Of a stretch of DNA of 64,000 bases, positions 1-64,000 are shown piece after piece. Each line of letters begins with the position of its first letter. The stretch's first letter is position 1. The stretch comes from Pseudomonas leptonychotis (GTDB lineage: Bacteria; Pseudomonadota; Gammaproteobacteria; Pseudomonadales; Pseudomonadaceae). Location: the NCBI RefSeq assembly GCF_004920405.1, contig NZ_RFLV01000001.1:1054001-1118000 (forward strand), read 5' to 3'. The position numbers were made by a program, and so were the translations under genes. The notes under the pieces were generated by a model, which was not told the DNA's origin, did no database searches, and was given only the letters and a program-made list of their open reading frames with translations.

Positions 1-2
1 CC

Positions 3-131
3 CAGGCCAAAAAGATCAATAAAAACGAACAGAAAACCCGACTGTTGCGCCAAACGCTAAGCAAGCGTTTATGGAAGATAACCATTGACAGCAAACCGGG
101 TAGCCAAAGCAAAACAACCAAAGCTTGCTGA
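3..131 (+). CDS. C-terminal tail of an unidentified gene (5' cut by window edge)
   Basis: A frame open from the first bases runs to a TGA at 129-131, giving about 42 residues rich in Lys, Arg, Gln and Thr (it contains KINKNEQKTRLL and ends SKTTKAC). The basic, low-complexity character fits the end of a cytoplasmic or membrane-associated sugar-transfer protein, as expected beside an LPS core locus, but nothing in it identifies a family. It could also be a chance open frame. The next 185 bases, up to 316, hold nothing I can name. Confidence 0.3.
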   Translation, partial: QAKKINKNEQKTRLLRQTLSKRLWKITIDSKPGSQSKTTKAC

Positions 132-316
132 TAAATTTTATTGCTCGGGGCCCATGCAATCCCCATTAGAAACCACAAATACCCACAGGTTATCAGCAGC
201 ATTATTCCTGTCACCGGAATCCTCAACATTAACTCCCAACGCCCAGGGCACTCAGTGGGCGGCTCAACCTAAAAAGGGGTATTCTATGCTGTATCTAACA
301 TTCGCTGCCTTACGTA

Positions 317-1024
317 ATGAACGCCACCCCACAATTTGTCTATCCCACCTTTGGCGCAGACATTGACCAACACGAGGCGGTTCTCAGCATAGCCAGTGAG
401 CTCGCCCATTCAGCCCTCTGCGCAAGTGATCGTCAGTTTGAGATTCAGGCCTTTACCGACAGCACCCAGTGTTACACGAGGCCCTCTATCACAACTTGCA
501 CCATAGACCCCAACTGGGACGGCCCTCACCGCTACCATTTCAGGATCAAGCACGCAGTCTTGCTTAACGGCCTCAGTGAATATGAAAAGGCTGTGCGATT
601 GACACTGACACGTTTTTCCGTACCCCTCCTGTTACCGGTGGTCATCTGCTCTGCAGTGCTATCGGAGCTCCTCTCGGAGAATCACCATCGCTTCCCAGCC
701 ACCTAGAGCAGACGGGACTTTTGGAGACGAATGTGCGGCAGACGAACGCTGGTAGAATCGGCCTGATCACGACTGACAAAGGGGTTCTCGAACACTCCAT
801 TAATATGGGGGCCACGACTATTCCAACGAATTTGATCAGGCCTGCGCAGCTGCTTGGTGGGACAAAGCTTTAGTCAACATGGAGGACCGACAGGGAAAGC
901 TGCTTAACATCGAGCAAATAACGCTATGGCTGCGGACCCATTGTTAAAACTATTAGCAGGCAGCCACTATCACGTCATGCACGCCCACCTGCTAGGTCGC
1001 CTCAAAGCCAATCAGGCCGTTTAA
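317..1024 (+). pseudogene. Frameshifted glycosyltransferase-like pseudogene (GT-A fold type)
   Basis: No single frame spans this stretch, but joining frames gives a protein resembling the intact glycosyltransferase at 3857-4897. Frame one from the ATG at 317 reads FVYPTFGADIDQHEAVLSI, comparable to LVYLVYGGKPEYHREAKYSI in the intact gene. From 595, in another frame, it reads AIDTDTFFRTPP, matching FIDTDTFFLASP, the metal-binding DxD segment, then NAGRIGLITTDKG, matching NSGVLGFRVEASR. A third frame from about 823 contains LLNIEQITLWL, near HVIEQFAVGV. The first frame is regained near 925 and ends at TAA 1022-1024. At least three frameshifts are needed, one close to base 594. I infer a dead paralogue or distant homologue of the neighbouring sugar transferase. 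The alignment was made by eye. Confidence 0.6.
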
Positions 1025-1039
1025 GGTAAAGGACACACG

Positions 1040-1648
1040 ATGCTCAGTACAAAACACCTGAACGATAGCGCGCTGGCGACACTGACCGCTGACGCAAAAG
1101 TTCTCGAAGAGGACAGCCTGGGCCCCAAGGTTTACCGCCTCGCCAACGGTAACTTCCTTAAGCTTTTCCGACGCAAGCGCTTGATTTCTTCAGCCTTACT
1201 TAGACCCTATTCAGTGCGCTTCTATCAAAATGCAGAGCGCTTGGCAGAGCTAGACATTCCAACGCTGACGCCTATGACGCTGTACACCTTCGCTGAAAAG
1301 CAACTCAGCGCCGTTCTCTATGCACCGCTTCCAGGGCAGACGCTCAAGGAGCTATACCTACAGAACCCCGAGAGCTTCACCGCACGCCTGCCCGTTCTCT
1401 GTGACTTTATCCGCACACTTCATAGAAAAGGCATTTACTTCCGCTCACTTCACCTAGGCAACATCGTACTCACCCCACAAAACACCTTGGGGCTTATCGA
1501 TGTTGCCGACCTGGCATTTCATCGGCGGGCTCTTTCACAAGCCAAGGCGGCACGCAACCTCAAGCACTTCGCCCGACTGCTACAACAAATGGACATTACA
1601 GAGCGCTTTCCAATGGCCGAATTATCGGCAGCCGTTTTAGCAGACTAA
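1040..1648 (+). CDS. Small LPS-kinase-like protein (toluene tolerance / InaA-type fold)
   Basis: A 202-residue protein of the minimal kinase-like family that sits in Pseudomonas LPS core loci, often labelled toluene tolerance protein. The N-terminal half (about residues 20-55) has the YRLANGNFLKLFRRKR stretch, which resembles the nucleotide-binding lobe with its Lys. At about 130-150 a catalytic-loop-like YFRSLHLGNIVL is followed by GLIDVADL, equivalent to the metal-binding DFG strand. The usual HRD/HxD aspartate is not obvious (SLHLGN), so activity is uncertain. AAAGGA lies 6 nt before the ATG. Its stop overlaps the stop of the convergent glycosyltransferase by 3 nt. A role in core sugar phosphorylation or envelope integrity is inferred from family and place only. 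Confidence 0.65.
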   Translation: MLSTKHLNDSALATLTADAKVLEEDSLGPKVYRLANGNFLKLFRRKRLISSALLRPYSVRFYQNAERLAELDIPTLTPMTLYTFAEKQLSAVLYAPLPGQTLKELYLQNPESFTARLPVLCDFIRTLHRKGIYFRSLHLGNIVLTPQNTLGLIDVADLAFHRRALSQAKAARNLKHFARLLQQMDITERFPMAELSAAVLAD

Positions 1649-2742
1649 CGTGCAAGCAAGTGCTGGTAAAAAGCCTCGAAGCGCGCCCAAACGACTTCGG
1701 CATCCATACCAGCACGCTGCACATCGGCCAGAGAGTCAAGGTCTTCTACCAGCACCGAATTGAGCGCATCTCGCCACACCTCAGTAACTGATGGCAAAAG
1801 CCCTGCAGCGCCATTGAGCTGTTCACGAAAGACAGCTAAATCGCTCGCCAAAACCGGTACACACGCAATCACCGCCTCAGGCAAGACCAACCCCAACCCC
1901 TCCTGCTCAGACGGTATGCATATCAGGTCAAACGCAGAGTAGAGTCGCGGGGCTTCAGCATGATGACCAACCAAATGAATCTGGTTGAGCACGCCCAACT
2001 CTTCAGCAAGGGCTTTCAAATGCTCGCGCTCAACACCCTCACCGACAATCACAAGACGATCCTCGGGATTATTCAGGAGCCAACCTGCAATAGCGGTCAC
2101 CAGACGGCTAAAGCCTTTTTCTGGCACCAAGCGGCCCACTGCACCAATGGTTCGCCCAGCTCCTACCGGAACTCCAAGGACACGCTGTGCAGTTTCTCTC
2201 GGCAATAACGAGGATCGAAATGCCGCGGGCTCAATAGCTACACGCCCGTTCAACACGTTACGCCCGACCTGCTCTTCAAGCTCAGCGGCCAATGTGGCTG
2301 AAACGGCAACCAGATCCAGACGATCCGCAGGAAAGCCTCTCAAGAGGGCAATATGCTCCGCCTTTAGCCGTTTCGAACCATGAAACAGCACCACCACTCG
2401 GGTAGCGGTCAACTTTGTCAACAACGGGAGAATGAAAGCCGCTACACCGATACCATCGATAAGTACCAAGCGAGACGGTCGTTGCACCAGCCGCTTGGCC
2501 AGCCGCCGTCGGTCCAGCACACGCTGTAGCGCCCCCACCAAACCAGCACCTTTGATTCGTGCAGAGGAAAGTCCTAAAGAGGTAACACACCCAACGTCAG
2601 ACAGAGGCGCGGCATCGCCCGACTGCAATAGCAGCGTCTCTATAGCTTCACCAGGCTTACACAGCTGGAGAATCTGCCGATGCACCTTATGAACGGACAC
2701 GAAGGCTCCACCACCGCTCCACATAACGTTCAGAACGCTCAC
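1645..2742 (-). CDS. Glycosyltransferase, GT4 family (LPS core)
   Basis: A 365-residue GT-B enzyme that would transfer a nucleotide-activated sugar onto LPS core or a related glycan on the cytoplasmic face of the inner membrane. The N-terminal acceptor domain begins SVLNVMWSGGGAFVSVHK. The C-terminal donor domain starts near residue 190 with GAVGRLVPEKGFSRLV and carries the family E-x7-E signature in SEQEGLGLVLPEA. I place the start at GTG 2742 because AAGGAG lies 5 nt upstream; the GTG at 2748 is too close to that site. Its stop collides with the kinase-like gene and it ends the minus-strand run. Donor and acceptor cannot be told from sequence. G+C appears lower by eye than in waaG or waaC, suggesting a variable cassette. 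Confidence 0.75.
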   Translation of the reverse strand: MSVLNVMWSGGGAFVSVHKVHRQILQLCKPGEAIETLLLQSGDAAPLSDVGCVTSLGLSSARIKGAGLVGALQRVLDRRRLAKRLVQRPSRLVLIDGIGVAAFILPLLTKLTATRVVVLFHGSKRLKAEHIALLRGFPADRLDLVAVSATLAAELEEQVGRNVLNGRVAIEPAAFRSSLLPRETAQRVLGVPVGAGRTIGAVGRLVPEKGFSRLVTAIAGWLLNNPEDRLVIVGEGVEREHLKALAEELGVLNQIHLVGHHAEAPRLYSAFDLICIPSEQEGLGLVLPEAVIACVPVLASDLAVFREQLNGAAGLLPSVTEVWRDALNSVLVEDLDSLADVQRAGMDAEVVWARFEAFYQHLLAR

Positions 2743-2771
2743 GATCACTCCTTAATTGGGCAGACAGGCCC

Positions 2772-3734
2772 TCAGATCAACTTCCACCGGGCCAGCAGAC
2801 GAAGAAACCACGGCAAATGTCTGTGAACACGCAATGTAGGGCGCATGGCCTCGGTGATTGCATGCCCGATCGCTGCAAAGCTGTAACACTGCTCCACCAT
2901 CACTCTACCGGCCTCTGCAATCGCCTGTGCTTTTTCAGGGTCGGCGCGCAATATGCGAAGCTTCTCACGCAACTCAGGAATATCGCGGTAAAGCACGAGG
3001 TTCTGCATATCGACAAAACCCAGCGCAGCATTTTCTTCAGCACCCTGGTCATAGGCGAGCAATACGCAACCCACGGCCATCGCCTCAAAGTTCTTGATCA
3101 TGTATTCACCCATCCCGACATCAGCGCTTACGAAGAAGCGGATGCGGTTGAGTGTGTCGTTATATTCCTGCCCTGATCGCGTCTTGGTTACCAACAGATT
3201 CTCGACAGACGCCAACTCATCCAACAGCGCCTTGCGCCCGCTATACGCCACGCTTTTGGTGCTACCAATAAATGCCAACTCGATATCACGCGTCAGCTCT
3301 TGATAGGTCATCAGGCCCTGGTCGTAACCTTTAGGCACGAAAACGGCATCGAAACCCTCGGCACGGAGGCGCTGGCTGACCTGGGCACCAGAGCTGATAA
3401 TGCGCACCCAGGGCATATGCCGGTAGTGGGCACTGAACATCCCCGTGTATTTGCACGGAATATAGTTCTGGTAGGCGTCATGCTCGAGAATCACCACGTT
3501 GGGCAGCGTGCGAATGAAGCGCCATTGACGCATCTCTTTCTTGAAGCGCAGAAAAAAAAGCACCCTGTCGTAGCGGGACAGATCAATGTGTTCGCGAAAA
3601 TAGCGCTTCAAATTGGCCTGTTCATCGCTACTCAGCCAACGAATGTCGCAGCTGTCGCATGACTCAGCGATGCCGTCATACAGCCTGTCCAATATTGCAC
3701 GCTGCTCGGCCTGGACCAGAAAAAGCACGTTCAC
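2772..3734 (-). CDS. Putative cell-surface glycosyltransferase (CgeB / Ssg-like)
   Basis: A 320-residue protein without transmembrane segments. The C-terminal half has the glycosyltransferase pattern of the CgeB-like group: NRIRFFVSADVGMGEYMIKNFEAMAVGCVLLAYD, read around residues 207-240, where the acidic NFEAMAVG resembles the nucleotide-sugar site. This resembles the gene called ssg in Pseudomonas core loci (surface sugar biosynthesis), recalled from memory and not certain enough for a symbol. A GAGG 5 nt before GTG 3734 favours that start over GTG 3740. It lies between two other sugar transferases on the same strand with short gaps, so it is probably part of the outer-core assembly set. 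Sugar specificity is unknown. Confidence 0.65.
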   Translation of the reverse strand: MNVLFLVQAEQRAILDRLYDGIAESCDSCDIRWLSSDEQANLKRYFREHIDLSRYDRVLFFLRFKKEMRQWRFIRTLPNVVILEHDAYQNYIPCKYTGMFSAHYRHMPWVRIISSGAQVSQRLRAEGFDAVFVPKGYDQGLMTYQELTRDIELAFIGSTKSVAYSGRKALLDELASVENLLVTKTRSGQEYNDTLNRIRFFVSADVGMGEYMIKNFEAMAVGCVLLAYDQGAEENAALGFVDMQNLVLYRDIPELREKLRILRADPEKAQAIAEAGRVMVEQCYSFAAIGHAITEAMRPTLRVHRHLPWFLRLLARWKLI

Positions 3735-3856
3735 TGACACACCTCGAAAACAGTACTAAGAATCTGCTACGAGAACAGCGCAATAGCTGCCCAAAAGCAT
3801 CCATACAGAAAAGTTACTGCTCATTGGGATAGAAGCAGAGCCTATCGTTGAATCCG

Positions 3857-4897
3857 CTAGAGCGTTCCATCAGGTATCTGCAACAGCTCGGCCAAACGCT
3901 GTTTATGCCGACTGCTGAGCACTTTACTCCAGGGTTGATTGCTCAGCGCTTCACCTTTGGCTACGGCTTTTCGCCGCAGCTCATCTGCGTAACCGCAACC
4001 ACAGGCTTCAGCATAAGGGTCGGCGCGCATCACTGCGGCGTAATAGGCAAGCTTGGCAAACGAACGGGTTTTGGCTGGAAGAAATAAACTTCTCACGCGA
4101 TAGTCGAGACGCTGCCACCAGACAGGCCTGGGTTTAGAGGTCGGGACTTCGCGCACCGCCTGTACGGCCTGCGCAGAAAATTCCTCACCATAGCGCTGAA
4201 AAAATGCAGCGATCATGTGGCGCCAGTAGTTCTTACCCGAGAAGTAATGCATTACTACACCTTGTGCCTGCGCAGGTCGGCCCAAGTGCCTGGCAGCCAC
4301 GCCCACGGCAAATTGCTCGATAACGTGAATCTTGGGGACCATCGGATGCAATACATCGATCAAGGCCAAGGTCTCATCCATCAGGCGTGACGCCTCGACC
4401 CGAAAACCCAGGACGCCCGAATTGATGAGCAACATCTGTTGATCGACACCGTGATGCTCTGCCAGGTAAGGCGCAAGGACGTCATACATGACATCCCCCT
4501 TGTACTCTTTCCAGACACCTTCAATTTCATCGACAAGCCAAGATGAGCCCGCGAGACGCTCAAATAGCTTGACCGGAGAGGCCAGAAAGAAGGTATCCGT
4601 ATCAATGAATATGCTTTGATCGGCGTACGCCAACGCATCGCGAATAGCTGCAGCCTTACGCCGGTGCAGATAAGCAGCAGACCCTGTCCAGTTCGCCAAG
4701 GTCGCAGCATCAAGCTCGATCAGGTCAACGGGCCAGCCGCTGAACTGTGCCGGCTCATCGGTGTAAAGCAGGACTCGTGGGCACTCACCACGCGCATGAT
4801 ACAAAGCAGAAAGAATGCTGTATTTGGCCTCCCGGTGATACTCGGGCTTACCCCCATACACTAGGTAAACAAGCTGCTTAGGTTCACGACTGATCAT
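3857..4897 (-). CDS. Putative GT-A fold glycosyltransferase with DxD motif
   Basis: A 346-residue soluble protein. The N-terminus (KQLVYLVYGGKPEYH) looks like a nucleotide-binding strand, and at about residue 90 SIFIDTDTFFLASP supplies a DxD motif typical of metal-dependent GT-A transferases. A later HYFSGKNYWRH could be acceptor-side. The ATG at 4897 is chosen because AGGAGG lies 7 nt upstream; it overlaps the end of the upstream GT4 gene by 14 nt, so the two are likely translationally coupled. The region at 317-1024 is a broken relative of this gene. A family 8-like hexosyltransferase role in LPS core building is an inference; the substrate is unknown. Confidence 0.6.
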   Translation of the reverse strand: MISREPKQLVYLVYGGKPEYHREAKYSILSALYHARGECPRVLLYTDEPAQFSGWPVDLIELDAATLANWTGSAAYLHRRKAAAIRDALAYADQSIFIDTDTFFLASPVKLFERLAGSSWLVDEIEGVWKEYKGDVMYDVLAPYLAEHHGVDQQMLLINSGVLGFRVEASRLMDETLALIDVLHPMVPKIHVIEQFAVGVAARHLGRPAQAQGVVMHYFSGKNYWRHMIAAFFQRYGEEFSAQAVQAVREVPTSKPRPVWWQRLDYRVRSLFLPAKTRSFAKLAYYAAVMRADPYAEACGCGYADELRRKAVAKGEALSNQPWSKVLSSRHKQRLAELLQIPDGTL

Positions 4898-6026
4898 CAC
4901 TTTGCCTCCTGCACGATGCACTCACACCAGGCCATGACCAGAAACGCTCGCGGGCAATCTCATCCGTAAAAACAGCCTGCACCCGCCCAGCACCGCGCAG
5001 GCCAAGCCTGCCACCGGCCGCAGCCCGCAGTCGAGCGGCCAGCGCCGCGTGATCACCCAACGCAAACAATGCCCCAGACTCGCCGACCACCTCAGGCGCC
5101 CCACCACAATCCGTAGCCAGAACCTGCATATCGGCCGCCATCGCCTCCAGCAGCACCATTCCGAATGGCTCGTGATCTGAAGTCAGGGCAAACACATCAA
5201 AAGCTTTGAAATAGTTACGGCCATCGGCCACTTGACCGAGAAAGTGCACCGACGCGTCCACACCCAACTCGCGTACAAGCGCTTTTAACGGTACCTCCAG
5301 CCGACCACTGCCCATAATCGCCAGCAGGCTGCCAACTGGCAGCTGCGGTAGGGCCTCGGCAAAACCGCGGATCAATGTTGCCTGATCCTTGTCCGGGTGT
5401 AGGCGCCCGACATTACCAACCACCCAGGCATCGTGCGGCAAGCCCAGATGCTCACGCGCGGCTTCGCGCGAAACCTGCGCAGACTGAACAGCGTGAAGAT
5501 CAATGCGGTTGTACAGCGTCTCGATACGCTCCGGCGCCCAGTTCGGCAAGCACGCACGTATATCATCACGCACCGCATTGGAAACCCCGAGCAAAGCCAA
5601 ACGCTTGCTGAATAAGTTGGCAAACAGCTGACGGGTACGCCGTTTGTAGTCGCCAAACGCGTGGTGCACGCCGATCACCGGTAGATCGCTGCCCAGCAGG
5701 GCGACATAGATCGGCTTAAAACGATGGGCGATACAGAAATTAAAGTCGCGCAAAGCAGCGATGCGTTTGAGGTCGCGGATCGCTTTTAGCTTGAGACCGC
5801 GCACGTCGCGACTGGAATAATCGAGGAAAATCACCTCGTCAGACGCCGAACCTTGCTCGACTGCCGCGCTCGGTTTGCCCGTCAGGTACACCGTGCAGAC
5901 TTTATAACGGGTACCGGCAAAGAGCGCGGCGTACTGCCGCGCACAATCGAGGAAGGGGCCGTCGTAGCCGTGGCAGAACTGCAACACCCACGGCTGATCA
6001 GTCCCAAAGTCCTCAGACGTTGTCAT
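4884..6026 (-). CDS. wapH: LPS core glycosyltransferase, GT4 family (WapH-like)
   Basis: A 380-residue GT-B enzyme. The donor domain shows VGNVGRLHPDKDQATLI at about residues 200-216 and the E-x7-E signature in DHEPFGMVLLEAMA. It lies directly downstream of the carbamoyltransferase, as wapH (PA5004) does in P. aeruginosa, where WapH is assigned to outer-core glucose transfer; this assignment rests on gene order recalled from memory. ATG 6026 is preferred to the upstream alternative because AAGGA sits 5 nt before it. It overlaps the carbamoyltransferase end by 14 nt. The last 15 or so residues (SASCRRQSDDQS) are not conserved-looking, but no frameshift is evident. Confidence 0.7.
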   Translation of the reverse strand: MTTSEDFGTDQPWVLQFCHGYDGPFLDCARQYAALFAGTRYKVCTVYLTGKPSAAVEQGSASDEVIFLDYSSRDVRGLKLKAIRDLKRIAALRDFNFCIAHRFKPIYVALLGSDLPVIGVHHAFGDYKRRTRQLFANLFSKRLALLGVSNAVRDDIRACLPNWAPERIETLYNRIDLHAVQSAQVSREAAREHLGLPHDAWVVGNVGRLHPDKDQATLIRGFAEALPQLPVGSLLAIMGSGRLEVPLKALVRELGVDASVHFLGQVADGRNYFKAFDVFALTSDHEPFGMVLLEAMAADMQVLATDCGGAPEVVGESGALFALGDHAALAARLRAAAGGRLGLRGAGRVQAVFTDEIARERFWSWPGVSASCRRQSDDQS

Positions 6027-7767
6027 ACCAATCCTTGCCGTCCTTGACCACAAGAATGTCTTCCATGATCAGGTACTGCAGATCCGAGCCGTAGAACATG
6101 TTCAACGCGTCAGTGGGTGAGCAAATCATTGCCTCACCGCGGCGGTTGAGCGAGGTGTTCAGCGACACGCCGTTGCCGGTGAGCTTTTCCAGCTCCAGCA
6201 TCATGTCGTAGTAACGCGGGTTGTATTCGCGTTTGAGCACCTGGGCGCGCGAAGTGCCGTCTTCATGTACCACTTCACTGACACGGGTTTTCCACTCTTC
6301 ATTCACTTCGAATGTGAATGTCATGAATGGGCTCGGGTGATCCACCTTGAGCATCTGCGGCCCGACGGTATCAAGCATCGACGGGCAGAAAGGCCTCCAG
6401 CGCTCGCGAAATTTGATTTGCTCGTTGATGCGATTGGCCACGCCCGGAATGCTCGGGCAGCCGATGATAGAACGACCGCCCAAGGCGCGCGGGCCAAACT
6501 CCATGCGGCCTTGGAACCAGGCGACCGGGTTGCCTTCGACCATGATCTTGGCAATACGCTGCGGCATGTTGTCGATCTGCTTGAACACCGGCTTGCTCGG
6601 GTGACGGGCGCAGGCGGCAATTACGTCTTCGTTGGTGTACGACGGGCCAAGGTAGACGTGCTCCATCTTTTCCACCGGCACACCGCGCTGGTGCGAGATG
6701 TAAGCGGCGGCACCGACTGCAGTGCCTGCGTCGCCGGAAGCGGGCTGCACGAACAGCTCCTTCACATCATCGCGAGCGATGATCTTCTGGTTGAGTTTGA
6801 CGTTCAGCGCGCAGCCGCCGGCGAAGGCAATCTTGCCGGTCTCGCGAATGATGTCGCCCAGATAGTGCTCCATCATCTGCAGTGCCAGCTTCTCGAACAA
6901 GGCCTGCATGCTGGCGGCGTAATGGATGTAGGGGTCGTCGGCGATGTCGCCGTTACGCTTAGGCCCTAGCCATTCGATCAATTTTGGCGAGAAATAGAAG
7001 CCCTTGCCGTTTTCTTTATAGCGGCGCAGGCCAATGACGTTGGCGTACTCGGTATTGATGATCAACTCACCATTTTCGAATTTGGCCAACCGCGAGAAAT
7101 CATATTTGCTGGCATCGCCGTAAGGCGCCATGCCCATCACTTTGAACTCGCCGTCGAGCATCTCGAAACCGAGGAACTCGGTAATCGCGCCGTACAGCCC
7201 ACCCAGCGAATCCGGGTCAAAGAACTCTTTGATCTTGTGGATCTTGCCGTTCTCACCGTAACCAAAGAAGGTCGTGGCGTACTCGCCCTTGCCGTCAATG
7301 CCAAGGATCGCGGTCTTCTCGGTAAAGCCCGAGCAGTGATAGGCGCTGGCGGCGTGAGCCAGGTGGTGCTCGACCGGTTCAATCTTGATTTTTTTCAGGT
7401 CGAAGCCGAGCTGCTGCAGACACCACTGGATGTGCTTGTAGTAGCGCTTGTAGCGGCGATTACCCATGAGGATGGCGTCGAGCGCGCGGTCCGGCGCGTA
7501 CCAGTAGCGTTTGGCGTACTGCCAGCGCGCCTTCTCGAAAATGCTGATCGGTGCAAACGGAATGGCCACCACATCAACATCGGACGGCTTGATCCCGGCC
7601 TGCTCCAGGCAGAATTTGGCCGACTCGTAGGGCATGCGGTTCTTCGCGTGCTTGTCGCGCACAAAGCGCTCTTCTTCGACGGCCGCGATCAGCTTGCCGT
7701 CGATATACAGGGCGGCGGAAGGGTCATGGCTGAGGGCGCCGGACAGGCCGAGAATGGTCAGTGCCAC
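6013..7767 (-). CDS. Carbamoyltransferase for LPS core heptose (NodU/CmcH family)
   Basis: A 584-residue protein of the NodU/CmcH O-carbamoyltransferase family, close to the usual length. It begins LTILGLSGALSHDPSAAL, with the phosphate-binding HDPSAA of the Kae1/TsaD-like N-domain, then EEERFVRDKHAKN. EHHLAHAASAYHCSGF lies near residue 130. The C-domain contains FQGRMEFGPRALGGRSI around residue 425. It would use carbamoyl phosphate and ATP to carbamoylate an inner-core heptose. In P. aeruginosa the enzyme in this position (PA5005, called WapO by some authors) makes 7-O-carbamoyl heptose. Start GTG 7767 has GAGG 8 nt upstream. It lies between the kinase block and WapH on one strand. Confidence 0.85.
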   Translation of the reverse strand: MALTILGLSGALSHDPSAALYIDGKLIAAVEEERFVRDKHAKNRMPYESAKFCLEQAGIKPSDVDVVAIPFAPISIFEKARWQYAKRYWYAPDRALDAILMGNRRYKRYYKHIQWCLQQLGFDLKKIKIEPVEHHLAHAASAYHCSGFTEKTAILGIDGKGEYATTFFGYGENGKIHKIKEFFDPDSLGGLYGAITEFLGFEMLDGEFKVMGMAPYGDASKYDFSRLAKFENGELIINTEYANVIGLRRYKENGKGFYFSPKLIEWLGPKRNGDIADDPYIHYAASMQALFEKLALQMMEHYLGDIIRETGKIAFAGGCALNVKLNQKIIARDDVKELFVQPASGDAGTAVGAAAYISHQRGVPVEKMEHVYLGPSYTNEDVIAACARHPSKPVFKQIDNMPQRIAKIMVEGNPVAWFQGRMEFGPRALGGRSIIGCPSIPGVANRINEQIKFRERWRPFCPSMLDTVGPQMLKVDHPSPFMTFTFEVNEEWKTRVSEVVHEDGTSRAQVLKREYNPRYYDMMLELEKLTGNGVSLNTSLNRRGEAMICSPTDALNMFYGSDLQYLIMEDILVVKDGKDWYDNV

Positions 7768-7781
7768 TGGTTTTGCCTCTT

Positions 7782-9242
7782 TTAGTCTGCTGAGCCGACG
7801 GCGGGCGTCAGCGGTATGCGTTGGTTGAGCAACTGGTGCAACGCCGAATCGGCTGGCCAGTTACGCAGGAAACGGGCGCGGTCGCGGGCATAGGCCTTAG
7901 CGAAACTGCGCGCACTGCGGTGCTGCTGCATGGCATCGAGGTCGATCAGCGACCAGCGAGCCAAATCTTCATCCCAAAACAAGTTGTGCCCCTTGAAATC
8001 GCCGTGGCTGATGCGCTCGCGCAGCAACGCCGCGAACAAGCGATCCAGCGCTAACAGCTCCGTTTCCGGGGGTGATACGTCATGGTATGGCTTAAAGCGC
8101 GCGATTATATCCTGCCCGCCGCAGTATTCGGTAATCAGGTAGGCCCGCCCGCGCAACCAGCACCAGCGCCGCTCTAGCACGGCCAAGGGTTGTGGCGTAG
8201 CGATACCCAGCAACTGCAGGCGATTGCCCTCAACCCAGCTATGCCAGGCGCGGCTGGGTCGCCAAAAGCGTTTCAGCCAGTGGGCAGCACCTTTGATGTT
8301 GTAGCGTTTGACGACCAGCGGCCGGTCTTGCAGCTGCACCTGCGCCACGGTGGCCGCGCCGCCAGTCTTGTAGACATGGCCTTGCTCGGTGAGCTGATCC
8401 AGGTTCTTCAGCAGGGGCTGCAGCTCAGCCTGGTTGTCGCGGCGCACGACCTGCAAGCCGAAAGCCCCCATTTTCGCGGAGAATAGACTGCAGTCACGGG
8501 CGACCTTGCGTAGATAATCGCGTAAACGCCATTTACAGACCTTTTCCACCTCACGGAGTAAAGCCTCGAGAGGCAACGCGTGCTCGCCATTAGCCAATAG
8601 GTAATGCACCAACAGCTCCTCGATAAAGGGTGTCAGCTCGGCAGGCAACTGGGCAAAGAACACCCCAAGGTTTTCCAGCACCTTCGCGCGCGATAGCGGC
8701 TGACCGGCCACCTCAACCTGCACACCGCCCCCATCGATAACGAATAACTGGCTGTTGTGCCGCAGCAGGTTGTCCAAGTGCAGATCGGCCTGCCATAAGC
8801 CTTGGGCATGCATCTGCGCGATGCTGACTAACGCGTCAGCCAGCACTGCCTGTTGCTCGGCACTCAACAGCGGCTGATTTTCCACCGTGCGCCAGGCATC
8901 CCACAGGCTCTCGGCACCATCTAGGTACTCAAACAGCAGCCAACCGCCTTCGCCTTCACGCAAACCGTCGGCCAGTAGCGGCGGCGTAGAAAGCCCTTGC
9001 TCAGCCAGCAGACGCGCGCCCGTCAGCTCACGTTGAAAGTGCCGCGCAGCCTTATCGCCGACCAGCAGCTTGGCCAGCACCGGTCGACCACGCCATACGG
9101 CCTGGGCGACGTAGCGCTGCCCCGGCAATACACGTAACAGACGCTGCACCACCAATTCGGCCGAGCCGGCCGCATCGGCGAGCTCAATAACCAGAGGTAA
9201 GCTGGGTGAGCGTCCAGCCTCACGGAGGCTCGCCAAACTCAT
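7782..9242 (-). CDS. Two-domain LPS core kinase-like protein (PA5006-like)
   Basis: A 486-residue cytoplasmic protein made of two kinase-like lobes in tandem. The first (about 1-240) has the catalytic-loop-like LWQADLHLDNLLRH followed by LFVIDGGGVQ. The second (about 260-486) has RISHGDFKGHNLFWDEDLARWSLIDLDAM, read at about 410-440, which keeps an HGD catalytic motif and a metal-binding aspartate. It belongs to the WaaP/InaA-related group and would phosphorylate sugars of the inner core or assist WaaP. It starts with ATG overlapping the upstream kinase gene by 4 nt, so the two are coupled. Whether both lobes are active cannot be told; the first lacks a canonical HRD. Confidence 0.75.
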   Translation of the reverse strand: MSLASLREAGRSPSLPLVIELADAAGSAELVVQRLLRVLPGQRYVAQAVWRGRPVLAKLLVGDKAARHFQRELTGARLLAEQGLSTPPLLADGLREGEGGWLLFEYLDGAESLWDAWRTVENQPLLSAEQQAVLADALVSIAQMHAQGLWQADLHLDNLLRHNSQLFVIDGGGVQVEVAGQPLSRAKVLENLGVFFAQLPAELTPFIEELLVHYLLANGEHALPLEALLREVEKVCKWRLRDYLRKVARDCSLFSAKMGAFGLQVVRRDNQAELQPLLKNLDQLTEQGHVYKTGGAATVAQVQLQDRPLVVKRYNIKGAAHWLKRFWRPSRAWHSWVEGNRLQLLGIATPQPLAVLERRWCWLRGRAYLITEYCGGQDIIARFKPYHDVSPPETELLALDRLFAALLRERISHGDFKGHNLFWDEDLARWSLIDLDAMQQHRSARSFAKAYARDRARFLRNWPADSALHQLLNQRIPLTPAVGSAD

Positions 9243-9985
9243 CGCCGCGCTTCCTTGTGACGCCTGCGGGCACCAAGACGCTCACTCCAGCTGCCGAGAT
9301 CAGCCGATTCGCCGAGATAGGCCACCAGCAACACGCCGACCTCCGCCTCGCTCCACACACTGGCGCGGCGCAACAACGGTTCCAGATCCTTTACTCGATC
9401 ACGCTGACCGAACAGCAACGGGCGGGTCTTTTCCAGATCAATCAGCTGTGCATCGAAGCCGTCAGCGGTCTCGCGCAGAAAAATATGCTTGGGATAAAAG
9501 CAGCCATGCATCTGCCCGGCTTGGTGCAGGCGCCGCGCCAGCTCACCACAGGCCTTGAGAATTGCCGCACGACGGGCCTCTTCGAGCGCAGCCCAACCGG
9601 GTAACCAGGCATCCAGATCCTGCCAACCATCCAGAGCTCGAGTCAGCAACACAGCACGCCGCTCACCCGGCAATTGGCGCTCGGCAAAAAACGCCGCCTG
9701 CAATGCGGGAATTCCCAACGCCGCGTAGCGCTGAATATTACGAAACTCGCGGGCAAAGGTCGGCTCACCAAAAGGATGACGCAGGGTGCGGGTCAGGTGA
9801 TTGCTCTGGCGCTTGAGGTAGAACGCCGCGTCGTCCAGCTCGAGCCGGTAGACGCTGCTCCAGCCGCCACGTTCAGTGTTGGGTTCATCAACGGCTTCAA
9901 GTTTCAACGCCCACAGCGCCTCAAAACTGGCAAGACCGTGACGCTCCAGTAGGGCGCGATCTTGTGCCGCAATAAAAGCACTCAT
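9239..9985 (-). CDS. LPS core kinase-like protein (PA5007-like, InaA family)
   Basis: A 248-residue single-lobe kinase-like protein. The N-lobe includes AAFYLKRQSNHLTRTL with the nucleotide-binding Lys at about residue 59. The catalytic-loop position reads MHGCFYPKHIFL (about 159-170), so the HRD aspartate appears as Gly or Cys. The metal-binding strand is intact in LIDLEKTRPL. This pattern is, as far as I recall, common in this branch, so it may be a mechanistic variant rather than decay. It overlaps its neighbours by 4 nt on both sides. Candidate role: one of the extra phosphorylations of inner-core heptose typical of Pseudomonas LPS. Confidence 0.75.
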   Translation of the reverse strand: MSAFIAAQDRALLERHGLASFEALWALKLEAVDEPNTERGGWSSVYRLELDDAAFYLKRQSNHLTRTLRHPFGEPTFAREFRNIQRYAALGIPALQAAFFAERQLPGERRAVLLTRALDGWQDLDAWLPGWAALEEARRAAILKACGELARRLHQAGQMHGCFYPKHIFLRETADGFDAQLIDLEKTRPLLFGQRDRVKDLEPLLRRASVWSEAEVGVLLVAYLGESADLGSWSERLGARRRHKEARR

Positions 9986-10716
9986 TCCCGCCCCTCAAAA
10001 AACGCAATGACCTGACGGATGCGTTTCTTATCGGAAGCATTCAAGCGCTGACGGCCACGGTACTGAAGATAAAAACGCAAACGCTGGGTACGTGAAAGCA
10101 CCTTGTGTGCGACTTTATCCAGACACGCCAAATCCTTGATGATGCGGTAGCGCAGCAAAGGCCCCCACCAAAAGGTTCCAGTCGGGCAATCAATGAAGAA
10201 AAGCTCACCGCGCTCATTAACCAGCAGATTGCGCCACTTCAAGTCATTGTGTGTGAAATGGTGATCATGCAGCGCCCGAGCCCCCCTGGCTAACTGTTGA
10301 CTGACCTGCAAGACCCAACGAGGGTCGGTCAACCGCGCATCCTGCCGATTCGCAATCTCGGCCAGATCAAGCGTTCCCTCAAGCTCGCGAGTGACGAGAG
10401 CCCCTCGTACAAAAGCACCCACCCTGCGCTCAAGCCCATAGGCAATAATCGGCGCGGTGGGGATTCCCCACTTGGCGAACAACTTGAGGTTTTGCCACTC
10501 AGCCTTGACCCGCGGGCGACCAAGATAGCGTCGTAGACCTTTGCCAGCGCCCCAGTAGCGTTTGACGTAATAACGCACCCCGCCAAACTCCACACGAATG
10601 ACCTCAGACAAGGGGTCAGAGGTCAAACGCTCCCCTTCAAGTGCAAATACAGCCTCAAGGGTTCCGAAAGCGCTGAGCAAAATCGGATCGTGCAGGTCAT
10701 GCTTCCAAGCTGTCAT
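9982..10716 (-). CDS. LPS core kinase-like protein (PA5008 / WapP-like)
   Basis: A 244-residue member of the WaaP-related kinase family. VRYYVKRYWGAGKGL near residue 50 resembles the N-lobe strand with the ATP-contacting Lys. The catalytic loop FTHNDLKWRNLLVN (about 158-171) keeps an HND aspartate, and FFIDCPTGTF follows as the metal-binding strand. The equivalent P. aeruginosa gene has been called wapP, and phosphorylation of HepII is the usual suggestion; both are recalled from memory. ATG 10716 overlaps the upstream GT9-like gene by 4 nt. In PAO1 this gene lies next to waaP, but here a heptosyltransferase-like gene is inserted between them. Confidence 0.75.
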   Translation of the reverse strand: MTAWKHDLHDPILLSAFGTLEAVFALEGERLTSDPLSEVIRVEFGGVRYYVKRYWGAGKGLRRYLGRPRVKAEWQNLKLFAKWGIPTAPIIAYGLERRVGAFVRGALVTRELEGTLDLAEIANRQDARLTDPRWVLQVSQQLARGARALHDHHFTHNDLKWRNLLVNERGELFFIDCPTGTFWWGPLLRYRIIKDLACLDKVAHKVLSRTQRLRFYLQYRGRQRLNASDKKRIRQVIAFFEGRE

Positions 10717-11678
10717 GGCTGCGTCCTGTTTAAGTCAGGAAGCGCACTGACGATGCGGCGCAGTGGAATGAACGGTCGCCAGACTGTTTTACCCAGCCAT
10801 TTGAAGCTCAGGACCGGATTAATCACGCTATTGAGCTCATTGAAGCCGGGCCGCCAGGTGAAATCGGTGCGCCGGCGCGTAATGGTGAATGTCCGCAACG
10901 CCAGCAGCGAACCGAGATGCCCGCCCCCCGAGTCATTACTAATGACGATGGAGCATGTCAGCAAAAAGTCGACGAGGCCCTTCAAGTCATTGAATGCATG
11001 CACGCAGTGACCTGGGTACTGCCCCCTCAAGGCTTGCTGCTCGGCCGGAATACCGACGAACTCGACCTGCCAGCCCCTGGCAACCAAATGGCGAGCAAGG
11101 CGACGAAACCCAGACGTCGAGAAATTCTTACTGGCATGCGGCGTGGTCGGAAAAATGGCCACACGCCGCACGGCAGCGCCGGCGTCACGAGACGGGATAT
11201 GCAACCCCGCAATGGACGTGGACAGATCCAGCCCCAGGATCTCTTCGGCGTACAGATCGATCCACTGCACCATGGTCTTTCCGGCCTTCGGGTCGCGACA
11301 AATCACGTTGTGCGCTCCCTCAATGCGACAACCATCAAGCCATACAGATGACTGCTCGGACCTGAGCTTAACGGGGAGTTTCTTACCGGCCAGGTACGCC
11401 ACATTACTCAGAGGGACATCGACAAACCAATCAATCGCACAGATAACCAAATCGTTACAGCCCGCCAGTGCAGGCACATCAGGCGTTGCCCCAAGAATGT
11501 TCAGCCCGGGCAGGTACTCGCTCACTGATGACAGCGACACCGAAGCCAAGGTGACCTTCGCGCCGGCTGCCTGGAGACGCCAGGCAAGGCGCAAGAACAG
11601 CGTGGTGTCGCCCAATGCAGGACACGGAACAAGGGCAACCCTCACTCCCGGGCCGATAAACGCCTTTTTCTCCGACAT
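10713..11678 (-). CDS. Heptosyltransferase-like protein (GT9 family) within the kinase block
   Basis: A 321-residue GT-B protein resembling ADP-heptose:LPS heptosyltransferases. The N-terminus reads VALVPCPALGDTTLFLRLA, like the GLGD(V) acceptor loop of WaaC/WaaF. The C-half has IFPTTPHASKNFSTSGFRRLA (donor-side, near residues 173-193) and ISNDSGGGHLGSLL, comparable to the SNDSGLMHVAA of WaaF. It lies flush against waaP (no gap) and overlaps the WapP-like gene by 4 nt, so it is embedded in the operon. I do not recall a gene here in P. aeruginosa. It may add a third heptose or another sugar, or be a divergent paralogue. Specificity is unknown. Confidence 0.65.
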   Translation of the reverse strand: MSEKKAFIGPGVRVALVPCPALGDTTLFLRLAWRLQAAGAKVTLASVSLSSVSEYLPGLNILGATPDVPALAGCNDLVICAIDWFVDVPLSNVAYLAGKKLPVKLRSEQSSVWLDGCRIEGAHNVICRDPKAGKTMVQWIDLYAEEILGLDLSTSIAGLHIPSRDAGAAVRRVAIFPTTPHASKNFSTSGFRRLARHLVARGWQVEFVGIPAEQQALRGQYPGHCVHAFNDLKGLVDFLLTCSIVISNDSGGGHLGSLLALRTFTITRRRTDFTWRPGFNELNSVINPVLSFKWLGKTVWRPFIPLRRIVSALPDLNRTQP

Positions 11679-12485
11679 CTACAGTCGATCTCCATAACGC
11701 TGTTTACGGCCGTACAATTTGGCCGCCTTAGATTCCAGCCAAGCGAGCAGACGGCCTTCTTCCTGAAGGATCTGACGCAAGGGTTGTTGAAAGTAGTTGC
11801 GCAAAAACCTCCATTTGTCACGCCGGGTAAGGCCGATATCCAACACGGAGAAGTACAGCGCCGCCAGGTCCTTATTGCGCCAGCGCAAAGGCAACTCATT
11901 GCGTACCTGAGCGCGGTGCAGGTCGATCACCGACAAGCGAAAATCGTCGGCGGTAACCGGTTTATCGGTGTGCAGCAAAAAATGGCAGATGTAGCAGTCG
12001 CGGTGATTGACCCCCGCGCGGTGCATCGTGCCAACCATGCTCGCCACTTCCTTGATCAACGCCCACTTCAGCCTCGGCTCGGGCGGTTGCTGCGCCCAGT
12101 TCAGGCTCAGCTGCTCAAGGTCGGTGGTCGGCGCCAGCTCTTCGGTGACGATAAACGAATGCTGCGCCGCCGGGTTGCTGCCGCGCTCGCCATAGGCCAC
12201 CGCAGTCATGGTCGCCACCCCCGCTCGCTGTAAGCGCTCGATGGCTTGCCACTCCTGACGCGCACCGAGAACAGGCAGCTTAGCGGTGAGCAAGTTCTTG
12301 ACGATCTCGCCCCAGCCGATGCCACGGTGAATCTTGACGAAGTAACCGCGCCCAGCCACTTCGGTGCGCAGTGTGCGACGGCCTTCCAGCTCGCGGAACA
12401 CCTGCCCTTGCAAGGCCTCGACGGCCACAAACGCATCGCGATCAGCCCACAGGCTTTTAAAGGGTTCAGCCAGTACCAGCTTCAT
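11679..12485 (-). CDS. waaP: LPS core heptose(I) kinase WaaP
   Basis: A 268-residue kinase that phosphorylates heptose I of the inner core, a step needed for outer-membrane integrity in Pseudomonas. The N-lobe has GYFVKIHRGIGWGEIVKNLL (about 47-66), with the Lys and a Gly-rich stretch. The catalytic loop HRDCYICHFLLH places the aspartate at residue 163, the position reported as catalytic in P. aeruginosa WaaP. LSVIDLHRAQVR follows as the metal-binding strand. Length is normal. The ATG overlaps the end of waaG by 4 nt, so translation is coupled. One of the most secure assignments in the locus. Confidence 0.93.
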   Translation of the reverse strand: MKLVLAEPFKSLWADRDAFVAVEALQGQVFRELEGRRTLRTEVAGRGYFVKIHRGIGWGEIVKNLLTAKLPVLGARQEWQAIERLQRAGVATMTAVAYGERGSNPAAQHSFIVTEELAPTTDLEQLSLNWAQQPPEPRLKWALIKEVASMVGTMHRAGVNHRDCYICHFLLHTDKPVTADDFRLSVIDLHRAQVRNELPLRWRNKDLAALYFSVLDIGLTRRDKWRFLRNYFQQPLRQILQEEGRLLAWLESKAAKLYGRKQRYGDRL

Positions 12486-13603
12486 GGGCGTGTCGCCAGA
12501 ATGATGTCGGCCGCATGCTGCGGCATTGAATACAGGTCAGCACGCTCAGCGTAAGCCAGACCATTACGCCCCCAGAACGCTCGACGTGATGCATCGGCCA
12601 GCATATCGGCGAGTAGATGGTCGAGCTTTGCCTGTTCAAACGGGCCGCTCAGCACTCGCCCGGCGTCCGCCTCGGCGATGTAGTGGGCATAGCCGCAAAC
12701 ATCCGTCACCAGCACCGGCAAACCGGACACCAACGCCTCCAGCAGTACAGTGCCGGTATTCTCGTTATAGGCCGGGTGAATGAGCAGATCGGCGCCAAGC
12801 AGGAAACGCGGAATGTCGCTGCGACCTTTAAGAACTTGGACCTGATCGGACACGCCCAAGGCTTTGGCCTGCAGCTGGAACGCGCGCGGATCGTCCTGGC
12901 CTATGGCGATTAATCGGGTGCGTTTTTTCAGCTCACGGGGCAAGGCGGCCAGCGCCTTGAGGCTGCGATCCAGGCCCTTGGTCTTGAAGCCGGAACCGAT
13001 TTGCACCAGCAGCAGGTCACTATCTGCCAACTTGAACTCGGCGCGAAACTCGGCGCGAATCTCAGCAGCATTGGCCGGCGCACGACGGTCTTGAGCGATG
13101 CCCGGCGGCAGCAGGTGAAAGCGCTGCAAGGGGGTGTGGTAATGCTTGATAAACAGCGGCTGCTGCACCTCCGAGATCATCAGGATTTCGGTCTTCGATT
13201 CGGGGGCGAAGACCGCCCGCTCGTAATCGGCAAAGTGCTTGTAACGCCCCCAACGCTTATAGAGCGGGTTGCGCAGTGTTTGCGCCTTATCTTCGTAACA
13301 GCCATCGGCGGCGTAATAAACGTCGAGACCCGGCATCTTGTTAAAGCCGATTACCCGATCCACCGGACGTTTGGCCAGATCGGCTTCAACCCAGGCGGTG
13401 AGCTTTTCGTTGCGTTTATGGTTGAACAGCGCCTTGACCGGCACCACCACCACCTCGAAGCCTGCCGGCACCTCACCCTCCCAGATCGGCGTATAGACGC
13501 GGATCACGTGACCGCGCGCCTGGCACTCCAGAGCGATGCGCATAAAGTCGCGCTGCAGACCGCCGAAGGGAAAATATTTATAGAGGATAAAAGCGAGTTG
13601 CAT
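12482..13603 (-). CDS. waaG: LPS core glycosyltransferase WaaG (GT4)
   Basis: A 373-residue GT-B enzyme. In Pseudomonas WaaG adds the first outer-core sugar (a hexosamine) onto HepII. The N-terminus MQLAFILYKYFPFGGLQRD is characteristic, with the acceptor-domain Gly-rich loop. The donor side shows QIGSGFKTKGLDRSLKAL, and IHPAYNENTGTVLLEAL carries the E-x7-E signature. The ATG at 13603 is chosen because it gives this conserved N-terminus and overlaps the waaC stop by one base (TAATG). The open frame extends 40 codons further upstream inside waaC without family resemblance. It lies between waaC and waaP as in other Pseudomonas. Confidence 0.93.
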   Translation of the reverse strand: MQLAFILYKYFPFGGLQRDFMRIALECQARGHVIRVYTPIWEGEVPAGFEVVVVPVKALFNHKRNEKLTAWVEADLAKRPVDRVIGFNKMPGLDVYYAADGCYEDKAQTLRNPLYKRWGRYKHFADYERAVFAPESKTEILMISEVQQPLFIKHYHTPLQRFHLLPPGIAQDRRAPANAAEIRAEFRAEFKLADSDLLLVQIGSGFKTKGLDRSLKALAALPRELKKRTRLIAIGQDDPRAFQLQAKALGVSDQVQVLKGRSDIPRFLLGADLLIHPAYNENTGTVLLEALVSGLPVLVTDVCGYAHYIAEADAGRVLSGPFEQAKLDHLLADMLADASRRAFWGRNGLAYAERADLYSMPQHAADIILATRP

Positions 13604-14604
13604 TAGACGGTTTCCTCGGCCAGCAGCAGGGCTTGTAGCTCGGTGGCGACGCGCTCGACATCCAACCCTTCGAAGCAGAATTGATGACGATCGCCACTGC
13701 CCGCATTCGGCCCGGTGGCGCACAGGTGAATTTGCGAACGACCATAAGCGCCAACCCGGCCCGGCAAGGTCGGGCCGTACAGCGAAATACTCGGCACATC
13801 CAACGCGGCAGCCAGGTGGCCCAGGCCGGTGTCCACCGCCACACAGGCGCTGGCCCCAGCAATCACTTTGGCTACCCCCGCAAGATTTAACCTGGGCAGC
13901 ACCGCAGCATTTTCAATGCCCTCAGCAATGCGTTCGGCACGGGCCTTTTCGGCCTCATTGCCCCAAGGCAGGCGCACGGCCCAGCCTTGCGCGCTCATTT
14001 GCGCAGCCAGCTCACGCCAATTGGCTTCTGGCCAGTGTTTACTGGCCCAGGTAGTGCCATGCAGAAACAACAAATACGGCTGGGCGTGGGCAGCTGCCAA
14101 CTGCGCACGGTTCAGGCCGTAATCGCCGAGCCCCGTTGGCAGCGCATAACCCAATGCCTGGGCGAATAACTGGCGGGTGCGCTCAAGCGCATGCTGCTCG
14201 CGCGGCACCGCATAGCGTCGATCATAAAAGCGACTGGCCAGCGGCTCGCGGGCCGAATCACGATCCAGACCGGCAATTGGCGCGTTAACGTAGCGGGTCA
14301 GCCAGGCGCTTTTCAGCAGACCCTGGGCATCGATCACCAAGTCATAACGGGTCTCGCCCAGACGCTGTTTGAAACGCGTCCACTCGCCATTTTTCAGGGT
14401 TTGCCAGAGGCGTTTGCGCCAGCGGCGAATGGCAACAGGGATGACCTGGGCCACGGCTGGGTGCCAGGCCGGAATCTCGGCAAAACCCTCTTCCACCACC
14501 CAGTCGAACTGGATGCCAGGGATGGCGCGCACGGCATCGGTCAGTGCGGGCAAGGTGTGCACCACATCGCCCAATGAAGACGTTTTGATCAACAAGACCC
14601 GCAA
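13603..14604 (-). CDS. waaC: LPS heptosyltransferase I WaaC
   Basis: A 333-residue GT9 enzyme that moves heptose from ADP-L-glycero-D-manno-heptose to the first Kdo of lipid A-Kdo2. It opens with RVLLIKTSSLGDVVHTLPAL, the family's acceptor-binding loop, then QFDWVVEEGFAEIP. LLFLHGTTWASKHWPEANW and AVDTGLGHLAAALDVP form the donor site. No ATG is available. TTG 14604 is preferred because GAGG lies 9 nt upstream and the protein then begins at the conserved RVLLIKT; the TTG at 14613 has no usable ribosome site. Only one base separates the waaF stop from this start. Confidence 0.93.
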   Translation of the reverse strand: MRVLLIKTSSLGDVVHTLPALTDAVRAIPGIQFDWVVEEGFAEIPAWHPAVAQVIPVAIRRWRKRLWQTLKNGEWTRFKQRLGETRYDLVIDAQGLLKSAWLTRYVNAPIAGLDRDSAREPLASRFYDRRYAVPREQHALERTRQLFAQALGYALPTGLGDYGLNRAQLAAAHAQPYLLFLHGTTWASKHWPEANWRELAAQMSAQGWAVRLPWGNEAEKARAERIAEGIENAAVLPRLNLAGVAKVIAGASACVAVDTGLGHLAAALDVPSISLYGPTLPGRVGAYGRSQIHLCATGPNAGSGDRHQFCFEGLDVERVATELQALLLAEETV

Positions 14605-14605
14605 G

Positions 14606-15640
14606 CTATTCAACCTCGACCGGATCGCCGACCAGGCGATCCAGCGCCTCGATCACCGGGCGCGGCTTGAGCTGGCCCAGGCAGTTGTAATGGCCAAAAC
14701 GGCAAGTACGGTCGAAGCACGGACTGCATTCCAGCCCCAGACGAACGACTTCCACCTGCTCGGCCAGCGGCGGAGTGAACCCCGGCGAGGTCGAACCGTA
14801 GACCGCCACCAGCGGGCGATTCAGTGCGGCTGCCACATGCATCAGCCCGGAGTCGTTGGAGACCACCGCCGTGGCGCAGGAGAGCAGGTCAATCGCTTCA
14901 GCCAAGCTGGTTTCGCCGGCCAGATTTACCGCTTCCTCACGCAGGCCGGGGATCAGCCGCGAACGGATATCTTCCCCCACAGGATGATCGTTCTTCGAGC
15001 CAAACAGCCAGACTTGCCAACCCGCTCGAATCTTAATTTCTGCGACCTTGGCGTAATGCTCGCTCGGCCAGCGCTTGGCTTCACCGAACTCGGCCCCGGG
15101 ACACAGCGCCAGCACCGGGCGATCCAGGCTCAGACCAAACTTAGCCAGGGCCGCATCGCGGCTCTGCGCATCGATCTGCAGCGCTGGCCGTGGATAAGGC
15201 TGCGGCAGTTCAGCACCCGGCTCGAAGGCCAGCGCCATAAAGCGCTCAATCATCAGCGGGTAGCGTTCTTTATCGAGGATCCGGATGTCGTTGAGCAGGC
15301 CGTAGCGCAGCTCGCCCTTCCAGCCGGTGCGCTTAGGGATACCGGCGAAAAACGGCACCAGCGCAGATTTAAGCGAATTGGGCAACAGAATCGCCTGATC
15401 GTACTGACCCGCCAGGGATTTGCCGATTTTGCGACGCGTCGCCAGCTCCAGCACGCCATGGCCGAGAGGAAAACTCAGGGCCTGACGCACCTCGGGCATG
15501 CGCTCGAGAATTGGCCGGCTCCACTCCGGGGCCAACACATCGATTGCACAGCCAGGGTGGCGCTGCTGCAGGCACTGAAACAGCGTCTGCGCCATCACCA
15601 TGTCGCCTACCCAGCTGGGTCCTACGATCAGTATTTTCAT
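14606..15640 (-). CDS. waaF: LPS heptosyltransferase II WaaF
   Basis: A 344-residue GT9 enzyme that adds the second heptose to heptose I of the inner core. It begins MKILIVGPSWVGDMVMAQTL, the hallmark of WaaF (GPSWVGDMVMAQ). The donor half has LALCPGAEFGEAKRWPSEHY (about 181-200) and VVSNDSGLMHVAAALNRP. It is the first gene of the minus-strand core operon. The 200 bases upstream hold a palindromic repeat and any promoter, but no clear promoter was picked out. Confidence 0.95.
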   Translation of the reverse strand: MKILIVGPSWVGDMVMAQTLFQCLQQRHPGCAIDVLAPEWSRPILERMPEVRQALSFPLGHGVLELATRRKIGKSLAGQYDQAILLPNSLKSALVPFFAGIPKRTGWKGELRYGLLNDIRILDKERYPLMIERFMALAFEPGAELPQPYPRPALQIDAQSRDAALAKFGLSLDRPVLALCPGAEFGEAKRWPSEHYAKVAEIKIRAGWQVWLFGSKNDHPVGEDIRSRLIPGLREEAVNLAGETSLAEAIDLLSCATAVVSNDSGLMHVAAALNRPLVAVYGSTSPGFTPPLAEQVEVVRLGLECSPCFDRTCRFGHYNCLGQLKPRPVIEALDRLVGDPVEVE

Positions 15641-15660
15641 GCCTTTTCCAGAAACGACCG

Positions 15661-15818
15661 GGGAGGCCTATCAGACTGTTTGGAAGCTACTGCGCTCGGC
15701 GGTGCTGCGTTAAAAACTGAATCGCTGGCTCATTGACTAGAGTCAACTGCGCCACTCACTAGTTTTTGCCTTGCCTCGCCGTCGCTCGCAACGCTTCCAA
15801 ACAGCCTGATCGCCTCCC
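15661..15818. repeat. Palindromic interspersed repeat, long copy
   Basis: About 158 bases between waaF and ilvE form one large imperfect hairpin. The left arm (15670-15687) reads ATCAGACTGTTTGGAAGC and the right arm (15793-15810) is its reverse complement at 17 of 18 positions. The flanking GGGAGGC / GCCTCCC extend the pairing. Inside, a GTTAAAAACTGA segment pairs loosely with TAGTTTTTGCC. The core phrase with TGCTGCGTTAAAA recurs after the antiporter gene (42038) and the universal stress gene (53376). This resembles non-coding palindromic repeats scattered through Pseudomonas genomes. It may also end transcription or stabilise mRNA. Confidence 0.7.
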
Positions 15819-15839
15819 TCGCTTTACCTAATTCAGGCC

Positions 15840-16763
15840 TTATTTAACCAATGTACGCCATTCTGCGTGGGCGTCGGTTTTACCCGTGACCAGGTCAAAA
15901 TACGCAGTTTGCAGCTTTTCGGTGATCGGCCCACGACGCCCTGCGCCGATCTGCCGGCCATCGACATCACGAATCGGCGTGACTTCAGCGGCGGTGCCGG
16001 TGAAGAAGGCTTCGTCGGCGATGTACACCTCATCACGGGTGATGCGCTTCTCAACCACTTCGATGCCGTGCTCGGCCGCCAGGGTCAGAATGGTGTTACG
16101 GGTGATGCCGTTCAGGCAGGAGGTCACTTCCGGGGTATAGATCACACCATTGCGCACCAAGAAGATGTTCTCCCCCGACCCCTCGGCCACATAGCCTTCG
16201 GTGTCCAGCAGCATGGCCTCGTCGGCGCCGCCGGAGATGGCTTCCTGCAAGGCCAGCATCGAGTTGATGTAGTTGCCGTTGGCCTTGGCGCGGGTCATCG
16301 AAATATTCACGTGGTGACGGGTAAAGGAGCTGGTGCGCACCTTGATCCCGACCTGCAGGGCTTCGTCACCCATATAGGCTCCCCAGCTCCAGGCGGCCAC
16401 GATCACCTGAGTTTTCAAGCCACTGGCGCGCAAGCCCATGGCTTCAGACCCGTAGAACACCATCGGACGGATATAGGCGCTTTCCAGGTTGTTCTCACGC
16501 ACGGCGGCGCGGGTGGCTTCGTTGATTTCGTCTTTGCTGAACGGGATCTTCATGCCCATGATGTGGGCCGAGTCGAACAGGCGATCGGTGTGCGCTTGCA
16601 GGCGGAAGATCGCAGTGCCTTGTGGCGTGTTGTAGGCGCGTACACCCTCGAACACGCCCATGCCGTAGTGCAGGGTATGGGTTAGCACGTGGGTGGTCGC
16701 ATTGCGCCACGGCACCAGCTCGCCGTCATACCAAATCACGCCATCACGATCGGCCATCGACAT
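15840..16763 (-). CDS. ilvE: Branched-chain amino acid aminotransferase IlvE
   Basis: A 307-residue class IV PLP enzyme for the last step of leucine, isoleucine and valine synthesis (and the first of their breakdown), using glutamate / 2-oxoglutarate. HTLHYGMGVFEGVRAY at about residues 31-46 is the conserved substrate loop. TRAKANGNYINSMLA holds the PLP-binding Lys near residue 161. LDTEGYVAEGSGENIFLV and the C-terminal EVTPIRDVDGRQIG complete the fold. Length is standard. ATG 16763 has GGAG about 10 nt upstream; an internal ATG two codons later is possible. It is flanked by waaF and glnE, as in other Pseudomonas. Confidence 0.96.
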   Translation of the reverse strand: MSMADRDGVIWYDGELVPWRNATTHVLTHTLHYGMGVFEGVRAYNTPQGTAIFRLQAHTDRLFDSAHIMGMKIPFSKDEINEATRAAVRENNLESAYIRPMVFYGSEAMGLRASGLKTQVIVAAWSWGAYMGDEALQVGIKVRTSSFTRHHVNISMTRAKANGNYINSMLALQEAISGGADEAMLLDTEGYVAEGSGENIFLVRNGVIYTPEVTSCLNGITRNTILTLAAEHGIEVVEKRITRDEVYIADEAFFTGTAAEVTPIRDVDGRQIGAGRRGPITEKLQTAYFDLVTGKTDAHAEWRTLVK

Positions 16764-16833
16764 AGTTGCCTGCTCCTCACATTCGATTGGTACAGCATTG
16801 GCCGGCCACCCTGAGCGCCCGGCATCCTCATAT

Positions 16834-19779
16834 TCAGTTCAAGCCCAGAGCTCGCCAGATGCGCATGACCGTGCGCCGCTCTTCGGCAAACTGCTCACCG
16901 CTGACCACCCCAGGCTGCTTTTGCAGGGCCTGGCGATGGGCCGCCGAACGGTAGGCTTTGTAGATATTCTGCAGTAACCGAGCATCTTCGCCCGCCAACA
17001 ACCCCACCCGCTCCAGCCCTTCCAGAATGCGAATATTGTCAGTGAACTCAAGCAATTCCGGGTACTGACGCGACCAAGCAAGGGCCGCGTATTGCACCAT
17101 AAATTCAATATCGACGATACCTCCAGCGTCCTGCTTGAGGTCGTAGGGGGCCGTGGCCTCGAAGGCATTTGCCGCTGTGCCTGCCGCCGTGACCCTGCTG
17201 CCGAGGTTGTCACGCATCTTCGTGCGCATCTCGCTGACTTCGCTGCGCAGCGTGTCCAGGTCGCGTTCGCGCCCCAACACGCCCGCGCGCACCGCTTCAA
17301 AGGCCTTGCCAACCCGCGCACAACCCACCAGCACCCGAGCGCGCACCAAAGCTTGATGCTCCCAAGTCCAAGCCTCGCCCTGCTGATAGCGCTCAAAAGC
17401 ACCCAGCGAGCTGACCAGCAACCCAGACGCCCCCGAAGGCCGAAGGCGCATGTCCACCTCATAAAGCTGGCCGGAGTTGGTTTGGGTGGTCAGTAGATGG
17501 ATGATGCGCTGGCCCAGGCGGTTGAAGAACTGCGCGCCATCGATGGGCTTCTCACCGTCGGTTTCCGCCTGCGGATCGCCGTCATGGATAAACACCAGAT
17601 CGAGGTCCGAGCCGTGGCCCAGCTCGATTCCGCCGACCTTGCCGTAACCGACTATGACGAAATCCGGGGCGCAAAGACTGCCATCTACACGTCGCGGTGC
17701 GCCATATCGGCTCACCGTGTGGTGCCAGGCCAGCGCCAGCACCTGATCGAGAATCGTCTCGGCCAACCAGGTCAGGTAATCACTGACTTTCATTAACGGC
17801 AGGGTGCCGGAAATTTCCGAGGCCGCCACGCGCAGACGGTGCGCCAGCTTGAAGTGACGCAGCGCCTCCATTTGCTGCTCCAGGTCCTCCTCGGGGATGC
17901 GCATCAATCGCTCGCGCAACTCAGCCGCCAGCTCGGGGGCCAGCGGCGGGTTTAACAAGCGGCCCTCATTGAGCAGCTCATCCAACAACAGCGGGAAGCG
18001 GGTGATTTGCTCAGCAATCCACGGGCTGGCGGCGCACAGGGTCAACAAGCGCTGCAACGCACTGGGGTTTTCCGTGAGTAGCACCAAATAAGCCGAGCGC
18101 CGCGCCACCGCCTCGATCAATGGCAATACCCGATCCAAAACCAAGTCGGGATTGGCATGCTCCACCGCCTGCGCCAGCAGACGCGGAACAAAGGCATCCA
18201 GGCGCTCACGCCCGAGACGCTGCATGGCGCGCACCTGGTTACCGTTGCGCAACCCCAACAGGCGTCGCCAGGCCGCTTGCGGCTCGGCAAAGCCGGCTTC
18301 AGCCAGTTGCCGGCAAGCCGACTCTTCATCCTGCACATCGTCCCAGAGCGGCAGCCATTCACAGCCCACAGCCTCCTCGGTCGCAGCACCCTCCTCTTCG
18401 TCAGGATCAGCAATAACCTGCCGGAAGTGCCAATCGACCCGTCCGCGCCAATGCATCAGCTGCTCGTGAAACGCCTGCCAATTGTCGAAGCCCATGATAA
18501 AGGCCACGCGCGCACGGTCCTGCTCATTGTCCGGCAGCATCTGCGTCTGCCGATCATCAATGGCCTGCAACGCATGCTCGGCATACCGCAGAAAGGCATA
18601 GCCATCGCGCAGTTCATCGGTCACCGTCACGGGCAAATAGCCCTGATCACGCAAGGTGTTGAGCACCGCAAACAGCGAGCGCTGCTGCAAGCTCAGGTCG
18701 CGCCCGCCGTGAATCAGCTGGAAGGCCTGAGCGATAAATTCCACCTCGCGAATGCCACCCGCGCCCAGCTTGATGTTCTCGGCCATACCTTTACGGCGGA
18801 CTTCCTGCTGGATCAACTGCTTCATCGCCCGCAGCGCTTCGATGGCGGAAAAGTCCAAATAGCGCCGATAAACGAACGGCCGCAGCATCTCCAGCAATTG
18901 CGCACCTGCCGCCTGATCGCCGCCGACCACCCGCGCCTTGATCATTGCGTAGCGCTCCCAATCGCGGCCCTGGTCCTGGTAGTACTGCTCCAGCGCATTG
19001 AAACTGAACACCAGCGAACCGGAGGAGCCGTAGGGGCGCAGGCGCATGTCAGTGCGGAACACAAAGCCTTCGACGGTGATCACGTCCAGCGCCTTGATCA
19101 ACTTCTGACCAAGGCGGATAAAAAACTCCTGATTGTCCAGCGGACGCTTCACGCCTTCGGTTTCGCCGCCTTCGGGGAAGCCGAAGATCAGGTCAATGTC
19201 CGAGGACAGGTTCAGTTCATGCGCGCCCAGCTTGCCCATGCCCAGTACCACCATGTGCTGCGCTTGGCCGCTGCGCAGCCCGACCGGCGTGCCGAACTGT
19301 GCGCAATGCTGGAGATAAAGCCACTGGTACGCCTGGTCGATACAGGCATCGGCCAAGTCCGAGAGATCGCGGCAGCTTTCGATCAGATCCGCCTGACGGC
19401 TAATGTCACGCCAGATAATGCGTAGCTGCTGGCGATTGCGAAAACGCCGCAAGCGCCGCCCCAGCTCGTCCTCATCATTACACTCGGCCAACCCGTCAAT
19501 CAGCTGCCTACGCAGCTCGCCCGCGACAAGGCTGCGTTCCAGCTCACCGCTGGCGGCCAAGTCGAGCAGCATTTGTGGATCACGCAGCCCCTGGTGCACG
19601 ACGAAGTCACTGGCAGCAGTTACCCGCCGCAAAGCCTCAAGGCGCTCGCCCGGCCAGCCCGCGAACGCAGCGGCCGCCTCGCTGGAGAGACCGGCAAATG
19701 CCTGTTGCAGGGATTGTTCGGCACGCAGTGCAAGGGGGGACAAGGCAGCAGGCAAAGAGGCCAGCGCGGGCAGGCTCAT
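16834..19779 (-). CDS. glnE: Bifunctional glutamine synthetase adenylyltransferase / deadenylase GlnE
   Basis: A 981-residue enzyme that attaches and removes AMP on glutamine synthetase in answer to PII and glutamine, so it tunes nitrogen assimilation. It has two nucleotidyltransferase domains. The N-terminal one (deadenylylase) carries LSSDIDLIFGFPEGGE near residue 195. The C-terminal one (adenylylase) carries ELGHGSDLDLVFIHDGD near 713; both hold the GxDxD-type metal site. GLNnE-type helical domains lie between and after, including GGIREVEFIAQAFQ and GGIVDIEFMVQY. AAGGA lies 6 nt before ATG 19779. Full length, no defects seen. Confidence 0.96.
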   Translation of the reverse strand: MSLPALASLPAALSPLALRAEQSLQQAFAGLSSEAAAAFAGWPGERLEALRRVTAASDFVVHQGLRDPQMLLDLAASGELERSLVAGELRRQLIDGLAECNDEDELGRRLRRFRNRQQLRIIWRDISRQADLIESCRDLSDLADACIDQAYQWLYLQHCAQFGTPVGLRSGQAQHMVVLGMGKLGAHELNLSSDIDLIFGFPEGGETEGVKRPLDNQEFFIRLGQKLIKALDVITVEGFVFRTDMRLRPYGSSGSLVFSFNALEQYYQDQGRDWERYAMIKARVVGGDQAAGAQLLEMLRPFVYRRYLDFSAIEALRAMKQLIQQEVRRKGMAENIKLGAGGIREVEFIAQAFQLIHGGRDLSLQQRSLFAVLNTLRDQGYLPVTVTDELRDGYAFLRYAEHALQAIDDRQTQMLPDNEQDRARVAFIMGFDNWQAFHEQLMHWRGRVDWHFRQVIADPDEEEGAATEEAVGCEWLPLWDDVQDEESACRQLAEAGFAEPQAAWRRLLGLRNGNQVRAMQRLGRERLDAFVPRLLAQAVEHANPDLVLDRVLPLIEAVARRSAYLVLLTENPSALQRLLTLCAASPWIAEQITRFPLLLDELLNEGRLLNPPLAPELAAELRERLMRIPEEDLEQQMEALRHFKLAHRLRVAASEISGTLPLMKVSDYLTWLAETILDQVLALAWHHTVSRYGAPRRVDGSLCAPDFVIVGYGKVGGIELGHGSDLDLVFIHDGDPQAETDGEKPIDGAQFFNRLGQRIIHLLTTQTNSGQLYEVDMRLRPSGASGLLVSSLGAFERYQQGEAWTWEHQALVRARVLVGCARVGKAFEAVRAGVLGRERDLDTLRSEVSEMRTKMRDNLGSRVTAAGTAANAFEATAPYDLKQDAGGIVDIEFMVQYAALAWSRQYPELLEFTDNIRILEGLERVGLLAGEDARLLQNIYKAYRSAAHRQALQKQPGVVSGEQFAEERRTVMRIWRALGLN

Positions 19780-19870
19780 GGTCTATCCTTTTTAGCGATC
19801 TGCCAGTGCAGCGATCATGGATGGCACCACCCCACTCTAGAGCGGGCCGAATCACTGGCAGAAAAATAAT

Positions 19871-19937
19871 TGTAGTTTTACTACCAAAGATTGTATCCAA
19901 AAGGCTGAAATCGGCGTCGGAATGTAGTAAAACTACA
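19871..19937. promoter_or_regulatory. Two matching palindromes upstream of aceE (putative operators)
   Basis: TGTAGTTTTACTACC (19871-19885) and TGTAGTAAAACTACA (19923-19937) both fit TGTAGT-N3-ACTACA. The second is a perfect 6-bp inverted repeat with a 3-bp spacer; the first differs by one base. Their centres are 52 bp apart, about five helical turns, and lie 110-169 bases before the aceE start in the glnE-aceE divergent gap. They look like paired sites for a dimeric regulator of pyruvate dehydrogenase, possibly of the GntR family. The protein is not encoded nearby. Confidence 0.6.
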
Positions 19938-20046
19938 CGCAGCCGGTCCTACCCCCGGTCAATCCAAGAATTCACGCGGCCACTCACGAAGTCGGCCACG
20001 AAACCTGGCCTCCGATTCTGGAAGCCTTTCCGCCCTGGAGCAAGCC

Positions 20047-22692
20047 ATGCAAGACCTCGATCCCGTCGAAACCCAGGAATGGCTGGACGCCCTTGAGTCC
20101 GTCCTCGATAACGAGGGTGAAGACCGCGCACATTACCTGATGACCCGTATGGGCGAGCTGGCCACCCGCAGTGGTTCACAGCTGCCGTATGCGATCACCA
20201 CACCCTACCGCAACACCATTCCGCTGACCCACGAAGCACGCATGCCTGGCGACCTGTTTATGGAACGCCGCATTCGCTCGCTGGTGCGCTGGAACGCGTT
20301 GGCCATGGTAATGCGCACCAACCTGAAAGATTCGGACCTGGGCGGCCACATCTCCAGTTTCGCCTCCTCGGCAACCTTGTATGACATTGGCTTCAACTAC
20401 TTCTTCCAAGCGCCCACCGAGGAGCACGGCGGCGACCTAATCTTCTTCCAGGGCCACGCGTCCCCAGGCGTTTACGCCCGCGCCTTTATGGAAGGCCGCA
20501 TCACTGAAGACCAGATGAATAACTTCCGTCAGGAAGTCGATGGTCAAGGTCTATCGTCCTATCCACACCCCTGGTTGATGCCGGACTTCTGGCAGTTCCC
20601 GACTGTATCCATGGGCCTGGGCCCGATTCAGGCGATCTACCAGGCACGCTTTATGAAGTACCTGGAAGCGCGCGGCTTTATCCCGGCCGGCAAGCAGAAG
20701 GTCTGGTGCTTTATGGGCGACGGCGAGTGCGACGAGCCGGAATCGCTCGGCGCGATCTCCCTGGCCGGCCGCGAAAAGCTCGACAACCTGATCTTCGTCA
20801 TCAACTGCAACCTGCAGCGCCTCGACGGCCCGGTACGCGGTAACGGCAAGATCATCCAGGAACTCGAAGGCGTGTTCCGTGGTGGTGGCTGGAACGTTAA
20901 CAAGGTGGTCTGGGGTCGCTTCTGGGACCCACTGCTGGCCAAAGACGTCGACGGCATCCTGCAGCGTCGTATGGACGAAGTCATCGACGGCGAATACCAG
21001 AACTACAAAGCCAAAGACGGCGCGTTCGTACGTGAGCACTTCTTCAACTCGCCAGAACTCAAGGCGATGGTCGAAGACCTGTCCGACGACGAGATCTGGA
21101 AGCTCAACCGCGGCGGCCACGACCCGTACAAGATGTATGCAGCCTACCACCAGGCGGTCAACCACAAAGAACAGCCGACCGTGATCCTGGCCAAGACCGT
21201 CAAGGGTTATGGCACCGGCGCCGGTGAAGCAAAAAACACCGCGCACAACACCAAGAAGGTCGATGTCGAGAGCCTCAAGCATTTCCGCGACCGCTTCGAC
21301 ATCCCGGTGAAAGATGACGAGCTGGAAAACCTGCCGTTTATCAAGCCGGAAGAAGGCAGCGCCGAAGCGCGCTACCTGAGCGAGCGCCGCGCGGCTCTCG
21401 GTGGTTTCGTGCCGCAACGCCGGGCCAAGAGCTTCAGCATCCCGACGCCGCCGCTGGAAACCCTCAAGGCCATCCTCGATGGCTCGGGCGACCGTGAAAT
21501 CTCCACCACCATGGCCTTTGTGCGCATCCTTGCGCAGCTGGTCAAGGACAAGGACATTGGCTCGCGCATCGTGCCGATTATCCCGGACGAAGCGCGCACC
21601 TTCGGCATGGAAGGCATGTTCCGCCAGCTCGGCATCTACTCCTCGGTCGGCCAGCTCTATGAGCCAGTCGATAAAGATCAGGTGATGTTCTACCGCGAGG
21701 ACAAGAAGGGCCAGATCCTCGAAGAAGGCATCAACGAAGCCGGCGCCATGAGTTCCTTCATTGCCGCAGGCACCTCGTACTCCAGCCACAACCAGCCGAT
21801 GCTGCCGTTCTACATCTTCTATTCGATGTTCGGTTTCCAGCGCATTGGCGACCTGGCCTGGGCCGCTGGCGACAGCCGCACCCGCGGCTTTTTGATCGGT
21901 GGCACCGCCGGACGCACCACGCTCAACGGCGAAGGCCTACAGCACGAAGACGGCCACAGCCACATCCTGGCCGCGACCATCCCTAACTGCCGCACCTTTG
22001 ATCCAACCTACGGCTACGAGCTGGCGGTGATCATTCAGGACGGCATGAAGAAGATGACCGAACTGCAACAGGACGTTTTCTACTACATCACTGTGATGAA
22101 CGAGTCCTACCAGCAGCCCGCCATGCCGGTTGGTGTCGAAGACGGCATCATCAAGGGCATGTACCTGCTCGAAGAGGACAAGAAGGAAGCCGCGCACCAC
22201 GTGCAGCTGCTGGGTTCCGGCACCATCCTGCGTGAAGTGCGCGAGGCGGCGAAGATCCTGCGTGACGAGTTCAACGTCGCCGCTGACGTATGGAGCGTGA
22301 CCAGCTTCAACGAGCTGCGCCGCGACGGCTTGGCCGTGGAGCGCAGCAACCGTCTGCATCCGGGGCAGAAACCCAAGCAGACCTACGTGGAAGAGTGCTT
22401 GAGCGGCCGTAAAGGCCCGGTGATTGCCTCCACCGACTACATGAAGCTGTTCGCCGAACAGATTCGTCAGTGGGTACCGAGCAAGGAATTCAAAGTTCTG
22501 GGCACCGACGGCTTTGGCCGCAGCGACAGCCGCAAGAAACTGCGCCACTTCTTCGAAGTGGACCGCAACTGGGTGGTTCTGGCCGCACTGGAAGCCCTCG
22601 CCGACCGCGGTGATATCGAACCTAAGGTGGTGGCCGAGGCCATAGTCCGGTTCGGCATCAACCCGGAAAAACTCAACCCACTGGACTGCTAA
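20047..22692 (+). CDS. aceE: Pyruvate dehydrogenase E1 component AceE
   Basis: An 881-residue homodimeric-type E1p that decarboxylates pyruvate with thiamine diphosphate and passes the acetyl group to lipoyl-AceF. The ThDP/Mg motif MGDGECDEPES sits near residues 223-233, with the closing asparagines in NCNLQRLDGPVRGN. SHNQPMLPFYIFYSMFGFQR and GRTTLNGEGLQHEDGHSH around 570-640 mark the central and C-terminal transketolase-like domains. GGAG lies 6 nt before the ATG. Only 11 nt separate it from aceF, so the two form an operon. Expression is probably controlled through the twin palindromes upstream. Confidence 0.97.
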   Translation: MQDLDPVETQEWLDALESVLDNEGEDRAHYLMTRMGELATRSGSQLPYAITTPYRNTIPLTHEARMPGDLFMERRIRSLVRWNALAMVMRTNLKDSDLGGHISSFASSATLYDIGFNYFFQAPTEEHGGDLIFFQGHASPGVYARAFMEGRITEDQMNNFRQEVDGQGLSSYPHPWLMPDFWQFPTVSMGLGPIQAIYQARFMKYLEARGFIPAGKQKVWCFMGDGECDEPESLGAISLAGREKLDNLIFVINCNLQRLDGPVRGNGKIIQELEGVFRGGGWNVNKVVWGRFWDPLLAKDVDGILQRRMDEVIDGEYQNYKAKDGAFVREHFFNSPELKAMVEDLSDDEIWKLNRGGHDPYKMYAAYHQAVNHKEQPTVILAKTVKGYGTGAGEAKNTAHNTKKVDVESLKHFRDRFDIPVKDDELENLPFIKPEEGSAEARYLSERRAALGGFVPQRRAKSFSIPTPPLETLKAILDGSGDREISTTMAFVRILAQLVKDKDIGSRIVPIIPDEARTFGMEGMFRQLGIYSSVGQLYEPVDKDQVMFYREDKKGQILEEGINEAGAMSSFIAAGTSYSSHNQPMLPFYIFYSMFGFQRIGDLAWAAGDSRTRGFLIGGTAGRTTLNGEGLQHEDGHSHILAATIPNCRTFDPTYGYELAVIIQDGMKKMTELQQDVFYYITVMNESYQQPAMPVGVEDGIIKGMYLLEEDKKEAAHHVQLLGSGTILREVREAAKILRDEFNVAADVWSVTSFNELRRDGLAVERSNRLHPGQKPKQTYVEECLSGRKGPVIASTDYMKLFAEQIRQWVPSKEFKVLGTDGFGRSDSRKKLRHFFEVDRNWVVLAALEALADRGDIEPKVVAEAIVRFGINPEKLNPLDC

Positions 22693-22703
22693 GGAGCGAA
22701 ACG

Positions 22704-24371
22704 ATGAGTGAATTGATTCGCGTACCCGACATCGGTGGTGGTGAGGGTGAAGTGATTGAGCTGATGGTGAAGGTCGGCGACCGCATCGAAGCTGACCAGA
22801 GCCTGCTGACCCTCGAGTCGGACAAGGCCAGCATGGAAATTCCCGCGCCGAAAGCCGGCGTGGTGAAAAGCCTGAAAGTGAAGCTTGGCGACACGCTGAA
22901 AGAAGGCGATGAGCTGCTCGAACTGGACGTTGAAGGCGACGCCCCTGCAGCACCAGACAGCACTGCCGCACCCGCGGAAAAAGCGGCCAAAGCAGCGCCA
23001 GCAGAAGCGCCCGCCGCTGCACCCGCGCCGGCTGCACAGGCCGCCAGCAGCGTGCAGGATATACACGTGCCGGATATCGGCTCAGACGGTAAAGCCAAGG
23101 TTATTGAAATCCTGGTCAAGGTCGGCGACACCGTCGAGGCCGACCAGTCGTTGATCACCCTGGAATCCGACAAAGCCAGCATGGAAATCCCCTCGCCGGC
23201 TGCCGGCGTGGTGGAAAGCATCAGCGTCAAACTGGAAGACGAAATCGGCACGGGCGACTTCATCCTCAAGCTGAAAGTGGCCGGCGCCGCTGCGGCTCCA
23301 GCTACTGCCGCAGCAACAGCACCGGCCGCTGCACCGGCCAATGATGTGCACAAGGTTCCGGCCGGCGCACATCCGGCGGTCGCCGCTGAGGTCAGCGCGA
23401 TTGCCTCGCTGGCAGCCGCAGCCGCCAGCGTTGCCGCCGCGCCCAAGCGTGACGGCGCCAAGGTGCATGCCGGGCCAGCCGTACGCTTATTGGCGCGCGA
23501 GTTTGGGGTAGAGCTAGCGGTCGTACCCGGCACCGGGCCTAAAGGCCGCATCCTCAAAGAGGACGTGCAGCTTTACGTCAAAGCGATGATGCAGAAGGCC
23601 AAGGAAGCACCTGCCGCCGGCGCCACTGGCGGTGCCGGTATCCCACCGATTCCGGTGGTGGATTTCAGCAAGTTCGGCGAAATCGAAGAAGTGGCCATGA
23701 CCCGCCTGATGCAGGTCGGCGCCAACAACCTGCATCGCAGCTGGCTCAACGTACCGCACGTGACCCAATTCGATTCGGCTGACATCACCGAGTTGGAAGC
23801 CTTCCGCGTCGCGCAGAAAGCCGTGGCGGAAAAAGCTGGAGTGAAACTCACCGTACTGCCGCTGCTGCTCAAGGCCTGCGCCTTCCTACTCAAGGAACTG
23901 CCGGACTTCAACAGCTCACTGGCACCGAGCGGCAAGGCGATCATCCGCAAGAAATACGTGCACATCGGCTTCGCCGTGGACACCCCGGATGGCCTGCTGG
24001 TCCCGGTAATCAAGAACGTCGATCAGAAGAGCCTGCTGCAGCTGGCTGCCGAAGCCGCCGTACTGGCGGAAAAGGCACGCAGCAAAAAGCTGTCGGCTGA
24101 TGACATGCAGGGCGCCTGCTTCACCATCTCCAGCCTCGGCCACATTGGCGGCACCGGCTTTACGCCGATCGTCAATGCGCCGGAAGTGGCGATCCTTGGT
24201 GTAAGCAAGGCCACCATCCAGGCGGTCTGGGATGGCAAAGCCTTCCAGCCCAAGCTGATGCTGCCGCTGTCGTTGTCCTACGACCACCGGGTGATCAACG
24301 GTGCCGCTGCCGCGCGCTTTACCAAGCGCCTGGGTGACGTACTGACGGACATTCGCACCATGCTGCTGTAA
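22704..24371 (+). CDS. aceF: Dihydrolipoamide acetyltransferase AceF (two lipoyl domains)
   Basis: A 555-residue E2p core of the pyruvate dehydrogenase complex. Two lipoyl domains carry the lipoylated Lys in ESDKASMEIP at residues 41 and 157. They are joined by Ala/Pro-rich linkers. The E1/E3-binding domain follows at about 253-290 (VRLLAREFGVELAVVPGTGP), then the catalytic domain, which ends with SLSYDHRVINGAAAARF. The catalytic His is followed by Asn where E. coli has Asp; this is normal in the Pseudomonas/Azotobacter enzymes. AAGGAG precedes the ATG. A strong terminator lies 37 nt downstream. Confidence 0.97.
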   Translation: MSELIRVPDIGGGEGEVIELMVKVGDRIEADQSLLTLESDKASMEIPAPKAGVVKSLKVKLGDTLKEGDELLELDVEGDAPAAPDSTAAPAEKAAKAAPAEAPAAAPAPAAQAASSVQDIHVPDIGSDGKAKVIEILVKVGDTVEADQSLITLESDKASMEIPSPAAGVVESISVKLEDEIGTGDFILKLKVAGAAAAPATAAATAPAAAPANDVHKVPAGAHPAVAAEVSAIASLAAAAASVAAAPKRDGAKVHAGPAVRLLAREFGVELAVVPGTGPKGRILKEDVQLYVKAMMQKAKEAPAAGATGGAGIPPIPVVDFSKFGEIEEVAMTRLMQVGANNLHRSWLNVPHVTQFDSADITELEAFRVAQKAVAEKAGVKLTVLPLLLKACAFLLKELPDFNSSLAPSGKAIIRKKYVHIGFAVDTPDGLLVPVIKNVDQKSLLQLAAEAAVLAEKARSKKLSADDMQGACFTISSLGHIGGTGFTPIVNAPEVAILGVSKATIQAVWDGKAFQPKLMLPLSLSYDHRVINGAAAARFTKRLGDVLTDIRTMLL

Positions 24372-24407
24372 CGCTTCAACTTTCGAGCAGCCACGCTCGC
24401 ACCTCGA

Positions 24408-24434
24408 CCCCGCCCATTCGGCGGGGTTTTTTTT
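24408..24434 (+). terminator. Rho-independent terminator of aceEF
   Basis: CCCCGCC (24408-24414), loop CATTC, GGCGGGG (24420-24426), then eight T at 24427-24434. A perfect 7-bp GC-rich stem with a T tract, 37 bases past the aceF stop. Confidence 0.93.
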
Positions 24435-24469
24435 CGGTTTACGGCAGCGGTAGAAATTACGCGAAGCGG

Positions 24470-25000
24470 TCAGCCTTTCTGCAGATTGCGGATCAAAAAG
24501 CTCAGCGCCTTGGCCAGTTCGGCCGCTCCCTGATGATCACGCACAATAGTCAGCAGCGGGCTACCATCATTAGGGTTGCGCAGTACGCAACTGATGCCGC
24601 TGGTCGGACACTCGTAGCGCACAAACGGGTCGACCCCAAACAGGGGGACCCGCTGGTTACGCACGGCGATATCGGTGCCCTGCTGGCCACGCGTTTCTTC
24701 ACGCAGCAACAGTTCACCCGCCTCGCCCTGGCGCACTTGATACAGCAGGTCTTGGCGCTGCGCTTGCCCCACCTGATAGGCCGCCCGCAGGGCATAGGTT
24801 TTTAGCAGGTCATTACAATGCGCCAACAAGGCCTGGCGGTCATTTTGGGTCAAGTACAAACGTTTAAGTTCGAGCAGATAGTTGCCCTGTTCGGCACTGC
24901 TCAAACCGGCGTCAGTTTCTACGGCGAACACCGGTGAGGCGGCCATACAGCTGCTCAACAGCACTGCGGATATTAGTTTTCTTGTCAGTCGCAATTGCAT
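24470..25000 (-). CDS. Secreted protein of unknown function
   Basis: A 176-residue protein with a clear Sec signal peptide: RLTRK, a hydrophobic ISAVLLSSCMAAS, then a likely cut after PVFA near residue 26. The mature part is mainly helical and polar in its first 100 residues (LLELKRLYLTQNDRQALLAHC). It then has a segment with two cysteines, YECPTSGISCVLRN, which could form a disulphide. A Cys inside the signal region is not followed by a standard lipobox. I do not recognise the family; it is probably a periplasmic protein. It lies between aceF and the GGDEF/EAL gene, convergent to aceEF and divergent from the latter. Confidence 0.6.
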   Translation of the reverse strand: MQLRLTRKLISAVLLSSCMAASPVFAVETDAGLSSAEQGNYLLELKRLYLTQNDRQALLAHCNDLLKTYALRAAYQVGQAQRQDLLYQVRQGEAGELLLREETRGQQGTDIAVRNQRVPLFGVDPFVRYECPTSGISCVLRNPNDGSPLLTIVRDHQGAAELAKALSFLIRNLQKG

Positions 25001-25077
25001 GATGCACCCTTACCCGACGCTATAAATGAAGTGAGTCGATTACCGCCTCGATCAGCATACTGGAAGCCAGCCACCGA

Positions 25078-27720
25078 ATGAAAAGCCATCCCGATGCCGC
25101 GAGTCGTTTAGCGGCCGAGGTTGTGACGCAGTTGCCAGTGCCTTCGCGCCTTGGCTTGCTGCGTTTCGAGCGCTTGAATGAAGCCAGCTGGACCCTGCTG
25201 TACCTCGATTCCGGTTGCGAACAATCGTTTGGCCTACCGGCTCAAGAACTCTGCTCGCTGCTCGACGCGCCTTACGCCAGCTTGATGGAACCGACTGCTC
25301 GCTATCAACTGCATGACAGCATTGCGCAACAGCTTGCTGAACGTCGGCATTACAGCGTGCAATACCGCCTGCATACTCCGCGTGGCAGCCTGAGTCTGAT
25401 GGAAGTTGGTGAAGCCTTCAAACAACGTGGCAGACACCTGCTGCGCGGTTATTTGTTGGTGATGAACGAACCCATCGCAGCGCCCTCCCAGCGTCTCGAT
25501 CTGCCCCCGTCTAACCAGCTCGACCTGCAGGCGCAGCAACGCCGCGCGCAAGCCCAGCAGCAACTGATCGTCGCCCTCGCCCGCCACCATTACGGCGAAA
25601 ACGAGCCGTTGCGCGAGGCCGCCGAACTGATCAGCAAACGTGCCTGCGAGTTATATGGCGTCAGCCGTGTGGGCATCTGGAACCTCAATGACCACATGCT
25701 GCAAGCCGTGGCCCTGTATCAACAGGATCAAGGCAAGCACATCGCCCAGGCCGACATTGATGCCAGCCCCTACCCCGTCTACTTACGCGCCCTGCACAGT
25801 GGTCGCGCCCTGGATGCACACGATGCCCAGCATGACCCGCGCACACGCGAGCTGAGCGAGAGCTACCTGCGTCCGATGGGTATTACCGCCATGCTCGACG
25901 CCGGCATCCGCATCGATGGTGAGGTGGTGGGCGTACTGTGCATGGAGCACATTGGCTCTGCACGCACCTGGCATCCCGATGAAATCGCTTTTGCCGGCGA
26001 GCTCGCCGATCAATACGCCCAGGCGCTGACCAACCAGCAACGCCGCTCTGCGACCAATGCCCTGTACCTATTCCAGCGTGCGGTCGAGCAGAGTTCCAGT
26101 GCGTTTATTCTGCTCGACCGCGAAGGCCTGGTGGAGTACGTCAACCCAAGCTTTACCGCCATCACCCTGTACAGCGCCAGCGAAGTACAGGGCCGTCGTC
26201 TGTCAGGCATTCCCGCGCTGGAAAACCTCAGCGAGCTGCTGTTCGACGCCCGCTCCAGTCTGGCCGAACACAACAGCTGGCAGGGCGAGTTCAAGAGCCG
26301 CCGGAAAAACCTTGAACCTTACTGGGGGCAACTGTCGCTGTCCAAGGTGCACGCCGACGATGGCAGCCTGACCCACTACATCGGCATTTACGAAGACGTG
26401 ACGGCCAACAAACAGGCGCAACAACATATTGAGCGCCTGGCCTTTCGCGACAACCTCACCGGGCTAGGCAATCGTTATGCCTTTATCCGCTCACTGGATA
26501 GTCATTTCAGCGAGCACCCGGGCAAGCCAATCAGCTTGCTGCTGGTAGACATCGACAACTTCAAACGGATTAACGACAGCCTCGGCCACCAGACCGGTGA
26601 CAAATTGCTGGTCAGCCTGGCGCGCCGGTTACGCAACACCTTGGCACCCAGCAATGTGCTGGCACGCTTTGCCAGCAACGAGTTCGCGGTACTGCTCGAC
26701 ACCAACCAGGCCGACAGCGTACGGGTGGCGCAGAACCTGCTGCACACCCTGGACAAACCCCTGTTTGTCGATAACCAGCTGATCAGCGTCACGGGCTCCA
26801 TCGGCTTAGCCTGCGCCCCCGAGCACGGCGACGACCCGCAAACTCTGATGAAACACACGGGGCTGGCCCTGCACAAAGCCAAGGCCAACGGCAAAAACCA
26901 GCTGCAGGTTTTTACCGAAGCGCTCAATGCTGAAGCGCATTACAAGCTGTTCGTCGAAAGCAACCTGCGCCGCGCGCTGATGCAGAACGAGCTGGAAGTG
27001 TTCTATCAGCCCAAGCTGTGCCTAAAGAGCGGCAAATTATTAGGCTTGGAAGCGCTGCTGCGCTGGCATCACCCGGAAAAGGGCATGATCAGCCCGGATA
27101 AATTCATCAGCGTGGCGGAGGAAACCGGCCTGATCATCCCCATTGGCAAGTGGGTGACGCGTCAGGCCTGCCGCATGAGCCAGCAGTTGATTGCCGTCGG
27201 TTATGGACCGCTGCAAATGGCTATCAACCTGTCACCCAAGCAATTCTCTGACCCAGATTTGGTCGGCGAGATTGCGACGATTCTGCAGGAAGAACGGCTC
27301 GACCCAACCCTGCTTGAGCTGGAACTGACCGAAAGCCTGCTCATGGAAGCCACCGATAACACGCGCCAGCAGCTCAGCAGCCTTAAAGACCTTGGCCTGA
27401 CCCTGGCCATGGATGACTTTGGTACCGGCTATTCCTCACTCAGCTACCTGAAAAAATTCCCCATCGACGTGATCAAGATTGATCGCAGCTTTATCAAAGA
27501 CATCCCGCAGAGCCAGGACGACATGGAAATTACGTCTGCGGTGATTGCCATGGCCCACAACCTGAAACTCAAGGTGGTGGCTGAAGGTATCGAAACCGCC
27601 GCACAGCTGAATTTTCTGCGCCGTCAGCAGTGTGATATCGGCCAAGGCTACCTGTTTGACAAACCTATCGCCGGACGCGTTTTGTTGGAAAGCCTGAAGC
27701 GCTACCCAAATCGCGGCTGA
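25078..27720 (+). CDS. dipA: PAS-GAF-PAS-GGDEF-EAL c-di-GMP phosphodiesterase (DipA-like)
   Basis: An 880-residue cytoplasmic signalling protein without membrane segments. Order: PAS-like (about 20-135), GAF (about 165-320), PAS with PAC (about 330-450), GGDEF (about 455-610), EAL (about 625-875). The diguanylate cyclase signature is degenerate: ARFASNEF with ASNEF at 532-536, so this domain should not make c-di-GMP. The EAL domain looks intact, with EALLRW from residue 658, DDFGTGYSSL and KIDRSFI. Net function should be c-di-GMP breakdown. The P. aeruginosa homologue in this position, DipA (PA5017), acts in biofilm dispersal and has the same ASNEF feature from memory. msrA follows. Confidence 0.85.
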   Translation: MKSHPDAASRLAAEVVTQLPVPSRLGLLRFERLNEASWTLLYLDSGCEQSFGLPAQELCSLLDAPYASLMEPTARYQLHDSIAQQLAERRHYSVQYRLHTPRGSLSLMEVGEAFKQRGRHLLRGYLLVMNEPIAAPSQRLDLPPSNQLDLQAQQRRAQAQQQLIVALARHHYGENEPLREAAELISKRACELYGVSRVGIWNLNDHMLQAVALYQQDQGKHIAQADIDASPYPVYLRALHSGRALDAHDAQHDPRTRELSESYLRPMGITAMLDAGIRIDGEVVGVLCMEHIGSARTWHPDEIAFAGELADQYAQALTNQQRRSATNALYLFQRAVEQSSSAFILLDREGLVEYVNPSFTAITLYSASEVQGRRLSGIPALENLSELLFDARSSLAEHNSWQGEFKSRRKNLEPYWGQLSLSKVHADDGSLTHYIGIYEDVTANKQAQQHIERLAFRDNLTGLGNRYAFIRSLDSHFSEHPGKPISLLLVDIDNFKRINDSLGHQTGDKLLVSLARRLRNTLAPSNVLARFASNEFAVLLDTNQADSVRVAQNLLHTLDKPLFVDNQLISVTGSIGLACAPEHGDDPQTLMKHTGLALHKAKANGKNQLQVFTEALNAEAHYKLFVESNLRRALMQNELEVFYQPKLCLKSGKLLGLEALLRWHHPEKGMISPDKFISVAEETGLIIPIGKWVTRQACRMSQQLIAVGYGPLQMAINLSPKQFSDPDLVGEIATILQEERLDPTLLELELTESLLMEATDNTRQQLSSLKDLGLTLAMDDFGTGYSSLSYLKKFPIDVIKIDRSFIKDIPQSQDDMEITSAVIAMAHNLKLKVVAEGIETAAQLNFLRRQQCDIGQGYLFDKPIAGRVLLESLKRYPNRG

Positions 27721-27785
27721 TGCGCCTGTAACAATCCGGGGCGCTCACGGTCTATGCACTTATGTATCTGCTGAGGAAATGGCTC

Positions 27786-28433
27786 ATGGTTCTGCGCTCG
27801 CAAATTCTTGCCCACAAACTCGAACTGCCCACGGCGGAACAAGCGCTGCCAGGGCGCAGCGAGGCCATGCAGGTGCCGGCTGCCCACTTCGTTAACGGCA
27901 ACGCATTGCAGGGGCCATTTCCAACCGGTCTTAAACAGGCGGTGTTTGCGCTGGGCTGCTTCTGGGGTGCGGAACGGCGCTTCTGGCAACAGCCAGGGGT
28001 ATGGAGTACCGCCGCTGGCTATGCCGGCGGCCATACACCCAACCCGACCTATGATGAAGCCTGCTCAGGCCTTACCGGCCACACCGAGGTGGTGTTAGTC
28101 GTATTCGACCCGCAGCTCACCTCCTACGAGGCCTTGCTGAAGGTGTTCTGGGAAGCCCACAACCCAACCCAGGGCATGCGCCAGGGCAACGACACGGGCA
28201 GTCAATACCGCTCAGCCATCTATTGCTATGGCGCCGAACAGCTGGCGGCAGCCACTGCCAGCCAAGCGGCATTCCAAGTTGAGCTGGAAAAAGCCGGCTT
28301 CGGCCCGATCACCACTGAGGTGCGCGAGGCGCCGCCGTTCTATTACGCCGAGGCTTATCACCAACAGTACCTGGCGAAGAATCCAGGCGGCTACTGCGGC
28401 CTGGGCGGCACTGGGGTGTGTTTGCCCGTTTAA
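27786..28433 (+). CDS. msrA: Peptide methionine sulfoxide reductase MsrA
   Basis: A 215-residue enzyme that reduces the S form of methionine sulfoxide in oxidised proteins. The catalytic motif is [14 protein letters not shown] (Cys near residue 58), and [32 protein letters not shown] and [15 protein letters not shown] follow as expected; the late YCG supplies a resolving Cys. ATG 27786 gives the usual Pseudomonas N-terminus MVLRSQIL and has GAGG about 9 nt upstream; an in-frame ATG 8 codons earlier is less likely. Confidence 0.95.
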
Positions 28434-28457
28434 GTTCGCCAGAAGAGGAGCGTCAAT

Positions 28458-28655
28458 ATGGACATCAGCAACCTGACCAGCTCAGTCTCCGCCCAGGCGG
28501 CAGCGCAGGCATCGGCCCTGGCATCGCTCCTGCTGCTGCGCAAGACCCTGGAACTGCAGGCCGCCAGCATCGGCGGCTTGGTGCAGGCCGCCACGCCGGC
28601 CAGCGCGCCGAGCAACCCGCCGAACCTGGGCAATAGCGTCGACCTGACGGTTTAG
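28458..28655 (+). CDS. YjfB-family small protein (putative motility protein)
   Basis: A 65-residue protein: MDISNLTSSVSAQAAAQAS, a helical Ala/Leu-rich middle (ALASLLLLRKTLELQAASI), and a Pro/Asn-rich tail ending VDLTV. This fits the YjfB family of small proteins, annotated as putative motility proteins, whose function is not established. AGAAGAGGAG lies 6 to 8 nt upstream of the ATG. Its stop codon overlaps the stop of the convergent oxidoreductase by 3 nt. It is 24 nt behind msrA and may be read with it. Confidence 0.75.
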   Translation: MDISNLTSSVSAQAAAQASALASLLLLRKTLELQAASIGGLVQAATPASAPSNPPNLGNSVDLTV

Positions 28656-30304
28656 CCCGCCACATCCGCCCTTGCACTCGTCTCGCTAGCCGTTTCCGGC
28701 TTCCAGCCTTTCAACAGCTTGCCCACCTTATAACCACGCCAGCCAAGCATGCGTGAAGCGGTCAGTACCCCGGCCATCAGCGCACCGCCAACCCCCGCCG
28801 TTACCGTGTCAGCCCCCGTCAGGTAGAGCCCCTTGATTGGCGTTTGGCTGTGAATCCAATGCTGCTCAAAACGCTGCACGGTGTGGTCGATACCATAGAT
28901 TTCACCTTGCTCATTCCACTGGTACCACTCGGTGGACAGCGGTGTGCCCAGCTCGCAGAAATCCAGTGCGCCGCGCAACTGTGGCTGCTGTTGATACAGG
29001 GTTTCCAGCAAGCCATCGGTGAGCTTGGCTTTCAACGCTTCATACTCGGCGCCACGCTTACCCCACGTACTGCCCTTCCATTGGGCGAACCATTCGGGCT
29101 GCGCCAGGGCGACGATTTCCACCGTGGCCTTGTTTGGATACTGCGCATCCCACGCCGGGTCCTTGGCGGACGGGAAGGAGATATAGGTCAGCGGCGTCTG
29201 CTCGCTATCACCGTTTTTGAAAGCGCGAACGTTGAGGTCGTGATCAAAGGTTGGATAGACCCAGTAATTGGTCTTCGGCAATTTCAGCTCAGCGGCACTG
29301 CCCTTAAAACCTGCATACAGGCACAGGGTCGCGGCGGACAGCTCGACCTTGGGCATGTGTTCTAGCAATCCATATTCACTGGCCACCTGCGGCTCCAGCA
29401 GCCGCGTGTAAGTGGGCACCAGGCCAGCGCAGCTGACGATCTGCGGCGCACGGATCTCAAAACCATCTTTTTGCATGCGCACGCCGACCGCGCGACCGTT
29501 CTCGATCAGGATCTTGTCGACGCCGGCATAGGTGAATACATGGCCGCCCGCCGCTTCGATCACCGGGATAATGGTTTCGGAAATCTTCGTCGCGCCGCCC
29601 ACCGGGTAGTTGCCGCCGGTGATGTAGTGCTTGGCGACCATGGCGTGCATGACAAAAGCCGCTTGCGCCGGCGGCAGGCCGTAGTCACCCCACTGCGCCG
29701 TCAGCGCGCCGATCAGACGCTGATTCTGAGTCAGACCTTCGAGCACCTCGCGGGTGGTTTTAAAGAAATAATCCGGCAACCACCAGCGCCGTAGCTTGCT
29801 GTAGAGCATGCCCAGCGAGCGCGGCAGCGCCTGCCCGGCGAAGAAGCGCGGGACCTTGGCACTAACCTCGCTGAGCAACTCGACATAACGATCGATGGCT
29901 GCGGCCTCGTCAGGGAAGTGCAACTTCATCTCGGCCTTGAACTCGTCACGACCGGCCACGTAATCGATCACGCTATCGCCCAGCACAATGCGGTCATAGC
30001 GCGCATCCATCGGCGCCCACTCGAGCTTGCCGTCGCTGATCACATCGAACACCCGGCGGATCATCGACCAGGGTTTGTGCACCTCACCGATGTAATGCAC
30101 GCCCACGTCCCACTCATAACCTTCGCGTTCGTAGCTGTGGGTGTAACCGCCGGCGGTGTAGTGCTGTTCCAGCACGCACACACGCTTGCCAAGCTTGGCC
30201 AGTAACGCGGCGGCGGTTAGGCCACCCATGCCGGAGCCGATGATGATGGCGTCGTAGTCACCCTGAACCAGGCGCGGACGGAAGCGGGTACCAGTACGTT
30301 TCAT
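28652..30304 (-). CDS. FAD-dependent oxidoreductase, CrtI / retinol saturase-like
   Basis: A 550-residue flavoenzyme. DYDAIIIGSGMGGLTAAALL at about residues 16-35 is the dinucleotide-binding Rossmann motif, and LEQHYTAGGYTHSYEREG follows in the manner of phytoene desaturases and retinol saturases. Near the C-terminus GLYLTGADTVTAGVGGALMAG is the second FAD-binding segment. No signal peptide. Substrate unknown; isoprenoid, polyunsaturated or aromatic hydrophobic compounds are the family range. It is transcribed away from a PadR repressor with two palindromes in the shared gap, so it is probably inducible by a small ligand of that repressor. Confidence 0.8.
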   Translation of the reverse strand: MKRTGTRFRPRLVQGDYDAIIIGSGMGGLTAAALLAKLGKRVCVLEQHYTAGGYTHSYEREGYEWDVGVHYIGEVHKPWSMIRRVFDVISDGKLEWAPMDARYDRIVLGDSVIDYVAGRDEFKAEMKLHFPDEAAAIDRYVELLSEVSAKVPRFFAGQALPRSLGMLYSKLRRWWLPDYFFKTTREVLEGLTQNQRLIGALTAQWGDYGLPPAQAAFVMHAMVAKHYITGGNYPVGGATKISETIIPVIEAAGGHVFTYAGVDKILIENGRAVGVRMQKDGFEIRAPQIVSCAGLVPTYTRLLEPQVASEYGLLEHMPKVELSAATLCLYAGFKGSAAELKLPKTNYWVYPTFDHDLNVRAFKNGDSEQTPLTYISFPSAKDPAWDAQYPNKATVEIVALAQPEWFAQWKGSTWGKRGAEYEALKAKLTDGLLETLYQQQPQLRGALDFCELGTPLSTEWYQWNEQGEIYGIDHTVQRFEQHWIHSQTPIKGLYLTGADTVTAGVGGALMAGVLTASRMLGWRGYKVGKLLKGWKPETASETSARADVAG

Positions 30305-30328
30305 GAGGTGCTCCAGCGTTATTTTTGT

Positions 30329-30383
30329 TATGCAACTTTTTGCATAATAGACTCACTCTCAAGACGCATGCAACTTTTTGCAT
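30329..30383. promoter_or_regulatory. Twin PadR-type operators between oxidoreductase and padR
   Basis: ATGCAACTTTTTGCAT occurs twice, at 30330-30345 (inside TATGCAACTTTTTGCATA, 30329-30346) and 30368-30383. Each fits ATGC-N8-GCAT, close in layout to the ATGT-N8-ACAT consensus of PadR repressors. The copies are 38 bp apart centre to centre and lie between the two divergent starts, so one bound regulator could control both genes. Confidence 0.8.
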
Positions 30384-30431
30384 ACTCCGTATACTGCCGC
30401 GCATCGCTTAGCCAACCCGTGAAACCTGCTT

Positions 30432-30968
30432 ATGTCGCTCAAACACGCCATTCTTATTCTGCTGGAAAGCGAACCCGGTAGCGGCTACGACCTGCTCAAG
30501 CGTTTCAAGGATGGGCTTGGCTATTTCTGGAATGCCAAACACCAGCAGGTGTACCTGGAGCTGAAGAAGCTCAGTGAAGCCGGCTGGCTGGAATTTGAAG
30601 CGCAGGCCCAGGACACCCGGCCGGATAAGAAAAACTATCGCCTGACACCCGCCGGGCATGCCGAACTGCTGCGCTGGTTAGGCGAGCCGGTGCAGCCGAA
30701 CAAAATCAACGATGCGCTGCTGGTAAAGCTCTACGCCGGCGCGCACACCTCGTTGGAAAACCTGCGCGAAGAAATGCAACGCCACGTCGCCGTGCACCGC
30801 AAGACGCTGGACAGCCTGCTGCAGATCGAAAAAGACTTTCACGCACTGCCCGACGAACAGCGCGCCGCCATGCGCCTGCCCTACCTGACGTTGCGCCGTG
30901 GCATTCTCGGCGAACAATCCTGGCTGGCCTGGGCCGCTGAAGTTGCCCAGGAACTGGCGCACGACTAA
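30432..30968 (+). CDS. PadR-family transcriptional regulator
   Basis: A 178-residue winged-helix repressor of the longer PadR type with a C-terminal helical dimerisation part. The N-terminal domain MSLKHAILILLESEPGSGYD, LLKRFKDGLGYFWNAKHQQVY and LKKLSEAGWLEFE is typical, including the YDLLKRF and YFWNAKHQQVY recognition features. The C-terminal region (about 95-178) is coiled-coil-like. It lies divergent from the CrtI-like oxidoreductase and probably represses it and itself through the twin palindromes. The ligand is unknown. Confidence 0.9.
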   Translation: MSLKHAILILLESEPGSGYDLLKRFKDGLGYFWNAKHQQVYLELKKLSEAGWLEFEAQAQDTRPDKKNYRLTPAGHAELLRWLGEPVQPNKINDALLVKLYAGAHTSLENLREEMQRHVAVHRKTLDSLLQIEKDFHALPDEQRAAMRLPYLTLRRGILGEQSWLAWAAEVAQELAHD

Positions 30969-31061
30969 GTCAATCGCAGCGAGTATGAAGCGGCTCACTG
31001 CTGCCAGCGCTTCGGCAAAGCGCTAGACTGCAAGCCATTAGCCACCATCGCCGATAACCGC

Positions 31062-32318
31062 ATGCCTGCAGCGTCTGTCTACATATCCCCGGAACAGCTC
31101 TGTATCGGCCTGTATATCCAGCTCGAGCTGGCCTGGTGGGAGCACAACTTCGCCTTCAGCAACTTCAAGATCAAGGACGAGGGCCAGATCAAGGCATTGC
31201 GCGCACTGGGGCTGGAACGCCTGCGCTATGACCCGGCACGCAGCGACGTGCCTCCACTCAGCGCGCCCTTCCAGCCCGCTGCCCCGGAACAACCGGCGGT
31301 CAGCACGCCCAGCCCGGCCGAACAGGCTAGCCAGCAGCGCGCCGAAAAACTCAAGGCGCTGCGCAAGCGTCTGGCCGAAGTCGACCGCTCGTTTGTCCAG
31401 GCCAGCCAGCAGGTCAAGACCCTCAACCAGACCCTACGCAGCCGCCCGGAAGATGCCAGCAAACAGGCGGGCGAGATTGTCGGCGCAATGGTCGAAACCC
31501 TGCTCGGTGGCAGCGGCGTGGTGCTGCACAGCATCAACAGCAAGACGGCCGAAGACAGCTACTTCCATTCGTTGAACGTCACCGTGCTGGCCCTGTTACT
31601 CGGCCGCCAACTCGGTCTAGACAGCGAGGCCTGTCACATCCTCGGCATGGGTGCGCTGCTGCACGATATCGGCAAGCTGGAAGTACCGAGCAAGGTTCTG
31701 CTGAAAAGCGAGCCGCTGACCCGCCCAGAGCAACAACTGCTACAACTGCACTGCGAGTTCGGCCTGCGCATGGGCCATAAGCTGATGCTCGACGACGAGG
31801 TGCTGCGCATCATCAACGAGCACCATGAGTACTGTGATGGCAGCGGTTATCCACGCCAGTTACGCGAAGCGGCCATCGGCCGGCTGAGCCGCCTGGTGTG
31901 CATCGCCAACCAGTTCGACAACCTGTGCAACCCGCTCAACCCGCGTGATGCCCTGAGCCCCCACGAGGCCATCGCCCTGATGTTCAAGCAATACAGCGCG
32001 CGCTTCGATGCGGTGGCGCTGAAGGCCTTTATCCGGGTAATGGGCATCTACCCACCAGGCAGTCTGGTGCAGCTGGATGATCAGCGTTACGGCCTGGTGC
32101 TCGGCATGAACCCAAACCAGCCGTTGAAACCCACCTTGATTGTCTACGCGGCCGATGTACCCAAGCACGAAGCACTGATTGTTGATCTTGAGCAGGAGCC
32201 ACACCTGAGCATCGTCAAGAGCCTGCGCCCGGCACAGTTGCCGCGCGAGGTGCTTGAATACCTCAACCCGCGCCAGCAGCTGAGCTACTTTGTCGAACCC
32301 GGCCAAAGCCGCCGCTAG
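31062..32318 (+). CDS. HD-GYP domain c-di-GMP phosphodiesterase
   Basis: A 418-residue cytoplasmic protein with a DUF3391-like N-terminal part (about 1-130; VYISPEQLCIGLYIQLE) and an HD-GYP domain (about 135-330). Key residues are present: LLHDIGKLEVP with H201-D202, and HHEYCDGSGYPR with G262-Y263-P264. It should hydrolyse c-di-GMP to pGpG or GMP. The C-terminal 90 residues resemble the usual tail (PGSLVQLDDQRYGLVLGMN). It is the second c-di-GMP-degrading protein within 5 kb, with no cyclase nearby. The ribosome site before ATG is weak. Confidence 0.9.
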   Translation: MPAASVYISPEQLCIGLYIQLELAWWEHNFAFSNFKIKDEGQIKALRALGLERLRYDPARSDVPPLSAPFQPAAPEQPAVSTPSPAEQASQQRAEKLKALRKRLAEVDRSFVQASQQVKTLNQTLRSRPEDASKQAGEIVGAMVETLLGGSGVVLHSINSKTAEDSYFHSLNVTVLALLLGRQLGLDSEACHILGMGALLHDIGKLEVPSKVLLKSEPLTRPEQQLLQLHCEFGLRMGHKLMLDDEVLRIINEHHEYCDGSGYPRQLREAAIGRLSRLVCIANQFDNLCNPLNPRDALSPHEAIALMFKQYSARFDAVALKAFIRVMGIYPPGSLVQLDDQRYGLVLGMNPNQPLKPTLIVYAADVPKHEALIVDLEQEPHLSIVKSLRPAQLPREVLEYLNPRQQLSYFVEPGQSRR

Positions 32319-32355
32319 CGCTGCACACCCCGCGGGCTTCTGCGCTCAAGCGGCC

Positions 32356-33966
32356 TCACTGCGCTGGCGCGAAGCTGCTGGCCTGCGCCATGTGCCACAT
32401 TCGCGAATAGAACGCCCCGGACACCTCGCCACTGAGCAATTCGCCCGGTTTAAGGAAGACGTGCAGCTGCGAGTAGAGCTTGATCTCACTCGCCGACATA
32501 CGCCGCACCAGGTGTTTGGCTTCGACCTGTGCAGGACGCTCCAGGCCGGCGGCGGCAAGCATCTCGGCCAAGCCCTTGAGCGTGTTGCGGTGAAAGCTGT
32601 GCACCCGCGCGGCCTTGTCCGGCACCACCAACGCACGCTGGCGCAAAGCATCCTGGGTGGCGACACCGGTTGGGCACTTGTTGGTATGGCACGACTGGCT
32701 TTGAATGCAGCCAATGGCAAACATAAAGCCGCGCGCCGAGTTGGCCCAGTCAGCGCCGAGCGCCAGTACGCTGGCGATATCGAACGCACTGATGATCTTG
32801 CCGCTGGCGCCAATCCGAATCTTGTCGCGCAGGCCCGTACCGACCAAGGTGTTGTGCACAAACAGCAGGCCTTCACGCAGCGGTACACCGATATGGTCAG
32901 TGAATTCCACAGGCGCCGCACCCGTACCGCCTTCCTTACCATCGACCACGATAAAGTCCGGCAGGATGCCCGTTTCCAGCATGGCCTTGGCGATCCCCAT
33001 AAATTCCCAGGGGTGGCCCAGGCAGAACTTGAAGCCGATCGGCTTGCCCGCCGACAACTCGCGCAACTGAGCGATGAACTGCATCAACTCGATGGGCGTG
33101 GAAAACGCACTGTGGCTGGCCGGAGACACGCAGTCCTGCCCCATGGGCACCCCACGGGTCTGGGAGATTTCAGCGGTGATCTTGTGCTTGGGCAGAATGC
33201 CGCCATGACCGGGCTTGGCGCCCTGGCTGAGCTTGATTTCGATCATCTTCACTTGCGGGTTAGCGGCCTGTTCGGCAAAACGCTGCGGGTCAAACTGGCC
33301 ATTATCCTGGCGACAGCCGAAGTAGCCGCTACCCAACTCCCAGACCAGATCGCCACCATGCTCACGGTGATAGGGGCTGATGCTGCCCTCACCGGTGTCG
33401 TGATAGAAACCGCCGAGCTTGGCCCCTTGATTGAGCGCGCGAATGGCATTGGCACTGAGCGAGCCAAAACTCATGGCCGAGATATTGAACACCGACGCCG
33501 AGTAAGGCTGTGTGCACTGCGGCCCGCCCACGGTTACGCGAAACTCGCTGGGGTCGGCGTGCGCGGCCGGCAACATGGAGTGGCCGATAAACTCGAAGCC
33601 ACTCTGATACACGTTGGCCAAGGTGCCGAAAGCCTTGTCGGCACTCTGGTTCTTGGCCCGCGCATACACAAGTGAACGCTGTGAGCGGGAAAACGGCAGC
33701 TGCTCGCTGTCGGACTCCAGCAGGTACTGGCGAATTTCCGGGCGAATGCCCTCGACCAGGTAACGAATATTGCCCAGGATCGGGTAGTTACGCCGTACCG
33801 CATGGCGGCTCTGCAATAAGTCATTCAGGCCGACCGCACTGAGCAGCGCCGTCAGCACGACCAGCGCCCACAGCCAGGAATGCCCCACAACAAATGGCAA
33901 GCTGCCCAAGGTGAACAGCACGCAAAAGGCAAAGAAAGCGTAGCGATTCAACAACGACAAACTCAT
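32356..33966 (-). CDS. FMN-binding glutamate synthase-family protein
   Basis: A 536-residue protein with two membrane helices at the N-terminus (about 8-27 and 31-48), then the FMN-binding GOGAT barrel. ISAMSFGSLSANAIRALNQG, EIKLSQGAKPGHGGILP, VVDGKEGGTGAAPVEF and GADWANSARGFMFAIGC are the family motifs. CIQSQSCHTNKCPTG gives three cysteines for a 3Fe-4S cluster. It lacks the glutaminase domain and so is not a complete glutamate synthase; its reaction is unknown. AGGAG lies 6 nt before the ATG. Confidence 0.88.
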   Translation of the reverse strand: MSLSLLNRYAFFAFCVLFTLGSLPFVVGHSWLWALVVLTALLSAVGLNDLLQSRHAVRRNYPILGNIRYLVEGIRPEIRQYLLESDSEQLPFSRSQRSLVYARAKNQSADKAFGTLANVYQSGFEFIGHSMLPAAHADPSEFRVTVGGPQCTQPYSASVFNISAMSFGSLSANAIRALNQGAKLGGFYHDTGEGSISPYHREHGGDLVWELGSGYFGCRQDNGQFDPQRFAEQAANPQVKMIEIKLSQGAKPGHGGILPKHKITAEISQTRGVPMGQDCVSPASHSAFSTPIELMQFIAQLRELSAGKPIGFKFCLGHPWEFMGIAKAMLETGILPDFIVVDGKEGGTGAAPVEFTDHIGVPLREGLLFVHNTLVGTGLRDKIRIGASGKIISAFDIASVLALGADWANSARGFMFAIGCIQSQSCHTNKCPTGVATQDALRQRALVVPDKAARVHSFHRNTLKGLAEMLAAAGLERPAQVEAKHLVRRMSASEIKLYSQLHVFLKPGELLSGEVSGAFYSRMWHMAQASSFAPAQ

Positions 33967-34029
33967 ACAAGCTCCTTGCGGTAGGCGGCGTTTAAGGTGT
34001 GCGTGCTGTCTTGCCTAGGCAGGCTGAGA

Positions 34030-34875
34030 TTAGGCCGACTGCTCCTCGATCAACCAATCCATGCGCCAACCGCCCTGAGTCTGCCCAAGCAACTTCGCCA
34101 ACCAGGGCAGTATCTGCTGGAGCTCCTCCTCCAGCCCCCAGGGTGGATTGCTGATCACCAAACCAGAGCCATTCAAACGTGTCGGCTCATCGGTGGAATG
34201 CACATAAAGCTCCACACGCAGCAGCTTGGGCGCTTTGCTTTTTTCCAGACCACTGAAAAACCGCCGCAGCTGGCGTAGGTCTTTGATCGGGTACCAGATC
34301 GCCACCACCGCCTGACGCATACGGCCGATCGCCTCGCTCAGGGACTCAACGCAGCGTTCCATTTCATCGGCTTGCTCGAACGGCGGGTCAATCAGCAACA
34401 ACGCGCGCTTCTCGCGGGTCGGCAACAAGGCGCGCGGCACATACCAGCCTTCGCCCAAGTGCACGGCCACACGGCGATCTCCGTGCATATTTTCCTTGAG
34501 CAGACGGCCGTCTTCCGGGTGTTTCTCATTGAGGTGCAGACGATCCTGCTCGCGGGTCAGCAACCGCGCCAACTCAGGTGAGCCGGGGTAATGGCGCAGC
34601 TCGCCATCGGGGTTCATCGCGCGGATCACTTCCAGATAATCCAGCAGCGGGTCCGGCACATCCTTGGCTTGCCACAAACGGGCGATGCCTTCGAGCCACT
34701 CGCCGGTTCGGCTGGCCTGATCGCCGCGCAGGTCATACAGGCCAATGCCGGCGTGACTGTCGAGGTAGGCAAAGGGCGCCTCCTTGCGTGATAGCAAGGC
34801 AATCAGACGGCTGAGGACATAGTGTTTCATCACATCGGCATGGTTGCCGGCATGGAAGGCGTGGCGATAGTTCAT
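34030..34875 (-). CDS. rlmJ: 23S rRNA (adenine-2030-N6)-methyltransferase RlmJ
   Basis: A 281-residue SAM-dependent enzyme. The N-terminus MNYRHAFHAGNHADVMKHYV is nearly diagnostic. AYLDSHAGIGLYDL supplies the SAM-binding Asp/Gly strand, and LLLIDPPFEQADEM holds the DPPF catalytic motif at about residue 165. It methylates A2030 of 23S rRNA and, in some species, is linked to use of external DNA. Length is normal. It stands alone between the GOGAT-like gene and the LysR gene. Confidence 0.95.
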   Translation of the reverse strand: MNYRHAFHAGNHADVMKHYVLSRLIALLSRKEAPFAYLDSHAGIGLYDLRGDQASRTGEWLEGIARLWQAKDVPDPLLDYLEVIRAMNPDGELRHYPGSPELARLLTREQDRLHLNEKHPEDGRLLKENMHGDRRVAVHLGEGWYVPRALLPTREKRALLLIDPPFEQADEMERCVESLSEAIGRMRQAVVAIWYPIKDLRQLRRFFSGLEKSKAPKLLRVELYVHSTDEPTRLNGSGLVISNPPWGLEEELQQILPWLAKLLGQTQGGWRMDWLIEEQSA

Positions 34876-34920
34876 GTGCGGGCTCCTGTAGCCGGCCAGT
34901 TTACTCGGTTGCCGCGTCTC

Positions 34921-35811
34921 TTAAATGACCGATTGCAACGGCTGTACACGTAACAACTCAAGCAAATGCTCCAGCGCCGGGTGTGCCGGCGCATCGCCGC
35001 GGCGCACCAGCAAGGTCGGTGCCGTTGCCAGATCCGTCTCGATGGCGCGCGTGCTCACCAAACGGCCACGCGGATGCAGCTGCAACAGGCTGCGCGGCAA
35101 CAGGCCGACACCCATCCCGGCGGCGATGCCGCCGAGTATCGCGTCGATCGAGCCGTAACTCTGGCGCGTCGCGACCTGCAGCGCATGGCGCTCGCTCCAG
35201 CGCTCCAGGCGCTCGCGGTAATGGCAGCCATTGGGGAAACCGAGCAAGGTCACCGGCCCCTGCAGCAGCGTCTCGGCGCTGCTACTGGCGGGCAACACCA
35301 GCATCAGCTCCTCGCGCCAGATCACCTCGGCATCCAGCAGCGGATGCTCGAAGGGGCCACCAATCAGCGCGGCGTCTAGGTTCCCGGCCAGAACCTGCTC
35401 GACCAGGTGGCGACTGGTGCCGGTCAGCAGGCTGACATCGACCCGCGGCGCATCCCGATGAAAGGCCGCAAGCACCTCGGGCAGGCGCACGGCCGCAGTG
35501 GTTTCCATCGAGCCCAGGCGCAATTCGCCGGCCCAGACATCCTCCTGCACGCAGCGCCAGGCCTGCTGGCACAGCTGCTCGAGCTGCTCGGCATGCGGCA
35601 GCAGGCGCTCGCCGGCGGGCGTCAGGCGCAGGCGCTGGGCTTGCCGCTGGAACAATACCGCGCCCAGCTGGGCTTCCAATTGGCGCAGCCGCGCCGAGAC
35701 ATTCGACGGCACGCAATGCAGCTGCGCCGCCGCCGCGCTCAGTGAGCCGGCACGACTGAGCGCGAGAAAATGCCGCAACAACTGCGGATTGAGACGTTCC
35801 CAAGGCGACAT
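34921..35811 (-). CDS. LysR-family transcriptional regulator
   Basis: A 296-residue LTTR. The N-terminal helix-turn-helix spans LLRHFLALSRAGSLSAAAAQLHCVPSNVSARLRQLE (about 9-45). The substrate-binding domain follows from about 90 (GELRLGSMETTAAVRLPEVL). ATG 35811 has GAGG 6 nt upstream; a GTG six codons earlier is less likely. It is divergent from the MFS / nitronate monooxygenase pair and is probably its activator, acting at the inverted repeat between them. Inducer unknown. Confidence 0.9.
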   Translation of the reverse strand: MSPWERLNPQLLRHFLALSRAGSLSAAAAQLHCVPSNVSARLRQLEAQLGAVLFQRQAQRLRLTPAGERLLPHAEQLEQLCQQAWRCVQEDVWAGELRLGSMETTAAVRLPEVLAAFHRDAPRVDVSLLTGTSRHLVEQVLAGNLDAALIGGPFEHPLLDAEVIWREELMLVLPASSSAETLLQGPVTLLGFPNGCHYRERLERWSERHALQVATRQSYGSIDAILGGIAAGMGVGLLPRSLLQLHPRGRLVSTRAIETDLATAPTLLVRRGDAPAHPALEHLLELLRVQPLQSVI

Positions 35812-35835
35812 GACAGCCCTCACAACCACTAAAAG

Positions 35836-35860
35836 TGAAAAACATGCTCAGTATTTTTCA
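35836..35860. promoter_or_regulatory. Inverted repeat in LysR / MFS divergent gap
   Basis: TGAAAAA (35836-35842) and TTTTTCA (35854-35860) are perfect 7-bp arms with an 11-bp spacer, 25 bases after the LysR start and 59 before the MFS start. Size and position suit a LysR-type activator site. The AT-rich block stands out from its surroundings. Confidence 0.5.
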
Positions 35861-35918
35861 TTACCAGTCACGCAAACACAACGACTAAGGTGCCAAGCCT
35901 CGATCAAGGCGTCGCCCC

Positions 35919-37103
35919 ATGCCCTCAGCCCAGCCCCGTCATATCCTCCTCGCCCTGCTAGCCGGTGCCAGTGCGCTGATGGTGGTGCATGGGCTTGGCC
36001 GTTTCGCCTTCCCCCCCTTGCTGCCACACCTGATCGCCGACGGCCTGCTCAGCCTGGAACAGGGTGCGCGCCTGGCGACCTGGAACTACATAGGTTACCT
36101 GCTCGGTGCCCTGCTCGCCCTGGCCCTGCACGCGCCGACGAAGATGCGCGTGGCGCTGCCTATGGCGCTATTGCTGAACGCCGCGCTGACCCTCGCCCAA
36201 GGATTTACCGAGAACTATTCCAGCCTGCTCTGGCTACGCCTGGCCAACGGCATCAGCAACGGCCTGGTGTTCGTCCAGGCACCCGCGCTGGTCCTGGAAT
36301 GGCTGGCGCAGCAGCAACGCACGCGCCTCAGCGGCCTGGTCTACCTCGGCCTGGGCGGCGGGCTGCTGCTCTCCAGCGGCGTGGCGGACTGGCCGGCCGC
36401 ATGGTTAGACGGTGCCGCACGCTGGTGGCCAGTGGCCGCGCTGGCCTTGCCGCTGGCCGCACTGAGCGCCTGCCTGCTCGCGCGCCTGACCCTGCAAACC
36501 CAGCCGGCTGCGATCCAGCTCCCCGCGTCGGCACTGCTCGATCAAGCCAGCACACCGCTGTTTCTCGCCTACGCCGGTGCCGGTCTCGGCTACATCCTGC
36601 CGATGACCTTTCTGCCGGCCCTGGCCCGCGAGCAGCTGCCGGCCGACGATCCCCTGCTGAGCGGTGCCTGGCGCTGGACAGCACTAGCCTGCCTGGCCTC
36701 CATCGCCCTATGGAACGCCCTAGGCAGCCACCTCGGAGATCGCCGTGCTCTACTCTGCTCCTACCTGCTACAGGCAATCGGCTGTGCTGCGCCATTGCTC
36801 ATGCCCGGTACCATCGGCTTACTACTGTGCGCGGTGCTGGTCGGCGGTACATTCATGGGCAGTGTTCTGCTAACCCAGCGACTGGCGCGCATCCTGCAGC
36901 CACACCAAGGCATACGCCTATCTGCCGCGCTGATCGCCCTGTATGGCGTCGCGCAACTGGCCGGGCCATGGCTCGCGGGCTTGTGGCTGGGACATGGCGG
37001 CAATCTTGAGCAAAGCTTCGCCTTCGGCACCCTGGCCATTCTCTGGGCACTGGTCTGGAGCTGGTTTATCCCCTCACATTCGACTCGCCACACGGGAGCT
37101 TAA
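35919..37103 (+). CDS. MFS transporter, YbfB/YjiJ family
   Basis: A 394-residue integral membrane protein with about 12 hydrophobic segments from residue 10 (LALLAGASALMVVHGLGRFAFPPLLP) onward. The GLGRFAFPPLLP and ATWNYIGYLLGALLAL stretches fit the YbfB/YjiJ branch of the major facilitator superfamily. It is divergent from a LysR regulator and 4 nt ahead of a nitronate monooxygenase, so the pair is an operon. Export or import of a small metabolite related to that enzyme is plausible; the substrate is unknown. Confidence 0.85.
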   Translation: MPSAQPRHILLALLAGASALMVVHGLGRFAFPPLLPHLIADGLLSLEQGARLATWNYIGYLLGALLALALHAPTKMRVALPMALLLNAALTLAQGFTENYSSLLWLRLANGISNGLVFVQAPALVLEWLAQQQRTRLSGLVYLGLGGGLLLSSGVADWPAAWLDGAARWWPVAALALPLAALSACLLARLTLQTQPAAIQLPASALLDQASTPLFLAYAGAGLGYILPMTFLPALAREQLPADDPLLSGAWRWTALACLASIALWNALGSHLGDRRALLCSYLLQAIGCAAPLLMPGTIGLLLCAVLVGGTFMGSVLLTQRLARILQPHQGIRLSAALIALYGVAQLAGPWLAGLWLGHGGNLEQSFAFGTLAILWALVWSWFIPSHSTRHTGA

Positions 37104-37107
37104 ACAG

Positions 37108-38151
37108 ATGGATCTCAATTCCCTGCTAAATATCGACCTTCCCCTAATTCAGGCGCCGATGGCTGGCGTACAGCTACATGGCTTGGCCGCCGCGGTATGC
37201 AATGCCGGCGGCCTCGGCTCGCTGCCCTGCGCCATGCTCGACGCTGCCGGCTTGCGCAAAGAACTCACGGCGCTGAGCGAGAAAACCAGCAAGCCCTACA
37301 ACCTCAACTTCTTCTGTCACACCCCGCCCGCCCCTCAGCCGCAGCAAGAATCCATCTGGCGCGAAGCGTTGGCACCTTATTACGCCGAGCTGGATATCGA
37401 CCCGGCAAGCATTGCCAGCGGCCCTGGCCGCCAGCCATTCAGCGCTGAAATGGCCGATTTGCTCGATGAGTTTCGCCCCGCCGTGGTCAGCTTCCACTTC
37501 GGCTTACCCTCGCCTGAACTGCTGGCACGGGTCAAAGCCTGTGGCGCCAAGGTGCTCGGCTCAGCCACCACGGTCGCCGAAGCGCTGTGGCTGGAGGCGC
37601 ATGGCGCCGATGTAATCATCGCCCAAGGCCTGGAGGCGGGCGGTCATCGCGGCATGTTTTTGACCGATGAGATAACCAGCCAGCTCGGCACCTTCGCCTT
37701 GCTGCCGCAGATTGTCGCGGCGGTGAGCCTGCCCGTGGTTGCCGCCGGCGGCATTGCCGATGCACAAGGCGTGCGCGCCGCCATGAGCCTGGGCGCGGCC
37801 GGCGTTCAGATTGGCACAGCCTACCTGTGTTGCCCGGAGGCCAGCACCAGCGCCATCCATCGCGCTGCGCTGCACAGCCCAGCGGCGCAACATACCGCCC
37901 TGACCAACCTGTTCAGCGGCCGCCCGGCACGCGGCATCGTAAACCGGGTGATGCGCGAACTGGGCCCGATCAGCGCGGCCACACCTAGCTTCCCATTGGC
38001 CACGGCGGCCATTGCACCCCTACGGACCAAAGCGGAAAGCCAGGGCAGCGGTGATTTTTCACCCCTTTGGGCCGGGCAGAATGTCAGCGGTTGCAAGGCC
38101 ATCAGCGCCGCCACGCTGACCGCCGAACTGGCCCGAGGTTTTACCCAATAA
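37108..38151 (+). CDS. Nitronate monooxygenase (2-nitropropane dioxygenase-like)
   Basis: A 347-residue FMN-dependent TIM-barrel protein. LPLIQAPMAGVQLHGLAAAV is the N-terminal FMN-binding loop. VIIAQGLEAGGHRGMF holds the catalytic-type His of the family (AGGHRG), and VVAAGGIADAQGVRAAMSLG and GAAGVQIGTAYLCCPE bind phosphate. It would oxidise alkyl nitronates or a related toxin. ATG 37108 is chosen for the GGGAG 11 nt upstream and a good N-terminus; the frame is open further back inside the MFS gene but that part is not homologous. Confidence 0.88.
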   Translation: MDLNSLLNIDLPLIQAPMAGVQLHGLAAAVCNAGGLGSLPCAMLDAAGLRKELTALSEKTSKPYNLNFFCHTPPAPQPQQESIWREALAPYYAELDIDPASIASGPGRQPFSAEMADLLDEFRPAVVSFHFGLPSPELLARVKACGAKVLGSATTVAEALWLEAHGADVIIAQGLEAGGHRGMFLTDEITSQLGTFALLPQIVAAVSLPVVAAGGIADAQGVRAAMSLGAAGVQIGTAYLCCPEASTSAIHRAALHSPAAQHTALTNLFSGRPARGIVNRVMRELGPISAATPSFPLATAAIAPLRTKAESQGSGDFSPLWAGQNVSGCKAISAATLTAELARGFTQ

Positions 38152-38175
38152 ACACGACAGCTACTGCACAACCTC

Positions 38176-38245
38176 GTAGGGTGGATAACGCTTCACCCGT
38201 CCACCAATGCGGCCTGGTGGATGGATAAAGCGCCATCCACCCTAC
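38176..38245. repeat. Palindromic interspersed repeat (GTAGGGTGGAT family)
   Basis: Starts GTAGGGTGGATAACGC and ends GCCATCCACCCTAC, so the ends are inverted copies of each other. A second copy of the same family lies at 47110-47175 behind selO. Intergenic, non-coding, between the nitronate monooxygenase and the acyl-CoA dehydrogenase. Confidence 0.75.
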
Positions 38246-38347
38246 ACAACCCCTCGGCCCAACAGCTCGCTATCACCCTTATTGATAATGCTGGGAGCTC
38301 CGCCTGCAGCTGCTTAGACTCAGCCCATTGCCACCGGAGATATCCGC

Positions 38348-40150
38348 ATGTCCGAGACCCTGCTCAGTTCCCGCAACCTGGCCTTCGAGCTCTACGAAGT
38401 GCTGGACGCCGAAGCCCTGACCCAGCGCGAGCGTTTTGCCGAGCACAGCCGCGAAACCTTTGACGCTGCCATCGACACCGCGCGCAGCATCGCGGAAAAC
38501 CTGTTCGCGCCACACAACCGCAAGAATGATGAGCACGAGCCGGAGTATGTCGACGGCGCCGCCGTGCTGATCCCCGAGGTCAAACCAGCGGTAGATGCCT
38601 TCCTCGAAGCCGGCTTCCTCAATGCTACGCGCGAGTTCGACGCTGGCGGCATGCAGCTGCCTAACCTGCTGTCACAAGCCTGTTTCGCGCATTTTCAATC
38701 GGCCAACGCGGCCACCACGTCCTACCCGTTCTTGACCATGGGCGCGGCCAACCTGATCGAAAATTTCGGCAGCGATGAACAGAAGCAGCGCTTCCTGCAG
38801 CCAATGATTGATGGACGTTTCTTCGGCACCATGGCCCTCACCGAGCCGCATGCCGGCTCGTCACTGTCGGACATCCGCACCCGCGCCGAACCGGCTGGCG
38901 ACGGAACGTACCGACTCAAGGGCAACAAAATCTTTATCTCCGGTGGCGACCACCCGCTGAGCGAAAACATTGTGCACATGGTGCTGGCCAAGCTTCCGGA
39001 CGCCCCGGCTGGAGTGAAAGGCATCTCGCTATTTATCGTGCCGAAGTTTCTGGTTAACGATGATGGCAGCCTGGGCAAGCGTAATGATGTGGTTCTGGCT
39101 GGGCTCTTTCACAAGATGGGCTGGCGCGGCACCACCTCCACCGCGCTGAACTTTGGTGATAACGCTGACTGTGTCGGTTATCTGGTGGGCAAGCCACACC
39201 ACGGCCTGGCGTATATGTTCCAGATGATGAACGAAGCGCGTATTGGCGTGGGTATGGGTGCGGTGATGCTCGGCTACGCCGGCTACCTGTACTCGCTGGA
39301 CTATGCACGCCAGCGTCCACAGGGCCGCCTGCCCGACGGTAAAGACCCGACCTCCAGCCAGGTGGCGATCATCGAGCATGCCGATGTACGGCGCATGCTG
39401 TTGACCCAAAAAGCTTATGTCGAAGGCGCCTTCGACCTCGGCCTGTATGCCGCGCGCCTGTTCGACGACACCCTCACACTGGCGTCTGAAGAGGAGCGTC
39501 GCACGGCCCTGGAGCTGCTGGATCTGCTCACACCAATCGTTAAATCCTGGCCATCGGAGTTCTGCCTCAAAGCCAACGAGCTGGCCATCCAGATTCTCGG
39601 CGGCCACGGCTACACCCGCGACTACCCGGTGGAGCAGTATTACCGCGATAACCGCCTTAACCCGATTCACGAGGGCACCCACGGCATCCAGTCGCTGGAT
39701 CTGCTGGGCCGCAAGGTATCGATGAATGGTGGTGCGGCGCTCAAGCAACTGCTCAAACTGATCCACGGCACCTGTCAGCGCGCCGAAGCCCATGACTCAC
39801 TGACGTCACTGCGCCAGCCATTGGAACAACTGCTGGCGCGCCTGCAAGCGGTCACCCTGGCACTGCTCGGCGACCTGATGAGCGGCAAGGTCAATCAGGG
39901 CCTGGCCAACTCGGCGCTGTACCTGAAAGTGTTTGGTCACACGGTAATCGGCTGGCGCTGGCTGGAGCAGGCAATCCGCGCAGAAGAAGGCCTGGCGAAG
40001 GGTAACCCGGCTGATCGCGACTTCTACCAGGGCAAACTGCAGGCCGCGCGCTACTTCTTGACCTGGGAAGTGCCGAGCTGCCACCACGACCTGGCCATCC
40101 TCGAAGCCCGCGACGACACCTGTCTGGGCATGCAGGAGGCTTGGTTCTAA
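38348..40150 (+). CDS. Acyl-CoA dehydrogenase (600-residue type)
   Basis: A 600-residue FAD enzyme of the longer acyl-CoA dehydrogenase group, with an extra C-terminal domain. FFGTMALTEPHAGSSLSDI (about 158-176) and IFISGGDHPL are the FAD and substrate loops. NPIHEGTHGIQSLDLLGRKV (about 440-459) holds the Glu expected as the catalytic base (HEGTHGIQ). It removes two hydrogens from an acyl-CoA; chain preference unknown. GGAG lies 8 nt before the ATG and a strong terminator lies 27 nt after the stop, so it is a single-gene unit. Confidence 0.92.
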   Translation: MSETLLSSRNLAFELYEVLDAEALTQRERFAEHSRETFDAAIDTARSIAENLFAPHNRKNDEHEPEYVDGAAVLIPEVKPAVDAFLEAGFLNATREFDAGGMQLPNLLSQACFAHFQSANAATTSYPFLTMGAANLIENFGSDEQKQRFLQPMIDGRFFGTMALTEPHAGSSLSDIRTRAEPAGDGTYRLKGNKIFISGGDHPLSENIVHMVLAKLPDAPAGVKGISLFIVPKFLVNDDGSLGKRNDVVLAGLFHKMGWRGTTSTALNFGDNADCVGYLVGKPHHGLAYMFQMMNEARIGVGMGAVMLGYAGYLYSLDYARQRPQGRLPDGKDPTSSQVAIIEHADVRRMLLTQKAYVEGAFDLGLYAARLFDDTLTLASEEERRTALELLDLLTPIVKSWPSEFCLKANELAIQILGGHGYTRDYPVEQYYRDNRLNPIHEGTHGIQSLDLLGRKVSMNGGAALKQLLKLIHGTCQRAEAHDSLTSLRQPLEQLLARLQAVTLALLGDLMSGKVNQGLANSALYLKVFGHTVIGWRWLEQAIRAEEGLAKGNPADRDFYQGKLQAARYFLTWEVPSCHHDLAILEARDDTCLGMQEAWF

Positions 40151-40176
40151 CGCGGCCTCGAGGCCAGCAGCACCGA

Positions 40177-40205
40177 CGCCCCGCTTAATGCGGGGCGTTT
40201 TTTTT
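40177..40205 (+). terminator. Rho-independent terminator after the acyl-CoA dehydrogenase
   Basis: CGCCCCGC (40177-40184), loop TTAAT, GCGGGGCG (40190-40197), then eight T (40198-40205). Perfect 8-bp stem. Confidence 0.93.
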
Positions 40206-40291
40206 CAGCGACTGAACCAGCCAGCGGTTAGAATCGCGAGCACGCGCCCTGCACAGTGGCGCGCTCACCAACCCGCACGGAGTAAGCGCCT

Positions 40292-42037
<1,746 letters not shown>

Positions 42038-42117
42038 GAGTCTGTTTACGATCTGCTGCGCGTCGGCCCTGTTGCGTTAAAAGCAGGGCTCTAGCTCGCG
42101 AAACCGTAAACCGACTC
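42038..42117. repeat. Palindromic interspersed repeat, short copy
   Basis: Ends are inverted copies: GAGTCTGTTTACG at 42038-42050 against CGTAAACCGACTC at 42105-42117 (12 of 13). The inside carries the phrase GATCTGCTGCGCGTCGGCCC, also seen at 53383, with TGCGTTAAAAGCAG following. It looks like the 158-base copy at 15661 with its middle lost. Confidence 0.75.
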
Positions 42118-42202
42118 TAATTAATAAGCCGTTTTACACGGCACAGGCGCTTCGCCAGGCGCCTGTTAAACTCAGCTTCTTTTCGAGCCCACGATCGTCA
42201 CT

Positions 42203-47100
<4,898 letters not shown>

Positions 47101-47109
47101 ACAGAGCCG

Positions 47110-47175
47110 CAGGGTGGATGACGCCTTTTCATCCACCCACTGCCCCAGTGGATGGATAGAGCGCCATCACCCTAC
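47110..47175. repeat. Palindromic interspersed repeat (GTAGGGTGGAT family)
   Basis: Left end CAGGGTGGATGACGCC, right end GCGCCATCACCCTACG, with a second inner pair (CATCCACCCACTG / CAGTGGATGGAT). Same family as 38176-38245. It starts 10 bases after the selO stop. Confidence 0.75.
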
Positions 47176-47207
47176 GAACCTGTCAGTCAAGAGCCGGATC
47201 TAAGCCA

Positions 47208-47256
47208 GTGCGGGAGGGGCTTTAGCCGCGACTGTCGCCGCTGAAGCGCCTCCCAC
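47208..47256. repeat. REP-like hairpin repeat
   Basis: The left arm GCGGGAGGGGCTTTAGCCGC and the right arm GCCGCTGAAGCGCCTCCCAC pair through most of their length around a short GACTGTC centre. The arms are of the GGGAGG...CTTCAGC type common in Pseudomonas REP elements. It lies between selO and the convergent racemase gene and may block read-through both ways. Confidence 0.75.
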
Positions 47257-47292
47257 GCAGCATCACCTCAAACAGCAGGATAGGCGGCGACC

Positions 47293-47991
47293 CTACGAGC
47301 TACCCAGCATCCACTCCAGCCCCATCGCCACATGCACGTTGGTGCTATCGAGCAGTGGTAGTGGCGCGTCTAGGTCATCGAGCAACAAGCCAATCTCGGT
47401 GCACCCCAAAATGGCCACCTCAGCGCCCTGGGCCTGCAACTCACGCAAGCATTCCAGATAGAAGTCGCGAGCGGGCTCAAGAAACTGGCCCTGGCACAGC
47501 TCGGCAAAAATCACTCGATCGATTTCCGTCATCTGCGCAGGCGTCGGGATGATCACCTCAATCGCGAAGCGCTCAGCCAGGCGCTGCCGGTAAAAATCTT
47601 CCTGCATGGTGAAGCGCGTACCGAGCAGGGCCGCACGCTTTACCCCCTGGCGTTGCAGCGTCAGGCCGACCGCATCCGCGATATGCAGCAACGGTATATC
47701 CAGCGCTGCCTCCAATGCAGGCGCAACTTTGTGCATGGTATTGGTGGCCAACAGCAAGGCCGTGGCCCCGGCCTGTTGCAAGCCAAGCGCAGCGCTGGCC
47801 AACAGCGTGGCTGCCGTCTGCCAGTCGCCACGTCGCTGCAGCTCGGCGATTTCAGCAAAATCCACCGAATGCAGCAACACGGGCGCCGAGTGCAACCCAC
47901 CCAGGCGCTCGCGCACGCCTTGATTGAGCAGCCGGTAATAGCTGGCCGTGGACTCCCAACTCATACCGCCCAAGATGCCTAACTGGCGCAT
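47293..47991 (-). CDS. Aspartate/glutamate racemase family protein (YgeA/RacX-like)
   Basis: A 232-residue cofactor-independent racemase-fold protein. LGILGGMSWESTASYYRLLN at the N-terminus, LLATNTMHKVAP near residue 85 and EVAILGCTEIGLLL near 190 are the family motifs. The second catalytic Cys is present (GCTE). The first site reads TNTMH, with Thr where classic aspartate racemases have Cys, as in YgeA-like broad-spectrum racemases. Substrate uncertain. GGAGG lies 5 nt before the ATG. It is convergent with selO and divergent from the permease. Confidence 0.85.
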   Translation of the reverse strand: MRQLGILGGMSWESTASYYRLLNQGVRERLGGLHSAPVLLHSVDFAEIAELQRRGDWQTAATLLASAALGLQQAGATALLLATNTMHKVAPALEAALDIPLLHIADAVGLTLQRQGVKRAALLGTRFTMQEDFYRQRLAERFAIEVIIPTPAQMTEIDRVIFAELCQGQFLEPARDFYLECLRELQAQGAEVAILGCTEIGLLLDDLDAPLPLLDSTNVHVAMGLEWMLGSS

Positions 47992-48122
47992 ACCACCTCC
48001 CCTTCAGTAAAGCCTTGAGCCTAAGCCGCTTATGCGCCGACGCACAGATACAGTGCGCGCTAGAGCCGTCGGTACAGCCTTATCTATTAAATCGAAAAGG
48101 CATATAAACCTTCCCAAACATT

Positions 48123-48137
48123 CTTAGACTCTCTAAG
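48123..48137. promoter_or_regulatory. Short palindrome upstream of the permease
   Basis: CTTAGACTCTCTAAG is a perfect 6-bp inverted repeat with a 3-bp spacer, in the AT-rich gap between the divergent racemase and permease genes, 93 bases before the permease start. It could be an operator; no regulator gene is adjacent. Confidence 0.35.
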
Positions 48138-48229
48138 CAGCAACCCTTATCTTCTCCGCCTTGCCGGCCCTCCCGTCTGAATGGGTCGCGCCCGATACCT
48201 CACACGAGATTCGCACGTTAAGGATGTCC

Positions 48230-50026
48230 ATGTTCTGGGACTCGCTGCCCCTGCCTCTGCTCTTCGTAGCCGCCCTGCTGGTCTGGCTGCTCTACTCTTT
48301 TGTGCGCGAAAAGTGGAGCCCGGACATTGTTGCCGCTATCGCCGTGGCGGCGCTGTTGATCAGCCAATTGCTGACGCCTGCGGAAGTGCTCAGCGTATTG
48401 AGCAACTCAGCCCCGGTGACCATCGCCTGCATGTTCGTGTTATCCGCTGCACTTGAGCGCACCGGCTGCATCGACGCCCTCGGTAACTGGCTTGGCGATC
48501 TGGTCGGTACCAGCCCGATTCGCGTCCTTACCGGCCTGACGATTACCGCACTGGTGATCTCGGCCTTTTTGAATAACACCCCAGTGGTGGCCATCCTCAC
48601 GCCGGTGGCCATCTCTCTAGCCCGCCGCGCCGGCACCCTGCCATCCAAGTTACTGATTCCACTGTCTTACGCCACCATCCTCGGCGGCACGCTGACCATG
48701 ATCGGCACCTCGACCAACATCCTGGTTGACGGCGTGGCGCGTAAGGCCGGTTTAGAGCCCTTCGGCATGTTTGAAATCACCGGCGCCGGGCTGATATTGG
48801 CTGCCGCCGGCATGGCTTACCTGCTGACTATCGGCCGCCACTTATTGCCAGACCGCGAAACCCTGTCCAAGCAACTGCGCCCGGACCTGGCCCGAACGTT
48901 CATGACCGAACTGCTGGTGCCGCAAAATTCGCCGGTGATCGGCAAGACCCTGCACGAAGCCAACCTCAACGGTGGTAGCGGGCTAAAGGTGCTAAAAATC
49001 TTCCGCGACGAGCAGCAGCTCACCGAGCCCGATAACGACACCCAGCTGCTTGCTGGCGATCAGCTGGTGTTGCATGGGCAGGTCAAAGATGTGGTCGAAC
49101 TGCGCGAAAGCGGCCATCTGATTTTTAACCGCAGCGACGCGTTTGAAACCATCAGCAGCCACGACGTGATCCTCGCCGAGGCCATCGTTGGGCGTAACTC
49201 GCGCTACAGCCACCGGCCGATGCGCGACCTCGACCTCACCGCGCGCTATGGCATCGCCGTACTCGCCGTGCACCGTCAGGATGAGAATATTCAAGGCAAC
49301 CTCGATGACTTCGAGTTGCAGTTCGGTGATGTGATGCTGGTGGAAGGCACGCCGACGCAGATCAAACGCTTCGCTGATAACGGCGAACTGATCAGCCTCA
49401 ACGCCGTGCAAGAACGCGCCTTTCGCCGCGACAAGGCACCGATTGCGATTATCGCCACACTGTCTGTGATGATCCTCGCCGCATTCGGCGTGATGCCCAT
49501 CGAAGGCCTGGCGATCATCGGCGCGGTCACCGTGCTGGCCACACGCTGCCTGGACGTGGAAGACGCCTACAAAGCGGTGGACTGGAAGATTCTCAGCCTG
49601 ATCTTCGGCATGCTGGCTATCAGCATCGCCATGGATAAGGTCGGCCTGGTCAAACTGCTGGTGGAAAACACCATGACCATGATGCCGTGGGCCGGTCCGT
49701 TGCTGATGTTGTCGTTCATCTACCTGTTCACCTCGGTCCTCACCGAGATGCTCTCGAACAATGCCGTGGCTGTGCTGGTCACCCCCATCGCCATTGGCGT
49801 CGCGCAACACCTGGGCGTTGATCCGCGCGCCTTTGTGGTGGCGGTCATGTTCGCGGCCAGCGCCAGCTTCGCCACGCCGATCGGTTACCAGACCAACACC
49901 TTTGTCTACAACGCCGGCGGTTATCGCTTCACCGACTTTATGAAGGTCGGCATCCCGCTAAATATTATTCTGTGGATCGTGGCCAGCTTTGTTATCCCGT
50001 GGTTCTGGCCTCTGGTGCCGGTATAA
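48230..50026 (+). CDS. SLC13/ArsB-like permease with two RCK_C (TrkA-C) domains
   Basis: A 598-residue membrane protein. The N-terminal half has about 5-6 helices (residues 5-195), including SAFLNNTPVVAILTPVAISL and GGTLTMIGTSTNILVDG, the substrate-site loops of the divalent anion/Na+ symporter superfamily. Two regulatory TrkA-C domains follow at about 220-370. The C-terminal helices contain LTEMLSNNAVAVLVTPIAIG and ASFATPIGYQTNTFVY, the repeated half-site. Probable sodium-coupled uptake of an anion (sulfate, carboxylate), not resolvable further. ATG 48230 has AAGGA 5 nt upstream. It lies ahead of metY; a sulfur link is tempting but unproven. Confidence 0.88.
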   Translation: MFWDSLPLPLLFVAALLVWLLYSFVREKWSPDIVAAIAVAALLISQLLTPAEVLSVLSNSAPVTIACMFVLSAALERTGCIDALGNWLGDLVGTSPIRVLTGLTITALVISAFLNNTPVVAILTPVAISLARRAGTLPSKLLIPLSYATILGGTLTMIGTSTNILVDGVARKAGLEPFGMFEITGAGLILAAAGMAYLLTIGRHLLPDRETLSKQLRPDLARTFMTELLVPQNSPVIGKTLHEANLNGGSGLKVLKIFRDEQQLTEPDNDTQLLAGDQLVLHGQVKDVVELRESGHLIFNRSDAFETISSHDVILAEAIVGRNSRYSHRPMRDLDLTARYGIAVLAVHRQDENIQGNLDDFELQFGDVMLVEGTPTQIKRFADNGELISLNAVQERAFRRDKAPIAIIATLSVMILAAFGVMPIEGLAIIGAVTVLATRCLDVEDAYKAVDWKILSLIFGMLAISIAMDKVGLVKLLVENTMTMMPWAGPLLMLSFIYLFTSVLTEMLSNNAVAVLVTPIAIGVAQHLGVDPRAFVVAVMFAASASFATPIGYQTNTFVYNAGGYRFTDFMKVGIPLNIILWIVASFVIPWFWPLVPV

Positions 50027-50056
50027 GGCATAGGCTCAATCACTGGTGTTGCAAAC

Positions 50057-50097
50057 CAAGGCCCGGTTCATTGCTCAAGCGCATTGACCGGGCCTTG
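50057..50097. other. Hairpin in the permease-metY gap
   Basis: CAAGGCCCGGT (50057-50067) pairs exactly with ACCGGGCCTTG (50087-50097) around a 19-base loop. There is no clean T tract afterwards, so it is either a poor terminator of the permease gene or a leader structure of metY (start 50149). It does not show the conserved core of a SAM riboswitch. Confidence 0.5.
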
Positions 50098-50148
50098 CTG
50101 CTTTAGCCATGCTGCGTGCCTTGCTATCTGCCCTGAAGGAACGCGCGA

Positions 50149-51429
50149 ATGAAACTGGAAACCCTGGCCATCCACGCCGGTTATAGCCCTGACCCAACCA
50201 CCAAGGCGGTGGCGGTACCGATCTACCAGACCAGCTCCTTTGCCTTCGACGACACCCAGCACGGGGCAGACCTGTTTGACCTCAAGGTCGCGGGCAACAT
50301 CTATTCGCGGATCATGAACCCAACCAACGCCGTGCTCGAAGAGCGCGTAGCGGCGCTGGAAGGTGGCGTCGGCGCGCTGGCCGTGGCCTCCGGCATGGCG
50401 GCCATCACCTACGCGATTCAGACCGTGGCTGAAGTGGGCGACAATATCGTCTCGGTGGCCAAACTCTACGGTGGCACCTACAACCTGCTGGCCCACACCC
50501 TGCCGCGCTTCGGCATCCAGACCCGTTTCGCCGCCCATGACGACATCGCCGCCCTGGAAGCGTTGATCGACGACAGAACCAAGGCCGTTTTCTGCGAATC
50601 CATCGGCAACCCTGCCGGCAATATCGTTGACCTGCAAGCGCTGGCCGAGGCCGCGCACCGCCATGGCGTGCCGTTGATCGTCGATAACACCGTGGCCACG
50701 CCGATGCTCTGCCGGCCATTCGAGCACGGCGCGGATATCGTCGTGCACTCACTGACCAAATACATCGGCGGCCATGGCACCAGCATCGGCGGCATCGTCG
50801 TAGACTCCGGCAAATTCCCCTGGGCCGACAATAAAGAACGCTTTGCCCTGCTCAATACACCGGATCCGTCCTACCACGGCGTGACTTACACCGAAGCCTT
50901 CGGCCCTGCCGCTTTTATCGGCCGCTGCCGCGTGGTGCCGCTGCGCAACACTGGTGCGGCGCTGTCACCGTTCAACGCCTTCCTGATTCTGCAAGGTTTG
51001 GAAACCCTGGCGCTGCGCATGGAGCGCCATTGCGAGAACGCCCTCAAAGTAGCGCACTACCTGCACGATCATCCGCAGGTGGCCTGGGTCAAGTACGCGG
51101 GCCTGCCGGACCACCCCGAGCACGCCTTGGCGCAGAAGTATTGCGCGGGTAAGCCCGCTTCAATCCTCTCGTTCGGCATTGTCGGCGGGCAGGAGGCCGG
51201 TGCACGCTTTATCGATGCACTCCAGTTGGTGGTGCGCCTGGTGAATATCGGCGACGCCAAGTCACTGGCCTGCCACCCGGCCTCGACCACCCACCGTCAG
51301 CTCAATGATGAGGAGCTGGAGCGCGCCGGCGTGCCGCGTGACATGGTGCGCTTATCGATCGGCATCGAGCATTGTGACGACATTCTCGCCGACCTCAGCC
51401 AGGCGCTACAGGCGGCGCAAATTATCTAA
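50149..51429 (+). CDS. metY: O-acetylhomoserine sulfhydrylase / homocysteine synthase MetY
   Basis: A 426-residue PLP enzyme of the Cys/Met metabolism family. It makes homocysteine from an O-acylhomoserine and sulfide. TLAIHAGYSPDPTTKAVAVP at the N-terminus and YSRIMNPTNAVLEERVAALE near residue 60 are characteristic, and VHSLTKYIGGHGTSIGG (about 199-215) holds the PLP Lys. DAKSLACHPASTTHRQL and VRLSIGIEHCDDILADL lie near the C-terminus. AAGGA lies 8 nt before the ATG. Full length; same gene as PA5025 by position. Confidence 0.95.
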   Translation: MKLETLAIHAGYSPDPTTKAVAVPIYQTSSFAFDDTQHGADLFDLKVAGNIYSRIMNPTNAVLEERVAALEGGVGALAVASGMAAITYAIQTVAEVGDNIVSVAKLYGGTYNLLAHTLPRFGIQTRFAAHDDIAALEALIDDRTKAVFCESIGNPAGNIVDLQALAEAAHRHGVPLIVDNTVATPMLCRPFEHGADIVVHSLTKYIGGHGTSIGGIVVDSGKFPWADNKERFALLNTPDPSYHGVTYTEAFGPAAFIGRCRVVPLRNTGAALSPFNAFLILQGLETLALRMERHCENALKVAHYLHDHPQVAWVKYAGLPDHPEHALAQKYCAGKPASILSFGIVGGQEAGARFIDALQLVVRLVNIGDAKSLACHPASTTHRQLNDEELERAGVPRDMVRLSIGIEHCDDILADLSQALQAAQII

Positions 51430-51499
51430 GCGGGCACGGCGCACTTGATATCTGCGCCCGCGACTCCAGATAAGGACTATCCCGAATCTGGAGTCGCCC

Positions 51500-51934
51500 G
51501 TGCCCAATCCTCTGCTGATCCCCTGCCCCCAATGCAACGGCCTCAATCGCATTCCTGCTGAGCGCCTGAGCGATGCCCCACGCTGCGGCCGCTGCAAGGC
51601 TGAGGTGCTGCCCAGCACACCCTTCGAGCTGACCCAGGCCAGCTTCGACGCGCAGAACAAAGGCGATTTACCGCTGCTGATCGATGTATGGGCCAGCTGG
51701 TGCGGCCCGTGCCGCAGCTTTGCGCCGATTTACGAGCAAGCCGCCAAGCAATTACAGGGGCACTGCCGCCTAAGCAAGCTGGACAGCGAAGCCAATCCGC
51801 AGCTCTCCGCCGAAATGGGCATTCGCTCGATCCCCAGCCTGATCCTACTCAAGGGCGGGGTGGAAGTCGCCCGCCAGAGCGGCGCCTTACCCTTGCCGCA
51901 ATTACTGGGATGGCTGCGTCAGCAGGGTATCTGA
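51500..51934 (+). CDS. trxC: Thioredoxin TrxC (zinc-binding thioredoxin 2)
   Basis: A 144-residue thioredoxin with an N-terminal zinc ribbon: CPQCN near residue 9 and CGRCK near 31. The thioredoxin domain has the redox motif WASWCGPCRSF at about 65-75 and the cis-Pro loop IRSIPSLILLKGG. It reduces protein disulphides and acts in oxidative stress. The start is GTG 51500 with GGAG 6 nt upstream. It stands 70 nt behind metY on the same strand. Confidence 0.94.
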   Translation: MPNPLLIPCPQCNGLNRIPAERLSDAPRCGRCKAEVLPSTPFELTQASFDAQNKGDLPLLIDVWASWCGPCRSFAPIYEQAAKQLQGHCRLSKLDSEANPQLSAEMGIRSIPSLILLKGGVEVARQSGALPLPQLLGWLRQQGI

Positions 51935-52039
51935 CCGCTTGATTTGAGCGAATCGGTCAATCTCGCGGCGGCTTAGGGTCATTACCCCCGCACCCACCAC
52001 GCTTTAGGCTGGTTCCATAACCACCCATGGAGCCCAACA

Positions 52040-52483
52040 ATGCACATGCCTCTAGCGCTGGTGCGCCAGCTTACTGAAGAACAGATCGCCTTCGTTAAAC
52101 GCAGCGGTCTCAAAGCCGAGGTGTTGGAAATAGGCCATGTGCGCTTGCTGATGCCGATCGCCGATAACCAGAACCATATCGGCAGCATGTATGCCGGCGC
52201 ATTGTTCACCCTGGCAGAAATCCCCGGCGGTGCGCTGTTTCTCACCAGCTTCGACGCACAGCGCTTCTACCCCATCATTAAGGAAATGAACCTGCGCTTT
52301 CGCCGCCCGGCCACCGGTGATATTCGCGTCGAGGCGCGCCTTGGCGCTGAGCAAATTCAGCGCCTGCAAAAGCAGGCAACAGAAGAAGGCAAGGCCGAAT
52401 ACGTTTTAGAGTTGCAGCTGACCGATGACAGTGGTGAAGTAGTGGTCGAGAGTCGTGGCTTGTACCAATTACGTGCCCGCTGA
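52040..52483 (+). CDS. Hotdog-fold thioesterase-like protein (YiiD C-terminal type)
   Basis: A 147-residue single hotdog domain. HIGSMYAGALFTLAEIPGGA (about 53-72) is the central helix with the usual substrate-side residues. PIIKEMNLRFRRPATGDIRV and GEVVVESRGLYQLRA form the sheet edges. It resembles the thioesterase part of YiiD-like proteins, acting on acyl-CoA or acyl-ACP; the real substrate is unknown. GGAG lies 7 nt before ATG 52040; the next ATG two codons on is also possible. Confidence 0.75.
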   Translation: MHMPLALVRQLTEEQIAFVKRSGLKAEVLEIGHVRLLMPIADNQNHIGSMYAGALFTLAEIPGGALFLTSFDAQRFYPIIKEMNLRFRRPATGDIRVEARLGAEQIQRLQKQATEEGKAEYVLELQLTDDSGEVVVESRGLYQLRAR

Positions 52484-52492
52484 CGCCTGACC

Positions 52493-52506
52493 TTGCCCTA
52501 GGTCAA
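52493..52506 (+). promoter_or_regulatory. Probable Anr (FNR-type) box upstream of the universal stress gene
   Basis: TTGCCCTAGGTCAA matches TTGAT-N4-ATCAA at 7 of 10 positions, keeping the TTG and TCAA ends. An AT-rich CAATAA at 52531-52536 stands where a -10 hexamer would fall for a box centred near -41.5. Oxygen-limited activation of the downstream gene by Anr fits what is known for Pseudomonas universal stress proteins. Confidence 0.5.
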
Positions 52507-52571
52507 AAGTCCGGCTATGACTCGAGGTCACAATAAATGTGCCGACATGCATCGGCAGGAGAACGCCGCCC

Positions 52572-53372
52572 ATGCCCCGTCATATTCTTATTGCCCACGA
52601 CCTGCGCGACACCGCTGACATGGCATTGTGCCGCGCCGCGCAACTGGCCAAGCAGTTCAATGCAAAACTGACCATCCTGCATGTACTCGACCCGAGCAAA
52701 AGCAGCCAGGAGCATGAGCAGGCCAAGCAGGCCCTGGATCGCAGCTTGACCCAGTACGCCCCGCCCGGCAGCCAACTGCTGATACGCACAGGCATTAAAC
52801 CTTCGGAAACGGTGCTGCAGCAGCTCAACGCACTGGGTTGCGATCTACTGGTACTTGGCGGCCATCATCAACGCCACGATTTTTTCTCCGGCACCAGCCT
52901 CGACCGCATCGCCCGAAACTGTCCGGTGCCGTTGCTGCTGGTGGCGCGCAATGACTTCCGTCCTTACGAACGCGCCCTGGCGGCTATCGACTTCTCGCTC
53001 TGTGCCTGCAGCGCCCTGGGCCAGGCCTATCGCCTGCTGCCAGAGAGCGCCGACCTGCATGCCTTGCATGTATTCGAGCCAAACAAGGGCACACCCAAGC
53101 AGGTTGAAGCGCAGCTGACCACGCAAAAAGCCCTGATTAGCCAGCTGCTTGAGGATGAAGCGCAGAATCTACCGGCAACGGGCCCAAGCCTGAGCCACTC
53201 GGTGCAGCAAGGCGGCATTCTGCGCTGCCTGCAAGCCCATCTGAAAAGCACCCAGACCGAACTGCTGGTACTCGGCAGTCACGGCCGTAGCGCGCTGTCG
53301 CAAGCATTGCTGGGTAGCTTGGCGCAGCACTTCCTGCACAAGGCGCCTTGCGACATTTACGTCGTCCGTTAG
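52572..53372 (+). CDS. Tandem-domain universal stress protein
   Basis: A 266-residue protein of two UspA domains (about 1-140 and 145-266). RHILIAHDLRDTADMALCRA starts the first. The second ends with LLVLGSHGRSALSQALLGSLAQHFL, the Gly-rich nucleotide-binding G-x2-G-x9-G(S) signature; the first has LLVLGGHHQRHDFFSGTSL. Such proteins support survival under energy stress or low oxygen. ATG 52572 has AGGAG about 9 nt upstream; a possible upstream start is not supported. It corresponds by position to PA5027. Confidence 0.9.
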   Translation: MPRHILIAHDLRDTADMALCRAAQLAKQFNAKLTILHVLDPSKSSQEHEQAKQALDRSLTQYAPPGSQLLIRTGIKPSETVLQQLNALGCDLLVLGGHHQRHDFFSGTSLDRIARNCPVPLLLVARNDFRPYERALAAIDFSLCACSALGQAYRLLPESADLHALHVFEPNKGTPKQVEAQLTTQKALISQLLEDEAQNLPATGPSLSHSVQQGGILRCLQAHLKSTQTELLVLGSHGRSALSQALLGSLAQHFLHKAPCDIYVVR

Positions 53373-53375
53373 GAG

Positions 53376-53428
53376 CAGGCTTACGATCTGCTGCGCGTCG
53401 GCCCTGCTGCGTTGAAAGCAGGCTCGGA
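53376..53428 (+). repeat. Palindromic interspersed repeat, half copy
   Basis: The left part of the element seen at 42038: TTACGATCTGCTGCGCGTCG matches it exactly, followed by GCCCTGCTGCGTTGAAAGCAG. The right arm is missing; a bidirectional terminator takes its place from 53439. Confidence 0.7.
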
Positions 53429-53438
53429 ACCAGCGGAC

Positions 53439-53466
53439 AAAAAAAGCTGCCTAGGCAGCTTTTTTG
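53439..53466. terminator. Bidirectional terminator between usp and parA-like gene
   Basis: A run of A (53439-53445), AGCTGCC, TA, GGCAGCT and a run of T to 53465 form a perfect palindrome with T tracts for both strands. It separates two convergent genes, ending both. Confidence 0.92.
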
Positions 53467-53480
53467 TTTTCAGCATCGAT

Positions 53481-54254
53481 TCAGTCGGCACTATTCAGCA
53501 GGTCATGCAGCTCAACAAACTGCTGGGTCAGCTTGTGGCTGCGGTCCAGGTAGATCAGCGGCATGCAGGCCTGGTGCGATTCACGCATTTTCACTGAACT
53601 CATCAGGTTGACCGGCAACACCGGCAGCCCTTCTGCGATCAGCTCATCAAGCAGCTGCTGCGGCAAGGTGGCGCGCGGCTGGAACTGGTTGACCACGATG
53701 CCTTCGACTTCCAGGCCTTCGTTGTGGTCTTCCTTGAGCTCGTCGATCTCACGCAGCAGGCCGTACAGCGCCTGGCGCGAAAAACTGTCGCAGTCGAACG
53801 GGATCAGCACGCGGTCAGCGGCGATCAAGGCCGACACGGTGTAAAAGTTCAATGCCGGCGGGGTGTCCAGGTAGATGCGGTCGTAATCTTCGCCAAGGTC
53901 TTCGAGCAGTTTGCGCAGCTTGTTGATCTTGTGCTTTTGCTCAAGCTTGGGCTGCAGGTCGGCCAACTCGGCGGTGGCAGTGACCACGTGGAGGTTGTCG
54001 AACGGCGTTTCGTAGATATCCACACTGCCTTTTTTACCGAACGGCGTGGACGACAGCGTGCCCTTGAAGAATTCGGCGATACCCATGGGAATGTCCTCGC
54101 CGGTCAAGCCGGTGAGGTAATGGGTCGAGTTGGCCTGGGCGTCCAGGTCGATCAGTAGGGTGCGATAGCCCTGGGAAGCGCTGACCGCGGCCAGGTTGCA
54201 GGCAATGCTGGATTTACCCACCCCGCCCTTCTGATTGAAGATCACGCGCCGCAT
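53481..54254 (-). CDS. Orphan ParA-family ATPase
   Basis: A 257-residue ParA/MinD-type ATPase. [20 protein letters not shown] at the N-terminus holds the deviant Walker A (KGGVGKS). [15 protein letters not shown] is the A' box, and [14 protein letters not shown] is Walker B. No parB lies beside it, and the main chromosomal parAB of Pseudomonas is elsewhere, so it probably positions some other cargo. It corresponds by position to PA5028. ATG 54254 has GGAGGGAG 4-8 nt upstream; the longer open frame upstream is not homologous. It is divergent from the aryl polyene operon. Confidence 0.9.
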
Positions 54255-54378
54255 AAAACTCCCTCCTGAATCCCACATAAGCCCCGAAACGGGCTTGGAT
54301 TCTATGCAAAGTACGTGACAAGGGCGAGATTTTCGGCAAATGGGTGGCCACCTCTGGTCAGAACGGCAGGCTGCGGAT

Positions 54379-54407
54379 TTGCGCACGACCCGCGCGGTCT
54401 GGATAAT
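54379..54407 (+). promoter_or_regulatory. Possible sigma-70 promoter of the aryl polyene operon
   Basis: TTGCGC (54379-54384), 17 bases, GATAAT (54402-54407). Spacing is ideal and both hexamers are fair. It lies 76 bases before the first gene of the operon and in the divergent gap with the ParA-like gene. Confidence 0.4.
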
Positions 54408-54482
54408 GCCAGCACTTCGCCACTCCTGCTGCCAAGCCTACGCTGGTTGCGGCTGGCGGCAGCCGACACGGACGCCCACCGC

Positions 54483-55199
54483 GTGACATATTTCAGGATC
54501 GAACAATGGCGTGCCTGGGCCCCTGGCCTGGACAGCACGGCTGACTGGTGCGCCTGGCATCAGGCACCGGCGCGCCTGGTGGATGCGGGCGAACAGCCGG
54601 ATGTCAGTGTGCTCCCGGCCATGCAACGCAGGCGTTTGAGCCGTCTGGCGCGGATGGCCTTCCACGTTGCCTGGCCGCTGGCCGAGGCGCACCCGCAATT
54701 GCCCATGGTGTTCGCCAGTCGCCACGGCGAAACCCCGCGCACCCTGACCATCCTCAATGACCTGGCCCATGACGAGCCGCTGTCGCCCACTCAATTCAGC
54801 CTCTCGGTGCATAACGCGATCATCGGCCTGTGGTCGATCCAGCGCGGTGATCACAGCGAAATGACCGCCCTGGCTGGCGCGCATGATGGTTTGGAAAACG
54901 CCGTACTGGAGGCCTGCGGCATGCTCCATGACGGCGCGCCTGCGGTGCTGCTGGTGATTGCCGAAGAAACCCCGCCCGAGCTTTACAGGCCTTTTATCGA
55001 TGACGTGCCGTTTCCCTATGCTGTTGGCCTGCTGCTGACGCCCGGTGATGACTGGCAGCTGCAATTGAGACGCGCCAACGGCGCCCGCAGCGAATGGCCC
55101 CACGCCCTCAACCTGGTGCGCGCATTGTGCAGCAACCAGCCGACCCTGCAGCACCACTGGAAGAGCCGACAATGGACCTGGTCACGCAACAAGGCCTGA
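54483..55199 (+). CDS. Beta-ketoacyl synthase-like chain length factor (aryl polyene)
   Basis: A 238-residue ketosynthase-like protein. It begins with the family's YFRIEQWRAWAPGL and continues with MQRRRLSRLARMAFHVAWPL and FSLSVHNAIIGLWSIQRGDH. The short length and the lack of a clear active-site Cys in the usual nucleophile elbow fit a partner subunit that pairs with a full ketosynthase and sets polyene length. GTG 54483 is chosen because the resemblance starts there; 56 further codons upstream are open but unlike the family and would overlap the promoter region. It is the first gene of the operon and overlaps the next by 28 nt. Confidence 0.85.
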   Translation: MTYFRIEQWRAWAPGLDSTADWCAWHQAPARLVDAGEQPDVSVLPAMQRRRLSRLARMAFHVAWPLAEAHPQLPMVFASRHGETPRTLTILNDLAHDEPLSPTQFSLSVHNAIIGLWSIQRGDHSEMTALAGAHDGLENAVLEACGMLHDGAPAVLLVIAEETPPELYRPFIDDVPFPYAVGLLLTPGDDWQLQLRRANGARSEWPHALNLVRALCSNQPTLQHHWKSRQWTWSRNKA

Positions 55200-55987
55200 G
55201 CCGGTACAGCGCGCCCTATTGGTGGCGCCTGATTGCCACAGCCCTGAGCTTCAGCCTGTTCGGTATCGGCGGCGTGCTGCTGCGCGTGCTGATCTTCCCG
55301 CTGCTCGCTCTGCTGCCAGGCGATGCCCTGAGCCGGCGTACCCGCGCCCGCGCGGTGGTCAGCAAAACCTTCTATCTGTTCGTGCAGTTTATGTACCGCA
55401 GCGGCGTGCTGACCTACGAGGTCGAGGGGATCGAACGCCTCGGCCGCCCCGGCCAGATGGTGATTGCCAATCACCCCTCGCTGATCGACGTGGTGGTGCT
55501 GATCGCCTTTATTCGCAACGCCAATTGCGTGGTCAAACAAAGCCTGTGGGACAACCCGAGCATGCGCGGGCCACTGCGCGCAGCACACTACATCAGCAAC
55601 AGCGGCAGCATGGACATGCTCGACGAGGCGGCCGGCGCCCTACAAGGCGGCCAAACCCTGGTGATTTTCCCCGAGGGCACGCGCACCACCCCCGGGCAAA
55701 ACCCTGAGTTTCATCGCGGCGCCTCGGCTATTGCCCTGCGTGGTGCGCGCATCGTCACCCCAGTGGTGATCAGCGTCAGTCCCACCACCCTGACCAAGGC
55801 CGAGCCTTGGTACAGCATTCCGTCGCGCCGTTTTCACTTTCGTTTGCGCGTAGGCGAGGATATTGACCCTCAACAGTTCAATGCCATGGGGCCGCCGCCA
55901 ATTGCCTCACGCAAACTCAACGATTTTCTGCATCAACACTTTATTAAGGAGCTCGCTAAAGATGAGCGATTTACAACTAGAGATTAA
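55172..55987 (+). CDS. Acyltransferase of the PlsC family (aryl polyene)
   Basis: A 271-residue membrane-associated acyltransferase. One or two hydrophobic segments lie at about 20-55. VIANHPSLIDVVVLIAF carries the catalytic H-x4-D, and LVIFPEGTRTTPGQ is the glycerol-phosphate-type acceptor loop. Such genes accompany aryl polyene clusters and are thought to build the lipid anchor. It starts at ATG 55172 inside the preceding gene. Its tail overlaps the first ACP gene by 26 nt. Confidence 0.88.
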   Translation: MDLVTQQGLSRYSAPYWWRLIATALSFSLFGIGGVLLRVLIFPLLALLPGDALSRRTRARAVVSKTFYLFVQFMYRSGVLTYEVEGIERLGRPGQMVIANHPSLIDVVVLIAFIRNANCVVKQSLWDNPSMRGPLRAAHYISNSGSMDMLDEAAGALQGGQTLVIFPEGTRTTPGQNPEFHRGASAIALRGARIVTPVVISVSPTTLTKAEPWYSIPSRRFHFRLRVGEDIDPQQFNAMGPPPIASRKLNDFLHQHFIKELAKDERFTTRD

Positions 55988-56222
55988 GAACCTGATCATC
56001 GATGCCCTGGGCCTTGAAGACATGGCAGCCGAAGACATTGCCGCCGACCTGACCCTGTTCGGCGAAGGCCTGGGCCTGGACTCGGTAGATGCCCTGGAGC
56101 TCGGTTTGGCCATCCAGAAACGCTTCGGCATCAAGATCGACGCCGAAGCCAAAGACACCCGCAAGCACTTTGCCAACGTAGCCAGCCTGGCGGCATTCGT
56201 GTCATCGCAACAGACCGCCTGA
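55962..56222 (+). CDS. Acyl carrier protein 1 (aryl polyene)
   Basis: An 86-residue ACP. LFGEGLGLDSVDALELGLAI has the DSVD phosphopantetheine site at Ser about 40. It carries the growing polyene chain. The start is ATG 55962 within the end of the acyltransferase gene, with AAGGAG about 11 nt upstream. Typical of these clusters, it is paired with a second ACP 11 nt downstream. Confidence 0.92.
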   Translation: MSDLQLEIKNLIIDALGLEDMAAEDIAADLTLFGEGLGLDSVDALELGLAIQKRFGIKIDAEAKDTRKHFANVASLAAFVSSQQTA

Positions 56223-56233
56223 GGAAGCCACCG

Positions 56234-56494
56234 ATGCAAACCCGTGAAGAGATTTTCATCACCCTGCGCGACGCTCTGGTTGAGCTGTTCGAACTGGATG
56301 CTGAGCGCGTTACGCCACAAGCCAACCTCTATCAGGACCTTGAGATCGATAGCATTGACGCCGTGGACCTGATCGACCATATCAAACGCCAAACCGGCAA
56401 AAAGCTCGCGGCCGAAGAGTTCAAGGCCGTGCGCACCGTCGGTGACGTGGTCGAGGCGGTGCTGCAGCTGGTCAACGCCCCAGCCAGCGAATAA
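56234..56494 (+). CDS. Acyl carrier protein 2 (aryl polyene)
   Basis: An 86-residue ACP with the phosphopantetheine Ser in DLEIDSIDAVDLIDHIKR (about residue 40). It differs clearly from ACP 1 and may carry the aromatic starter or the extender. GAGGA lies 8 nt before the ATG. Its last base overlaps the start of the next gene (TAATG). Confidence 0.92.
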   Translation: MQTREEIFITLRDALVELFELDAERVTPQANLYQDLEIDSIDAVDLIDHIKRQTGKKLAAEEFKAVRTVGDVVEAVLQLVNAPASE

Positions 56495-57039
56495 TGAGTC
56501 GCCTATTTGGCCTGCTCCTGCTGCTGGCCGGGCTGCTCTATCCGTTTGCCGTGTATTACGGCATGGAGCACCTCTCGCCACGCCTATTCGCTGTGGTGCT
56601 CGGCGGCCTATGGCTGGTGCGCGCGTTGAGCCAATGGGGCAAGCCGGGCAACCGCTGGATGACCGCCATGGCCCTGGGTTTCTGCCTGCTACTCGGTCTC
56701 GCGGGCGATCCCGCGTTGTTGCGCTGGTACCCGGTGTTGCTTAACGGCCTGCTGCTGGCACTGTTTGGCCTTAGCCTGAAATTCGGCCCGCCGCTGATCG
56801 AACGCCTGGCGCGCCTGACCGAGCCGCAGCTGCCGGACGTCGCCGTGCGCTACACGCGCCTGGTTACCGCCGTCTGGGCCGGGTTCTTCCTGGCCAACGG
56901 CCTGGTGGTGGTGGCGCTGAATTTTTGGGCCCCGCTGAGTTGGTGGACGCTGTATACCGGGCTGATTGCCTACGGGCTGATGGGCCTGCTGTTTGCCGGA
57001 GAGTGGCTGGTGCGCCAGCGTGTAAGGAGACATGAATGA
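56494..57039 (+). CDS. Aryl polyene cluster membrane protein
   Basis: A 181-residue inner-membrane protein with about five hydrophobic helices (LFGLLLLLAGLLYPFAVYY first, FFLANGLVVVALNFWAPLSW near 130). It matches the conserved membrane protein of unknown function found next to the ligase in aryl polyene operons. Overlaps of 1 nt upstream and 4 nt downstream indicate coupled translation. Confidence 0.82.
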   Translation: MSRLFGLLLLLAGLLYPFAVYYGMEHLSPRLFAVVLGGLWLVRALSQWGKPGNRWMTAMALGFCLLLGLAGDPALLRWYPVLLNGLLLALFGLSLKFGPPLIERLARLTEPQLPDVAVRYTRLVTAVWAGFFLANGLVVVALNFWAPLSWWTLYTGLIAYGLMGLLFAGEWLVRQRVRRHE

Positions 57040-58718
57040 ACTGGCTGCCCCTTGAGCACCTGCTGCTCGAAGCCTACCCAGGTCGCGCAGTAACCGCGGA
57101 TCTGAATCACGCCCAGCTGCGCCAGCATGCCCTGCAGCTGGCGGCTGAGCTGCAAAGCCGTGGCGTACAGCGCTTGGCGCTGTACCTCGACGATGCCGCT
57201 GAGCTGGCAATTGCCCTGCTGGCCGCCTGGCGTGCCGGGATTACCGTGCTGCTGCCCGCCGATGCCCAGCCACAGACCCGCCAGCGCATGAGTACGCAAT
57301 GCGACCTGTGGCTGGACAGCTCAGGCGTCGCTACGTTTGATGGCCTGCTTAACGCCGACAGCGCTGCGCTGCCGCCGGCCCCGCTTGATCTCGACCAGTG
57401 CCGGCTGACCCTGTGCACCTCCGGTTCCAGCGGCGAAGCCAAGCTGATCGACAAATCCCTGCGCCAGCTAGCCAATGAAGTCACGGCCCTGGAACAACTG
57501 TGGGGCGAGCAACTGGGCAGCGCGACCATCCTTGGCAGCGTCGCCACCCAACATATCTATGGCTTGCTGTTTCGCGTGCTGTGGCCGCTGTGCGCCGGCC
57601 GCGCCTTTCTGCGCCGTGCCCAGCCGTTCCCCGAAGATTTGCAGCGCGAAAGCCTGGCAACCGGCACTGCTTTCGTCTGGGTGGCCAGCCCCGCGCTATT
57701 AAAAAGAATGGGCGATAACCTCAACTGGCCGGAGCTGCGTGCGGTGCGCCAGGTGTTTTCCTCTGGCGGCGCGCTGCCAGCTGAAACCGCTGCCGAACTG
57801 CACGGCCTACTTGGTCAATGGCCCACGGAAATCTACGGCAGTTCGGAAACCGGCGGCATTGCCTGGCGTCAGGGCGGCGAGCTATGGACGCCATTCGCCG
57901 ATGTCGAGCTTGGGCAAAACGCCGAAGGTGCGCTGCACTTGACGTCGCCCTATCTGCCAGCCGGCCATCGCGAGCAAACCGCCGATGCGGTCGAGTTGCA
58001 GGCCGATGGTCGCTTCGCCCTGCGCGGCCGCCTGGACCGGATTATCAAACTGGAAGAAAAGCGTATCTCCCTGCCCATGCTCGAACAGGCGCTGAGCCGC
58101 CATGAATGGCTCAGTGATGCGCGCCTGGGCGTGGTGCAGGAAGGCCGCGCCTACCTTGGCGCGCTGGTGGCCTTGAGCCCGGCCGGCTTGCATGCGCTGC
58201 GCAACCAGGGCCGCAAGACCGTCACCGAAACCCTGCGCCGCCACCTGGCCGACCATTGCGAAGCCATCGCCCTGCCGCGTCGCTGGCGGCTGCTCGCGCA
58301 GCTGCCCTACAACAACCAGGGCAAGCTGGCGCAAGCATCGGTGGAAGCACTGCTGGCCGAACCGCGGCCGACCCAGGTGGAACCGCTGTCGGCAGTCGAG
58401 CAGGACGGTGAATGGTTGTTGGAGCTGGATGTACCGCTCGACCTCGCACATTTCACCGGCCACTTTCCGCAAACCCCGGTGTTGCCAGGCGTAGTCCAGG
58501 TTGACTGGGCGCAACAGCTGGCGCGCCAGCTGATTACGGATCTGCCGCCACGCTTCAGCGGTATGGAAGTGTTGAAATTTCAGCAACTGGTTCGCCCCGG
58601 TGACCGCCTGCAACTGACCCTGCGTTTCGACGCACAGCGCAACAAGCTGTACTTCACCTTCCGCAACGGCGAAGCCGCCTGCTCGTCCGGACGGATTCTG
58701 CTGGGGCCAGCTCAATGA
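57036..58718 (+). CDS. Acyl-ACP/CoA ligase fused to a hotdog dehydratase (aryl polyene)
   Basis: A 560-residue two-domain protein. The adenylating domain (about 1-450) has the P-loop [12 protein letters not shown] at about 127-138, [15 protein letters not shown] near 266 and the hinge region [14 protein letters not shown] near 330. It should activate an aryl carboxylic acid and load it on an ACP. The C-terminal part (about 455-560) is a FabZ/FabA-like hotdog with [19 protein letters not shown], a dehydratase-type His loop. Fusion places starter loading and dehydration in one chain. A repeat element separates it from the next gene. Confidence 0.88.
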
Positions 58719-58727
58719 AGTGCTTTG

Positions 58728-58812
58728 GTAGGTTGGCGTTGAGCGCAGCGATACCCAACAGAGTGGCGATGGGTATCGCGCGGCTCAGCCTGCGCGGCCC
58801 GATCCATCCTAC
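58728..58812. repeat. Interspersed repeat inside the aryl polyene operon
   Basis: Starts GTAGGTTGGCGTTGAGCG and ends GATCCATCCTAC; the ends GTAGG / CCTAC are inverted. It contains GCGATACCCAAC, also found in the repeat at 62471. It fills the 107-base gap between the ligase and the glycosyltransferase, in an operon where most genes otherwise overlap. Confidence 0.75.
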
Positions 58813-58825
58813 GGGGCGGCGATAG

Positions 58826-59560
58826 ATGCATAAGCCTTGCGCGGTGATCCCGGTCTACAACCACGAGCACGCGCTGCCCGTGGTGGTCGCGGCCCTGCAC
58901 GCGGCCGGCCTGCCCTGTGTGCTGGTAGACGACGCTTCAAGCCCGGCTTGCGCGGCGGTGATGGATCAGTTGGCCACACAGCCCGACACCCACCTGCTGC
59001 GTCTGGCCGTCAATCAGGGTAAGGGCGGTGCGGTTATGGCCGGCCTGCGTGAAGCCGCGCACTTGGGTTTCAGCCATGCCTTACAGGTAGACGCCGACGG
59101 CCAGCATGACCTCAGTGACCTGCCGCGCTTTATCCAAGCCTCGCAAGTCGCACCCCAGGCGTTGATCTGTGGCTACCCGCAGTACGACGAGAGCGTGCCT
59201 AAGGGTCGCCTCTATGCCCGCTACCTGACCCACGTGTGGGTGTGGATCAACACCCTGTCGCTGAGCATCCGCGACTCCATGTGTGGCTTTCGCGTCTATC
59301 CACTGCCGGCCACCCTCGCCTTGATCGACTCGGTCAGCCTCGGCAAACGCATGGACTTCGACACCGAAGTCCTGGTACGCCTGGCCTGGCGCAACCAGCC
59401 CATGCAGTGGCTACCGACCAAGGTGCATTACCCGCTGGACGGCCTCTCGCACTTTCGTCTGTGGCACGACAATGCCCTGATCTCGAAGATGCACACCAAG
59501 CTGTTTTTCGGCATGTTGCTGCGCGCGCCGCAGATCCTCTGGCGCAGGTGGCGCAGATGA
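58826..59560 (+). CDS. Glycosyltransferase family 2 (aryl polyene)
   Basis: A 244-residue GT-A enzyme. AVIPVYNHEHALPVVVAALH at the N-terminus, CVLVDDASSPACA and ALQVDADGQHD (the DxD metal site) are clear. DSMCGFRVYPLP follows as the acceptor-side motif. It resembles dolichol-phosphate mannosyltransferase-like enzymes and probably adds a sugar while the polyene is attached to its lipid. It ends in an ATGA overlap with the LpxL-like gene. In some aryl polyene clusters, as I recall, these two activities are fused. Confidence 0.9.
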   Translation: MHKPCAVIPVYNHEHALPVVVAALHAAGLPCVLVDDASSPACAAVMDQLATQPDTHLLRLAVNQGKGGAVMAGLREAAHLGFSHALQVDADGQHDLSDLPRFIQASQVAPQALICGYPQYDESVPKGRLYARYLTHVWVWINTLSLSIRDSMCGFRVYPLPATLALIDSVSLGKRMDFDTEVLVRLAWRNQPMQWLPTKVHYPLDGLSHFRLWHDNALISKMHTKLFFGMLLRAPQILWRRWRR

Positions 59561-60492
59561 ACCCGCAGCACTGGGCCGGGCAGCGCGAACGCGGCAGCTT
59601 TATCCTGATGAAGTTCACTGCCTGGTTGGCCCGTGTGCTTGGGCGCCGGCTGATCAGCCCGTTGCTGTACCTGATCGTGCTGTATTTCTACCTGTTCGGC
59701 GCCAAAGCGCGGCGCAGCATCCGTCAGTATCAACGCAACCTGGCCAACTGGAGCGGTCGCGCAGAGCTGCACCCCAGCCGCCTGTCCGTGCTGCGCCACT
59801 TTATGAGCTTCGCCGACGCCCTACTCGACAAGCTCGATGTATGGAATGGCAAGCTTGGCCTGGAGCAGGTCACCCTGGTCGACCCCAGCAATGCCTGCAC
59901 CCAGCTGCACCAGCAAGGCCGTGGGCAGATGCTGGTGGCCGCGCACCTAGGCAATCTGGAAGTCTGCCGCGCCCTGGCCGAACTCGGCGAGCAGGTGACC
60001 ATGAATGTGCTGGTGCACACCAAGCATGCTGAGCAGTTCAACCGCCTACTCGGCGAGGCCGGCTCCACCCACCTGCGCCTGATCCAAGTCAGCGAGCTGG
60101 ATGCGGCGATCATGCTGCAATTGTCCGAACGCCTGGAACGCGGTGAGTGGCTGGCGATTGCCGGCGACCGTGTGCCACTCAAGGGCAGCCGCAAGGCCAA
60201 TGTAGACTTTCTCGGAAAATCCGCCGCCTTCCCGCAAGGCCCGTGGTTGCTGGCTGGGCTACTGCAATGCCCGGTCAGCCTGATCCACTGCCTGAAAATC
60301 GACAACCGTTATCAAGTGATCATCGAACCCTTCGCCGAGCGCCTGCAATGGAAGCGTAGCGAACGTGATGAGGTGATCCGCCACTGGACCCAACGCTACG
60401 CCGACCAGCTGGCACAACGCTGCCTGGATGCGCCTCTGCAATGGTTCAATTTCTACCCGTTTTGGAATGAAGATGACGACACATCAGCCTGA
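59557..60492 (+). CDS. LpxL/HtrB-like lysophospholipid acyltransferase (aryl polyene)
   Basis: A 311-residue inner-membrane acyltransferase of the lipid A acyltransferase family. One transmembrane segment lies at about 33-51 (LISPLLYLIVLYFYLFGA). MLVAAHLGNLEVCRALAEL carries the catalytic H-x4-E, and AIAGDRVPLKGSRKANVDFL and FYPFWNED follow as in this family. It would join the aryl polyene to a glycerol- or sugar-lipid. ATG 59557 overlaps the glycosyltransferase stop by 4 nt. Longer open frame upstream is a shadow of that gene. Confidence 0.88.
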   Translation: MNPQHWAGQRERGSFILMKFTAWLARVLGRRLISPLLYLIVLYFYLFGAKARRSIRQYQRNLANWSGRAELHPSRLSVLRHFMSFADALLDKLDVWNGKLGLEQVTLVDPSNACTQLHQQGRGQMLVAAHLGNLEVCRALAELGEQVTMNVLVHTKHAEQFNRLLGEAGSTHLRLIQVSELDAAIMLQLSERLERGEWLAIAGDRVPLKGSRKANVDFLGKSAAFPQGPWLLAGLLQCPVSLIHCLKIDNRYQVIIEPFAERLQWKRSERDEVIRHWTQRYADQLAQRCLDAPLQWFNFYPFWNEDDDTSA

Positions 60493-62014
60493 TCCCATCG
60501 TGTTTGGCGAACGCCCCTTGAGCATCGAGCAGGTTGTCGCCCTGGCCAGCCGCGGCGCCCCTTCTCAACTGCAAAGCGATGCCGCCTACCGCGAAAAAAT
60601 CGCTAAAGGTGCGCGCTTCCTCGACAGCCTGCTGGACAAGGAGGGGGTGATCTACGGCGTCACCACCGGCTACGGCGACTCCTGCGTGGTGGCCGTACCA
60701 CTGCATCAGGTCGAAGCGCTGCCGCGTCACCTTTACACCTTCCACGGCTGCGGCCTGGGTAAACTGCTGGATGAGCAAGCGACCCGCGCGGTCCTGGCGG
60801 CACGTTTGCAGTCGCTGTGTCAGGGCGTTTCCGGCGTGCGTGTGGAATTGCTCGAACGCCTGCAAGCCTTTATCGAATTTGATGTGCTGCCGTTGATCCC
60901 GGAAGAAGGCTCGGTCGGCGCCAGCGGCGACCTCACGCCGCTGTCCTACGTGGCCGCCACCCTCAGCGGTGAGCGCGAGGTGATGTTCAAAGGCGAACGC
61001 CGCAGCGCCGCCGACGTGCATGCCGCGCTTGGCTGGACGCCGCTGACCCTGCGCCCCAAAGAAGCCCTGGCGCTGATGAACGGCACCGCGGTGATGACCG
61101 CTTTGGCCTGCCAGGCTTATTCGCGCGCCGACTACCTGCTCAAGCTGGCCACGCGCATCACCGCACTCAATGTGGTGGCGCTGGAAGGCAACCCGGAACA
61201 CTTCGACGAGCGCCTGTTCGCCGCTAAGCCGCATCCGGGGCAGATGCAAGTCGCCGCCTGGCTGCGTCAAGACCTGGCCATCGACGCACCGACCGCGCCG
61301 CTGCACCGCCTGCAAGACCGCTACTCGCTGCGCTGTGCACCGCACGTACTCGGCGTACTGGCCGACAGCCTGGGCCTGCTGCGCCAATTTATCGAGATCG
61401 AGCTGAACAGCGCCAACGACAACCCGCTGATCGACGCCGAGGCCGAGCGCGTGCTGCACGGCGGACACTTCTACGGCGGGCATATCGCCTTCGCCATGGA
61501 CAGCCTGAAAAACCTGGTGGGCAACGTCGCCGACCTGCTCGACCGCCAGCTCGCCCTGCTGGTCGATACCCGCTACAACCATGGCCTACCGAGCAATCTG
61601 TCGGGTGCGCCGAGCGTCAGCGCCATGATCAACCACGGCTTCAAGGCTGTGCAGATCGGCACCAGCGCCTGGACCGCCGAGGCGCTGAAAAACACCATGC
61701 CGGCCAGCGTGTTCTCACGCTCCACCGAGTGCCACAACCAGGACAAAGTGAGCATGGGCACCATCGCCGCCCGCGACGCCCTACGCAGCCTGGAGCTGAC
61801 CGAACAGGTCGCCGCCGCCACCCTGCTGGCCGCCAACCAGGGCGTGTGGCTACGCCAGCGCGACGGCAAAATCAACATCCCGGCGCCGGTCGCCGCCATG
61901 CGTGAACAGCTGGCCGTGGACTTCCACCCGGTGATCGAAGACCGCGCCCTGGAAGCCGAGCTACGCCTGTGTCTGGTGCGTATCCGCGACCAGCATTGGG
62001 GCCTTTATGCGTAG
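60473..62014 (+). CDS. Aromatic amino acid ammonia-lyase (HAL/TAL family, aryl polyene)
   Basis: A 513-residue lyase of the histidine/tyrosine ammonia-lyase family. The self-forming MIO cofactor comes from Ala150-Ser151-Gly152 in SVGASGDLTPLSYVAA. FYGGHIAFAMDSLKN, NHGLPSNLSGAPSVSAM and FSRSTECHNQDKVSMG complete the active site. It most likely makes 4-coumarate (or cinnamate) from tyrosine (or phenylalanine) as the starter for the ligase downstream-acting step. The substrate-selectivity pair reads Phe90-His91 (TFHGCGLG). ATG 60473 overlaps the preceding gene by 20 nt; ATG 60467 is also possible. Confidence 0.9.
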   Translation: MTTHQPDPIVFGERPLSIEQVVALASRGAPSQLQSDAAYREKIAKGARFLDSLLDKEGVIYGVTTGYGDSCVVAVPLHQVEALPRHLYTFHGCGLGKLLDEQATRAVLAARLQSLCQGVSGVRVELLERLQAFIEFDVLPLIPEEGSVGASGDLTPLSYVAATLSGEREVMFKGERRSAADVHAALGWTPLTLRPKEALALMNGTAVMTALACQAYSRADYLLKLATRITALNVVALEGNPEHFDERLFAAKPHPGQMQVAAWLRQDLAIDAPTAPLHRLQDRYSLRCAPHVLGVLADSLGLLRQFIEIELNSANDNPLIDAEAERVLHGGHFYGGHIAFAMDSLKNLVGNVADLLDRQLALLVDTRYNHGLPSNLSGAPSVSAMINHGFKAVQIGTSAWTAEALKNTMPASVFSRSTECHNQDKVSMGTIAARDALRSLELTEQVAAATLLAANQGVWLRQRDGKINIPAPVAAMREQLAVDFHPVIEDRALEAELRLCLVRIRDQHWGLYA

Positions 62015-62432
62015 CAAGGGCGTATTGCAGACCGAAATCGAGCTGGTGGTGCCGTTCTTCGACGTCGACATGATGGACGTGGTCTGGCACGGCCATTACG
62101 TCAAATACTTCGAAGAGGCGCGCTGCGCCCTACTCGACAAACTCGGCCACAACTACCGACAAATGCGCGACGCCGGCTACGCCTGGCCGGTCATCGACCT
62201 GCAGGTGCGCTATATCCGTGGCGCGCAATTCGGCCAGCGCATCACCGTGCGCGCCGACCTGGTGGAGTGGGAAAACCGCCTGAAGATCAACTACCTGGTC
62301 AGCGACGCCGCTACAGGCGAGCGCATGACTCGCGGCAGCAGCGTGCAAGTAGCAGTGGAAATCGCCACCCGCGAGATGCAGTTTGTTTCACCCAAGGTGC
62401 TGACCGACGCCGTTGAAAAGGTGCTGGCGTGA
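62007..62432 (+). CDS. Thioesterase, YbgC/4HBT type (aryl polyene)
   Basis: A 141-residue hotdog thioesterase. VPFFDVDMMDVVWHGHYVKYFEEAR is the family signature, read in pieces: the Asp of DMMDVVWHG is the expected catalytic residue, and HYVKYFEEAR forms the central helix. It would release or edit acyl-ACP intermediates. It overlaps the ammonia-lyase by 8 nt. Its stop shares bases with the possible GTG start of the next frame. Confidence 0.88.
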   Translation: MRSKGVLQTEIELVVPFFDVDMMDVVWHGHYVKYFEEARCALLDKLGHNYRQMRDAGYAWPVIDLQVRYIRGAQFGQRITVRADLVEWENRLKINYLVSDAATGERMTRGSSVQVAVEIATREMQFVSPKVLTDAVEKVLA

Positions 62433-62470
62433 ACAATCTTTGGGCCGGATTAAGCCGTGCGCTCAGCACC

Positions 62471-62582
62471 GTAGGTTGGGTTGAGCGTCGCGATACCCAA
62501 CGCGGTGCTGGCCTCGTAGTCTGGATGAAATCCGGGAAACGTTCTCCGGCCTTACCCCGCTCCCGGATTGCATCCGGGCTAC
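62471..62582. repeat. Two adjacent interspersed repeats at the front of the LolA-like gene
   Basis: The first part (62471-62502) reads GTAGGTTGGGTTGAGCG then GCGATACCCAAC, a truncated relative of 58728. The second (62516-62582) starts GTAGTCTGGATGAAATCCGG and ends CCCGGATTGCATCCGGGCTAC less one base, inverted ends of a repeat type common in Pseudomonas. Both are open in the reading frame of the following gene. Confidence 0.8.
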
Positions 62583-63160
62583 AGCTGGCGTTTCTGCTGC
62601 TTCTGGCATCCGATGCTTATGCCTTCGACCTCGACCAGCTCAGCACCCAGCTGGCCAAGCCGGCCGTGGTGCGCGGTCCGCTGATTCAGGAAAAACACCT
62701 GCGCGCCTTGCCGCAGCCGCTGACCAGCCGTGGCCAGTTCGTTCTCAGCCGCGATCTCGGCCTGCTTTGGCAGCTGCAAAGCCCGCTCAAGCAGGATTAC
62801 CGCATCGACAACCAGGGCATTGCCAAGCGCACGTCCAGTGGCTGGCAACAGCAGCCCGGACAGGATGTCGCGGCGCAACAGAGCCGGCTGTTTCTCGCCG
62901 TACTCAAGGGCGATCACAGTGGCCTGGCGCGGGATTTCGAGCTGCAATTGAGCGGCACATCTGAAGCCTGGCAGCTACGCCTGGTGCCGAACTCGGTGTT
63001 GCTCAAACAGATATTCAGCCGCATCCAGATCGACGGCGGCGCGCTGGTGCAGCGCATCGAGCTGCATGAAACCCAGGGCGACCACAGCGTGCTGCGCTTG
63101 CCTGAAAGCCAGGCCGGCGATGCTTTGAGCGAGCAGGAGCAACGCGACTTTGCGCAGTGA
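62525..63160 (+). CDS. LolA-like outer membrane carrier protein (aryl polyene)
   Basis: A 211-residue periplasmic protein of the LolA-fold group found in aryl polyene clusters, probably carrying the lipid-linked pigment from the exporter towards the outer membrane. The signal peptide is KSGKRSPALPRSRIAS, then the hydrophobic LQLAFLLLLAS, cut after AYA. The mature part begins FDLDQLSTQLAKPAVVRG. ATG 62525 lies inside a repeat element, which thus supplies the basic front of the signal peptide. The frame is open back to GTG 62429, which would give an unusual 54-residue leader; the ancestral start was probably there or close to it. Confidence 0.82.
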   Translation: MKSGKRSPALPRSRIASGLQLAFLLLLASDAYAFDLDQLSTQLAKPAVVRGPLIQEKHLRALPQPLTSRGQFVLSRDLGLLWQLQSPLKQDYRIDNQGIAKRTSSGWQQQPGQDVAAQQSRLFLAVLKGDHSGLARDFELQLSGTSEAWQLRLVPNSVLLKQIFSRIQIDGGALVQRIELHETQGDHSVLRLPESQAGDALSEQEQRDFAQ

Positions 63161-64000
63161 GCGCTGGCTGCCGCGTGGCTTTTTGCTGCTGCTCGTCGGC
63201 CTGCTGGCGCTTGCCGTCTGGCAGTGGCGTAACGGCCCGCCCGTAGCCGCCGATATGCTCGCGCTATTGCCCGCTGGCAGCGGCGACGCTCTGGTGCAAC
63301 AGGCCGAGCAGCGTATGCAGGAGCCGCTCAACCGCGACCTGTTGCTACTGATCGGTCACCCGCAACGCGAGCAGGCGATTGCCCTCGCGCAGCAGGTGGG
63401 CGAGCAGTGGCGCGGCAGTGGGCGCTTCGCTCAGGTGCAGTGGAGCGTCGACAGCGACCTCGCGGCGCTGCGCGATTACCTGCGCAGCAACCGCCTGGCC
63501 CTGCTGCCGACAGCAGATCGCCAACTGTTGCTGGAACACCCGCAACAACTACTCGAACAACGCGCCGCCCAGCTGTTCGATACATTCGCCGGTTTCAGCC
63601 TGCTGCCCATCGAACAAGATTGGCTGGGCCTGGGCGTGCGTGCGCAGCAGGCGCTGAACCCCGGCAGCCGCATCCAGGCCGACCTGAGCAGCGGTGCACT
63701 GCTGCTAGAAGAGCCGGGCATGACCTGGGCCCTGCTACGCGCCAGCGCCCAGGGCAGCGCCTTTGATATGCAAGAACCGCCGCTGATTGCCGCGCAAGTC
63801 GCCGCTACCCGCGCGCAGATCGAAACCGCCGGCGGACAACTGCTAGCCGCCGGTGGCGTGCTATACGCCGCCGCTGGCCAGGCCAAAGCCACCCGCGAGA
63901 TCAGCCTGATTGGCGGCGGCGCCACCCTCGGTACGTTGCTGCTCTTACTGCTGGCCTTCCGCCGCGTGCGCGTGCTGATCAGTCTGCTGCCGATTGGCAT
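63150..64000 (+). CDS. MMPL/RND-type exporter, N-terminal part (aryl polyene; cut by window edge)
   Basis: The first 283 codons of a protein that in this family has about 750-800 residues. A membrane helix (GFLLLLVGLLALAVWQW, about 10-26) is followed by a periplasmic domain rich in Gln and Leu (about 30-250), and the next helix starts at ISLIGGGATLGTLLLLLLAF. These belong to the RND-like exporters of aryl polyene clusters that move lipid-linked products. The start is TTG 63150 (no ATG fits), with AGGAG about 10 nt upstream, overlapping the LolA-like gene by 11 nt. The rest of the operon is expected beyond 64000. Confidence 0.88.
   Translation, partial: MRSERWLPRGFLLLLVGLLALAVWQWRNGPPVAADMLALLPAGSGDALVQQAEQRMQEPLNRDLLLLIGHPQREQAIALAQQVGEQWRGSGRFAQVQWSVDSDLAALRDYLRSNRLALLPTADRQLLLEHPQQLLEQRAAQLFDTFAGFSLLPIEQDWLGLGVRAQQALNPGSRIQADLSSGALLLEEPGMTWALLRASAQGSAFDMQEPPLIAAQVAATRAQIETAGGQLLAAGGVLYAAAGQAKATREISLIGGGATLGTLLLLLLAFRRVRVLISLLPIG

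What the first reader, a model, noticed from the sequence alone, without database searches (positions are those of the whole stretch)
62429..62640. A repeat element supplies the start codon and signal-peptide front of the LolA-like gene
Two palindromic repeats (62471-62502 and 62516-62582) lie in frame before the hydrophobic core of the signal peptide. The second repeat, a type seen between genes elsewhere, contains ATG 62525 and encodes the basic segment KSGKRSP and on to RIASG. So an interspersed repeat has been turned into coding sequence with a plausible secretion function. The old start was probably GTG 62429, overlapping the thioesterase stop in the usual operon style.
Basis: partly seen in the sequence, partly recalled or inferred. 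Interest (0 to 1): 0.7.

Follow-up and report, generated by a model that had tools for sequence, protein, structure and literature searches.

The report
Mobile repeats translated inside signal peptide
Short mobile DNA repeats appear to have been read straight into the front end of a secreted lipid-carrier protein in this Pseudomonas, and the same spot of the same gene has been enlarged again and again in its relatives, every time without breaking the reading frame.

Summary
A GTAG-type REP (62471-62502) and a REPIN, an inverted REP pair (62516-62582), lie in frame between GTG 62429 and the signal-peptide core of a LolA-like gene of an aryl-polyene-type operon; both are dispersed repeats of this genome. 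The repeats look coding and inserted: P. peli, 94% identical in the mature protein, has a plain 19-residue signal peptide. But the repeat probably did not supply the start codon: GTG 62429 keeps a Shine-Dalgarno match and the overlap with the thioesterase stop, while ATG 62525 has no such match and lies in a predicted hairpin stem. The larger finding is a landing site across the genus. In 199 of 199 distinct junctions examined (two read by eye) the region stays in frame with the start at the thioesterase stop and has no in-frame stop; 89 are enlarged, by up to about 1 kb, and inserts tested in five genomes are dispersed repeats there. A spacer that bears a REP in this genome uses all three phases in 30 genomes. 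Intragenic REPs are known; repeated colonisation of one signal peptide's n-region was not found in my searches. No N-terminus was measured.

The parts
62007..62432 (+). thioesterase (apeK-type) upstream gene; its stop TGA 62430-62432 overlaps the lolA-like start
   Evidence: Pfam 4HBT_2 E=1e-12; gene-order name from passages of PMC8253772
62419..62423 (+). Shine-Dalgarno-like AGGTG before GTG 62429
   Evidence: 5-nt match to the anti-SD
62429..63160 (+). LolA-like gene (apeL-type), 243 aa from GTG
   Evidence: Pfam LolA_3 E=1.2e-8, above cut-off; NCBIfam LolA2_flexi 44.6 bits, below its cut-off of 125
62429..62623 (+). predicted 65-residue signal peptide (cleavage after AYA inferred)
   Evidence: in-frame translation; mature start set by comparison with orthologues; no signal-peptide predictor was available
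62471..62502 (+). GTAG-type REP, read as VGWVERRDTQR
62516..62582 (+). REPIN: two inverted GTAG REPs, read as VVWMKSGKRSPALPRSRIASGL; holds ATG 62525
62523..62578 (+). direct repeats 62523-62536 and 62565-62578, 42 nt apart; orthologue P0004 lacks 14 residues (42 nt) at this place
62579..62608 (+). hydrophobic core LQLAFLLLLA, overlapping the last bases of the REPIN and running on from it

Best explanation
The n-region of this LolA-like preprotein is a tolerated landing site for mobile palindromic repeats. Translation starts at the old GTG/ATG coupled to the thioesterase stop, reads through whatever repeat has landed there, and continues into the hydrophobic core. Sec and signal peptidase then remove the whole front, so the repeat-encoded residues (about 37 codons here from the start of the REP to the end of the REPIN, up to about 330 extra codons elsewhere) never reach the mature protein. 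Insertions that break the frame or bring a stop are removed by selection, which leaves an in-phase but sequence-tolerant record of successive repeat invasions. Shown: presence and absence of inserts in close relatives, dispersed repeats where tested, phase and open frame, strong constraint on the mature part. Inferred: start-site use, export and cleavage, removal by selection, and transposition by RAYT-type enzymes.
For: 199 of 199 distinct junctions examined are in phase with the start at the thioesterase stop (197 by script; 2 read by eye). No in-frame stop in the 87 scripted enlarged regions; over all 89 the other forward frames have 389 and 167 stops (the 7 counted in frame come from the two mis-anchored loci). 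Insert-bearing and insert-free close relatives: window against P. peli L098; L165 against L040. Inserts are dispersed repeats in the 5 genomes where I searched the insert in its own genome: G000, G291, G376, G048, G006. Window-type REPINs are open and in frame in 8 of 8 lolA copies (confirmed at DNA level on both strands) against 9 of 29 fetched dispersed copies, p=6e-4; fluorescens-type units have stops in 0 of 43 in lolA against 5 of 20 dispersed, p=0.002. Control spacer phases 6/19/5. Mature dN/dS 0.06-0.13 against 0.37-0.79 for the N-terminal region in six groups. 18 of 87 have no internal start in the range searched.
Against: No proteomics. 69 of 87 enlarged regions contain an internal ATG/GTG/TTG, and in 20 of 87 one of these has a 5-nt SD match, so a second start could be used. 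Related sequences are not independent, so the p-values are optimistic. The fluorescens-type REPIN is open in 15 of 20 fetched dispersed copies and of fixed length in all 20, so its open frame in lolA is only weakly informative. In 6 of 87 the most hydrophobic stretch is not within 30 residues of the mature start. Not every one of the 89 enlarged regions was shown to be a repeat. The AasS/GT2 spacer of the same operon also keeps one phase in 17 of 17 long cases although 6 of 17 carry in-frame stops, so phase can be kept without an uninterrupted fusion.
Confidence: 0.72

Rival explanations
1. One reading: ATG 62525 inside the REPIN is the working start, so the repeat supplies start codon and basic n-region (33-residue signal peptide).
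For: ATG 62525 is in frame and gives a textbook n-region; database entries start some orthologues at what looks like the equivalent codon, e.g. P0007, P0009, P0013.
Against: No SD match (0 nt); the codon is paired in the predicted hairpin; P0004 lacks it and keeps the frame; upstream phase and openness would not be kept; 18 of 87 enlarged orthologues have no internal start in the range searched.
Confidence: 0.1
2. Dual use: ribosomes coupled from the thioesterase read the repeat ORF mainly to avoid polarity or keep coupling, while the exported LolA comes from internal starts near the core, mostly in long-insert species.
For: 69 of 87 enlarged regions have some internal start, 20 of 87 with SD match; the AasS/GT2 spacer keeps phase while carrying stops in 6 of 17, and in the window a 36-codon ORF ends TAG directly before GT2's ATG.
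Against: Coupling alone does not need an uninterrupted in-frame fusion in 199 of 199; the window's internal ATG has no SD match.
Confidence: 0.12
3. The in-phase pattern is mutational: repeats insert or change in multiples of three without selection.
For: fluorescens-type REPIN units are 102 nt in 20 of 20 fetched dispersed copies; the AasS/GT2 spacer is also in one phase, 17 of 17.
Against: Window-type REPIN copies vary: frame broken in 11 of 20 in G291 and 4 of 9 in the own genome; the control spacer uses all phases; 17 insert clusters without mutual blastn similarity are all in phase.
Confidence: 0.04
4. Gene-model artefact: the repeats are untranslated spacer, as Di Nocera et al. suggested for most N-terminal REPs of P. 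putida and others (PMC3733652).
For: Section 15 of that paper says most REPs in the 5' end of P. putida, C. koseri and S. [quoted passage not shown]
Against: In the window no ATG/GTG/TTG lies in frame between ATG 62525 and the mature part, so at least the REPIN from ATG 62525 on must be translated if the protein is exported from a usual start; frame statistics as above.
Confidence: 0.02

Closest known systems
Intragenic GTAG REPs (Di Nocera et al. 2013, PMC3733652; section 15 read whole, other passages read)
   Same: GTAG-tagged REPs, singly or as dimers, lying inside ORFs; REP-encoded residues; recB of two Xanthomonas species hit at about the same site
   Different: Those authors judged most N-terminal cases in P. 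putida, C. koseri and S. maltophilia to be probably not coding. Here orthologues of one Pseudomonas gene show N-terminal repeats kept in frame, several repeat families at one site, and far longer encoded stretches than the 43-82 residues they report for clusters
Rickettsia palindromic elements (Ogata et al., seen only through passages of PMC10969869 and PMC3733652)
   Same: palindromic repeats in frame in coding genes; the element itself carries an ORF; N-terminally decorated proteins said to be expressed in vivo
   Different: RPEs hit many unrelated genes; here one presumably cleaved segment of one gene is hit by different families, some also as in-frame tandem arrays (5 units in L202)
REPINs of Pseudomonas (Bertels and Rainey 2011, PMC3116915; passages read)
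   Same: inverted REP doublets dispersed in the genome
   Different: reported as mainly extragenic, only 14 of the most abundant 16-mers overlapping genes in SBW25; here apparently coding
Long signal peptides of autotransporters (Hiss and Schneider 2009, PMC2805444; abstract and outline only)
   Same: exceptionally long signal sequences
   Different: there a common domain organisation was described; here the added segment is lineage-specific repeat sequence

Membership tests
REPIN | two REPs in inverted orientation with a short spacer | tested here: met
   22-nt arms, 86% complementary, 23-nt spacer
REPIN | dispersed multi-copy | tested here: met
   9 further distinct near-full-length copies among the 27 distinct places fetched, out of 54 matches to the whole stretch
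REPIN | copies mainly between genes | tested here: inconclusive
   17 of 27 distinct fetched REP/REPIN places have no overlapping ORF of 150 codons or more, 10 have one that was not checked
REPIN | GTAG tag at both outer ends (GTAG-class REPs) | tested here: met
   GTAG 62516 and CTAC 62582
REPIN | RAYT (Y1 transposase) gene flanked by the same REP in the genome | tested here: inconclusive
   4 Y1_Tnp matches in the own genome; exact REP and REPIN patterns absent from their loci of about 3 kb; diverged copies not sought
GTAG REP (first repeat) | GTAG plus short palindrome, dispersed | tested here: met
   many copies of about 30 nt at 83-97% identity
Rickettsia palindromic element | sequence homology to an RPE family | not tested
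   works like one; no claim of membership
LolA-like ApeL of aryl polyene clusters | LolA-like domain | tested here: met
   PF19574 LolA_3 34.9 bits, cut-off 23
LolA-like ApeL of aryl polyene clusters | thioesterase upstream, exporter downstream, acyl-ACP synthetase/dehydratase and acyltransferase in the same run | tested here: inconclusive
   thioesterase, AMP-binding/ApeI-like, lyase, acyltransferase and glycosyltransferase domains found; the downstream frame, cut by the window end, gave no Pfam hit in its 281 aa
Sec signal peptide | hydrophobic core and small residues at -3 and -1 | tested here: met
   LQLAFLLLLASDAYA before F66; 87 of 87 scripted enlarged orthologues pass a simple -3/-1 test; no dedicated predictor
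Sec signal peptide | cleavage and export | not testable with these tools
   needs experiment

The most novel reading that the evidence does not exclude
A signal peptide's n-region serves as a safe harbour where mobile repeats can be coding yet harmless, because signal peptidase deletes them from every mature molecule. This lets one gene carry up to about 350 codons before and including an internal signal sequence that still exports the protein, and may let REPINs that carry an open peptide (as the fluorescens type does) spread inside operons that have no intergenic space.
Probability: 0.4. Interest if true: 0.75.

Novelty: new variant of a known kind. Interest (0 to 1): 0.6.

Why it matters
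It bears on a doubt in the literature, whether REPs at the 5' ends of ORFs in Pseudomonas and others are coding or annotation errors (PMC3733652), by showing one locus where an open in-frame reading is kept in every orthologue examined. It also gives a natural series, from 0 to about 330 extra codons before one signal peptide with mature proteins as close as 94%, to test how long a cytoplasmic front Sec will tolerate. Database entries place the start of this gene at different codons, so gene models here deserve care.

Tried and rejected
First scripts translated in a wrong frame; corrected. Two junctions looked out of frame (L214, L246): their thioesterase gene has an apparent one-base shift near its 3' end that mis-anchored my stop; read in three frames they are open and in phase. 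The first intended control gene was poorly conserved and not used; the second was, and which of its 29 relatives carry a repeat was not checked. Using the AasS/GT2 spacer as a neutral control failed: it also keeps one phase (17 of 17 spacers of 100 nt or more), though 6 of 17 have in-frame stops. A strict REP pattern found nothing in the own genome because I composed it badly; a better one hits 13 other fetched loci of the own genome, overlapping ones included. Amino-acid-level selection on the repeats: dN/dS 0.37-0.79 for the whole N-terminal region, core included, so little beyond an open frame seems required. Units of the fluorescens type were counted in lolA by a peptide pattern, so some may be missed. 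No structure prediction was run.

Literature: searches listed no report of repeats in this gene or of repeated REP insertion into a signal peptide; only open-licence PMC papers are held, so this is not proof.

Full report
WHAT IS THERE. The window's LolA-like gene starts at GTG 62429, overlapping the thioesterase stop TGA 62430-62432, and runs to 63160. Its first 65 codons read VNNLWAGLSRALST-VGWVERRDTQR-GAGL-VVWMKSGKRSPALPRSRIASGL-QLAFLLLLASDAYA (the first codon would be read as M). VGWVERRDTQR is a GTAG-type REP (62471-62502). VVWMKSG...RIASGL is a REPIN, two REPs in inverted order (62516-62582; arms). A search of the own genome (4.39 Mb) with 62455-62600 gave 54 matches, itself included. 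The frame has two usual start codons before the mature protein, GTG 62429 and ATG 62525, and none after ATG 62525. If the protein is exported from a usual start codon, at least the REPIN from ATG 62525 on is translated.

WHICH START. GTG 62429 has a 5-nt Shine-Dalgarno match (AGGTG) and the stop overlap; ATG 62525 has 0 nt, and its three bases are paired in the predicted RNA fold, which none of 200 shuffles equals, z -3.47. The orthologues below argue further for the upstream start.

ORTHOLOGUES. A protein search gave 1462 relatives, the best 120 listed. The 25 best, read in full, already show a mosaic: REP plus REPIN (P0001-P0003), REP plus a REPIN shortened by 14 residues, the distance between its direct repeats (P0004), REPIN without REP (P0005), REP without REPIN (P0006, P0011, P0021), a different long repeat (P0010, P0012, P0014-P0017), and no repeat (P0023). 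I then took DNA: 51 loci from genome contigs, loci of matches in 115 relatives (69 with a match) and in 398 genomes of the genus (313 with a match, of which only higher-scoring, listed ones were fetched), and stretches. Of 237 such loci, 226 had a thioesterase match and at least 55% mature identity; 8 were dropped for lower identity (26-51%; 3 of those 8 were in another phase) and 3 for lack of a thioesterase match. These 226 are 199 distinct sequences.

THE FRAME RESULT. The distance from thioesterase stop to mature start is 44-83 nt in 110 sequences and 104-1049 nt in 89. In 197 of 199 it keeps the phase of the start at the stop codon and has no in-frame stop. The other two (L214, L246) were mis-anchored by an apparent one-base shift in the thioesterase gene and, read directly, are open and in phase too. 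In the scripted count over the 89 enlarged regions (23,689 nt) the LolA frame has 7 stops, all from those two mis-anchored loci; the other forward frames have 389 and 167, the reverse frames 174, 76 and 266. The four bases at the overlap are ATGA in 145, GTGA in 38, CTGA in 15 (12 of these 15 have an ATG directly before, letters) and GTAG in 1 (the mis-anchored L246).

CONTROLS. (a) A co-directional spacer that bears a REP in the window genome (gene pair of L018) has phases 6/19/5 in 30 genomes; I did not check which of the other 29 carry repeats. (b) Dispersed copies of the window-type REPIN, read in the register used in lolA, are open and in frame in 1 of 9 distinct fetched own-genome copies and in 8 of 20 fetched from G291 (62 matches there, both strands counted), against 8 of 8 in lolA (p 6e-4). 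A DNA-level scan of the 199 regions on both strands found no further ones beyond these 8, and all 8 REPINs, and the REP starts found in 5 regions, begin at a codon boundary, the register in which the TAG of GTAG is not read. (c) The fluorescens-type REPIN is open in 15 of 20 fetched dispersed copies of G048 and always 102 nt, so it is a weaker test; still 0 of 43 lolA units has a stop against 5 of 20 (p 0.002). The p-values ignore relatedness. (d) Against me: the AasS/GT2 spacer of the same operon keeps one phase in 17 of 17 spacers of 100 nt or more, although 6 of 17 contain in-frame stops. It may be a second case, partly by translational coupling, and shows that phase alone is not proof of a continuous fusion; the absence of stops is what sets lolA apart.

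INDEPENDENCE. The enlarged regions fall into 17 clusters (plus-strand blastn, E up to 1e-4, at least 45 nt, single linkage), and 41 family changes (32 presence/absence changes) are needed on a single-gene tree of the mature part (no support values used). With one chance in three per event, 17 events alone would give about 8e-9. Not every cluster was shown to be a repeat. Where I searched an insert in its own genome it was a dispersed repeat, 5 of 5: G000, G291, G376, G048, G006. L165 carries the window-type REPIN in a signal peptide whose close relative L040 (VKRLLGAALAFILLGTAQLALA) has none, although L040's genome G064 has copies elsewhere. L202 holds five in-frame tandem units of the fluorescens-type REPIN and L199 four.

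FUNCTION. The mature protein is strongly conserved in the six repeat-bearing groups compared (dN/dS 0.06-0.13), while the N-terminal region drifts (0.37-0.79). This fits a segment that must be open and in frame and little more, followed by a working core: 87 of 87 scripted regions pass a simple -3/-1 residue test, and in 81 of 87 the most hydrophobic 11-mer is within 30 residues of the mature start. Internal starts cannot be excluded for many: 69 of 87 have some ATG/GTG/TTG in the range searched, 20 of 87 one with an SD match. P. peli L098, 94% identical in the mature part, has VKRLLAGLGFWLLSQNALA, so the repeats of the window lineage are recent or were lost there.

COMPARISON. In-frame palindromic repeats are known: RPEs of Rickettsia (passages of PMC10969869) and intragenic GTAG REPs (PMC3733652). 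The latter paper doubted that most N-terminal REPs of P. putida and two other species are coding. Bertels and Rainey describe REPINs as mainly extragenic (passages of PMC3116915). The gene names apeK, apeL and apeM follow the E. coli cluster table (passages of PMC8253772). I therefore file this as a new variant of a known kind.

Noticed in passing
window 58715-58828: The AasS/GT2 junction of the same operon also holds a REP-like match; a 36-codon ORF starts at the overlap with the AasS stop and ends TAG directly before GT2's ATG. Long orthologous spacers keep one phase (17 of 17) but 6 of 17 have in-frame stops.
   Followed up: partly
L332-L351 (G048): The fluorescens-type REPIN is 102 nt in 20 of 20 fetched dispersed copies and open in 15, spelling a shared peptide like VGASLLAKVVNDNAG..GALRFFASKLAPT; the REPIN itself looks ORF-friendly.
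   Followed up: partly
L202:629-1264, L199, L043, L211: In-frame tandem arrays of 5, 4, 2 and 2 REPIN units within the LolA-like N-terminal region.
   Followed up: partly
L214, L246: Thioesterase gene with an apparent one-base shift near its 3' end in two genomes; error or real is open.
   Followed up: no
G000:C1:2079156-2081675: Three Y1 transposase (PF01797) matches within 2.6 kb, a fourth at C1:389211-389549; no exact patterns of the two repeats in their loci of about 3 kb.
   Followed up: partly
L149:2032-3084: The enlarged region of G376 (1049 nt) is a mosaic of several dispersed repeats, including a window-type REPIN and an element of about 200 bp present twice in inverted orientation.
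   Followed up: partly
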